From positions 1-40,817 of the forward strand of contig NZ_JACSWC010000436.1 in assembly GCF_016888165.1 (NCBI RefSeq): a stretch of DNA of 40,817 nucleotides, written 5' to 3'. The notes beneath the pieces are model-generated. The model was given only the letters and a program-made list of their open reading frames with translations. It was not told where the DNA came from and did not search any database. Origin of the DNA: Halomicronema sp. CCY15110 (GTDB lineage Bacteria; Cyanobacteriota; Cyanobacteriia; Phormidesmidales; Phormidesmidaceae). This document shows positions 1-40,817 of the stretch, one piece after another. Position 1 is the stretch's first letter, and each line of letters opens with the position of its first letter. The position numbers and the translations under genes were made by a program.

Positions 1-88
1 GGCGGGAGGCGTGGCGGGAGGCGTGGCGTTAGGCGTGGCGGGAGGCGTGGCGGGAGGCGTGGCGTTAGGCGTGGCGGGAGGCGTGGCG
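1..88 (+). repeat. 12-bp tandem repeat, order A-A-B-A-A-B-A, coding
   Basis: Seven 12-bp units run from the window edge. Unit A is GGCGGGAGGCGT and unit B is GGCGTTAGGCGT. The order A-A-B-A-A-B-A gives a 36-bp higher-order period. Units of the same type are identical, which suggests recent expansion. Twelve base pairs keep the reading frame, so copy-number changes would add or remove four residues (AGGV or ALGV) without breaking the ATPase gene. The array very likely continues upstream of the window. Confidence 0.9.
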
Positions 89-1753
89 TGGATTTTAGGA
101 GTACTGCGGGTCTATTTTTGGTTGCCGGAGTTGCTGTGGCTGTTGTGCCTTGGCTTCCTCGTGCCAGAGGGCAAAGTAGATCGCTTACTGCGCTGGCTGC
201 CCCCCCAGTTTGATGAACTGATTATCTTGCCCTTGCCCTTCATGGCTGAGTTCATTGCCCAGGCTCATCGCCAAAATCCGGTGGCGGCGCGGCAAACCCT
301 TGACTATTTCATTACCTCTACCAATCAACAAGCGGTGGCCGCCCAGGCCATGGCGCAAATTGCCGTTGATGCGCTGGCCCGTTGTGATACCGTGGCCGCC
401 ATTGCCGCCATTGCCGATGAGTTAGCCTGGGTGCCCTCGCCCCCCCCCCGACAGGTGGGGCCATTGCTGCCAGAGTTTATTGAGGTGAGTCAGGCGGTGC
501 GGGCAGCTCAAGCCAGCACCTCGGCCTATCGCCAATGGGAATCGTTGGGGCCACCCCTGCGGCAGCTCTCCCAACTCAAGCAGGGTCTGGTGCAACAAGA
601 CCCGCTGCTCGCCACCACCTATGGCAGCATTGTCGAAAATTGGCTCGGGGTGCTCAATACGGCCCAAGCCAACCTGCAAGCCCAAGCCCTGCGGTCAGGC
701 GAAATTCCCCCGGTGTATATTGCTGGAGCAGCCCTGGCTCCGGATACAGCGGGGCAACGCTTTCGGGGACGACAAGACCTGTTTCGCGAGATCGAAACTC
801 TGGCGCGGGCGGATGCGCCCCCCACCCTATTGCTCTACGGCGGCAGACGCACGGGCAAAACCTCGGCGCTCAAACATTTGCCCCGCCGGGTTGGCCCTGA
901 TTTGGTGCCGCTACTCGTCGATTTGCAAGGGGCGGCCATGAACACCACCCTGGCGGGGACGGCCAAGTTTCTTGCCACAGCGATGCAGCAAGCCGCCCGG
1001 CAAGCCCGCAACCTGACGTTACCTGCCCCCGATCAATTAGCTTTGGAAAAGGAACCCTTTGCCGCGTTGCAGCAGTGGTTTGCCACGATTGAACAAACGG
1101 CCCGAGGCAAACGCTTTTTGCTCTGCCTCGACGAATTTGAACGCCTGAGCGAAATCGTAAACACTACGGGCAGCCGCGCCCCCCTCAACTTCCTCCGCTA
1201 CATCATTCAGAACCAACCGGGTTGGATTCTTCTATTCAGCGGTTCACACACGCCAGATGAGCTAGAACCTTACTGGAGTGATTACCTGATCAATACGCAA
1301 TCTCTACGACTGAGCTATCTCGAACCAGCAGATGCCCGAGCGCTGATCCAGCACCCCATTGATGATTTTCCTGACGTTTATGAACCCGAAGCGGTAGACG
1401 CCATTCTTGCGCTCACTCGCTGTCAGCCCTACTTTGTCCAGTTGACTTGTCTCGTCTTGGTCGAATATCTCAATCGTCTCCCCGACCGCCACAAAGCAAC
1501 TGCCGCCGACGTTAACACCATCGTTCCGAAAGTATTGGAGCGGGGGGGCGAGGTACTTCGAGAGCGCTTCCAAACCCTGCCTCAAGAACATCAAGCAATT
1601 CTTCATCAGCTGGCTAGCAGGGGGGCGATTTCTGAGGCCAGTAAAGCGAGTTTGCAAAAGCTGGTGCAGCAGGAAATTTTGGAATTGGGCGATCAGGGTT
1701 GCCAATTCCAAATTCCGTTGTTTCAGCGCTATGTCCAGTCCATCATGGTTTAG
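2..1753 (+). CDS. Membrane-anchored P-loop (STAND/AAA-like) ATPase, 5' end missing
   Basis: The frame is open to the window edge, so the N-terminus lies outside; numbering here counts the GTG at 11 as residue 1. Residues 1-26 are a tandem AGGV/ALGV repeat, followed by a hydrophobic stretch to about residue 50 that should lie in the membrane. An alpha-helical linker follows. The ATPase core has a Walker A motif (GGRRTGKT, about residue 277) and a Walker B with acidic pair (LLCLDEFERL, about residue 375). After it comes the LEPADARALIQHPI segment usual in STAND-type ATPases, and a C-terminal part that looks like a winged helix (about 500-580). Such proteins are regulated NTPase switches, often in conflict or signalling systems; the substrate cannot be told. 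The effector or sensor part is probably upstream. The ATPase call is firm; the biological role is inference. Confidence 0.8.
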   Translation, partial: AGGVAGGVALGVAGGVAGGVALGVAGGVAWILGVLRVYFWLPELLWLLCLGFLVPEGKVDRLLRWLPPQFDELIILPLPFMAEFIAQAHRQNPVAARQTLDYFITSTNQQAVAAQAMAQIAVDALARCDTVAAIAAIADELAWVPSPPPRQVGPLLPEFIEVSQAVRAAQASTSAYRQWESLGPPLRQLSQLKQGLVQQDPLLATTYGSIVENWLGVLNTAQANLQAQALRSGEIPPVYIAGAALAPDTAGQRFRGRQDLFREIETLARADAPPTLLLYGGRRTGKTSALKHLPRRVGPDLVPLLVDLQGAAMNTTLAGTAKFLATAMQQAARQARNLTLPAPDQLALEKEPFAALQQWFATIEQTARGKRFLLCLDEFERLSEIVNTTGSRAPLNFLRYIIQNQPGWILLFSGSHTPDELEPYWSDYLINTQSLRLSYLEPADARALIQHPIDDFPDVYEPEAVDAILALTRCQPYFVQLTCLVLVEYLNRLPDRHKATAADVNTIVPKVLERGGEVLRERFQTLPQEHQAILHQLASRGAISEASKASLQKLVQQEILELGDQGCQFQIPLFQRYVQSIMV

Positions 1754-2077
1754 TTAGCGGCCTATAAGGTTGGAATCCTGCCAAGAAGGACTCTAGCCGC
1801 TGTGAGCTGAAACTCCTTTGATGCGCTATCTCCTTTGATACCTGCACCATCTGCGACTTCACCAAAGGCGCATTAGGAACACAGGCCAGATTCAGGCAAA
1901 CCTCGCCTGTGGAAGTTGCCATCCCAGTGATCACCGTGAGGGAGTTATGCCAGGGCTTGGTGCTCAATTTACATCGGACGCAAACAAATGAACTCGTGAT
2001 CGCCACCAAACCGACTTCCACATCTCAAGGACATACGACTGAGGGGGCGCGTTCCCCTTAATCGGCCTGGGCATCCT
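1754..2077. other. Intergenic stretch without a convincing gene
   Basis: A 92-codon reading frame on the minus strand (1743-2021) overlaps the end of the ATPase gene tail to tail. It has no recognisable motif and no clear ribosome binding site, so I do not call it. I see no RNA gene or strong terminator here. Confidence 0.4.
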
Positions 2078-2143
2078 GACCTTGTTCTGCTGTCGCCATG
2101 CCCATGCCATACGACCCTGACCACCATCACCCTCCACATCTTC
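2078..2143 (+). pseudogene. Truncated duplicate of the 5' end of the RAYT transposase gene
   Basis: The 34 bases from the ATG at 2098 match the first 34 bases of the transposase gene at 2281 with one difference. The preceding 20 or so bases are also alike. The match stops at about 2131 and a REP-type palindrome follows at 2144. This is a 5' stub of a second transposase copy, 183 bp upstream of the intact one. Confidence 0.75.
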
Positions 2144-2176
2144 GTAGGGGCGCACGGCCCGGCCGTGCGCCCCTAC
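2144..2176. repeat. REP-type palindrome upstream of the RAYT gene
   Basis: The arms GTAGGGGCGCACGGCC and GGCCGTGCGCCCCTAC are perfectly complementary (16 bp each) around a single central C at 2160. A half-copy (GATGCGCCCCTACCC) follows at about 2183-2198. The palindrome matches the core of the one inside the transposase gene at 2557, as expected for the target repeat of a REP-associated transposase. Confidence 0.85.
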
Positions 2177-2280
2177 CCAACCCTGATGCGCCCCTACCCG
2201 CCCGACCCTGGATGCATCCCCCTGGCCCAACGATTCGCAGCAGACCGGTTGGGGAATTCTGATCCTATTCCTAGTCGCCT

Positions 2281-2868
2281 ATGCCCATGCCATACGACCC
2301 CGACCACCATCACCGTCGATCGATTCGCCTCCAGGGATACAACTATTCATCCGCCGGGGCCTATTTCATCACCCTCTGCACCTTTCAGCGTCAATGCCTA
2401 TTTGGGCAAATCATCGACGGGGTAATGCAATTGAATGAATGCGGTCAGATCGTGTTTGAAGAATGGTTGAATTCCAGCAGCATCCGGCAGGAAATTGAAT
2501 TTGATCAATGGGTCATTATGCCCAACCACCTGCATGGCATTGTATTGATCACCCCTGTAGGGGCGCACGGCCGTGCGCCCCTACCCGAACCTGCACCCCG
2601 ACGGGTGGGGGTGGCATACCGTAAACCCCGATCGCTGTCATCCTTTGTTGCGGGGTTCAAATCGGCCACGACCAAACGCATCAATACCGCCCGCAATTCA
2701 ACAGGCACCCCGGTTTGGCAGCGCAATTATTACGAACACATCATCCGCAGTGAAGCTTCCTGCCAACGGATTCGGCAATATATCCACAGCAACCCTGCGA
2801 CCTGGCAAGATGACCAGCTCCATCCGTCTAATCCATCCAAGTTTGAGCGCGATCGCGATAAATCATAA
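2281..2868 (+). CDS. REP-associated tyrosine transposase (RAYT, IS200-like Y1 family)
   Basis: The 195-residue product has the single-domain Y1 transposase layout. An HxH metal-binding motif sits at H83-L84-H85 within MPNHLHGIV, and the candidate catalytic tyrosine is Y167 in the helix QYIHSNP. The typical end block PVWQRNYYEHIIR precedes it. The N-terminal GAYFITLCTFQRQCLFG is also typical. Enzymes of this family cut and join single-stranded DNA at short palindromes (REP/BIME). The frame is intact, so activity is possible. A 28-bp REP palindrome lies inside the gene and encodes VGAHGRAPL between the HxH motif and the tyrosine helix. A partial second copy lies just upstream. The ATG at 2281 starts an MPMPYDPD sequence that is duplicated in the stub, which supports this start. 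Confidence 0.9.
   Translation: MPMPYDPDHHHRRSIRLQGYNYSSAGAYFITLCTFQRQCLFGQIIDGVMQLNECGQIVFEEWLNSSSIRQEIEFDQWVIMPNHLHGIVLITPVGAHGRAPLPEPAPRRVGVAYRKPRSLSSFVAGFKSATTKRINTARNSTGTPVWQRNYYEHIIRSEASCQRIRQYIHSNPATWQDDQLHPSNPSKFERDRDKS
2557..2584. repeat. REP-type palindrome inside the RAYT coding region
   Basis: GTAGGGGCGCACGG is followed directly by its reverse complement CCGTGCGCCCCTAC, giving a perfect 28-bp palindrome with no spacer. It is read in frame as part of the transposase. It matches the 33-bp palindrome at 2144-2176 apart from the centre. Confidence 0.9.
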
Positions 2869-2963
2869 AACCGCGATCGCTTGGCTACCTGATTGCCCCC
2901 GGCGCTTTTGCTGCGTCGCGATACCACAGCAAGTGAAGCCTGTTCCCTTCCCTCCCTGGTGCT

Positions 2964-3209
2964 ATGGCGCGGGAGCAATGTGCCGTAGTTGTCAGAGACA
3001 TGGGCGATCGCACTGACAACATCCGAGTCATCCGCGTCGATACTGCCCTTCTTGCGCAAGCCCTCGACCTCTATCAATTTCGCCCCGATAAAGACTGGGG
3101 GCTGACCGACGGTATTTCCTGCATCGTGATGCAGCGGCAAGATTTGGTGGATGTAGTCACCAGCGATCGCCACTTTCGCCCAGCCAGTTTCCACATAGCA
3201 ATGACATGA
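2964..3209 (+). pseudogene. PIN-domain (VapC-type) toxin, 3' remnant
   Basis: The frame gives about 80 residues that look like the C-terminal half of a PIN-domain ribonuclease. The segment RPDKDWGLTDGISCIVM matches the usual DKDWSLTDCISF..M block that carries conserved acidic residues. It is followed by VVTSDRHF, like the usual ALTADHHF. The N-terminal half with the first catalytic aspartate is missing. The upstream 90 bases show only short broken frames, and no antitoxin gene is adjacent. It is therefore a decayed toxin rather than a working toxin-antitoxin pair. The family call comes from motif recognition alone. Confidence 0.65.
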
Positions 3210-3309
3210 GACTGAAGGGGCGATCGGCAGCTCACTGGGGCAGAAAAATATCAGCCACCGAGCCTTGCTCAGCCCCCCAATGTTCAACTAAGCGGGTTAG
3301 CGGACAAGG

Positions 3310-3483
3310 CTAACCTGAAACTGCCAGGGCAACGCTCTCAACGAGAATCAAGCTGACGGCGACCCAAGTCCATACCGTAATTTGGCCAGAGATACGGCTG
3401 AATAAGGAATAGAGTACGCAAAAGCTGAGAATCCAGAAGATCACCGTATGGAGCAGATTGATTTGGCTGAAGGTGATTTTTAT
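3310..3483 (-). pseudogene. Short decayed membrane-protein gene
   Basis: The minus strand reads about 57 codons of mostly hydrophobic sequence with two likely membrane helices (around HTVIFWILSFCVLYSLF and TVWTWVAVSLILVESVALAV). At the natural start position there is ATA instead of ATG (3483-3481), preceded by AGGA at a normal ribosome-binding distance. No other good start is seen. The frame ends abruptly after the second helix. I infer a small membrane protein that has lost its start codon and probably its tail. It has no recognisable family. Confidence 0.35.
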
Positions 3484-3508
3484 CGTTTCCTACTGATCTT
3501 GAGTCGTT

Positions 3509-6490
3509 TTAGGGCAAAGTCTGGAGATGTTTGGGGATAGGGTTTTGGTGCCCAGAAGGGGAAAACCTTCGAGCGATCGCCTTCCGCACCTCCTCAGCTC
3601 CTAAGACCATGAGCGGACATAGCAACAGCATGACCCACTGCGCTGGATTTAAAGGGGCCGTAGAGAAGATGGCTCGGAGGGGCGAAATCTGAATAATGGC
3701 GATGATCAGCGTCCATTCAAACAACATGCCCAACCAGATGAGGGGATTAGAAAACCAGCCCAACCGCCAGATCGAAGCTTTCTCCGAGCGACAGGCAAAC
3801 ACGTTGCCATCCTGACAGGCGACGATCGCCGCCAAGGTCAAGGTGGTCGCCTGGGCATAGATCAGCAGCACCGGGGCAGTAGCCGCGTGGCTCAACAGAG
3901 CGGGCGTCACCGCTTGAATCTCGCCCAAGCCATAACCGTGGGTGCGCCAGACCCAGAAAAAGGCGGCCATGCCCAACACCGCTTCCCACAGCCCCAACCA
4001 GCAGTAGGCTCGCAATAACAGCGCTCGATCCATCAGGGGATGGGTGGGCGATCGCGGTGGCTGTTGCATGAGGCCCGGTTCTGCGGCTTCGGCTCCCAAG
4101 GCGAGGGCGGGCACCATGTCGGTGCCCAGGTCGATCGCCAGAATTTGCATAATTACCAGTGCGGGTGGAATCTTCAGCGCCACCATGAGCAGGAAGGGCA
4201 CCAGCTCCGCCACATTGGACGCGAGGATATAGGTGATGAACTTGCGGATGTTTTGGTAAACGGTGCGACCTTGCTCGATCGCGCCCACAATGGTGGCAAA
4301 GTTGTCGTCAGTCAGCACAATGTCGGCGGCCTCGCGAGCCACGTCAGTCCCGTTCAAGCCCATCGCGACTCCAATGTGGGAGGACCGCAGCGCCGGGGCA
4401 TCGTTCACTCCATCGCCGGTGACTGCGACGATCGCGCCGGTTGCTTTGTAAGCCTCTACCAGCCGGAGTTTGTGTTCCGGCGACATGCGGGCAAACACTA
4501 GCTTCGAGCGGTATTTCAGCATTTGCTGGAGCTGGGCCCCCGAGAGGTGACCCATACTTTCGCCCGTCACTACCCGCACCTGCTCATGGGGATTAAAGCT
4601 GTCGTCGAGCAGGCCAATTTGCTGGGCGATCGCCTCAGCGGTCAGGCCATAGTCGCCAGTTACCATGGTCACGCGAATGCCCGCTTGATGACACTGAGCG
4701 ATCGCCTCCGGCACTTCGGGACGGGGCGGATCAAACATCGCCACCAGCCCGAGAAACGTCAATTCCTGCTCCAAATCCTGCGCTTTCATATCCTTCAGCT
4801 CAGCGCCACCGGGCCGCACCGCCACCCCCAGCACCCGAAAGCCTTGACGGGCCAGGGCGTCGTTAGCGGTGACGACCGTTTGCCAATCTTGATGCTGCAA
4901 TTCGGCGAGCGCCCCATCGCGCACAATATGTTGACAATGGCGCACAACTTCCAACGGCGCACCCTTGGTGAACGCTACCTGTTCTGTCGGTTGGGAAAAG
5001 GTCTGGGGCCAGAGGTCATCGCGCCCGTCCAACACCACGGTCATCATGCGGCGGCGCGAGTCAAAGGGGATTTCCCGCCGCCGGGGATAGCGCTGCTGCA
5101 ATTCCTCCACGTTGAGGCCGCTTTTGGCCGCCGCGACGATTAGCGCCGCTTCGGTGGGGTCGCCCATCTCTTGCCAGCGACTGGGGGCCGTCAGATGCAT
5201 CAGGCGAGCGTTGGAGCACAGGGCTGCTCCCATCAGCAACAGCTGGGCTTTCCAAGCCAGGGGCGCATCTTCGGATAAATGCACCTGGCCTATCGTCGGG
5301 TCATACCCGGCTCCGGTGACGGCAATGTGACCGGCGGGAAGACCGTGCTCTGACGGGGGGAGGTCGTCCTGCGATCGGGGCGGCAGCCAGAGATAGCGCA
5401 CCGTCATTTCGTTTTTGGTCAGGGTGCCAGTTTTGTCAGTGCAGATCACGTTCACCGCGCTCAAGGTTTCCACCGCTGAAAGTCGCCGCACCAGGGCGTT
5501 GTGCCGCACCATGCGCTTGACGCCGATCGCCAGCGAGAGCGTCACGGTGGGCAACAGTCCCTCGGGGACCAGCGCCACGATAATGCCGATCGCAAAAATG
5601 AAGCTCTCTTTCACCTCCATGCCCACGAGCCAAGAAGTCAGGGTAAAAATCAGGACTCCCATACTCAGGGCGATCGCCGTAATCACCCGCACAATATGGC
5701 TGACCTGGACTTCGAGGGTGCTGGGCTCTCGCTTCACCTCGGTGGTCAAGTGAGCCACCTGACCAAATTCGGTCTGGGTGCCCGTCGCATAAACCACGGC
5801 AGTGCCCCGCCCGGAAGACACCGTCGCTCCGGCCAGCACCAGATTGCTGATTTCAGCAGGATTGGCTTGCTCATGGTGGGGGGTTTCACCGGGGCGCGCC
5901 AACGGCTTACCGCCCCGCACCGGCAGGGCCTCTCGCTGGCGAACCGGGTGGGGGTTGCGGGCGACGGGCAGGGATTCTCCCGTGAGCACCGACCCGTCCA
6001 GATACAGACTTTCCGCCTTGACCAGACGGGCATCGGCGGAAACGCGATCGCCTTCCTCCAACTGCATCACATCGCCTCGCACTAACTCCCTGGCGGGAAT
6101 CTGCGTCAAGGTGCCATCGCGGAAAACCTGCACCTGGCTCGGCAGCACATTCTTCAACGCCGCCAGAGCCTGCTCTGCCCGAAACTCTTGCCAAAAGCTG
6201 AATACAGCATTGATCCAGATCACTGCCCAGATCGCCCAGCCCAGGGCCGCCGTGTGGGAGATGAAGGCCAAAATGCCCGCCACCCACAGCAGCAAGGCCA
6301 TGAAGTGGGTGAGCTGATCGGTAAAGCGCAACCACAGGGGTCGCCGGGGTGGTTCGGGCAACTCGTTCGCCCCAAATTGCTGAAGGCGTGCTTGAGCTTC
6401 AAATGCCTTGAGTCCCTGAGGCGTTGTGCCCAAGGTTGGGTACACCCCTTCGATGGGCAGCGTCCAAATAGGACCGTGGGTGGATGTCAT
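3509..6490 (-). CDS. Cation-transporting P-type ATPase (P2-like)
   Basis: The 993-residue length is normal for a P2-type pump. An N-terminal cation-ATPase domain comes first, then the actuator motif LTGES (about residue 170) and the membrane motif VPEGLLPTVTL. The phosphorylated aspartate is D352 in DKTGTLT. The hinge motif GDGVNDAP is near residue 693, and a C-terminal block of membrane helices follows. The pump moves a cation across the membrane at the cost of ATP. The VPEGLL motif fits the Ca2+/Na+/K+-type branch rather than heavy-metal pumps, and there is no N-terminal CxxC metal-binding domain. The ion itself cannot be read from sequence. AAGGGG lies about 8 bases before the ATG. It stands alone on its strand, downstream of the sulfate cluster. 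Confidence 0.93.
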   Translation of the reverse strand: MTSTHGPIWTLPIEGVYPTLGTTPQGLKAFEAQARLQQFGANELPEPPRRPLWLRFTDQLTHFMALLLWVAGILAFISHTAALGWAIWAVIWINAVFSFWQEFRAEQALAALKNVLPSQVQVFRDGTLTQIPARELVRGDVMQLEEGDRVSADARLVKAESLYLDGSVLTGESLPVARNPHPVRQREALPVRGGKPLARPGETPHHEQANPAEISNLVLAGATVSSGRGTAVVYATGTQTEFGQVAHLTTEVKREPSTLEVQVSHIVRVITAIALSMGVLIFTLTSWLVGMEVKESFIFAIGIIVALVPEGLLPTVTLSLAIGVKRMVRHNALVRRLSAVETLSAVNVICTDKTGTLTKNEMTVRYLWLPPRSQDDLPPSEHGLPAGHIAVTGAGYDPTIGQVHLSEDAPLAWKAQLLLMGAALCSNARLMHLTAPSRWQEMGDPTEAALIVAAAKSGLNVEELQQRYPRRREIPFDSRRRMMTVVLDGRDDLWPQTFSQPTEQVAFTKGAPLEVVRHCQHIVRDGALAELQHQDWQTVVTANDALARQGFRVLGVAVRPGGAELKDMKAQDLEQELTFLGLVAMFDPPRPEVPEAIAQCHQAGIRVTMVTGDYGLTAEAIAQQIGLLDDSFNPHEQVRVVTGESMGHLSGAQLQQMLKYRSKLVFARMSPEHKLRLVEAYKATGAIVAVTGDGVNDAPALRSSHIGVAMGLNGTDVAREAADIVLTDDNFATIVGAIEQGRTVYQNIRKFITYILASNVAELVPFLLMVALKIPPALVIMQILAIDLGTDMVPALALGAEAAEPGLMQQPPRSPTHPLMDRALLLRAYCWLGLWEAVLGMAAFFWVWRTHGYGLGEIQAVTPALLSHAATAPVLLIYAQATTLTLAAIVACQDGNVFACRSEKASIWRLGWFSNPLIWLGMLFEWTLIIAIIQISPLRAIFSTAPLNPAQWVMLLLCPLMVLGAEEVRKAIARRFSPSGHQNPIPKHLQTLP

Positions 6491-6662
6491 CGCTAAGCCC
6501 CTTGAAGTGTGGGAAGCGTAACCTGATCAGTTGTTCGTGGCTTTGCCTGCAAGCCTGAAATGCGAAGCACAGTGCTGAACCTCACACCTACAAATCATCG
6601 AGCCTTTTAGAGGAAGAGGCGCTTAGGCTTAATATTTGTTGTTGGGCGATTCACCTTCGGTG

Positions 6663-6707
6663 AGGCTATAGCCCGATCGGGGAGGCTTCGCGATCGGGCT
6701 ATAGCCT
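6663..6707. repeat. 17-bp perfect inverted repeat (hairpin)
   Basis: The left arm at 6663-6679 (AGGCTATAGCCCGATCG) pairs perfectly with 6691-6707 around an 11-base loop. A smaller hairpin (TCACC-TTC-GGTGA) sits just before it. There is no T-run on either side, so it looks like a dispersed palindromic repeat more than a classical terminator. It could still stop or stabilise the leftward sulfate transcript. Confidence 0.75.
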
Positions 6708-6715
6708 AACGCCTT

Positions 6716-7258
6716 TTATCGAGACGCTGCCAATACCCCTTCCCCCCCCAATCGGCTTGGTAAGCGAGCCGATTGGGGGGGCAGTAGGCAAAAATGTTCC
6801 CCTGCCTCTGGAGAACCGCTTGCACTGCTGCGGTGATCGCAGTGATCGACGTTGAATTCGAACGTGCCATCAGAGATCCCATAAAGGGCAATTTGTCCAT
6901 AGCCAGGGACTGCCGCTACAGCGATAGTGCCGCAGTGATCGCTCGGCCCTGTTGTCGTAATCTGCTGACGCTCAGCGTGGGGCAGGGTGAAGAAATGGAA
7001 ATCCAGGTGCGGGACGGTGTAAACCCCTTCCGGCAAGTGGCCTTGAGGATTCCAGTTAAGCCTAATTTCGGTTAAGGGGGGCTTGGCGATCGCCCTTGGC
7101 GGCAATGGCAGATTTACCTCCATCGTCGCTTTAGGGAGATTTTCCAGGGCGGCTTCCGGCACAATGACGCCGATTTTCGAGGGGCGATCGCCCAGGCCCA
7201 TCACCACGTAGATGTGAACGATAAGGAGCCTCTCTTCATTACCTCTGCGATTAATCAC
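6716..7258 (-). pseudogene. Fragment of a DUF5602/TTHB210-like protein, ends degraded
   Basis: The central part (SKIGVIVPEAALENLP, then NWNPQGHLPEGVY and PHLDFHFFTL) looks like a TTHB210-like protein, with its histidine-rich HxDFHF core. Family members I know are usually exported. Here there is no signal peptide: the frame begins at a GTG overlapping the end of cysW by 8 bp. After DFHFF the sequence no longer resembles the family, and the last 30 codons run through a 15-bp palindrome. It is most likely a decayed gene joined by chance to the cys operon. A translated cysW-coupled product cannot be excluded. Confidence 0.5.
6743..6781. repeat. 15-bp perfect inverted repeat
   Basis: CCCCCCCAATCGGCT at 6743-6757 pairs with AGCCGATTGGGGGGG at 6767-6781 around a 9-base loop. 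It lies in the tail of the decayed DUF5602-like frame, 36 bp from a second, unrelated palindrome. It has no T-run. Confidence 0.8.
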
Positions 7259-8132
7259 CTCGACGATGGACGCCGGGATTGCGTTCTAAAAAGTGCTTGA
7301 GCACCAGGGTGACGATCGCTAGACAGGCCAGCAGCACAGCGGCAGCATAGGCCGATTGGGTGTTGTACTGGATATAAGCGTCTTCAACATAAAGGGGTAA
7401 GGTCTGAGTTTTACCGGAGATGTTGCCGGAGACCACGGCAACCGCGCCAAACTCCCCCATGGCACGGGCATTGCAGAGAATTAAGCCGTACAACAAACTC
7501 CATTTAATCGAGGGCAGGGTCACTCGCCAGAACGTTTGCCAGGAAGAAGCGCCCAGGGTATGGGCCGCTTCTTCTTGATCGGTACCGTTTTCTTCTAACG
7601 CGGGGAGCACTTCGCGGGCGATGAAGGGCATGGTGACAAAAATGGTCGCCATCACCATACCGGGCAGGGCAAAAATCACCTTGATTCCACCAGCTTCTAA
7701 CGCCGGGCCAAACCAGCCCCGACTGCCGTAGAGCAGCACGAGCATTAACCCTGCTACCACGGGAGAAATGGAGAAGGGCAGATCGATAATGCTGATCAGC
7801 AGGGTGCGACCGGGGAAGGTCTTGTGGGCGATCGCCACCGCTGCCGAGAGGCCAAAAATCGTATTTAGCGGCACCGAAATCAAGGCCACAATTACCGTCA
7901 ACCCTACCGCGTTAAGAAAGGGACGGCTGGTAAACGTTGCCAGAAAACCAGCGATGCCGCCATTAAATGCCTGGACAAAGACATTCAGAGCCGGGAGCAA
8001 AATAATTAGCGCCAGGTAGAGCGTCACAAAGCCGATCAGCCCCCATTTGCGCCAGTCAGCAGATGGTGAAATCCTCTTGGTCGGGGATGCATTAGACCGA
8101 GTTAGGTTGGGATTTACAACAGGATTAGCCAT
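7251..8132 (-). CDS. cysW: Sulfate ABC transporter permease CysW
   Basis: This is one of the two membrane subunits of the sulfate/thiosulfate importer. It has about six hydrophobic helices and the cytoplasmic EAA loop ([23 protein letters not shown]), which contacts the CysA ATPase. I start it at the ATG at 8132, which overlaps the end of cysT by 8 bp, a usual sign of coupled translation; an earlier ATG at 8159 would add nine residues. That gives 293 residues. It follows sbpA and cysT on the same strand. Confidence 0.93.
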
Positions 8133-8967
8133 AACGTTTTCCAAGGGATTGCAGGACATTAATGAGCAATAAACTCAACAGCGAAATCAGCAGCAGCACC
8201 GTACCGATGACGGTGGCTCCGGCATAGTCAAACTGCTCTAGCCGCTGAAAGATAAGCACCGGAGCAATCAGGTCTTGAAAGGGGATATTGCCTGCAATAA
8301 TCACCACCGAGCCATATTCCCCGACGGCACGGGAAAAGCCCATCGCCACGCCAGTCAGCAGAGCCGGCAAGAGGGGCGGCAAAATGACTCGCCGAAAGGT
8401 CTGCCAATCCGAGGCTCCCAGGGACCAGGCCGCTTCTTCGATCTCCGCTTCCATTTCCTGCAGCACGGGCTGCACCGTGCGCACCACAAACGGCAGTGAA
8501 ATATAGACCATGGCCACCAGCACCCCCAGACGAGTGAATGACACTTTGATGCCCAACGGGTCGAGCAGAGAACCGATCCAGCCATTGGAGCTGTAAATCG
8601 TGGCCAGGGTCAAGCCCGCCACGGCAGTCGGCATGGCAAAGGGCAGGTCAATGATGGCATCGAGATATCGCTTCCCCGGAAACTCGTACCGCACCAGCAC
8701 CCAGGCCACCATCAGCCCGACCAAGCCATTGAGACTGGCGGCGGCCAGGGCGGTGAGAAACGTCACGTTATAGGTGGATAGGGCGACGGGGTCAGTGGCA
8801 ATGCGCCAGATTTCGCTGGCATCGAGCGTGCTCGCCCGGACGACCAGGGCGACAATCGGCAACAGCAGAAAAAAGATCAGATAAATCCAGGTAATGCGCC
8901 AGGGCCAGGAGAGATGCCGGAGGCGCTGCCAGAAGGGTTGAAGCGAGGCAGAATCAAGATAAGTCAT
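8125..8967 (-). CDS. cysT: Sulfate ABC transporter permease CysT (CysU)
   Basis: This is the second membrane subunit of the sulfate importer. The helices are typical, and the EAA loop reads [24 protein letters not shown] chose the ATG at 8967 (MTYLDSASL) because the 23 residues before it in the open frame are basic and serine-rich and do not look like the family. The gene lies 93 bp downstream of sbpA and overlaps cysW. No strong ribosome binding site is visible, consistent with translation from the upstream gene's transcript. Confidence 0.93.
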
Positions 8968-9060
8968 GGCAAGGTTTGAAAGGGCGATCGTCAACAGTTG
9001 CAGAAAAGACGAGGAACGTGAACGTCGGCGTGGCAAGCCCCGTTCAGTTCCCCATCGAAA

Positions 9061-10251
9061 TTACTGGCCGATTTTGGCTTGAATCTTGTCAAACTCAGCG
9101 CCATCGGCAAAGAACTTGGATTGCACGGCATCCCAACCGCCTAAATCGTCCACCGTAAAGAGTGTTTCAATGTCGGGATACTGGTCAGCAAATTCCTCGG
9201 AGACCCCCGGATCAACTGGACGAAACCCGACTCTGGCAAAGGCCCGCTGGGCCTCGGGAGTAAATAGAAATTCCACAAAGGCTTCAGCAACTTCGCGGGT
9301 GCCGTGCTTATCCACATTGGCATCGACCACGGCAATGGGATTATCGATGGAGATGTTTACATCCGGGATGATGTAGGGCTGCACTTCCCCATTCAGGGCG
9401 GCCAGCAGGACTTCGTTTTCGTAGTTAATCAGCACGTCTCCCTGACCCCGCTGGTAGAAAACGTCTGTGGCCTCCCGAGCATTTCTGGGTAGCACAGGGA
9501 CACTTTGATACACCTTGGTGACGTAATCCAGCGCGATCGCTTCATCCACTCCGGTTTGGGTCAGTTGCCCCCACAGGGCCATGAAGTTCCAGCGGGCACC
9601 GCCGGAGGTCTTCGGATTCGCCGTCACGACGGAGACATCAGGCCGGGCCAGGTCTTCCCAGCCTTGAATATTTTTAGGATTGCCGTCGCGCATCACTAAA
9701 ACGGCGACTGACTTATGCACGATCGCGTCATTAGGGGCTTCTTCCTCCCAACCCGGTTCAATCAAGCCTCCTTCTTCCAGTTTCTGGGTATCCAGGGCTA
9801 AAGCCAGAGCCACTACATCAGCTTCTAGTCCGTCTAAAACAGCACGGGTTTGTGAGCCAGAACCGCCATAGCTCTGATTAATCACCACGGTCTGCCCGGT
9901 TTCGGCCTGCCACTGCTCCACAAACTGAGGAATGATTTCTTCGTAAGCCGCCTGGGTGACGGCATAGGACACCAGAGTGAGCTCCACCGTTTCACCAGCG
10001 GCGGTGGCTGTGCCAGAAGCTACTCCGGCCTCTGTATCAGACTGGGTGACAGCGCTGCCGCAAGCGGCGATCGCGCCAGCCACACCAATGCCCACCAGGG
10101 TAAGTAGCGCCGTCCTACGCGATACGGCCTGGCCCCACAGCGGTCGATTCAACCAGGTTCCGATGACTCCACGAGACGATTGACTCGCCGCGCGATGGCC
10201 CTCTTGGGCCAGTCTTTGACCATCGCGCGGCGCAGGATTAGGTAATGCCAT
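9061..10251 (-). CDS. sbpA: Sulfate-binding protein SbpA (lipoprotein)
   Basis: The 396-residue product is the periplasmic sulfate-binding component. The N-terminus has an unusually long, charged leader of about 43 residues. A twin-arginine-like SRRTALLTLVG segment follows, then a lipobox-like AIAAC that would anchor the mature protein by its cysteine. The mature part carries family blocks such as the NQSYGGSGSQTRAV segment near the ligand site and NPKTSGGARWNFMALWG. GGAG stands 7 bases before the ATG at 10251. The gene is divergent from cysA across a 236-bp promoter region. Confidence 0.93.
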   Translation of the reverse strand: MALPNPAPRDGQRLAQEGHRAASQSSRGVIGTWLNRPLWGQAVSRRTALLTLVGIGVAGAIAACGSAVTQSDTEAGVASGTATAAGETVELTLVSYAVTQAAYEEIIPQFVEQWQAETGQTVVINQSYGGSGSQTRAVLDGLEADVVALALALDTQKLEEGGLIEPGWEEEAPNDAIVHKSVAVLVMRDGNPKNIQGWEDLARPDVSVVTANPKTSGGARWNFMALWGQLTQTGVDEAIALDYVTKVYQSVPVLPRNAREATDVFYQRGQGDVLINYENEVLLAALNGEVQPYIIPDVNISIDNPIAVVDANVDKHGTREVAEAFVEFLFTPEAQRAFARVGFRPVDPGVSEEFADQYPDIETLFTVDDLGGWDAVQSKFFADGAEFDKIQAKIGQ

Positions 10252-10329
10252 AAAAAAACTCCAAAGACGAGAACCAATGATCGAAGCGCTTCGTTCTTGG
10301 AAAAGACTGTAGCACGAAAAAATCGAATT

Positions 10330-10354
10330 TGAATCGCAAATGTTTTGAGATTCA
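10330..10354. promoter_or_regulatory. Candidate operator between sbpA and cysA
   Basis: TGAATC and GATTCA form an inverted repeat with a 13-base spacer in the A/T-rich sbpA-cysA interval. A related pair of arms (GAATCAG/CTGATTC) lies before the nearby regulator gene at 11820-11858. Control of sulfate genes by a Crp-family regulator (CysR) is known in cyanobacteria; that these are its sites is my inference. Confidence 0.3.
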
Positions 10355-10372
10355 TTTTGAATTTAATTTGAC

Positions 10373-10401
10373 TTGACATGGAAGTGATTTGTGCTTAATT
10401 G
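10373..10401 (+). promoter_or_regulatory. Candidate sigma-70-type promoter of cysA
   Basis: TTGACA (10373-10378) is followed after 17 bases by TAATTG (10396-10401), about 90 bp before the cysA start. The -35 hexamer is perfect and the -10 is weak. Confidence 0.4.
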
Positions 10402-10487
10402 GTATAAGCCAGGGTTCACTAGTCGCCTTGGTCCTAGTTTCCGGAATGTCAGCAAACCCTTGAAATACTTAAGTTTTAGGAATCACC

Positions 10488-11519
10488 ATGGGTATCAAAA
10501 TTGAAAATGTGGCAAAGCGGTTCGGGTCCTTTCAGGCTCTGGAGCCCGTTTCCCTGGAGGTGAAGACCGGATCCTTGGTAGCCCTGCTGGGGCCATCTGG
10601 TTCGGGTAAGTCCACCCTGCTGCGGATCATTGCGGGGCTAGAAACCCCCGATACAGGCAATATTTATCTGTCAGCCCAGGACGCCACCGATCGCAAAGTG
10701 CAGGAGCGCAACGTCGGCTTTGTGTTTCAGCACTATGCGCTGTTCAAGCACATGACCGTGCGCAAAAATGTGGCCTTTGCCCTGGAAATTCAGGGCTGGC
10801 CCCAGGCCCGTATCCAGCACCGCGTCGAGATGCTGTTAAATCTGGTGCAGCTAGAGGGATTGAGCGATCGCTATCCGGCCCAACTGTCTGGCGGTCAGCG
10901 CCAGCGGGTCGCTCTGGCCCGTGCCTTAGCCATTGAGCCCCAGGTGCTGCTGCTGGATGAACCCTTTGGAGCCCTGGATGCCAAAGTTCGCAAAGACCTG
11001 CGGGACTGGTTGCGGCGACTCCACGATGAAGTGCATGTCACCACGGTATTTGTCACCCATGACCAGGAAGAAGCCATGGAAATTGCCGATGAAATTGTAG
11101 TGATGAATCAGGGCCGCGTGGAGCAAATCGGGTCGCCCGCCGAGGTGTACGAAAACCCGGCCACGCCCTTTGTGATGAGCTTTATCGGGGCTGTTAACGT
11201 GCTGTCGCCTGACGCGACCTGGCAGGCGTTGCATCACCCGCTTCCCGGCAATGGCGAGGTGTTCTTGCGACCCCACGATATTGAAATTTTCTCAACCCCT
11301 GTTCCGGGTAGTTTGAGCGCAACGGTGCAACGCCTGATCCATCTGGGGTGGACGATTCGCCTAGAGTTAACCCTGGACGACGGACAAGCGTTAACAGCCC
11401 ATATCAGCCATGAGCAACTGCGTGATTTCCAGCTTCAGCCCCAGGCAGTGATCTACGTTCGCCCCAAATCAGTTCGCACCTTTGAGCCTGTAGCAGAGGT
11501 GAAAACAGCAGTTGCATAA
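10488..11519 (+). CDS. cysA: Sulfate ABC transporter ATP-binding protein CysA
   Basis: This ATPase drives the CysT/CysW permease. Walker A is GPSGSGKST (about residues 36-44), the signature is [15 protein letters not shown] and Walker B is [12 protein letters not shown]. The switch histidine is in [14 protein letters not shown]-terminal TOBE-like domain with PHDIEIF follows. The length of 343 residues is normal. AGGA lies 8 bases before the ATG. The gene is divergent from sbpA-cysT-cysW, so the importer is encoded by two opposed transcripts from one control region. Confidence 0.95.
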
Positions 11520-12035
11520 AGGAGGCCGCCACCGCAGGCTACTTCGACCTCGGTGGGGCGGAACAGAAGTGATCAATGAATCTTCTGGAAAGCTGGCACT
11601 GTCAGACTCAGGTTAGAGAGCCTAACGTTCATACCATTTTCCTGAATCACGGCTACACCTGTGGGGCGGCTTCCCCAATTCCCTTGACAGGACAGCGACC
11701 TCGGGGGAGCCGCAATCTGTCGTGCGATTTTGCCAAATTGGGATGACTGGGCCTAATGCCAGCGCGATCGAGCAGGGCCGTCATGGGGTCGGTTCCACCA
11801 GATCTTTTGAAATTCAATCGAATCAGAAATACAATGTAAGTGTTTTATAGTCTGATTCAACTTGAGGCGAGACTTTGTATGCAGTGCCTACTTGCTTTGC
11901 ATCCTTAGTACCCACGCACTGTGAGTACCTAACTCAGAGCATCAGCTGCTTGTGATTGCAGCGTTTCAGGCTCTGAAGTTGGGGTGACTTTATCAGGTTC
12001 TGCGGCGAGCCAAGCGTTGATTCAGAAACACCAGC
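11520..12035. other. Intergenic region between cysA and the regulator gene
   Basis: No gene is seen. An imperfect inverted repeat at 11666-11713 (GCGGCTTCCCC against GGGGGAGCCGC) could end the cysA transcript, but it has no T-run. Nearer the regulator is a GAATCAG/CTGATTC inverted repeat (11820-11858) with a 25-base spacer, in an A/T-rich stretch that probably holds the regulator's promoter. Confidence 0.5.
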
Positions 12036-12830
12036 ATGGCAAACCGAACCCCATCCAGCACTGCTTCCTCCCCTCTACAACTGCTAATTCAGGAAAACTT
12101 TCTGTTCAAAGATTTAGATGAGGGCAGTCTGAAACTTTATCTGAAAGGCGATGCCCTGATTCAAGAAAAGCTGTATGCTAGTCGGCCAATTTACACCGCC
12201 TTCAAACCGAATTCATCTTTAAGCGATCTCTATGCCATTGTGGGGGGTGGCCCTGTGGTGACCCGTAGCACACCATTAGATCGGGTTATTTCGCTGACTT
12301 ATCCGGGCTCCTGTTTTGGGATGCGTAATTTGCCTTTAGCTTACGGTGAGGCCTGTCGAGCCTTTCCCAGTTTGGTAGAAGCTTATAAAACCACCGATGT
12401 CATTAAAATTCCGCTCAGGGTGGTGGAAGCTCTGTACAAAGAGAACGAAGTATTTCGCAGCCGGTATGAACTGCTATTTGAACTGCGGGAAAAATTTCAG
12501 TATCACTTGCTGAATTGCAGTACCTATCCACCTCAGGCCGTTGCAGCGTTATTACGGGCATTGGTTTATCAGGAGCGATCGCTGACCAATCAACCCCAAG
12601 CAGAGGGGACTTTTGTTTTTGATCTTCCTACCGATCTGATTGCTTGTGCAAGCCAACTCAACCACCGCACAGTAGAGCAAGTGCTGAAAGGCATGATTAA
12701 AGCAGGGCTCCTAAAGTCGGGGCAGGCATCCGATACCAGCGACGATATCGTCAAGGTGGTCGATCCTGAAGGGTTGAAAGAGGTTTATGGCGCTACCCGC
12801 AGTAAGGTGGCCTGGTGGCCTTTGCGCTAA
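12036..12830 (+). CDS. Crp/Fnr-family transcriptional regulator, probably CysR-like
   Basis: The 264-residue product has the two-part layout of the Crp family. An N-terminal cyclic-nucleotide-binding-like beta barrel spans about residues 20-140. A long dimer helix follows, then a C-terminal winged helix (about 175-260) with LPTDLIACASQLNHRTVEQVLKG as the likely recognition region. The barrel lacks the cAMP-binding RE..TR pattern, so the ligand, if any, differs. Its place beside cysA suggests CysR, the sulfur regulator described in Synechococcus. That assignment rests on location and family and not on a specific motif. Confidence 0.65.
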   Translation: MANRTPSSTASSPLQLLIQENFLFKDLDEGSLKLYLKGDALIQEKLYASRPIYTAFKPNSSLSDLYAIVGGGPVVTRSTPLDRVISLTYPGSCFGMRNLPLAYGEACRAFPSLVEAYKTTDVIKIPLRVVEALYKENEVFRSRYELLFELREKFQYHLLNCSTYPPQAVAALLRALVYQERSLTNQPQAEGTFVFDLPTDLIACASQLNHRTVEQVLKGMIKAGLLKSGQASDTSDDIVKVVDPEGLKEVYGATRSKVAWWPLR

Positions 12831-12959
12831 AACCCATGAACTCTGTTTACAGTTGTAAAACAGCAGCGCCGTCGTCGTCTATTCACATCTCAGGAACGGT
12901 CCGATCGCCGCTACCATTGAAGGCACTCTGGCCGTTGCGATCGCTCGCAATCCGGCTCG

Positions 12960-13783
12960 ACGTTTCACCGTGACAAAAGACTAATGGGTAAGTCGTTAAA
13001 CCTCGCAAAAAAAGTGGGGCGGTAACGGGGGCGTCTGGCACGATGGGGCAGGCGCTGATTGCTGAGTTGCAGCAGCAAGGGGCCACTGCGATCGCCCTCA
13101 CCTCCATCGCCCTGATGAGCATCATCCAGGGCAGTTCTTTCACCAGCAAATAGGTAGTGGCCGAGGGCGTGACCATTAAGGCCACCACCAAAATCACGCC
13201 GACGGTTTGAATGCCCGCCACAATTGTCAGCGTAATCGCCGCCATCAGGCCAAAATTTAGGTATTGAGCGGTAGACCGACGGCTTCTGCCCCCGATGGGT
13301 CAAAGGTGAAATAGAGCAGTTCTTTGTAGAACAGCTTGATGACGATTAAAACGCTCAGGGTGATCAGGACAATTTGCCAAACATCCGCCTGAGTGATGTG
13401 CAAGATATCGCCAAATAAGAGCGCCTCTAAATCGAGTTGAGTGCGTAGGGTCGTAATCAGCACGATGCCCAGGGAAAAGAAGCTAGAGAAAGTAATGGCC
13501 ATCGCCGTATCGACCTTGACCTTGGTTTGCGATCGCAACCATGCCGTCCCAGAGGTACTGACCATACCAAACACAAAGGCCCCGATGATGAGAGGGAACG
13601 GGAAGAAATTGGTGATCGCTAACCCCGGCAAGACTGCATGAGCGACCACATCTCCCACTAGCCCCAATCGCTGCACTACCAGGTAGGTGCCCCAATCACC
13701 GGACAGAGAATCCCCACCAGGATGCTCGCGGTAAGCACGTAGCGCATGAAATCGTAGGCGAACGGATCGGTGAGGAAGGGCAT
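12960..13783 (-). pseudogene. ABC-3 family metal permease (MntB/ZnuB-type), frameshifted
   Basis: Three pieces in different frames line up as one Mn/Zn-type permease. From the ATG at 13783, MPFLTDPFAYDFMRYVLTAS runs to VIGAP. The frame then shifts near 13690 to TYLVVQRLGLVGDVVAHAVLPG and runs to AVGLPL. It shifts again near 13262 to LNFGLMAAITLTIVAGIQT and LMVTPSATTYLLV. The order and content match an intact ABC-3 permease, with at least two frameshifts, and the last third no longer reads as a permease. The partner ATPase and binding-protein genes are absent. It is almost certainly non-functional, unless the shifts are sequencing errors. Confidence 0.8.
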
Positions 13784-13866
13784 AAGGGAGTGGATGGGTG
13801 GAAGAGTCGGTGAGTGAAAGTGTGGATGAGTGGGAGAGTGATGGAGTGGGAGAGTTGCAGAAATTA
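13784..13866. repeat. Low-complexity G-rich repeat tract (GTGGATGAGTGGGAGAGT-like)
   Basis: About 80 bases are built from short variants of GAGTGGGAGAGTG and GTGGATGG, directly upstream of the broken permease start. Such degenerate 7-8 base repeats occur between genes in filamentous cyanobacteria. No exact unit persists. Confidence 0.6.
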
Positions 13867-14002
13867 GGTGGTGGGCGCTGGGTTTCAGGTGTACCCCTGT
13901 TAAGGTGACCAAATGTACTAAATAGTCGAGGCTCAACCTGGGTTTTCAGCGCTCAACAGTTAGCTTAAGAAAGGACTGAGCAGCCACTGTAGAGAGCGTA
14001 CG

Positions 14003-14232
14003 ATGATGATTGATCGCCTCTTTGAGCGGTTCGTTGAAGCCAGCCCTCTGAGCATCATGGTCCGCGCCTTGATGGAACGGGTTTTTGCCGCTGAGGCGTT
14101 GGACGAACTGTTTGAGCGTACTGCTGAGAAGCAATACACACGAGAACTGTTGTGTTCCACCGTGGTGAGTCTGATGAGCTTGGTTGTCAGCCAAATCCAC
14201 CCCTCGGTCAATGCCGCTGACAAGAAAATTTT
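14003..14232 (+). pseudogene. IS4-like transposase, N-terminal fragment
   Basis: The first 75 codons (LFERFVEASPLSIMVRALME, then YTRELLCSTVVSLMSLVV and IHPSVNAA) match the conserved N-terminus of a large IS4-like transposase group common in cyanobacteria. The similarity stops at about 14228, a few bases before the 3' end of tRNA-Val, and the frame continues only through the antisense of the tRNA. Everything with the catalytic DDE residues is missing. It is the left end of a lost insertion sequence. Confidence 0.75.
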
Positions 14233-14235
14233 GAA

Positions 14236-14308
<73 letters not shown>

Positions 14309-14396
14309 CTCTTCACGGTTTATAAATATAACAGACAATGGGGCCATGACGGCCTCACTGCCTCGTCAATTTATCCACCCTTTTGTTCGGTTTGCG

Positions 14397-14948
14397 ATGC
14401 CCTCCGGTAAGACCCACGATCGCGTGACTATGTGGCTCACCCCCTGGGTGGCACTAGCGGCCATGGTTGTGACTGGGCAGTGGTTCTACACTGGCTTGGT
14501 GGTGGCAGGGTTTCTGTTTGCGGGCTTTATGTTTGGCCCTGATCTGGATATTCACTCCGTGCAGACCAAACGGTGGGGCTGGCTGGAATGGATTTGGCGG
14601 CCCTATCGTCGCAGTGTGCGTCATCGCTCTTGGCTCTCCCACGGATTTTTGGCCGGCACCCTTTTGCGATGCTTGTACCTGTTTGTGGTCATCCTGTTGG
14701 TGATTCTCTTTGGCTTACAAATCACCAATACGGCTGGCCATACAGCAGTGACCTGGAATGATTTGGGACGCATGACGGGGCAAATTTTGGTGGATGATTG
14801 GCGGCTGTGGGGGGCGATCGCGATCGGTATCGAACTGGGAGCCATGAGCCATTACACTGCTGACGGGTGGGTTTCTGCCTGGAAGAAACGCGCCCAGCGC
14901 CCCGCCGTTCCTCAAAAGCGGCGCACGGGTAAGCGGCGACGTCGATAA
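14397..14948 (+). CDS. DUF2227-family putative metal-binding membrane protein
   Basis: The product of 183 residues starts MPSGKTHDRVTMWLTPW, the usual N-terminus of DUF2227. I therefore use the ATG at 14397 and not the upstream one at 14346. Histidines and aspartates (THD near the start, then GPDLDIHS, RHRSWLSHG and HYTADGW) form the conserved set thought to bind metal. There are three to four likely membrane helices, and the tail is very basic (QKRRTGKRRRR). The function is unknown. Confidence 0.85.
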   Translation: MPSGKTHDRVTMWLTPWVALAAMVVTGQWFYTGLVVAGFLFAGFMFGPDLDIHSVQTKRWGWLEWIWRPYRRSVRHRSWLSHGFLAGTLLRCLYLFVVILLVILFGLQITNTAGHTAVTWNDLGRMTGQILVDDWRLWGAIAIGIELGAMSHYTADGWVSAWKKRAQRPAVPQKRRTGKRRRR

Positions 14949-14966
14949 ACTCAGCCTCTCTCATTT

Positions 14967-15431
14967 ATGCACCGTTCCCCCGATCAGCAGTCCCAAGCGC
15001 AACTCTGGAGTCGGCAGTTGGCCCACAGCTATCAGCACTGGCGACACCAACCGTTAGTGACGGTGACTGAGCTGCAAACTCTGGCGCAAGCGCTCTTCGA
15101 GGCTCCGGTGGCGATCGTCTCCCACGGCACCCAAGCCGATCCGATTTTTAACTACGCCAACCGTTGCGCCCTGAACCTGTGGGAATTGGATTGGGACACC
15201 TTTACCCAAATGCCGTCGCGACTGAGTGCCGAGCCGATGCATCGCGACGAGCGGGCGCAAATGCTGGCCCAACTTCAAACTCATGGCTTTGTGGACAATT
15301 ATCAGGGCATTCGGATTTCGAGTCAGGGGCAGCGATTTTACATCCAACAGGCCGTCATCTGGAACGTGATTGACGACACAGGCACCCGTTTGGGACAAGC
15401 GGCGACCTTCGCTAATTGGCAATTTTTATAG
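14967..15431 (+). CDS. MEKHLA (PAS-related) domain protein
   Basis: The 154-residue product consists of a single MEKHLA domain. The recognisable stretch is APVAIVSHGTQADPIFNYANRCALNLWE, followed by MPSRLSAEP and the end block WNVIDDTGTRLGQAATFANW. The domain is PAS-like and is found alone in many cyanobacteria; its ligand and partner are unknown. It starts 18 bp after the DUF2227 gene and 72 bp before mazG on the same strand, so the three may be co-transcribed. Confidence 0.88.
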   Translation: MHRSPDQQSQAQLWSRQLAHSYQHWRHQPLVTVTELQTLAQALFEAPVAIVSHGTQADPIFNYANRCALNLWELDWDTFTQMPSRLSAEPMHRDERAQMLAQLQTHGFVDNYQGIRISSQGQRFYIQQAVIWNVIDDTGTRLGQAATFANWQFL

Positions 15432-15503
15432 CTGGCAGCCAGTTCCCGGCGTCATTCTATTTTCCTGGCATAGTGGAAAAGACGTTTTCTCCCCATAACC
15501 CCC

Positions 15504-16322
15504 ATGACGACTTCTTCGCAGCCTCGCACGGCAATTCTCCAGGCGCTAGATCGGTTGGTCGAGGTGGTGGCGGCGCTACGGCATCCTGAGACGGGGTGCC
15601 CCTGGGATTTACAACAGACGCATAAAACGCTGGTGCCCTACGTCATTGAAGAAGCTTACGAAGTGGTGGAAGCCATTTACAGTGGCGATACGGAGCACAT
15701 GGCGGAAGAACTGGGCGACTTGCTGTTGCAGGTGCTGCTGCAAGCCCAGGTGGCTCAGGATGAGGGCACCTTTGATTTACAAGTCGTTGCTGATGGCATT
15801 GCGGACAAGTTGATTCGCCGTCATCCCCACGTTTTTGGTGATGTGGCAGTCGCCAGCGTTGAGGAAGTGCATCGTAATTGGGACAAAATTAAGGCGCAGG
15901 AAAAGGGGCAACCCCACAATCCCCATGCGTTGACTCCCAAGCTCCACAAATACAGTCGGACGCTGCCGCCGCTAATGGCGGCCACCAAGATTTCGCAAAA
16001 AGCTGCCAAGGCGGGCTTTGAATGGGATTCCGTCGATGGGGTGTGGGAAAAATTTCACGAAGAATTGGATGAGTTTCGCACCGCGATCGCCCACGAACCT
16101 CAGGAAAACCAACTTGCTGAGTTGGGCGACATTCTCTTTACTCTGGTGAACCTTGCCCGCTGGCACGGACTCGATCCCTCGGAAGCTTTGCAAACCACCA
16201 ATCACCGCTTTGTCCAGAGATTTGAGCAAGTGGAGAATAGTCGCGATCGCCCCCTCACCGATTACTCCGGCGAAGAACTCGAAGCCCTGTGGCAACAGGC
16301 CAAAGCCCACCTTAAGCAATAA
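15504..16322 (+). CDS. mazG: Nucleoside triphosphate pyrophosphohydrolase MazG
   Basis: MazG hydrolyses (d)NTPs to monophosphates and pyrophosphate, removing aberrant nucleotides. The 272-residue protein has the two-domain layout. In the N-terminal domain the metal-binding EExxE is EEAYEVVEA (near residue 50), with EELGDLLLQVLLQAQ after it. The C-terminal domain repeats the pattern with EELDEFRTA and LAELGDILFTLVNLARW. CPWDLQQTHKTL near the start is typical. It ends 24 bp from the convergent PBP gene. Confidence 0.95.
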   Translation: MTTSSQPRTAILQALDRLVEVVAALRHPETGCPWDLQQTHKTLVPYVIEEAYEVVEAIYSGDTEHMAEELGDLLLQVLLQAQVAQDEGTFDLQVVADGIADKLIRRHPHVFGDVAVASVEEVHRNWDKIKAQEKGQPHNPHALTPKLHKYSRTLPPLMAATKISQKAAKAGFEWDSVDGVWEKFHEELDEFRTAIAHEPQENQLAELGDILFTLVNLARWHGLDPSEALQTTNHRFVQRFEQVENSRDRPLTDYSGEELEALWQQAKAHLKQ

Positions 16323-16345
16323 GCGACATCATTTGCTCTGGGCGA

Positions 16346-18271
16346 TTACGGCTTCGCAAATTCTGAGGGGCTGCGGAATCCTTCGACTGGCACATCCACC
16401 AACGCCCGCTGCATAAAGTCGCGCCACACCGGAGCCACATACCCACCACCAGTGGCCCCTGACCCCATCGGCGAGTAATCGTCATTGCCAACCCAAATGG
16501 CAGTGGCGAGCTGGGGCACATATCCGACGAACCAGACATCGCGCTGTGAGTCGGTTGTGCCGGTTTTCCCAGCGGCCGGTCGCCCAATCTGCGCTGCCGT
16601 TCCCGTACCCCGAGCGACCACCCCTTGCAGCACATCGGTCAGCGCGGCGGTGGCCCAAGGGTCCAGAATTAGCTGCGGCTTAGGGGTGTTATCGAGCAGC
16701 ACATTGCCGTTGCTGTCGGTCACCTGCACGATGAACGTCGGCTCAGAGTGCCAGCCGTTGCTCGCAAAGGTGGCATAGGCTCCGGCCATTTCCATCGGCG
16801 TCAGATCAACGGCCCCCAACGGCAGCGAGATCACTGGCTCCATCGGACTTTCGATACCCAGCAGGCGACAGATTTCGATAATGCGATCGATGCCCACCGA
16901 CTGACCCAGTTTGACTGCGGGCACGTTGCGGGAAAGCTCTAAGGCTTTGCGGATGGGAATGCTCCCCATGAAGCTGCCGTCATAGTTGCGGGGACTGTAA
17001 TATTCGTAGCCGTCGGGATAGCTGGCAGGCGTATCTTGAATGATGCTATCGGGGGTGTAGCGCCCTGAGGCAAAGGCCGCATAGTAAACAAATGGCTTAA
17101 ACGAAGACCCTGGCTGACGCTGGGCCTGCACTGCCCGGTTGAATTGGCTGTCATCATAGTTGACGCCGCCCACCATGGCTTTGACAAAGTGGGTGCGGGG
17201 GTCGATCGCTACCAACGCCATTTGGTCCGCGCGAATACCGCGCGCCCGCATCGCTGCATGGTTACGGCGAACGGTCTCTTCGGCCATGCGCTGCATATCG
17301 AGCGACACCGTGGTTTGCACCCGCATCCCGCCTTTCACCACCGCATCGTTGCCAAAGGTCTCCTTCAGTTCTTGCACCACCGCCTCGGTCACATACGGGG
17401 ACGCACTGGTGCGGAATGACGTAATTTCACCCACCAGCAGGGGCTGGGCCCTGGCATTGTTCTCTTCTTCCGGCGTGATCCATCCGAGTTGGCGCATCCG
17501 GCCTAGCACCGTGGCCTGCCGTTGTTTTGCTAGTTCATAGTTCACAAAGGGGCTGTACCCCTCCGGTGCTTGAATCAGGCCCGCCATCATCGCGGCCTCG
17601 GCCAAACTTAGGTCTTTCGCCGACTTGTTGAAATAGCTTTGAGCTGCCGTCTCGACCCCATAGGTGTTGTGGCCCCAGTAAACCTGATTCAAGTACATTT
17701 CGAGAATCTGGTCTTTTGCAAAAATCTGCTCTAGCCGCATCGACAGCACGGCTTCTGCGACCTTCCGGCTGATGGCCTGTTCAGGAGTCAAAAACAGGTT
17801 TTTCACCAACTGCATGGTGATGGTCGAGCCGCCCTCGACGGTCGAGCCCGCCTGGACGTTGGCCAGCATCGCCCGCCCGACACTACTGGGGTTAATACCT
17901 TGGTGGGAGTAGAAATAACTGTCTTCGATCGCCAGCACGGCCCGCTTGAGATGGGGAGAAACTTCGTTCAGATCAACCACTTCGCGGTTGGCTTCGTCGT
18001 GCAGGCTGTAAAGTAGCGTCCCGTTAATGTCATAAACGTAGCTGGTTTCGCTCGGCAAATAGTTGCGGAGCACCCGCACATCGGGCAAGTTCCGGAAGCT
18101 GATAGCGAGGCCGACCAAGCCCCCCGCCGCGACCGAACTGACTAACATCGTGGTGCCGAGCAGGGTCGCCACACTGATTTGACCGACATCTTGCACAAAC
18201 TTGACGACGCCGCTGGTGAGGTGGTTGGAGCGGCGGGCAGCGGTTTGTTTTCGATAGGTGTTAGTCGACAC
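16346..18271 (-). CDS. Class A penicillin-binding protein (PBP1A type)
   Basis: This is a bifunctional peptidoglycan synthase anchored by one N-terminal membrane helix (about residues 33-57). The glycosyltransferase (GT51) domain has AIEDSYFYSHQG with the catalytic glutamate near residue 113, and GGSTITMQLVKN. The transpeptidase domain has the active serine in SSFK (near 388), SRN as the SxN motif and KTGTT (near 569). It polymerises glycan strands and crosslinks peptides on the outer face of the inner membrane. At 641 residues it is short for the class, with no long C-terminal extension. Cyanobacteria have several paralogues, so I give no specific symbol. Confidence 0.93.
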   Translation of the reverse strand: MSTNTYRKQTAARRSNHLTSGVVKFVQDVGQISVATLLGTTMLVSSVAAGGLVGLAISFRNLPDVRVLRNYLPSETSYVYDINGTLLYSLHDEANREVVDLNEVSPHLKRAVLAIEDSYFYSHQGINPSSVGRAMLANVQAGSTVEGGSTITMQLVKNLFLTPEQAISRKVAEAVLSMRLEQIFAKDQILEMYLNQVYWGHNTYGVETAAQSYFNKSAKDLSLAEAAMMAGLIQAPEGYSPFVNYELAKQRQATVLGRMRQLGWITPEEENNARAQPLLVGEITSFRTSASPYVTEAVVQELKETFGNDAVVKGGMRVQTTVSLDMQRMAEETVRRNHAAMRARGIRADQMALVAIDPRTHFVKAMVGGVNYDDSQFNRAVQAQRQPGSSFKPFVYYAAFASGRYTPDSIIQDTPASYPDGYEYYSPRNYDGSFMGSIPIRKALELSRNVPAVKLGQSVGIDRIIEICRLLGIESPMEPVISLPLGAVDLTPMEMAGAYATFASNGWHSEPTFIVQVTDSNGNVLLDNTPKPQLILDPWATAALTDVLQGVVARGTGTAAQIGRPAAGKTGTTDSQRDVWFVGYVPQLATAIWVGNDDYSPMGSGATGGGYVAPVWRDFMQRALVDVPVEGFRSPSEFAKP

Positions 18272-18511
18272 GATGGGCCACGCGATTTACGGTAAGGGTA
18301 TTAAACGGTTCAGAGTTTTGTAATTATAGAAGTCTGGCTTAAAAATGGTCAGCAAAAAGCCGACTGGCAATAGGATAAAGCAGGAATTCAGCCGCTGCCA
18401 CTTTATTTTGAGTTCCTTAAGGGAACAACGAGAGGATCAGCGAGAGGGCGATCGCGATCGACGCTGACCAAATTGCTAAAGCAGTGGGGATAGGGGATTT
18501 TTTGAGGAGCT

Positions 18512-19726
18512 ATGGGCCAACTTTCGGACGATTTGCAATGGATTTATCGCGGTGTGACGGAGGTCTTTCCAGACCAGCCGGACACTGATAATCCACACGG
18601 AAATTTACGGGCGCGGTTGGCACAGGGCGATCGTCCCTTGCGCGTCAAGCTCGGCATCGATCCTACTGGGGCGGAAATCCACTTGGGGCATAGCATTCCC
18701 GTGCGTAAACTGCGGGCGTTTCAAGACGCGGGGCACACAGCGGTGCTGATCATCGGCGACTTCACCGCTCGCATTGGCGACCCCACGGGCAAGTCAGAAG
18801 TGCGCAAGCAATTGACCGAAGCTGAAGTCAAGGCTAATGCTGAAACCTATTTGGAGCAGGTGCGCTCCATTCTGGATTTTGACACCCCCGGACGTTTGGA
18901 AATTCGCTACAACTCGGAGTGGTTGTCTGGTCTGGATTTGAGTCAGATTTTGGAACTCTTTGCCACAATGACCGTCGGCCAAATGCTGGCGAAAGAAGGC
19001 TTTGCGGAACGTTACGAAAACGGGACGCCGGTATTTCTGCACGAGTTTTTCTACCCGCTAATGCAGGGGTATGACTCGGTGGCGGTGAAAGCGGACATTG
19101 AGCTGGGTGGCACTGACCAAAAGTTCAACATTGCGGTGGGGCGCGACCTCCAGCGACATTTTGGCCTGGAGCCGCAGTTTGGCATGTTGTTGCCGTTGCT
19201 GCTGGGCACCGACGGGGCGCAAAAAATGTCGAAGTCCCTGGGCAATTACGTGGGCCTGCAAGAAGACCCGCTCACCATGTATTCCAAGCTGGAAAAGACC
19301 CCAGACAACTTGATTGAGCAGTATTTTGAACTGCTAACCCGGTTACCCCTGGCAGAATTGCCGGAAAATCCGCGCGATCGCCAAAAGCTGCTCGCCCTCG
19401 ACGTGACCCGTCAGTTTCATAGTGAGGCGGCAGCTCAACAGGCCCAAACGGACGCGGTGAATTTGGTGCAGGGTGGCGGCGCGGCGGAGAGTGTGCCGGA
19501 GTTTTCCCTGAGTGAGGTCAATTTCCCCGCCAAGGCGTTTTACCTGTTGGGTACCACTCCGCTCTGTGCCAGCAGTAGCGAAGCGCGACGCCAGATTCAA
19601 GGGGGGGCGGTGAAGTTGGAGGGCGATCGCCTTGCTGATCCCAACCTGGTTTTCGAGACCCCCGATAATTTGGATGGCAAAGTCCTGCAAGTCGGCAAGA
19701 AAAAATTTGTGCGCTTGGTGAAATAG
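18512..19726 (+). CDS. tyrS: Tyrosyl-tRNA synthetase
   Basis: The enzyme charges tRNA-Tyr. HLGH (about residues 57-60) is the HIGH-class motif. GGTDQKFN contributes to tyrosine binding, and KMSKS (about 237-241) is the second class I signature. An S4-like RNA-binding domain closes the protein ([20 protein letters not shown]). The 404-residue length fits. TGAGGAGC before the ATG is a good ribosome binding site. The gene precedes pyrF by 54 bp. Confidence 0.95.
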
Positions 19727-19780
19727 TCACCGGGGGCAGTGTGATGTGGTTTGGCGCAAAAGATTTAGAGAATAACAGTC

Positions 19781-20506
19781 ATGGCCCAACGTGATCCTGC
19801 GGAGTGCATTATTGTGCCGCTTGATGTGCCCGATGCCGAGTCCGCTCGTCGTTTAATCGATGACATTCCTGCCGTCAAGTTTTGGAAAGTAGGACTAGAG
19901 CTGTTTGTCAGCAGTGGGCCAGAAATCTTGACTGATCTGAAAGACCGGGACAAGCGCATCTTTCTAGATCTCAAGTTCCACGATATTCCTAATACGATGG
20001 CGGGGGCTTGCCGCGCGGCGGGACGCTATGGCGTGGATCTCGTCACTGTACACGCTCCTGCGGGCATGGCGGCGCTCCAGGCGGCGCAGCAAGCAGCGAC
20101 CGAAGGGGCAGCAGCAGCGGGGATGGCGGCCCCCAACCTGATTGCCGTGACGGTATTGACCAGTATTGATCTGCGATCGCTCGCCTTTGACCTCAAAATA
20201 CCGCTAGAGCTGTCTGACTATGCCCTGCAAATGGCGTTGCTATCGCAGCAGGCCGGCTTGGCGGGCAGTGTCTGCTCGCCCCATGAAGCCGAGTTGTTGC
20301 GTCGCTGCTGTGGCCCGGATTGGTTATTAGTCTGTCCGGGGGTGCGACCTGACTGGGCACAAGCCGGTGATCAACGGCGGGTGATGACACCCGGCGCGGC
20401 GATCGCGGCTGGGGCTAATTATCTGGTAATTGGTCGTCCCATCACTCAAGCCGATGAGCCCAATGCGGCATTTCAACGCATCTGCGATGAGCTAACGCCA
20501 ACTTGA
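19781..20506 (+). CDS. pyrF: Orotidine-5'-phosphate decarboxylase
   Basis: PyrF converts OMP to UMP, the last step of pyrimidine synthesis. The catalytic block [11 protein letters not shown] is present, preceded by KVGLELF, and VTVLTS, CPGVRP and the phosphate-binding VIGRPI follow. At 241 residues it is the short bacterial form. It is convergent with rpsU across a structured 126-bp interval. Confidence 0.95.
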
Positions 20507-20543
20507 GTCCGTTCTTCCAAGAAAAATACTATCCAAACCAAAA

Positions 20544-20597
20544 CAGAAGCCCCCACTCACAAATCCGAAGATTTGTTCTGTTACCTGGGAGCTTCTG
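20544..20597. terminator. Nested hairpins between convergent pyrF and rpsU
   Basis: An outer stem pairs CAGAAGC (20544-20550) with GCTTCTG (20591-20597) and is extended by CCC/GGG after one mismatch. Inside it is a perfect 7-bp hairpin, ACAAATC-CGAA-GATTTGT (20559-20576). The position between two convergent genes suggests a bidirectional terminator, although there is no long T-run. Confidence 0.55.
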
Positions 20598-20632
20598 CAA
20601 GGAATACCTGACGGCTAAAGCTAGTGTAGAGT

Positions 20633-20824
20633 CTAGCTCTGGCGACGCATCCGTCTTCTCTGACGGCGTCTAGCTACTTCTTTGCGCTTACGCTTTTCAG
20701 CGGGAGTTTCAAAATGCCGCTTCTTTTTCATATCGGCAAAGATGCCAGCGCTAGAAACTTTGCGCTTAAAGCGCCGTAGTGCCGATTCTAGGTGTTCGTG
20801 TTCTCCGAGTACCACTTGGGCCAT
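20633..20824 (-). CDS. rpsU: 30S ribosomal protein S21
   Basis: The 63-residue basic protein starts [21 protein letters not shown] and ends in an arginine-rich tail, as cyanobacterial S21 does. The ATG at 20824 is preceded by AGGAGG, which decides the start. It lies downstream of an RRM gene on the same strand; rbp-rpsU pairing is known in cyanobacteria. Confidence 0.95.
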
Positions 20825-20867
20825 GCAGTTGCCTCCTATCAAAGTTCTTATTTTAAAGCATAAAGAC

Positions 20868-20900
20868 GAGGACAGAGGGGGCAAAGTCCCCTTTGTCCTC
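20868..20900 (-). terminator. Hairpin between the RRM gene and rpsU (attenuator or terminator)
   Basis: GAGGACAGAGGGG and CCCCTTTGTCCTC are 13-base arms with a single mismatch, around a 7-base loop. On the minus strand a T-rich stretch follows. It lies in the 124-bp gap between the RRM gene and rpsU and could end most RRM transcripts while letting some continue into rpsU. Confidence 0.6.
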
Positions 20901-20948
20901 TCCAGGGTTAATAGCCTCAATGAATAGTAGCCGTATCAGCGATCGCGT

Positions 20949-21239
20949 CTAACCGCGACCACCCCAGCCACCACCACCACCTGAGGGTTTACGTTCTGTG
21001 CGAGGACGAGCCTTATTCACCTTCAGGGTGCGGCCCATCCACTCAGCTCCATCGAGATCTTCAATTGCCTTATCTTCTTCGGCATCATCAGACATCTCCA
21101 CAAATGCAAATCCGCGCATCCGACCGGTTTCCCGATCAGTGGGGACTTGAATTCTCTTGACGCTACCGTACTCTTTGAAAACTTCATTGAGATCATCTTC
21201 GGTGGCGCTGTAGGAAAGGTTCCCTACATAAACGGTCAT
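20949..21239 (-). CDS. RRM-type RNA-binding protein (cyanobacterial Rbp)
   Basis: The 96-residue protein is one RNA-recognition motif. RNP2 is VYVGNLSY (residues 3-10) and RNP1 is RGFAFVEM. A short glycine-rich tail (SGGGGGWGGRG) completes the cyanobacterial Rbp type, whose members bind RNA and are often cold-induced. I start at the ATG at 21239, with GAGGT upstream. A long leader seems likely, as the next 120 bases upstream are gene-free. Confidence 0.95.
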   Translation of the reverse strand: MTVYVGNLSYSATEDDLNEVFKEYGSVKRIQVPTDRETGRMRGFAFVEMSDDAEEDKAIEDLDGAEWMGRTLKVNKARPRTERKPSGGGGGWGGRG

Positions 21240-21728
21240 AGCCCAACCTCGCAAGCAAACTAAAAAACAAAAACGGAATACGGGGATAAGCTATCAAACC
21301 AAAAGCCAGAGGACAGAATCCCAGAACTAGCGGACACTCAACCACCGAAACCTCATTCAGTTTACACTATCCTGTCAATCTCTCTCCAGATGCGATCGCG
21401 ATGCCTCATGACCGGGCATATGGCTCCACTGCCTCAGCGCCAAACCCGCTGCCTGACAAGGTTTCGAGAAGATGCTCACGCAGCCTGATTGAAGGCCGCT
21501 GGGAGCATCATCCGCCGATTATCGAAGTCAACGTAGTAAATTAATTCTTCATACTCGACTCATCTTCGTGATCGCCTGAGAAGACGTCAGTTCGACGGGC
21601 TGATTTGGCGCGCGCTCCAGACCTCTCTTCCGAAGCGAGAAAGGCTCCAAACCCTGGTTTTTGCGTTGACGATAATGCCCAACTCAAGCTGACATCACAG
21701 GCTGGGAATTTTCATCGAACTCACGTTA
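21240..21728. other. Gene-free stretch upstream of the RRM gene
   Basis: This region should hold the RRM gene's promoter and leader; a TTGACA on the minus strand (21373-21378) has no good -10 at normal spacing. Further left, the minus strand reads one short coding-like piece (ELIYYVDFDNRRMMLPAAFNQ, about 21488-21560) that is closed by stops on both sides. It may be a gene scrap; I do not recognise it. Confidence 0.4.
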
Positions 21729-21872
21729 AGAGGATGTTTTGAAAGGGTTGCTTTGCGTAGCAAAGATGACCTAAGTCCCTTGAGATTGGGCTGAAACGCC
21801 TTTTGTATCGTCGTGTTTCTAGGTGTCCCAGGTGGCAAAGCCTTGGCTGGAGAACTTCTCAAACACCCTCTA
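21729..21872. mobile_element. MITE-like element with terminal inverted repeats
   Basis: The left end GAGGATGTTTTGAAAG (from about 21730) and the right end, read in reverse, GAGGGTGTTTGAGAAG (to about 21871) form imperfect terminal inverted repeats about 140 bp apart. A small hairpin, CTTTGC-GTA-GCAAAG, sits just inside the left end. The ends resemble those of common cyanobacterial insertion sequences, and there is no room for a transposase. I infer a non-autonomous element or an IS deletion derivative. A minus-strand frame of 72 codons across it is not a gene. Confidence 0.5.
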
Positions 21873-21927
21873 AGAAGATATCGCATTGCGCCAATAGCTC
21901 CGGGCATGGCCATGAGCTTGTGAGGCG

Positions 21928-22494
21928 TTAGCGCGATTGCCTCACACTCCCACCAGGAAACTCAATATATCGAGGGGGCACCATTTCGGTGAGCCAGACG
22001 CCATTTTGGGAGCAGTAAAACTGGTACCCGGCTCGACACATCGCCTCTGCCTGAATAATCAGGACAATGGGATGCCCGTGCCGTTGCCCCACCCGAATGG
22101 CATCTAACTCTTCGGCGGCTAAATGCACATGCTGGCGGCTGCCTGGCAACAGCCCGCGAGTGCGAATCGAAGACAGAAAACGGGTCGCCGTACCGTGAAA
22201 TAAAAGCGTCGGGGGGACCTCCGCCACGAGTTCTAAATCGATCGCGAGGGCGTGCCCCTGGTTGGCACGAATTTTGGTGCGATCGGCATTGTAGGTAAAC
22301 CGCTCTTGGGTATTTTTTTGCACGATGACATCGAGCAGTTCCTGGGAAATGGCAATCCCGTGCTGGTTGACCAAATCGATGAGCTGCCCCACATCGGCCC
22401 AGCCATTGACATCCAGTTGGAGGCCAATGACTTGCGGTTTATGACGCAAGATCAAACTCAAAAATTTGCTGAGTTTCGCTAGATGCTTATCCAT
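21928..22494 (-). CDS. kptA: RNA 2'-phosphotransferase (Tpt1/KptA family)
   Basis: Tpt1/KptA enzymes transfer an internal RNA 2'-phosphate to NAD+. Family blocks are in order: KFLSLILRHKP with the catalytic arginine, an N-terminal winged-helix region (DVNGWADVGQLI), LLFHGT, and HVHLA with the paired histidines. The ATG at 22494 (MDKHLAKLSKFLS) gives 188 residues; the open frame reaches further upstream but is not family-like. The known eukaryotic job is in tRNA splicing, and the bacterial substrate is unclear. The neighbours give no hint. Confidence 0.9.
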   Translation of the reverse strand: MDKHLAKLSKFLSLILRHKPQVIGLQLDVNGWADVGQLIDLVNQHGIAISQELLDVIVQKNTQERFTYNADRTKIRANQGHALAIDLELVAEVPPTLLFHGTATRFLSSIRTRGLLPGSRQHVHLAAEELDAIRVGQRHGHPIVLIIQAEAMCRAGYQFYCSQNGVWLTEMVPPRYIEFPGGSVRQSR

Positions 22495-22741
22495 AAGTAG
22501 AGACAATTCTACGAGTCGAGTCGCCCGGTGCGGTGAGGGGGGAGAGCCATATCGGACGCGACGCCGACTAGAGCACAGAGCCAGGTTACGGGGCAGTTGC
22601 CAACGCAATCGCTCTTAATGCGAGAGCACCATCCCCTGAGTGCGTGGATTTTCCGGGCAAACCCCTGGTCTCATCATCTATATATATCGTTGGTATATGT
22701 TGTTGGTCTTCCACTCTTTCAGGTGATCGCCCGCACCTCCC

Positions 22742-23788
22742 TTACGGTTGGACTTGCTTGAGGGCGGCCGGTACATCCATGACCACAAAACGGTCAACGG
22801 CCTGATACATCCATTGCAATGGCAATTTGGGATCAGCATGGGTCGCTTGAAATCCTAAGGCTTGGGCTAAGTCGGCATAGCTGGGATGAATTACTAGAGT
22901 GTACATATCCATCAGATTAGGAAAATCTTGCTGCATCGCCAGCAGTCTTTGCTGCGCATCTTGAACAAATCGACTGCGTTGGCCACTCAGATGGCTGGGA
23001 TCGATGACAAAACTGCGCACAAATACGGATCGACATTGGCGATCGCCGGGCAGCGCCATTTTGAACGGGTCTTCGCTCGCCACCTGACTCAAGTGCAACC
23101 CCTGGCTCGGCGGTTCAAAAAACTTGATTTCCGAATCGCGCTGGGTGGGATACAGCGCATAAAAGCCGAGGGGATTTTGGTTGTCGCAACGGCGCAGCAC
23201 CCGCAAGCCTTGGCTGTACTGCTCGGCCCAATCGCGGAGAATGTTGGCAATGCGATAGGGCACGGCGTCGGTGTTGCGGTTTAGCCAGTTGTAGTTCTGC
23301 GCTAACAGGTTGGCGATGGGAATGGCGTCACAGCGGGGATCAAAATCGTCGGGCTCAATGTCAGCGATCGCTCCCGCCGTCGGCACAACCTGCAACTCGG
23401 GCAGTTCCACCAGGGCAATCTGGGTTGTATTGCCGTCAAAGGTTTTGCGAATCAGGCCCAGGGCGGCCAGCTTATCGAGCATCATGCCCGCTGCGCGATC
23501 GCTACCCCGATCGCGATCGCTATAAAACACATCTGCCGCCTCGCCACAGCTACAGTCCACCCAACCGGGGGGCAACGTGAGCTGCGGCAATGGCGTTGGC
23601 AACGGTTGGCCCTGTTGATCTGCCGCCTTTGCTAATAAATACAGCCACAGCCGCAAAAAGCACTCTGCCCGCCGCCGGGTCATGCCGACCCGACCCGTGA
23701 CCACCCCTAAGTAACGCTCATATAGAACGTCCGGGATGAGTTGCCGTAGCGCGGCAAGATCATGGGCGACAGGTGGCGACATAAGCAT
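22742..23788 (-). CDS. Conserved-looking protein of unknown function
   Basis: The 348-residue soluble protein has no signal peptide or membrane helix. Residues 1-130 look helical and contain LRLWLYLLAKAADQQ. A WVDCSCGEAADVFYSDRDRGSDRAAGMMLDKLAALGLIRK stretch reads like a winged-helix DNA-binding fold. The second half (SVFVRSFVIDPSHLSGQRSRFVQ, then TLVIHPSYADLAQALGFQATH) has the feel of an acetyltransferase-like fold. No catalytic motif is certain. Codon use and the long open frame support a real gene. It stands alone between kptA and the divergent glmU. Confidence 0.7.
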   Translation of the reverse strand: MLMSPPVAHDLAALRQLIPDVLYERYLGVVTGRVGMTRRRAECFLRLWLYLLAKAADQQGQPLPTPLPQLTLPPGWVDCSCGEAADVFYSDRDRGSDRAAGMMLDKLAALGLIRKTFDGNTTQIALVELPELQVVPTAGAIADIEPDDFDPRCDAIPIANLLAQNYNWLNRNTDAVPYRIANILRDWAEQYSQGLRVLRRCDNQNPLGFYALYPTQRDSEIKFFEPPSQGLHLSQVASEDPFKMALPGDRQCRSVFVRSFVIDPSHLSGQRSRFVQDAQQRLLAMQQDFPNLMDMYTLVIHPSYADLAQALGFQATHADPKLPLQWMYQAVDRFVVMDVPAALKQVQP

Positions 23789-24059
23789 TAAGACAGCAGC
23801 CGAGCAACCAGGTCGCCCGAGCCGCGAATTGTTGGCAGGGTTTACTTATCATAAACATTCCCCGATCTCGGCCCTGACAGAAAAGTGTAGTGTGGCGCTT
23901 CGTCAGTTGGCTCGGTCTGTCTCCCTGTGAGCTGCCACCTTCATCCTGTAGCGGAGCCCGGGGCCAGAGTCTATTGAGTGAATCGTTCACAGTCGCTCAT
24001 CTCCAGACAAAGCGCGGTATACTCCGTGGCGAGGATCGGGATCATAAGGGAGAAGGGTC

Positions 24060-25445
24060 ATGGCAGGAAAGCTGGCGGTTGTGGTGCTAGCAGCCGGAAA
24101 AGGGACGCGGATGAAGTCGGCATTGCCCAAGGTGCTGCATCCCCTGGGGGGGCGATCGCTCGTCGAGTGTGCCCTCGATAGTCTCATCGAAGTTGATCCC
24201 GCCCATCGTCTGGTCGTCGTCGGATACGAAGCCGACCAGGTGAGAACCGCCCTCGCCCACTTAGACAACGTCACCTTTGTCGAGCAGACCGAGCAGTTGG
24301 GTACGGGCCATGCCGTGCAACAGGTACTGCCCCATTTGCAAGATTTTGAGGGCGACCTGCTGGTACTCAATGGTGATGTGCCCCTGTTGCGCCCGTCTAC
24401 CCTGCGGCAAATGCTTGAAGTGCATCAGACTCGGCAAAATGAAGCCACGTTACTGACTGCTCAATTCCTTGACCCCACCGGATATGGTCGCGTCTTTTGC
24501 AACGATGATGACGTGGTGACCGAGATTATCGAACATCGCGACTGCACCGAGGCCCAGCGCCAAAATCGCCGCATTAATGCCGGGGTGTATTGCTTCAAAT
24601 GGTCAGCTTTATCGAAAATTTTGCCGGAACTCAAAGCCGATAACGATCAGCAAGAGTACTACCTCACGGACGTGGTGAAGGATATGACTCCCGTCGTGGC
24701 GGTGGATGTGGACGACGCCCAAGAGATTCAGGGCATCAACAATCGCAAGCAATTGGCCGAAGCCTACAGCATTTTGCAAGACCGCATCAAGGATGAATGG
24801 ATGACGGCGGGAGTCACGTTTTTAGAACCCGACACCACCACAATAGACATTACCGTGCAGATTGAGCCGGATGTGATTATTGAGCCCCAAACCCACCTGC
24901 GGGGGCATACCGTCATTGGCTCTGGTAGTCGCCTTGGCCCCGGCAGCCTGATTGAAAATTCCACTGTGGGAAAAAACGCCACCATTTTGTATTCCACGCT
25001 GTCCGATAGTCAGGTGGGTGATGGCGTGCGGGTCGGCCCCTATGCGCATCTGCGCGGACAGACCGTGGTGGGGGATAACTGCCGTATCGGTAACTTTGTG
25101 GAAATCAAGAAATCGACGCTGGGCGATCGCGTCAATGTCGCGCACCTCTCCTACCTCGGCGATGCGACCCTCGGCAATCAGGTCAATGTGGGGGCGGGCA
25201 CCATCACCGCCAATTACGACGGTGTGAAAAAACACCCCACGGTGATCGGCGATCGCACTAAAACTGGCTCCAACAGCGTCTTTGTCGCCCCTGTGACCAT
25301 TGGCCCAGATGTCACGGTCGCGGCGGGTTCCGTCGTCACCAAAGACGTGGAAGCGGACGCCCTCGTCGTTGCCCGCGCCAAGCAAAGTACGATTCCGGGC
25401 TGGCGTTCCAAGCGCTATGACCAGTCTGACGACACCTCAGCCTGA
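24060..25445 (+). CDS. glmU: Bifunctional GlmU: N-acetylglucosamine-1-phosphate uridyltransferase / glucosamine-1-phosphate acetyltransferase
   Basis: GlmU makes UDP-GlcNAc for peptidoglycan and lipopolysaccharide. The N-terminal nucleotidyltransferase has [15 protein letters not shown] (about residues 10-24), QLGTGHAVQ and NGDVPLL. The C-terminal left-handed beta helix begins near residue 250 and contains the acetyltransferase blocks [15 protein letters not shown] and [21 protein letters not shown] before the ATG is a strong ribosome binding site, and TATACT about 43 bp upstream is a candidate -10 element. Confidence 0.97.
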
Positions 25446-25566
25446 CCGCTGGCAGGCAAGATCACCCCAATTGTCTGCTATCGGCGGGCAAACATGTCAT
25501 TTTCTGCAAAGTGCTGTAGCCAGCGGGTGTGGATACTAGAACCAGCCCCTAGCGAGGACTGCAGAC

Positions 25567-25947
25567 ATGTTTGAAACGCTGATTGCCAGTGGCCTGTGCT
25601 TTTTGGTCAACGCCCCAGGGCACACCATTGAAGTGAGCGATCGCTGTGTCAGCTCGGCCACCGCCATGGAGCAAACCCCATACACTGCCAGGGAATCGGC
25701 CTTTCTGGCCGAGTACCGACAGCGACACCCCGACAGCATCTTTACCGATGCTGAAGCGCTCTTGAGTGGTTGGGTCAGCTGTGGCGAAGGGGCCGTCACG
25801 GCCTCGGCAGAAGCGTCGGACGAGTTCATCACAGATGCGGACGCCGCCGAGTTGGTCACAATGCTGATGCAACATTGGGAAGCCTCGCACCGAGCCGCGC
25901 TATCGCAGCTATGCCCCGACCTGCGCCCTGTTTCCGAAATTCACTAA
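25567..25947 (+). CDS. Small protein of unknown function
   Basis: The 126-residue acidic, soluble product begins MFETLIASGLCFLVNAPGHT. It is rich in alanine, glutamate and aspartate, and has no membrane helix or known motif. GAGGAC lies 8 bases before the ATG. The 120-bp gap from glmU and the following repeat element suggest a single-gene transcript. The overlapping minus-strand frames look like shadows. Confidence 0.6.
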   Translation: MFETLIASGLCFLVNAPGHTIEVSDRCVSSATAMEQTPYTARESAFLAEYRQRHPDSIFTDAEALLSGWVSCGEGAVTASAEASDEFITDADAAELVTMLMQHWEASHRAALSQLCPDLRPVSEIH

Positions 25948-26255
25948 AGCTGTTTGTCCGCAGTCGTAACGGTCAGCGTTGTCGGAATTTTGCAGCAATT
26001 CTCAGTAGGGCTTGGTGGCTTCAGTCATATCGCTTAGGCTGAGCCTGTCGTGGGCGCTGCGTCTCTCAAAGAGAGGAAGCTGGTTCACCCTTCGACGAGC
26101 TCAGGGCAAACGACAAGTTGACAAACATGAGCATTGCTGGGAATTTTGGGCGATACACAGCTTCAGGAGCCGCAACTGGTAAAATCCACAGCGAGTTATG
26201 AGGCAAAAACAGGCCCCACCCTCACCCCCAGTCACCCTCACCCCCAGCGACTCCT
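25948..26255. other. Intergenic region with a palindromic repeat
   Basis: Apart from the repeat at 26037-26106 I see no gene or RNA. The stretch just before the HAD gene has a direct repeat of CACCCTCACCCCCAG (about 26218-26247). Confidence 0.5.
26037..26106. repeat. Imperfect palindromic repeat (GCTGAGCCTGTCG / CGACGAGCTCAGGGC)
   Basis: GGCTGAGCCTGTCG on the left and CGACGAGCTCAGGGC on the right form imperfect arms around a 42-base centre. The centre itself carries CTCTC-AAA-GAGAG. The CTTCGACGAGCTCAGGG core is a variant of a short repeat scattered through many bacterial genomes. Confidence 0.6.
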
Positions 26256-26915
26256 ATGCTCCAGGCGGTACTGTTCGACCTTGACGGCACCCTGACCAAC
26301 ACCGACCCGATTCACATCAAAGTCTGGCGCGACATTTTAGAACCGGAAGGCTATACCGTTGACGACGATTTTTTTAAGGAACACATCAGCGGTCGGCTCA
26401 ACGAGTACCTGATCAAAGAACTGCTGCCCCACCTCTCCGCCGCCGAGGGCGAACAATTAGCGGTGGATAAAGAAGCAACATTCCGCGAGTTGGCTGCCAG
26501 TGAACTCACGCGGATGCCCGGATTTGACGAACTCTATGACTGGATCAAACGCCAAGGGCTGAAAACCGCTGTCGTCACCAATGCACCCCGCGCCAACGCT
26601 GAATTTGTGCTCCAGATTTTGCAGCTCGAATCGGCCTTCGATTTTTTGCTGATTGCAGGCGAGTTGCCCCGCAGCAAACCCGACCCGTTGCCTTATCAAA
26701 CGGCACTTGATCGATTTGAGATCTCGGCAGGGGATGCGATCGTGTTTGAAGACTCGAAAACTGGCATTCAGTCGGCGGTATCCGCCCAAATTCCCACCAT
26801 GGGTGTGGCCTCGACCCACGCCCCGGATGTGCTGTACGGCTACGGGGCCAGTCTCGTGATTGAGCAATTCAACGATTCGCGCCTCCAAAAGTTTGGTCTG
26901 TTCCAAGCCAACTAA
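26256..26915 (+). CDS. HAD-superfamily phosphatase (beta-phosphoglucomutase-like)
   Basis: The 219-residue protein has HAD motif I FDLDGTLTN (D9 nucleophile, D11 acid/base), motif II VVTNAP, motif III lysine in SKPDPLPY and motif IV FEDSKTG. A helical cap lies between motifs I and II, as in subfamily IA. Such enzymes cleave small phosphate esters or shift phosphates on sugars. The substrate cannot be told. Its stop codon touches the terminator that serves the opposed module. Confidence 0.9.
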   Translation: MLQAVLFDLDGTLTNTDPIHIKVWRDILEPEGYTVDDDFFKEHISGRLNEYLIKELLPHLSAAEGEQLAVDKEATFRELAASELTRMPGFDELYDWIKRQGLKTAVVTNAPRANAEFVLQILQLESAFDFLLIAGELPRSKPDPLPYQTALDRFEISAGDAIVFEDSKTGIQSAVSAQIPTMGVASTHAPDVLYGYGASLVIEQFNDSRLQKFGLFQAN

Positions 26916-26948
26916 AAAACCCGATTCCCATTGAGCATGAGAACCGGG
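26914..26948 (-). terminator. Rho-independent terminator of the 26980-27977 module
   Basis: On the minus strand CCCGGTTCTCAT pairs with ATGGGAATCGGG around GCTCA. All 12 positions pair, two of them G-U, and six Ts follow at once. Read on the plus strand the same stem has two A-C mismatches and no T-run, so it works for the minus-strand genes. Confidence 0.85.
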
Positions 26949-26979
26949 CCAATTGTTGGTTCATCAACTTAATGCGCTG

Positions 26980-27351
26980 TCAGCTTTTCCAACCTTCGAT
27001 CGCAGCCACCACCACATTCACATAAGGATTGTCCAAAAACTCCTCAATGGCCGTTCGGCCACCTGCGATCAGGGCTTTCACCAGCCGTTTTTTCACTGGC
27101 TGGGAGGTTGTGATGTTCAGTAATGTTTGCGCCTCGGCCTCGGTGACATCGGGGTTGTCCTGTTTTACCTCGGCTAACTTGGCTTGCAATGCTTGTAAAT
27201 CGGCAGCGAGCTGTTGCTTGGCTGGATCCGCTGAAGTAGGAGTCATTGTGTTACGCGAGGTCAGTCGAATATCTCTAACTGTCCCCGTGTTGATGGCGGA
27301 GCCTATGGCGGAGCCGTCAATTTGCACTGATCGATTTGATGTGTCACCCAT
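26980..27351 (-). CDS. Small soluble protein with an N-terminal GSAxNxG tag
   Basis: The 123-residue product opens with a tag (residues 6-28, containing DGSAIGSAINTGTVR). A charged coiled-coil-like helix follows (about 40-75, AADLQALQAKLAEVKQDN). The C-terminal helical part ends in AIEEFLDNPYVNVVVAAIEGWK. AGAGG sits 7 bases before the ATG at 27351. It lies 56 bp downstream of a membrane-protein gene that carries the same kind of tag at its C-terminus, and it is followed by a strong terminator. I do not recognise the family with certainty. The tag resembles short beta segments found in cyanobacterial conflict and signalling proteins. Confidence 0.75.
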   Translation of the reverse strand: MGDTSNRSVQIDGSAIGSAINTGTVRDIRLTSRNTMTPTSADPAKQQLAADLQALQAKLAEVKQDNPDVTEAEAQTLLNITTSQPVKKRLVKALIAGGRTAIEEFLDNPYVNVVVAAIEGWKS

Positions 27352-27407
27352 GATAAAACCTCTAATGAACTTAAAAACTGAATAAGGATCGTTAATCAGA
27401 CTCTCTC

Positions 27408-27977
27408 CTATGTGCTTAAATTTCTAGCCGATCCTGAATTAAAGGCACTTCCGTAAACATCTCCGCCCACATTTATGGAGTGATTTTTGTGAACAAAATT
27501 AATTTTCCTGACTTTATTCGTCACAAAGTTCGCGACATAATTTTCGACATGCCTAGGATTTTCGATCTTTTGTTTCAGTACCTCAACAACTTCATGCAGA
27601 AAACGCGGATTTTGACTTTCAAAACATTCCTCAAATCCAGAGTCAAAATGCAATAGCAAAACGTAGATATATCCTAGATGCTGGTATTCACTCTTGATAT
27701 ACAAGCCAAGCGCAACGAAGATCATCAGAAATCCAACAAGCAGAATCATGAGTTCTTCTGCGATCGCTGTCATCAGAGACCCTAAAAACAGCCAGCCTAG
27801 TGGCACAGAGAGCGGAATTGAATAGTCTTCAACTCGTTTCCACTTTTCGACGGTAGCGTAGGCAATGTTACTGATTTGGTAAATGGTGTCTTCAAAAATC
27901 AGTGCATTATCTTTGATGTGGATTTTGTCAGGCTTTTTAGGATCGAGCCGGAACTTTTCTTTGGTGATGCTAATCAT
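27408..27977 (-). CDS. PH-like membrane protein (DUF6232-like) with a C-terminal GSAxNxG tag
   Basis: The 189-residue product has an N-terminal beta-rich segment (IHIKDNALIFEDTIYQISNIAYATVEKWK). Two membrane helices follow (about 55-72 and 76-93), then a second beta segment (GYIYVLLLHFDSGFEECFES) and a helix (about 124-152). This order fits the bacterial PH-like DUF6232 group. Residues 165-187 (HSINVGGDVYGSAFNSGSAR in the middle) align without gaps with residues 6-28 of the next gene's product. The A+T content is clearly higher than in the flanking genes, a sign of transfer. The function is unknown. Confidence 0.75.
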   Translation of the reverse strand: MISITKEKFRLDPKKPDKIHIKDNALIFEDTIYQISNIAYATVEKWKRVEDYSIPLSVPLGWLFLGSLMTAIAEELMILLVGFLMIFVALGLYIKSEYQHLGYIYVLLLHFDSGFEECFESQNPRFLHEVVEVLKQKIENPRHVENYVANFVTNKVRKINFVHKNHSINVGGDVYGSAFNSGSARNLST

Positions 27978-28191
27978 GAGTTGGAATCCCCGACCGAGAA
28001 TGATTTGATGTTATCAATCTCGTTTGATTAGCGAAATCAGGTTTTGCTCAGTTTTGTTCAGGCGTAGTTCAGTTTTCTGCGGGTAATGGAAAACTTGTGT
28101 GCTGTTGATTAATTTATGGAGCGGGTGATGCCACTTCATTCGCGACTAAAATCGGAAGTATGTAATTGCTGCTGCGGCTAGGCGAGTTGAC

Positions 28192-29514
28192 ATGACCCCA
28201 ACGCTGAAACTGTATGGCTTGCTGGCGATCGCGGGTGCCCTCGCCACCGCCCTGGATGCGTTGGGGCCAACTGAAGCCGTCATTTCCTTGCCGCTAGAGG
28301 CGATGCTGTTTGTGAACGGCATGATTCTGCTGTTGATGGTGGTGGACTGGGCGCAGGTGAATGGCCCCCAGCGGGCGATCGCCCAGCGCGAACAACTGCC
28401 TCGCCTCTCCATTGGTCGCGACAATCCGGTTACGCTCAAAGTCTCTGCCCCCAAAGCCGCCGCCAAACTGCAAATCTTCGATCGCTATCCCACCGACTTT
28501 GACGACATCCCAATGCCACTCACGGTGGATTTGCCCGCCAAAACCGCCACTCAGATTACCTATCAAGTTTTACCGCGACAGCGCGGCGAATATCAGTGGG
28601 GCGACCTGCAGATGCGCCAGCTAGGACCGTGGGGCTTGGCCTGGCGCAGTTGGACGCTTCCCGCCGAGCAAACTGTCGCCGTCTATCCCGATTTGGTCGG
28701 GCTGCGATCGCTCTCGGTCAAACTCGCCATCCAATCTACCGGCAGCATGCGCCAGCGCCAGCGGGTCGGCATCGGCACCGAATTTGCCGAACTGCGCGAA
28801 TACGCCGTTGGCGACGACCCGCGCTTCATCGACTGGAAAGCCACGGCCCGCCGCAGCGCCCCCCTTATCCGGGTTTTGGAACCTGAACGCGAACAATCCC
28901 TCATTGTGCTGCTCGATCGCGGTCGCCTCATGACCGCCAACGTCAAAGGGCTTTCCCGCTTTGACTGGGGGCTGAATGCCACCCTTTCCCTTGCGCTGGC
29001 TGGACTGCACCGGGGCGATCGCGTCGGCGTCGGCGTCTTCGATCGCGAAATGCACACCTGGATTCCCGCCACCGGGGGCCGCCAGCACCTGCAACGCCTG
29101 ATCGAAAAACTCACCCCCATTCAGCCCGCCATGCTCGAATCTGACTATTTAGGCGCGGTGACCAAAGTGGCGACCCAACAACACCGTCGCGCCCTCGTCG
29201 TCGTCATCACCGATCTGGTCGATCAAACTGCTTCTGCCGAATTGCTCACCGCTCTGACCCGCCTCAAATCGCGCCACCTGCCCTTTTGTGTCACCCTGCG
29301 CGATCCACAAGTCGATACCCAGGCCCACGAATTTGCCGATGATGTCAGTGCGGCCTACCGCCGCGCCGTCGCCCTCGATTTACTGGAACAGCGCCAGGCC
29401 GCCTTTGCCCAACTCAAGCAGGCGGGCGTGTTGGTACTCGATGCCCCCGCCGACCAAATCACCGATCCGCTGGTGGAAGACTATCTCCGCATCAAAGCCC
29501 GCAACCGCTTATAA
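28192..29514 (+). CDS. DUF58-domain protein with von Willebrand factor A-like region
   Basis: The 440-residue protein has two N-terminal membrane helices (about 7-25 and 40-55). A beta-rich part follows. The DUF58 core reads GIGTEFAELREYAVGDDPRFIDWKATAR (near residues 195-222), then a VWA-like stretch with IVLLDRGRLM, a degenerate MIDAS in which DxSxS is replaced by DRGRL. DUF58 proteins usually accompany a MoxR AAA+ ATPase, but none lies nearby. A role in envelope assembly or chaperoning is known only loosely for the family. Confidence 0.9.
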   Translation: MTPTLKLYGLLAIAGALATALDALGPTEAVISLPLEAMLFVNGMILLLMVVDWAQVNGPQRAIAQREQLPRLSIGRDNPVTLKVSAPKAAAKLQIFDRYPTDFDDIPMPLTVDLPAKTATQITYQVLPRQRGEYQWGDLQMRQLGPWGLAWRSWTLPAEQTVAVYPDLVGLRSLSVKLAIQSTGSMRQRQRVGIGTEFAELREYAVGDDPRFIDWKATARRSAPLIRVLEPEREQSLIVLLDRGRLMTANVKGLSRFDWGLNATLSLALAGLHRGDRVGVGVFDREMHTWIPATGGRQHLQRLIEKLTPIQPAMLESDYLGAVTKVATQQHRRALVVVITDLVDQTASAELLTALTRLKSRHLPFCVTLRDPQVDTQAHEFADDVSAAYRRAVALDLLEQRQAAFAQLKQAGVLVLDAPADQITDPLVEDYLRIKARNRL

Positions 29515-29623
29515 AAAGCTGCAAAGCGGGCCGGATACGCACTTTGCTGCACGCTAGTTGTGAGTCAAGTTGTGAACCGCGATCGCTAGAGCAATGGCGA
29601 CCTTCTCGCCATACAGCGAGACG

Positions 29624-30382
29624 TTACTGTACAACTTCACGGTTGTTAGGAGACTGAGCATCAGGCGAAATTACACCGCTGGTGCTGTTGTTCATCTCGT
29701 CTGTACCTGAGGTGCTCTGACGAGTTGGTACCACTTCACTATCTACGCGTTCCCGATTGTTGGGGGACTGACTATCAGGCGAAATCACACCGTCAGTCAG
29801 GTTGGGATTTTCGGTCTCCATGACATCACCCGTCACGCCTTCATCAGGAATGGCCCGGTTATTCGGGGACTGACTGTCGGGAGAAATAATGCCACGGTTC
29901 GGTGCTGATGAGCGATCGAACTCGACTCTTTCACCAGTCTCGCGATAAATGTCAAAAGCTTCTTGAAAGCTCATCGGTTCATCACGGGTTTCGGTTGCGC
30001 CACTGGGCAACTCGCGATTGTTAGGCGACTGGCTGTCGGGCGAGATAATGCCGTCGATCAAATCGGGATTTTCGGCATCTACCCCATTGCCAGCGACACC
30101 TGCATCAGGAAGGGTGCGATTATTCGGCGATTGACTATCGGGCGAGATAATGCCGTCAACCCGGTTAGGGTTCTCCGTCTCTATCATTTCAGGCGATTCA
30201 ACATTGTCAGTCGGAATCTCACGGTTATTGGGTGACTGACTATCAGGAGAAATCACACCTTCAGTTGCATCAACACTGGTTTCTGGCATTTCTGATGCAT
30301 TGCTGTGCATATCGGCACGAGCAGTTGCCCCCAGTGTCAGAGCCACGGTGGCCGACAGAGAACATAAAATAAAGCGTTTCAT
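29624..30382 (-). CDS. Exported acidic protein with six copies of G[VI]ISPD[SA]QSPNNR
   Basis: The 252-residue product has a standard signal peptide (MKRFILCSLSATVALTLGA, likely cut after ARA at residue 23). The mature protein is acidic and of low complexity. A 13-residue motif occurs at residues 42-54, 77-89, 111-123, 164-176, 198-210 and 236-248. Several copies lie in a longer unit of about 34 residues with ENPN..DG before the motif and [IL]PD.GV.G after it. Between copies three and four is a unique insert, MSFQEAFDIYRETGERVEFD. The repeat DNA varies at synonymous positions, so the protein sequence is what is kept. It has no cysteine, membrane helix or known domain after the signal. The function is unknown. 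Confidence 0.85.
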   Translation of the reverse strand: MKRFILCSLSATVALTLGATARADMHSNASEMPETSVDATEGVISPDSQSPNNREIPTDNVESPEMIETENPNRVDGIISPDSQSPNNRTLPDAGVAGNGVDAENPDLIDGIISPDSQSPNNRELPSGATETRDEPMSFQEAFDIYRETGERVEFDRSSAPNRGIISPDSQSPNNRAIPDEGVTGDVMETENPNLTDGVISPDSQSPNNRERVDSEVVPTRQSTSGTDEMNNSTSGVISPDAQSPNNREVVQ

Positions 30383-30567
30383 ACGATACCTCTAAAGCTT
30401 CAAGCCAAACAGCTGATGCTTTTGTTCATCAATTCAATTCAGGAAAGTGTTCAATCCGAGAAAGTAACGATCAATCCATTGATGACAGTGACTCTCTAAA
30501 GTCATTAGCGTTAGCACTGGCTGTTTCGGCTGTCTTTATTTAAGTTAAGAAAGAATAGAATTTATTT

Positions 30568-30597
30568 GATGACCCTTAAGGAAGGTTAGGGGTCATC
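30568..30597 (-). terminator. Hairpin at the end of the 30586-30948 frame
   Basis: GATGACCC (30568-30575) pairs perfectly with GGGTCATC (30590-30597). The stop codon of the small minus-strand ORF lies inside. An A/T-rich run without a pure T-tract follows. It is probably the end of the cobN/arsR-side transcript. Confidence 0.5.
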
Positions 30598-30948
30598 CAG
30601 AAGTTGGACTTTTGTATAGAGTGCTACGTTTTTGTCTGGTAAGTCGTAATGGCAAATGAGTCCTTCCCATTCGGCCAGCACACGGTCATGCCCAGGGTTG
30701 GGGGGCGTCTCTGAATCCCAAACGATCCATGCTGACCTTGCGTTGTCCCTACTGACGGCAAGGATCGACGGGCAAATCACATTCCGACTGATGGTCGTGG
30801 AACGATTGCCGGGGGGGATGAATGTCGGAACGGCCCCTTTTTTGGCGTGGATACTTTTATTGTCAGCGGGTTGCTGACTGTGGCATGACTGGTTAACGGG
30901 CCACATTGTAATCATCGCGACTGGATTGCCGACTGGCCGTTGGGTCAA
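30586..30948 (-). CDS. Possible small protein coupled to the ArsR gene
   Basis: The 120-codon frame begins with TTG in the sequence TTGA, whose last three bases are the stop of the ArsR gene, a layout typical of coupled translation. The second half (ARSAWIVWDSETPPNPGHDR, then LAEWEGLICHYDLPD) reads like real protein. The first half is less convincing, and an internal ATG (ITMW) is possible. A hairpin encloses the stop. I recognise no family; it may be a real small gene or a decayed one. Confidence 0.4.
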   Translation of the reverse strand: MTQRPVGNPVAMITMWPVNQSCHSQQPADNKSIHAKKGAVPTFIPPGNRSTTISRNVICPSILAVSRDNARSAWIVWDSETPPNPGHDRVLAEWEGLICHYDLPDKNVALYTKVQLLDDP

Positions 30949-31298
30949 CCCTCACGGGGCGAGGGGGCCAGGCTGAAGGCGCGAATGCTTTGGGCTTGCT
31001 GCTCGACGCGGGTAGCGAGGCGATCGCACACTAGGGTACACAGCTCGTAAGTCAACTCATCGGTCACGCTGTAGTAGGCGGTGGTGCCCTCACACCGTCG
31101 CGCCAACATGCCCGCTTGCAGCATCACTTTAAGATGCTTGGAGACATTGGCCTGACTGGTCGCCGTGGCTGCCACCAGATCCTGCACGCATTTTTCGCCA
31201 TCGCGCAACAGATTCAAAATCTTGAGCCGCATGGGTTCGCCCAGAATGCTGAAGTATGCCGCGACCTGTTGCACCACGTCCGTGGATACAGGCTCCAT
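30945..31298 (-). CDS. ArsR/SmtB-family transcriptional repressor
   Basis: The 117-residue protein is a typical ArsR winged helix: FSILGEPMRLKILNLLRDGEKCVQDLV, then the recognition helix TSQANVSKHLKVMLQAGML and the wing RRCEGTTAYYSV. The family represses genes and lets go when it binds metal or another ligand. The ELCVC-type metal box of SmtB/ArsR is absent; C-terminal cysteines occur only in ELCTLVCDR. The gene is 82 bp downstream of cobN on the same strand. The gap holds an A/T-rich stretch (ATTTTAACAGTGAATATTTAAT) that may be an operator, perhaps its own. Confidence 0.9.
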   Translation of the reverse strand: MEPVSTDVVQQVAAYFSILGEPMRLKILNLLRDGEKCVQDLVAATATSQANVSKHLKVMLQAGMLARRCEGTTAYYSVTDELTYELCTLVCDRLATRVEQQAQSIRAFSLAPSPREG

Positions 31299-31380
31299 GG
31301 GTTTAACTCCAAACTGTGTGTGAAAGGAACGATCCCCGCTATTTTAACAGTGAATATTTAATTGCCCAGGGGCGAGCTTG

Positions 31381-34300
31381 CTAGTTCACAAAGGCTTGTT
31401 GATGGTCTTCAATATCGGCCTCAGCGCTGTGGACAATGTCGCGAAGGGTAGCCAGGATATCGGTTGGGGCGTCTGACCAGAGATGCCGCTGGTGGGCTTC
31501 GAGCAGGCGCTCGGCCATATCGCGCAAAGCCCACGGATTCGCCCGTTGCACAAAGGCGCGGGTGTCCTCATCCAACACATAGGCCTGGGCAACGCCGGTG
31601 TACATATGGTCGGCGACGCAGTGGGTGGTGGCGTCGTAGGCAAAGAGATAATCCACGGTGGCGGCCATTTCAAACGCGCCTTTGTAGCCGTGGCGTTTGA
31701 CTCCCGCCAGCCATTTCGGATTCACCACGCGAGACCGATAGACGCGGGCGATTTCTTGGGCGAGCGATCGCACTTGCGGATTCTCGGCCACGGCGTGATC
31801 GCCGAAGTAGGTTTGGGGCGATCGCCCCGACGCGGCCTTGACCGCTGCCGTCAGCCCCCCTTGAAACTGGTAGTAATCATCGGAGTCCAGCAGATCGTGT
31901 TCGCGATTGTCCTGGTTGTGCAGCACGACCTGCATAGTTTGCAAGCGCGCCTGAAAAGCTTCTGGCGCTGACCGCCCCTGGGCGTGGCGACCATAGGCGT
32001 AGCTGCTCCAGTTGACGTAGGCGCGGGCGAGATCCTCATCGGTCGTCCAGTTTTGCGCTTCGATCAGGCCCTGGAGTCCGGCCCCATAGGCTCCTGGCTT
32101 AGAGCCAAAGACGCGGTAGCGCGATCGCTCCCGCGCCTGCTCTGCGGTGAGTCCTTGCTGTTGCCAAGCATGGGCTTCCGCTGCTGCTTTCGCCGCCAGG
32201 GGATTCTCTTCAGCGGGCTCGGGCAGTTGCGCGACGGCCTCGACCGCCTGGTCAAACAGGTCGATCAAATTGGGGAAGGCATCGCGAAAGAAGCCAGACA
32301 CCCGCAAGGTGACATCCACCCGGGGCCGCCCGAGGAGCGCGATGGGTAAGATTTCAAAATCTACCACCCGCCGCGAGGGGCCATCCCATACGGGACGCAC
32401 CCCGAGCAGGGCCAGGGCTTCGGCAATGTCGTCGCCCCCGGTGCGCATGGTCGAGGTGCCCCACACCGACAACCCCAGGCTTTGGGGATATTCGCCATTT
32501 TCCTGAGTGTAGTGTTCCACCAGCACTTCCGCCGCCTTGCGCCCCACATCCCAAGCGCTCTCGGTGGGAATGGCGCGAATATCCACCGAGTAAAAATTGC
32601 GTCCGGTGGGCAACACATCGGGGCGGTTACGGGTTGGGGCACCGGCGGGGCCACTGGGGACGTAGCGCCCATCGAGGCCCGCAAGCAGGGCAGAAATTTC
32701 CCGATCCGTTTGCCGCAGGTTGGGCAATAGCGATCGCTGAATCCAGTGCAGTTCTGCTGCTAAGACCGGGGGCGGCGCTGCCGTTAAGGCTTGTGGAGAC
32801 GGTTCAATCAATGCCTCGACCGATTGTTGGGCTTGCGCTTCGAGCACTGCGACCAGATCCCCCACCGTGCGACAGGCTTGGGCGGCGGTGTGCTGCTCAG
32901 GCGGAATTTGATGTTCGGCAGGGAGGTGCCACGGCTGGCCCAAATCGTCGATCAGGGGGTCGAGGTCGAGCTGCCAGGCTTGGGCGATCGCCCGTGTGAG
33001 TCCGAGCCTTTTACCCGAAGGGTGGCGGGCGATCGCGATGACTAAATCCCGCAGTTGTCGTCCCGTCGGACAGCATCCCAAAATATGCAACCCGTCGCGA
33101 ATCTGGGCTTCCTTCAGCTCACAGAGATAGCCGTCAACGGAGGGTAGCAGCGCGGTAAATTGGTCGTCATTCCCAGCGGTGGCGGTGGGGACGGTGGCGG
33201 CGCGATCGCCCGCCAAATCCTCTAGCAAGTGACTGGTTTGGAGCACGTCGAGGAGGCGATCGCGAAGGGTCGGTAACCGACTCGGATCCAGGCTTTGCGC
33301 TTCATAATATTCATCCACCAGTCCTTCCAGCTGTTGCAGCGGCCCATACAGCTCAGCGCGAGTGAGGGGCGGCGTTAGATGATCGATAATGACGGCTTGC
33401 GCGCGCCGCTTTGCCTGCGCCCCCTCCCCCGGATCATTCACGATAAAGGGATAAAGGTGGGGCATGGCCCCCAATGCCGCTTCGGGATAACAGTCCGCCG
33501 ACAAGCCGATGCCCTTGCCGGGTAGCCATTCGAGATTGCCGTGCTTGCCCACGTGGACGATCGCCTGCGCGCCAAATTGCTGCCGCAGCCAGCTATAAAA
33601 CGCCAGATAGGCATGGGTCGGCACCAGATCGGGGGCGTGATAGTTCAGCGATGGATCGAGGTCATAGCCTCGGCTCGGTTGAATGCCCACAAACACATGG
33701 CCCAACTGCAAACCCGCCACGGGCCAGGCATCGTAGGGTGGGGTGGGATAGCGCGATCGCTCCGCGTCAGGGGTGCCCCACTGCTGGGTCATCCCCCCTT
33801 GCACAGGGGCAGACAATTGCGACCAAAATTGCTCATAGTCAGCCATTGTGAGGGTTTGGGCGACGGGACGCATGGCCCAGCTTTCTGGATCATTGGTGAC
33901 GCCTGCCGTGAGCCGCTGGATCAATTCGTCGCCATCCTGGGGCAGATCGGCAACCGTGTAGCCCTCGGCTTGCAAGGCCTGGAGAATTTCGACACAGCTT
34001 TGGGGCGTATCCAGACCCACCCCATTCGCGAGCCGCCCGTCACGGTTGGGATAGTTGGCCAGCACCAGGGCGATACGCCGGTCGGCAACGGGGGTGCGAT
34101 GGAGCTTGACCCAGTTAGCGGCTAAATCGGCGACGAATTCAATGCGATCGCCCACCGGCTCATACGTCACCACATCCGTTTCGAGGCGATCGCTGCGCTG
34201 GGCGGCGGTTTTGAACGACACCGCCCGCGTAATGATGCGACCATCCACCTCCGGCAGGGCCACGTTCATGGCAATGTCACGGGGACTCAAGCCCATGGGA

Positions 34301-35238
34301 TTTTGCTGCCAGGCGGCTTGCGTGCCCCCGCTGAGAATGACTTGCAGCACCGGGACATCCAACTGCTGCCAGAGATCTAAGTGGGGCGTGTCCGTGTGAA
34401 TTTTGGCGATCGCGAAGCTGGTGGTATTGAGCAATAAATCGACCCCTGGAGCATCTTTGGGTCGCAGCCAATCGAGCAGGTCGGCCTGCATCTCCGGGCT
34501 TTGCAGCGATGACACAAAGAGGGGCCGTGGTTGCAACCCGCGCGCCTGCAACGCCTGACACAGCGCCTCAATGGGGGCCGTATTGCCCGCTAGATAATGG
34601 GCGCGGTAAAACAAAATGCCGACTTGGGCCGATGCGGCTGTCGTGGCAATATCGGGCGTCTGGGGGGACGGAGTCAATCGCCCCTGGCCCGGTTGATAGT
34701 GGCCTAGCGGTGGCACGGGGGTGGGCTCTGGTGGCTGCCAGTCGGTGTGCAGATAGCGATCGCACACGGCCATCAGACCATGTCGCCAATTATCACTGCC
34801 CCCTTCGTTCAAATAGCGCCAGAGCTGGTGAGCGACCGTCAGCGATACCGTCGAATGGCTGATCAAGTCAGGATCGGGGCGATCGTCCCCCGGCAGTACC
34901 AGCAGCGCGGTCTCGTTTTCAGCGGCGATCGCTTTGGCGACTTCCAGCCCGTACGACCAATAGGCGCGCCCGCCCAGCAGCCGAATAATGATCACCTGGG
35001 CTGCGCTCAGCACCGTATCGGCATAGGCATCGATCGCCAATTGCTGTTGGAGCTGTAACAGATTAGCGACCCGCAGGGCGGGGGCCGACTCCGGCCAGTG
35101 CTCCGCCACCCGCGCCAAGCACTGAATATCGGTATCCGCCGCCGTCAGCACCACGATCGGCGCAGGGGTCTGCTCCACAAAAATCACCCCATCTACCTCG
35201 GGATTCCAGCCCCCCGGGGTCGCTGCTAATCTATGCAT
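31381..35238 (-). CDS. cobN: CobN-type cobaltochelatase large subunit
   Basis: The 1285-residue protein begins MHRLAATPGGWNPEVDGVIF, the N-terminus of cyanobacterial CobN, and carries CobN/ChlH-family blocks such as LLGGRAYWSYGLEV, VHVGKHGNLEWLPGKG, GGDDIAEALALLGVRPVWDG and LLDSDDYYQFQGG. It inserts cobalt into a corrin ring with ATPase partners. In cyanobacteria ChlD/ChlI-like subunits may serve. ChlH, the magnesium chelatase homologue, is similar, but the N-terminus fits CobN. No cobalamin riboswitch is obvious upstream. Its neighbour is an ArsR-type repressor. At this length the frame is uninterrupted. Confidence 0.93.
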   Translation of the reverse strand: MHRLAATPGGWNPEVDGVIFVEQTPAPIVVLTAADTDIQCLARVAEHWPESAPALRVANLLQLQQQLAIDAYADTVLSAAQVIIIRLLGGRAYWSYGLEVAKAIAAENETALLVLPGDDRPDPDLISHSTVSLTVAHQLWRYLNEGGSDNWRHGLMAVCDRYLHTDWQPPEPTPVPPLGHYQPGQGRLTPSPQTPDIATTAASAQVGILFYRAHYLAGNTAPIEALCQALQARGLQPRPLFVSSLQSPEMQADLLDWLRPKDAPGVDLLLNTTSFAIAKIHTDTPHLDLWQQLDVPVLQVILSGGTQAAWQQNPMGLSPRDIAMNVALPEVDGRIITRAVSFKTAAQRSDRLETDVVTYEPVGDRIEFVADLAANWVKLHRTPVADRRIALVLANYPNRDGRLANGVGLDTPQSCVEILQALQAEGYTVADLPQDGDELIQRLTAGVTNDPESWAMRPVAQTLTMADYEQFWSQLSAPVQGGMTQQWGTPDAERSRYPTPPYDAWPVAGLQLGHVFVGIQPSRGYDLDPSLNYHAPDLVPTHAYLAFYSWLRQQFGAQAIVHVGKHGNLEWLPGKGIGLSADCYPEAALGAMPHLYPFIVNDPGEGAQAKRRAQAVIIDHLTPPLTRAELYGPLQQLEGLVDEYYEAQSLDPSRLPTLRDRLLDVLQTSHLLEDLAGDRAATVPTATAGNDDQFTALLPSVDGYLCELKEAQIRDGLHILGCCPTGRQLRDLVIAIARHPSGKRLGLTRAIAQAWQLDLDPLIDDLGQPWHLPAEHQIPPEQHTAAQACRTVGDLVAVLEAQAQQSVEALIEPSPQALTAAPPPVLAAELHWIQRSLLPNLRQTDREISALLAGLDGRYVPSGPAGAPTRNRPDVLPTGRNFYSVDIRAIPTESAWDVGRKAAEVLVEHYTQENGEYPQSLGLSVWGTSTMRTGGDDIAEALALLGVRPVWDGPSRRVVDFEILPIALLGRPRVDVTLRVSGFFRDAFPNLIDLFDQAVEAVAQLPEPAEENPLAAKAAAEAHAWQQQGLTAEQARERSRYRVFGSKPGAYGAGLQGLIEAQNWTTDEDLARAYVNWSSYAYGRHAQGRSAPEAFQARLQTMQVVLHNQDNREHDLLDSDDYYQFQGGLTAAVKAASGRSPQTYFGDHAVAENPQVRSLAQEIARVYRSRVVNPKWLAGVKRHGYKGAFEMAATVDYLFAYDATTHCVADHMYTGVAQAYVLDEDTRAFVQRANPWALRDMAERLLEAHQRHLWSDAPTDILATLRDIVHSAEADIEDHQQAFVN

Positions 35239-35585
35239 CTCAATTCCTTAATGCCCAAGCATGAAATCTGAAGGAACTCTAGCATCTGCCCAGGGATGCC
35301 GAATTAGACCGCTACCATGTGTGGGACGTTGTTTTAAGCTCCCAGGTGATGTGCTGGGCAGTCGATGACGGTGCAGCTTCGGTCAGCCCGGCTATTCGAT
35401 TGCTTGCGCCTGACTGGGCAGCACTGCGGCTGTCACCGCTGATCGAAACAGTTACTCAGCATTGGCCAATGTCCTCACTGTTATTGAGGATGTGCCAGTG
35501 TTCATGATCCGGTGGTCAGCCGACATGACTATTCAGCGTCATTACGACCCAGCGTCAGAAAAGTGCGCCCTAACGACAGAGATTT
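35239..35585. other. Divergent intergenic region between cobN and the histidine kinase
   Basis: No gene is convincing; a 62-codon plus-strand frame (35319-35507) has no motif. The region must hold promoters for both divergent genes. No B12 box or clear riboswitch fold is seen on the cobN side. Confidence 0.45.
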
Positions 35586-37919
35586 ATGACTCTATTCCCT
35601 AAAAATTCAGAGTTAGTGGTGCGGACTCTACCAGAGTCAGCTTATCGGCAGTTGCGGCGATCGCTCTGGCAGCTGGCCGACGAGGCCAAATCGTTACGCC
35701 TCTCGGAAGTCGATCGAGCCTTCCCCCGGCTGCACCACAATGAGCCATCGACAACCTCCCAGTGGCAAGACTGGCTGCTGGTTGTGACCCCCACGACACA
35801 GGCTCTCTTGGTGCATCAATCAGGGTTGGCCGCTGACGCGATCGCCGCCCCGGAGGCGACCCATACGGTTGGTTTGATGACCGAGCCGCAGCAAATCCTG
35901 GCGGTCGTCACCTACTGGGGCCACAACCTCTGGGCCCAACCGATCGCCCAACCGTTGGCCGTAGCCGAGCATCATCTGCGCGATCGCACAGTGACCTCTG
36001 GCACCGAGTTGCTCCTGACCCTGCTGCCGATCTTGGCCGTGCCGCCGACCGACCCGCCGACCGAGGCCAGTACCGAGGCCACGGCGGCGGCTTCTAGGAA
36101 CGTCCAGACCCGCCTGGATCGCGAGCTCGAACAAGGCGAACTGCTGAGTCAGGTGATTGCTAAAATTCGCGACAGCTTGGACTTAGACGTCATTCTCTCG
36201 ACCACCGTGGCCGAAGTGCGCCAGTCCTTATCTACCGATCGCTTGCTAATTTACCAATTTCCATCGCGGGAAGCTGGCGCATCTAGGGATATTTCCGCCG
36301 TTTCAGATGCCCCTTCAGCCACCGCGACCCCGGGCCACATCACCTATGAATCGCTGGCTACCGCCACGATTAATTCCGTCAAAAACTTTCACGAGCAATA
36401 TTGCTTTGACGACCAGACCCACTGCCGCCACAAGTATGGCTCTGGTATCCCCATCGCCATCAATGACGTGGCAGTGGCCTATCGCGATGTCCCCTGTCTG
36501 CACAACTTTTTGCAAAAAGCCCAGGTTCGCGCCAAGGTCATCGCGCCCATTTGGGCCAAGGGCGAGCTCTGGGGCCTGCTCATCGCCCATCAATGTGCCG
36601 CGTCGCGAGTGTGGACTGCACAGGAACTCAAGTTTTTGCAAGGCATTGCCGAGCATTTATCCGTGGCGATTCAGCAGGCCGAACTGTATGCCCGCCTGCG
36701 AGAACAGGCGCAGTCGCTGGAAGTGTGTGTGATCAACCGCACCCAGGATCTCAAAGATGCCCTGGCCGCGGCCCAATCCGCCAATCTGGCAAAAAGCGAG
36801 TTTTTGGCCACAATGAGCCACGAACTACGCACTCCCCTCACCTGCATTATTGGCATGTCGGCGACGCTGCTGCGCTGGTCTTTGGGCGAGTTGAATGAGC
36901 GCCAACGCACCTATCTGCAAACCATCTACGACAGTGGTGAGCGGCTGCTGGCAGTCATCAACGACATTTTGGAGATGGCGAAAATCGAGTCGGGCCGCGT
37001 CATTTTAGAAATCCAAGAGGTTTCCCTGACGCGACTGGGACAGCGATCGCTCGATCCGTTCCGCAAAACTGCCCGCGATCGCAATATTGAAATCAACTTT
37101 GAGTCCACCCTGATAGAAAATCAGGATGCGTTTACGGGCGATCCGCGCCGCATCACCCAAATTCTGGATAACTTACTCAGCAATGCCCTGAAATTCACCC
37201 ACGAAGACGGCACCATTAATCTGCGGCTCTGGCGCGAACAGCAATTCGCCGTGTTTCAAATCGAAGATACGGGCATTGGCATCCCAGAAGAGCAGTTGTC
37301 ACAGCTGTTTCAAACCTTTCAGCAGCTAGAAACCAGCCGTCAGCGCCAATATTCTGGCACCGGCTTAGGCCTCGCCTTGACCAAACAACTGGTGGAACTC
37401 CACGGTGGCACCGTCTTGGTCAACTCGCGAATCGGCGTGGGCTCCGTGTTCACTGTGCGACTGCCCGCCCAACGGCTCAGCTCGGCCGCCGCCCGCAACA
37501 CCCCGACGCCAGAAGAGATCCAGTTGGTGCAGCCGATTGTCGGGCGCATTGTCTTGGTGGAAGATCAGGAAGATCGGGCTGGGATGATCTGCGATTTGCT
37601 GACGGCGGCGGGCTACCAAGTGATTTGGATGATTGAGGGGTCGCGGGTGGTGGAACAAGTCGCCCTCTTGCAACCCACCGTCGTGATTCTCAATATGCAG
37701 ATCAACAGCATCGATGGTCAGCGCATGATTCGGGCGCTGCGAGAATCACTGATCACGACCAAGGTCAAAATTCTCGCCTTGAGTGATAATCAGGTGGCTC
37801 GCGAGACGACGCATCACGCCGACGCGATCGCCCTCCTCCCCCTTGCCCCAGAGCTTCTGCTAGAGCAGGTCAATGCCTTGATCGCGGCGGAACTAGGCAG
37901 CGCCGCCGCCAACTATTAA
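35586..37919 (+). CDS. Hybrid sensor histidine kinase (GAF-HisKA-HATPase-receiver)
   Basis: The 777-residue soluble protein has an N-terminal sensor-like region (1-150, unassigned) and a GAF domain (about 195-370). A short coiled coil (370-400) follows. HisKA has the phosphorylated H412 in MSHELRTPL, and HATPase_c has the N box DNLLSNALKF and the G boxes DTGIGIP and GTGLGLAL. A C-terminal receiver-like domain (about 650-775) follows. In the receiver the position of the phospho-aspartate is asparagine (N703 in VILNMQINS), so it probably cannot be phosphorylated. The GAF has Cys304 in VPCLHNFL at the place where cyanobacteriochromes attach bilin, but lacks the adjacent His. The signal is unknown. 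Confidence 0.92.
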   Translation: MTLFPKNSELVVRTLPESAYRQLRRSLWQLADEAKSLRLSEVDRAFPRLHHNEPSTTSQWQDWLLVVTPTTQALLVHQSGLAADAIAAPEATHTVGLMTEPQQILAVVTYWGHNLWAQPIAQPLAVAEHHLRDRTVTSGTELLLTLLPILAVPPTDPPTEASTEATAAASRNVQTRLDRELEQGELLSQVIAKIRDSLDLDVILSTTVAEVRQSLSTDRLLIYQFPSREAGASRDISAVSDAPSATATPGHITYESLATATINSVKNFHEQYCFDDQTHCRHKYGSGIPIAINDVAVAYRDVPCLHNFLQKAQVRAKVIAPIWAKGELWGLLIAHQCAASRVWTAQELKFLQGIAEHLSVAIQQAELYARLREQAQSLEVCVINRTQDLKDALAAAQSANLAKSEFLATMSHELRTPLTCIIGMSATLLRWSLGELNERQRTYLQTIYDSGERLLAVINDILEMAKIESGRVILEIQEVSLTRLGQRSLDPFRKTARDRNIEINFESTLIENQDAFTGDPRRITQILDNLLSNALKFTHEDGTINLRLWREQQFAVFQIEDTGIGIPEEQLSQLFQTFQQLETSRQRQYSGTGLGLALTKQLVELHGGTVLVNSRIGVGSVFTVRLPAQRLSSAAARNTPTPEEIQLVQPIVGRIVLVEDQEDRAGMICDLLTAAGYQVIWMIEGSRVVEQVALLQPTVVILNMQINSIDGQRMIRALRESLITTKVKILALSDNQVARETTHHADAIALLPLAPELLLEQVNALIAAELGSAAANY

Positions 37920-37998
37920 AGCCCAGCGTTGTGGGTGCAACATAACGGCAAAGGTCTTTTATAATCGCGACAGTTTGCTCAATGAGCCCCCGCGCCCT

Positions 37999-39273
37999 AT
38001 GGCAGTGCCGTTCCGCTATCGATGGTCGAAATACACACTGTGGCGAGATTTGCCCCTGGCGGGCTTGGTCGTTGGCATGCTCACGGCCATCAGCGTTCAC
38101 GAGCTCCCACGGGCGGCCAGGCCCGCCGGATCAGCGTTAGAGCCGACCGTCTGCCAGGCCGCCACAGCTTCCTCGCGGGCATTTCCCCAGAGGAGCTGTA
38201 ACGAGGTCGCGCTGCGTTGGCAGCGATCGCCCGTTCCTCCAGCTCAGCTGCTCACTCAAGGCCTAGGATTCCTTGATGACCTGGCGGCGGTGAGCGATCG
38301 GCCCCGCTACCCGGTGGTGGCTCAACCGCCCTTTTGGCAGTCGGAAACCCCGGCGCAGTCGCCGCAGCTAAGGCAAATTGTGGATGGGGCAGTGGCGTTA
38401 ATTGCGGCCCAGGGCTTACCCACTGAGTCCGTTTCCATCAGTTTGGTCGATTTGACGGGGGACTGCTGTGACTATGCGGCCTACCAAGACCAGCAACCGC
38501 GCTATCCCGCCAGCATTGTCAAGCTGTTTTGGCTGGTGGCGCTGTATGGCTACTACGATGCGGGCACCTTGTTGCCCGAGGTCGATGTTTACCGCGACGA
38601 CGAAGCCTTGATGGCCCACTATTCCAATAACGGGGCGTCGAGTCGCATTGTGGATGCTTTGACCCAGACGACCTCGGGCGACACCCTGCCCCCCGCCGAA
38701 TTGCCGACCTGGGTGGCGGCTCGCACTACCTTGAACGACTATTTTTTACGGGCCAACTACCCGGACTTGAATATTGCCCACAAAACGTTGCCCATTCCCG
38801 ATTTGGGTATGGAAGAGCGCACGGGGCGCGACTGGCAACTTGCCCATGAGACACCCGAGGCGGCGGGACATGACACGCGCCAACGCAACTATCTGACGAC
38901 GGCGGCAGTGGCGCGGCTGTTGTACGAGATTGATACCGGACAAGCGATTTCGCCCGCCGCCAGCGATCGCATCAAGCAATATCTTTACCACAGCCCTGAC
39001 CCAGCCGAATGGCAGTGGACAGAAACTAATGCGATCGCGGGCTTTTTCGGCGAATACCTGCCGCCCGATGCGAGGCTGTATACCAAACTCGGCTTCACCT
39101 TTGACGATGGTCGCCAAGAGGCCGCCATCATTACTTCACCCGATCAGCAAGTACGCTTTGCGCTGGTTGTCTTTGCCAATGATGCCGTCTTTTCTGAGCA
39201 CGAGACCATCCTGCCCGCGATCGCCCGCTACAGCTATGACCAAATGCACCGACGAGCTGCCACCCCTAACTAA
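37999..39273 (+). CDS. Membrane-anchored serine hydrolase (class A beta-lactamase-like fold)
   Basis: The 424-residue protein starts at the ATG at 37999 (MAVPFRYRW); a TTG further up would add eight residues. One N-terminal hydrophobic helix (about 21-38) anchors or exports it. The catalytic domain has SIVK (Ser172, Lys175) as SxxK and SNN (209-211) in place of SDN. At the KTG position it has KLG (363-365). Such proteins can act as D,D-peptidases or esterases of cell-wall metabolism; the changed motifs argue against a working beta-lactamase. It lies 79 bp after the histidine kinase on the same strand. Confidence 0.8.
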   Translation: MAVPFRYRWSKYTLWRDLPLAGLVVGMLTAISVHELPRAARPAGSALEPTVCQAATASSRAFPQRSCNEVALRWQRSPVPPAQLLTQGLGFLDDLAAVSDRPRYPVVAQPPFWQSETPAQSPQLRQIVDGAVALIAAQGLPTESVSISLVDLTGDCCDYAAYQDQQPRYPASIVKLFWLVALYGYYDAGTLLPEVDVYRDDEALMAHYSNNGASSRIVDALTQTTSGDTLPPAELPTWVAARTTLNDYFLRANYPDLNIAHKTLPIPDLGMEERTGRDWQLAHETPEAAGHDTRQRNYLTTAAVARLLYEIDTGQAISPAASDRIKQYLYHSPDPAEWQWTETNAIAGFFGEYLPPDARLYTKLGFTFDDGRQEAAIITSPDQQVRFALVVFANDAVFSEHETILPAIARYSYDQMHRRAATPN

Positions 39274-39313
39274 ACGATGACTGGCCAGTCGGTGACTCCC
39301 GTTCGCTGCTGCG

Positions 39314-40168
39314 TTAATTGGCAATGCGAGTGAGCAAGACCGGGCAAGGCGTGTAGACCCGCACATAGTCAGACAACGATTCGCCCAGCAGGCGATCGAG
39401 GTCGGGCATGCCCTTCGCGATGGAGGGGCGGCGATCGGGCGATCCGAGAATAATTAAATCCACATTTTTGTCGTCAGCCAGTTGGCAAATGCGGCGACCC
39501 GCCTTGCCTTCCGGCGCTGCCAACGTTGATTTGATGCCATAGCGCTTCGCTTCTGCCGCCGCTGCGGTCAGCACCGGGTCTTTGCTGGGGTCAGGTTCGG
39601 TCTCATCAAAGGGCCGCGCCTTCAAGTTCGAGACCGTATGGACCAAGACGAGTTCGCCGCCACTCACATCGCGCAGTAAGCTAATGCCCAGCTTCAACCC
39701 TTCTTGGGCCGAGTCCGACTTATCCATCGCCACCATGACTCGCTTCACTGAACGAATGCTGTAGAGATCGTCCTTCACCAGCAGCATGGGCCGCGATGAT
39801 AGCTGAAACACGTACTGACTCACGGAGTTATCCAAAATTGCTTTCAGACCTTTCAAGCCCCGAGACCCCATGATGATCAGGTCAGCATCAATTTCTTTTG
39901 CCACCGTGATCACCACATCCTTGGGGTCACCCTCGCGCAGCATCGCGGTCACATGCCCCGGATCGAGATTTAGGTTTTTGATTGCTTCGGCCAGTGTGCG
40001 CCCCCCGGCTTCCCACTTTTCAGTCATGCCCTCAGCCGACACCTGCGGCGACACCACATGTAAAACGGTGATGTTGGCTCGCTGAATCAGCGGAATTTCC
40101 ATCAACACCTTCATCATTGCTTCGGTGTTGCCGGTGCCAGAGTCCGCTAAAAGAATTTTTTCGATCAT
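39314..40168 (-). CDS. Tandem universal stress protein (two UspA domains)
   Basis: The 284-residue protein holds two UspA domains, about 1-135 and 140-284. The first has the ATP-binding pattern in GSRGLKGLKAILDNSVSQYV and the second in GSPDRRPSIAKG, which departs from the G2xG9xG(S/T) consensus. The first domain therefore probably binds ATP and the second may not. Family members act in stress survival in the cytoplasm. It is convergent with the serine hydrolase; a hairpin with arms AAAACCC/GGGTTTT (40249-40273) sits about 80 bp upstream of its start. Confidence 0.9.
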   Translation of the reverse strand: MIEKILLADSGTGNTEAMMKVLMEIPLIQRANITVLHVVSPQVSAEGMTEKWEAGGRTLAEAIKNLNLDPGHVTAMLREGDPKDVVITVAKEIDADLIIMGSRGLKGLKAILDNSVSQYVFQLSSRPMLLVKDDLYSIRSVKRVMVAMDKSDSAQEGLKLGISLLRDVSGGELVLVHTVSNLKARPFDETEPDPSKDPVLTAAAAEAKRYGIKSTLAAPEGKAGRRICQLADDKNVDLIILGSPDRRPSIAKGMPDLDRLLGESLSDYVRVYTPCPVLLTRIAN

Positions 40169-40514
40169 GATGACCTCATTCGAGTGCGCCGCTTATCAGT
40201 GGGGCACAGTGAACAAAAGAGTTTTCTTTAATTAATGGAAACGCATGTAAAACCCCTGTGAGATAAGGGTTTTGTACTCCATGTCAATAATAGTCACCTG
40301 GCTTGACGCAGTTTTGAACGATTTCATAATTCGTAGTAACCCTATGGCTCTGCTCTCGCCTAACGGGACGCCGCCCGCCCCCCCGCGATCGCGCCCCGAG
40401 TTTTGCGACCAAAGGTAAACCAGATACAGGCTAAAGCCGCGTATCGGGCATCCTAAAGCAGTCGTTTTACGGAGCGGCCAGAGCCGCATCACCGCGATCG
40501 GTTCCTCAATAGGG
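40169..40514. other. Gene-poor stretch upstream of the UspA gene
   Basis: It includes the upstream region of the UspA gene, with an AAAACCC/GGGTTTT hairpin at 40249-40273. A 117-codon minus-strand frame (40232-40585) crosses it but reads through the transposase remnant and has no motif. Confidence 0.4.
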
Positions 40515-40806
40515 TTGGCAACTTTGCTGTTCTGCCCCAGGAGTCGGGGCGTTGGGCCGCTAAACCAGGTAGCCCTGGCGAACACCGCTGAGTATGAGAC
40601 CCAGTGTCGCCAGCGTCATCGTCGCTTCATTCTGGCCACCAATGTCCTCGACGAGCAATCCTATCCAGCCGAGCGCCTGCTGCGCGAATCACAAAGCTCA
40701 GCAGCATGTTGAGCTTTGTGATTCGCTTCCTTAAAGACCCCCAGGGTAAGCGCAAGAAAAAAGGGTCTGTGACATGCTAGAGGCAACCCATCACTGTGCC
40801 CCCTGA
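40515..40806 (+). pseudogene. IS1634-like transposase remnant, split by an inverted repeat
   Basis: The plus strand reads RHRRFILATNVLDEQSYPAERLLRE, which matches the conserved RFILATNVLD..EL....ML.EYK block of IS1634-type transposases. After a 43-bp inverted repeat the sequence resumes in another frame as IRFLKDPQGKRKKKGSVTC, like the following RGFRFLKDP block of the same family. Other catalytic regions are absent, so this is a dead fragment. Confidence 0.7.
40684..40726. repeat. 17-bp perfect inverted repeat inside the transposase remnant
   Basis: GCGAATCACAAAGCTCA (40684-40700) and TGAGCTTTGTGATTCGC (40710-40726) are perfect 17-bp arms around a 9-base loop. The repeat sits just where the transposase sequence breaks, so it may be a rearrangement scar or an inserted palindrome. 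Confidence 0.85.
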
Positions 40807-40817
40807 GAGTTGCCATG

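Follow-up and report, generated by a model that had tools for sequence, protein, structure and literature searches.

Introduction

The described systems closest to the locus reported here are the BASS, motif pairs of NLR and Bell proteins (Dyrka et al., 2020, as described in PMC7889193, PMC8086366, and PMC12261475). As summarized in these sources, a motif of ~20-40 residues is carried by the products of adjacent genes, at the C-terminus of one, the membrane-acting protein, and at the N-terminus of the other; many motif classes are distinguished, Gly and Asn are prominent in them, and a membrane helix is predicted for the Bell partner. Such pairs are reported from several groups, cyanobacteria included. 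A second close system is EAD coupling (Kaur et al., 2020, 2021), in which, according to the accounts in PMC7159879 and PMC8195603, like-with-like modules on adjacent genes join a core protein to an effector, with the modules of neighboring genes usually being most closely related to each other. PMC7159879 also outlines a two-gene system whose first gene encodes a membrane protein proposed as a sensor. The fungal HET-s, HELLP, and sigma amyloid motif pairs, as portrayed in PMC7889193 and PMC8086366, place a short motif in the receptor and the effector of clustered genes. Whether bacterial signaling amyloids act in NLR-independent pathways was posed as a key question in a 2021 review of amyloid signaling, and past searches are described there as biased toward NLR/executor architectures (PMC7889193).

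Here we describe a pair of adjacent genes that resembles these systems in the respects just listed. It lies in the window, the whole stretch of DNA that was analyzed (40,817 nucleotides; contig C375 of a 6.15-Mb assembly of 443 contigs), and encodes a DUF6232 membrane protein and a small helical protein. As in BASS, a short motif, hereafter the tag, is common to the products of adjacent genes (22 of 22 pairs tail to head; 0 of 200,000 re-pairings as good). The pair differs from BASS in that the NLR is absent: Pfam identified no NTPase domain in either gene and no NLR among the two flanking genes. The membrane partner, a DUF6232 protein with a PH-like β fold in its model and a predicted hairpin, is also unlike Bell, an α-helical bundle with a membrane helix. 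NB-ARC and NACHT neighbors do share tags with relatives of the helical protein, and related loci with NACHT-HEAT or Roco neighbors carry the tag of the neighbor at its C-terminus, not at its N-terminus. EADs, as characterized in the two accounts cited, are small folded domains, whereas the tag described here has ~23 residues, neither monomer model gives it an ordered structure, and the helical domain lies outside the part in common; no EAD entry was present among the Pfam hits of the small proteins scanned, a database from which some EADs may be absent. The pair would work like both systems but falls under neither definition, having no NLR or Bell protein as in BASS and no folded domain in common as in EADs. 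In the two-gene system, the membrane protein has only one membrane helix and the second component a caspase domain, and the part of PMC7159879 that presents it describes no matched tag. The fungal pairs, as PMC7889193 and PMC8086366 present them, are eukaryotic, involve an NLR and mostly HeLo-type domains, and have shown prion behavior in some cases, whereas the present pair is known from sequence and models. We found no paper that names DUF6232 in a literature search, and no description of the DUF6232/helical tag pairing in titles or abstract starts from the literature on BASS, cyanobacterial amyloid signaling, DUF6232, STAND/EAD, and pentapeptide/NACHT/Roco proteins.

Results

The Window Pair and Its Tag

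The pair is flanked by a HAD-type hydrolase gene (convergent) and a DUF58 gene (divergent). Its features are listed in Table 1.

Table 1. Coordinates of the DUF6232/small-protein pair and its elements in the window.
Feature	Position	Strand	Description
Membrane protein gene, DUF6232	27408..27977	-	ORF, 189 aa; PH-like model split by transmembrane hairpin
Predicted transmembrane hairpin, codons 57-101	27675..27809	-	Helices 57-72 and 76-101, AF2 model and hydropathy
C-terminal tag of membrane protein, residues 165-187	27417..27485	-	Aligns with small-protein head
Intergenic gap, 56 bp	27352..27407	-	Between membrane gene and small gene
Small soluble protein gene, tag and helical domain	26980..27351	-	ORF, 123 aa
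N-terminal tag of small protein, residues 6-28	27268..27336	-	Aligns with membrane-protein tail
Helical domain of small protein, codons 43-121	26989..27225	-	AF2 helices and profile matches
Intrinsic-terminator-like site 3′ of both genes, between convergent genes	26918..26950	-	14-pair stem, loop of 5, T-rich tail

A preliminary description of this DNA had claimed a gapless 23-residue alignment between the tail of the membrane protein (residues 165-187) and the head of the small protein (residues 6-28), with nine identities. We reproduced it exactly (9/23 identical). No other local alignment of the complete proteins scores higher (56, reached by 0 of 2000 shuffles), the match is not due to chance, and it was also recovered by tblastn of either protein against a 4.3-kb locus (E 0.004). 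When the 32-residue membrane tail was searched against all six frames of its own assembly (threshold E ≤ 10, three candidates scored), it matched nothing besides itself and the head of the next gene, the latter at an E of 0.52 that is by itself not significant. A profile of ten small proteins also picks up the membrane tail, weakly (E 0.13). As to the other claims on the locus, the 56-bp spacing agrees with the ORF coordinates, and the intrinsic terminator attributed to the pair was found at 26950-26918 on the gene strand. The region has three sites of that kind; shuffled sequences would be expected to have 1.4. Both genes had been called A+T-rich on a G+C-rich background. The membrane gene has a G+C content of 39.6%, the small gene one of 52.2%, and the window as a whole one of 56.2%, so that the claim clearly applies to the membrane gene only.

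Predicted Structures of the Two Proteins

The membrane protein passes the cut-off of Pfam family DUF6232 (PF19744; 31.8 bits vs. 27.4). Its hydropathy in 19-residue windows exceeds 1.6 within residues 54-97 and peaks at 2.83 at residues 76-94. An AF2 model built from eight sequences (mean pLDDT 66) shows, in this order, four strands, the two hydrophobic helices of Table 1, two strands, a C-terminal helix (124-139), and a low-confidence tail that holds the tag (pLDDT about 31-34), the strands falling within residues 19-47 and 103-121. The division of the pair into a membrane and a soluble protein, also part of the preliminary description, is supported by Pfam, hydropathy, and structure models alike. 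Foldseek alone returned no match to the membrane-protein model at E ≤ 0.001. Among Foldseek candidates compared by VIA-align, PH and PH-like domains led (rmsd 2.0-3.5, 73-78 residues aligned), with Z up to 9.1, a value only slightly higher than the 7-8 that unmatched models commonly reach. Judging from the models, the protein most likely consists of a PH-like domain into which a membrane hairpin is inserted, and both of its ends would lie in the cytoplasm. PADLOC gave no match for it, and the named relatives found with its profile are cyanobacterial (Microcoleus, Oscillatoriales, Rhizonema).

In the AF2 model of the small protein, built from four sequences, helices span residues 43-65, 71-81, 84-103, and 111-121 (block pLDDT 76-89), and the first 40 residues, tag included, have pLDDT < 50. 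Pfam and NCBIfam contained no family above cut-off for this protein, and Pfam had none for any of the three small proteins of this helical type that were scanned. Foldseek found nothing for the model at E ≤ 0.001, and VIA-align reached a Z of 5.3 at best; we therefore claim no fold name, and the domain may belong to a family outside the compared list. The PADLOC match of the window protein to E1-E2 is weak (E 0.0068, 13.5 bits, cut-off not given). The same holds for the partner at locus L056 (2034-2447), which is of a second helical type and matched the PADLOC candidate model PDC-M14B over its helical part (E 0.0005, 17.7 bits, cut-off not given). The profile of ten small proteins matches 170 of 388 genomes of the class, and many of the matches that we read are C-terminal parts of larger proteins.

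Pairing Across Genomes

Of 291 genomes of the class, 28 have a PF19744 match, which passes the cut-off in 23, and a profile of the tagged form of the membrane protein matched 21 of 388. We examined 30 DUF6232 loci with flanks of 1.5 kb or less, some of which share a contig or a genome; the set leaves out two PF19744 matches, G149:C46 (later L083) and G091:C162, and five of its loci are below the DUF6232 cut-off (L055, L057, L058, and L059, untagged, and L056, tagged). Fifteen loci were judged to be tagged, from C-termini read by eye with the next gene in view and not blind, and in each of these the gene after the membrane gene encodes a matching tag at the N-terminus; a broken gene is present in two of the loci. 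The helical partner was found by profile in 13 of the 15 (the next gene is a different one in L040 and in L039, the latter with a weak match) and, within the flanks covered, in none of the 15 remaining loci.

Tail to head is the best full-length alignment of every intact DUF6232/partner pair examined, and all 22 have identical order and strand, with gaps of 23-97 bp. This set excludes L034, where the partner is broken, and L044 and L086, where the membrane gene is broken (the L086 fragments were included in the codon comparison and in the tail/head scoring with the window pair), and it counts once the pairs of L087, L048, and L083, which L093, L094, and L096 repeat. Three of the matches are weak singly: of 2000 shuffles, 256 were as good as the match of L079, 108 as that of L047, and 104 as that of L040. 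Recurrence in other genomes had been proposed earlier as a check on the pair; the pairing does recur, and tag and partner vary together between loci.

Some neighboring genes deserve mention. The gene after the membrane gene in L079 (2057-2683), where the tag match is weak, encodes a 208-aa protein with hydrophobic stretches and not a helical protein. In genome G105, a gene of ~210 aa, similar in both cases (L084 418-1050 and L088 2349-2978), comes after two of the tag pairs and may encode a third component. By inspection, the gene divergent from the DUF6232 pair encodes an HTH and an NB-ARC-like part in L094 (2344-3672) and L096 (2342-3676), and a related HTH gene without the NB-ARC-like part is present in L090-L092 (about 2970-3778). 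An NLR-type gene may be linked to the pair at L094 and L096.

Proposed Mode of Action

We consider it rather probable that the pair is a two-gene module in which a membrane anchor or sensor and a small transducer or effector are coupled by a like-with-like, possibly amyloid-like tag. The PH-like DUF6232 protein with its transmembrane hairpin would be the anchor or sensor, the small four-helix protein would be the transducer or effector, and the short Gly/Asn-rich tag, at the C-terminus of the first and the N-terminus of the second, would couple them. The tags would most likely recognize each other by like-with-like β stacking, and an amyloid-like polymer would probably be seeded at the membrane, gathering many helical domains there. 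Tag versions differ from locus to locus, which would keep modules of unlike tag class separate within a cell. Physical binding, polymerization, sensing by the membrane protein, and a role in conflict, cell death, or defense are all features that we infer; for the window pair, nothing beyond the weak PADLOC match points to defense, and neither of the two flanking genes encodes an NLR. The pair, having a membrane partner and no NLR of its own, is a direct candidate for an NLR-independent signaling amyloid. If the proposal is true, it would give a first lead to the function of DUF6232 and of the helical domain found in 170 of the 388 cyanobacterial genomes examined.

Helical Proteins Apart From DUF6232 and Fusions

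Two samples of helical proteins located apart from DUF6232 were drawn from the list of helical-profile matches, one of short frames at 20 places (L126-L145) and one of ~200-residue frames at another 20 (L163-L182). With L146, a second helical gene of the genome that holds the window, the first sample amounted to 21 loci, 19 of which were scorable (L142 and L143 had no scorable small protein). The best tag match within the own region beat all 20 other regions in 10 of these 19, where about one would be expected by chance. In the second sample the own-region match was best in 7 of 20, a test blunted because many of its loci share one GDxxxGDK tag class, and a neighbor match of at least 54 was present in 10 of 20. 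According to Pfam, the tag-sharing neighbors in the first sample include NB-ARC (L127), NACHT-HEAT (L137 and L138), Roco (L145 and, less clearly, L141), and pentapeptide (L131) proteins; others have no known domain. The idea of a two-gene module, as first put forward, is supported as to the pairing and too narrow as to its scope, since the helical domain is so widespread and the tags are common to other neighbors.

The L146 locus (G000:C45, about 1878-2138) encodes a 144-aa tag and helical protein beside a 458-aa frame that is open at the locus end, and both carry YDLRGxxFGGGFAxxGGxQVGG, so that this genome holds a second tag-sharing pair.

Fusions of the type Roco-tag-helix and pentapeptide-tag-helix exist, with a tag-like stretch between the parts. 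L081 and L078 (the latter by reading only) each join a DUF6232-like part to a helical part and keep a tag-like stretch, although L081 is below the DUF6232 cut-off, L078 has no Pfam match, and their stretches resemble known tags weakly (best scores 36 and 43, respectively). These fusions bear on a simpler explanation, namely that the tags form a plain, constant 1:1 β-strand contact by which the small protein is held at the membrane, and that neither a polymer nor a switch is involved. Such a contact would account for the conserved pairing, the order, and the tag matching without an amyloid step. However, it leaves unexplained why tag-like stretches lie inside single chains and why tags are common to helical relatives and to switch-like NACHT, NB-ARC, and Roco proteins, and we regard it as unlikely. 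The fusions keep a tag-like stretch though no second chain needs to be recruited, which argues for self-assembly over simple tethering.

Alternatively, the two genes could form a pair of the toxin-antitoxin type, in which the membrane protein damages the membrane and is neutralized, through the tag, by the small protein. The compact two-gene unit, the membrane protein, the small gap, and the patchy spread (21 of 388 genomes) would suit this explanation, but the tags are alike rather than complementary, the helical domain is common in places where DUF6232 is lacking and has receptor-type proteins among its neighbors, and a fused form with both parts exists (L081), so that we judge it improbable.

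Coupling by self-assembling tags, the explanation that we prefer, may also be part of something wider. Tentatively, we suggest an open 'address code', in which one small helical transducer would be wired to an adjacent sensor by interchangeable, fast-changing, polymerizing like-with-like tags. The sensors would comprise the membrane PH-like protein, an NLR-type NTPase, a Roco GTPase, and a pentapeptide protein, and the DUF6232 pair would be a membrane-seeded signaling amyloid that needs no NLR.

Tag Specificity, Composition, and Codon Agreement

Across the 22 pairs, matched tags had a mean score of 66.7 and mismatched tags one of 32.3, the observed sum being reached by no re-pairing; in 15 diverse pairs the means were 58.4 and 28.5, and again no re-pairing was as good. 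The protein bodies, used as a control, showed no matching effect (4058 of 50,000 re-pairings as good). The own partner ranked first in 11 of the 22 rows and in as many columns (11 and 9 of 15 in the diverse set), which is partly due to the inclusion of near relatives. The tail of the window's membrane protein fits the L041 head (63) better than the head of its own partner (56). In genome G149, two tag classes match within their class only (91-99 vs. 22-28). In G105, two of three modules, whose tags are similar, cross-match and are not cleanly insulated, the L084 tail fitting the L088 head better than its own (58 vs. 43); insulation is thus not universal. Matched and mismatched tags occur naturally, in some cases in one genome, which makes specificity testable.

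The tag types are unlike each other and include S[IV]x[IV]xGxxxGxxxNxG, GNxIQGxxxGxV, GDxIxQxGxFxxGV, GYxExxxxxQIGGxI, and SVGGxVTxGxxxGxSSSxVxGxV. Compared with the bodies in 15 pairs, tags are richer in Gly (13.3% vs. 5.8%) and Asn (12.5% vs. 5.1%) and poorer in Pro (1.0% vs. 3.1%). Matching tags within a locus would likewise be expected if both tags bound one third molecule that differs from locus to locus. This would call for a separate ligand for each tag class, whereas like-with-like contact is simpler and would also fit the fusions, and we think a common ligand quite improbable.

At identical aligned residues in 18 pairs, codons agreed at 92 of 203 positions (45%), against a background of 39%. 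In the window pair they agreed at 3 of the 9 identical residues, and agreement was raised in L087 (15/20), L056 (12/20), and L048 (10/16). As overall agreement is near background, recent DNA copying is an unlikely cause of the match in most pairs, and the sequences suggest that selection at the protein level most likely keeps the tags matched. That the tags are a functionless relic, left behind when a fused gene split or a local copy was made, as the fused versions and the three loci with raised agreement might suggest, is highly improbable given that most matches, including that of the window, seem older than silent-site saturation and that unrelated tag classes match within loci.

Genomic Site and Mobility

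The pair had been thought to have arrived by transfer, a claim that now appears weak. In two other species of the genus a DUF6232/small-protein pair adjoins the same DUF58 gene (28192-29514); the DUF58 genes are 95% and 83% identical to that of the window and the pairs only 35-45%, a very uneven divergence at one site. From these comparisons, it looks as though the pair is old at the DUF58 site and has either changed much faster than its neighbor or been replaced in place. Recent transfer is not supported, and an A+T-rich composition is clear for the membrane gene only. No relative of the pair was detected by tblastn within 1.5 kb of DUF58 in G005, where DUF58 is 92% identical, or in G004, whose pair is on another contig; G002 had no DUF58 match.

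Carriage by phages was discarded, as no relative of the helical or the DUF6232 protein was found in viral contigs with the patterns used, and carriage by plasmids likewise, as the membrane protein had no plasmid match. The relative of the small protein at L047 is matched by 33 plasmid records, 10 of them over at least 80% of the L047 protein, and several of these matches are annotated as pentapeptide proteins.

Two further observations were made in the window. A 252-aa protein encoded at 29624-30382 on the reverse strand has a signal-like N-terminus and six G(V/I)ISPD(S/A)QSPNNR repeats, and a repeat protein resembling it adjoins the DUF58 gene in another species (L158 534-1307). The contig end (1-88) consists of a 12-bp tandem repeat, GGCGGGAGGCGT.
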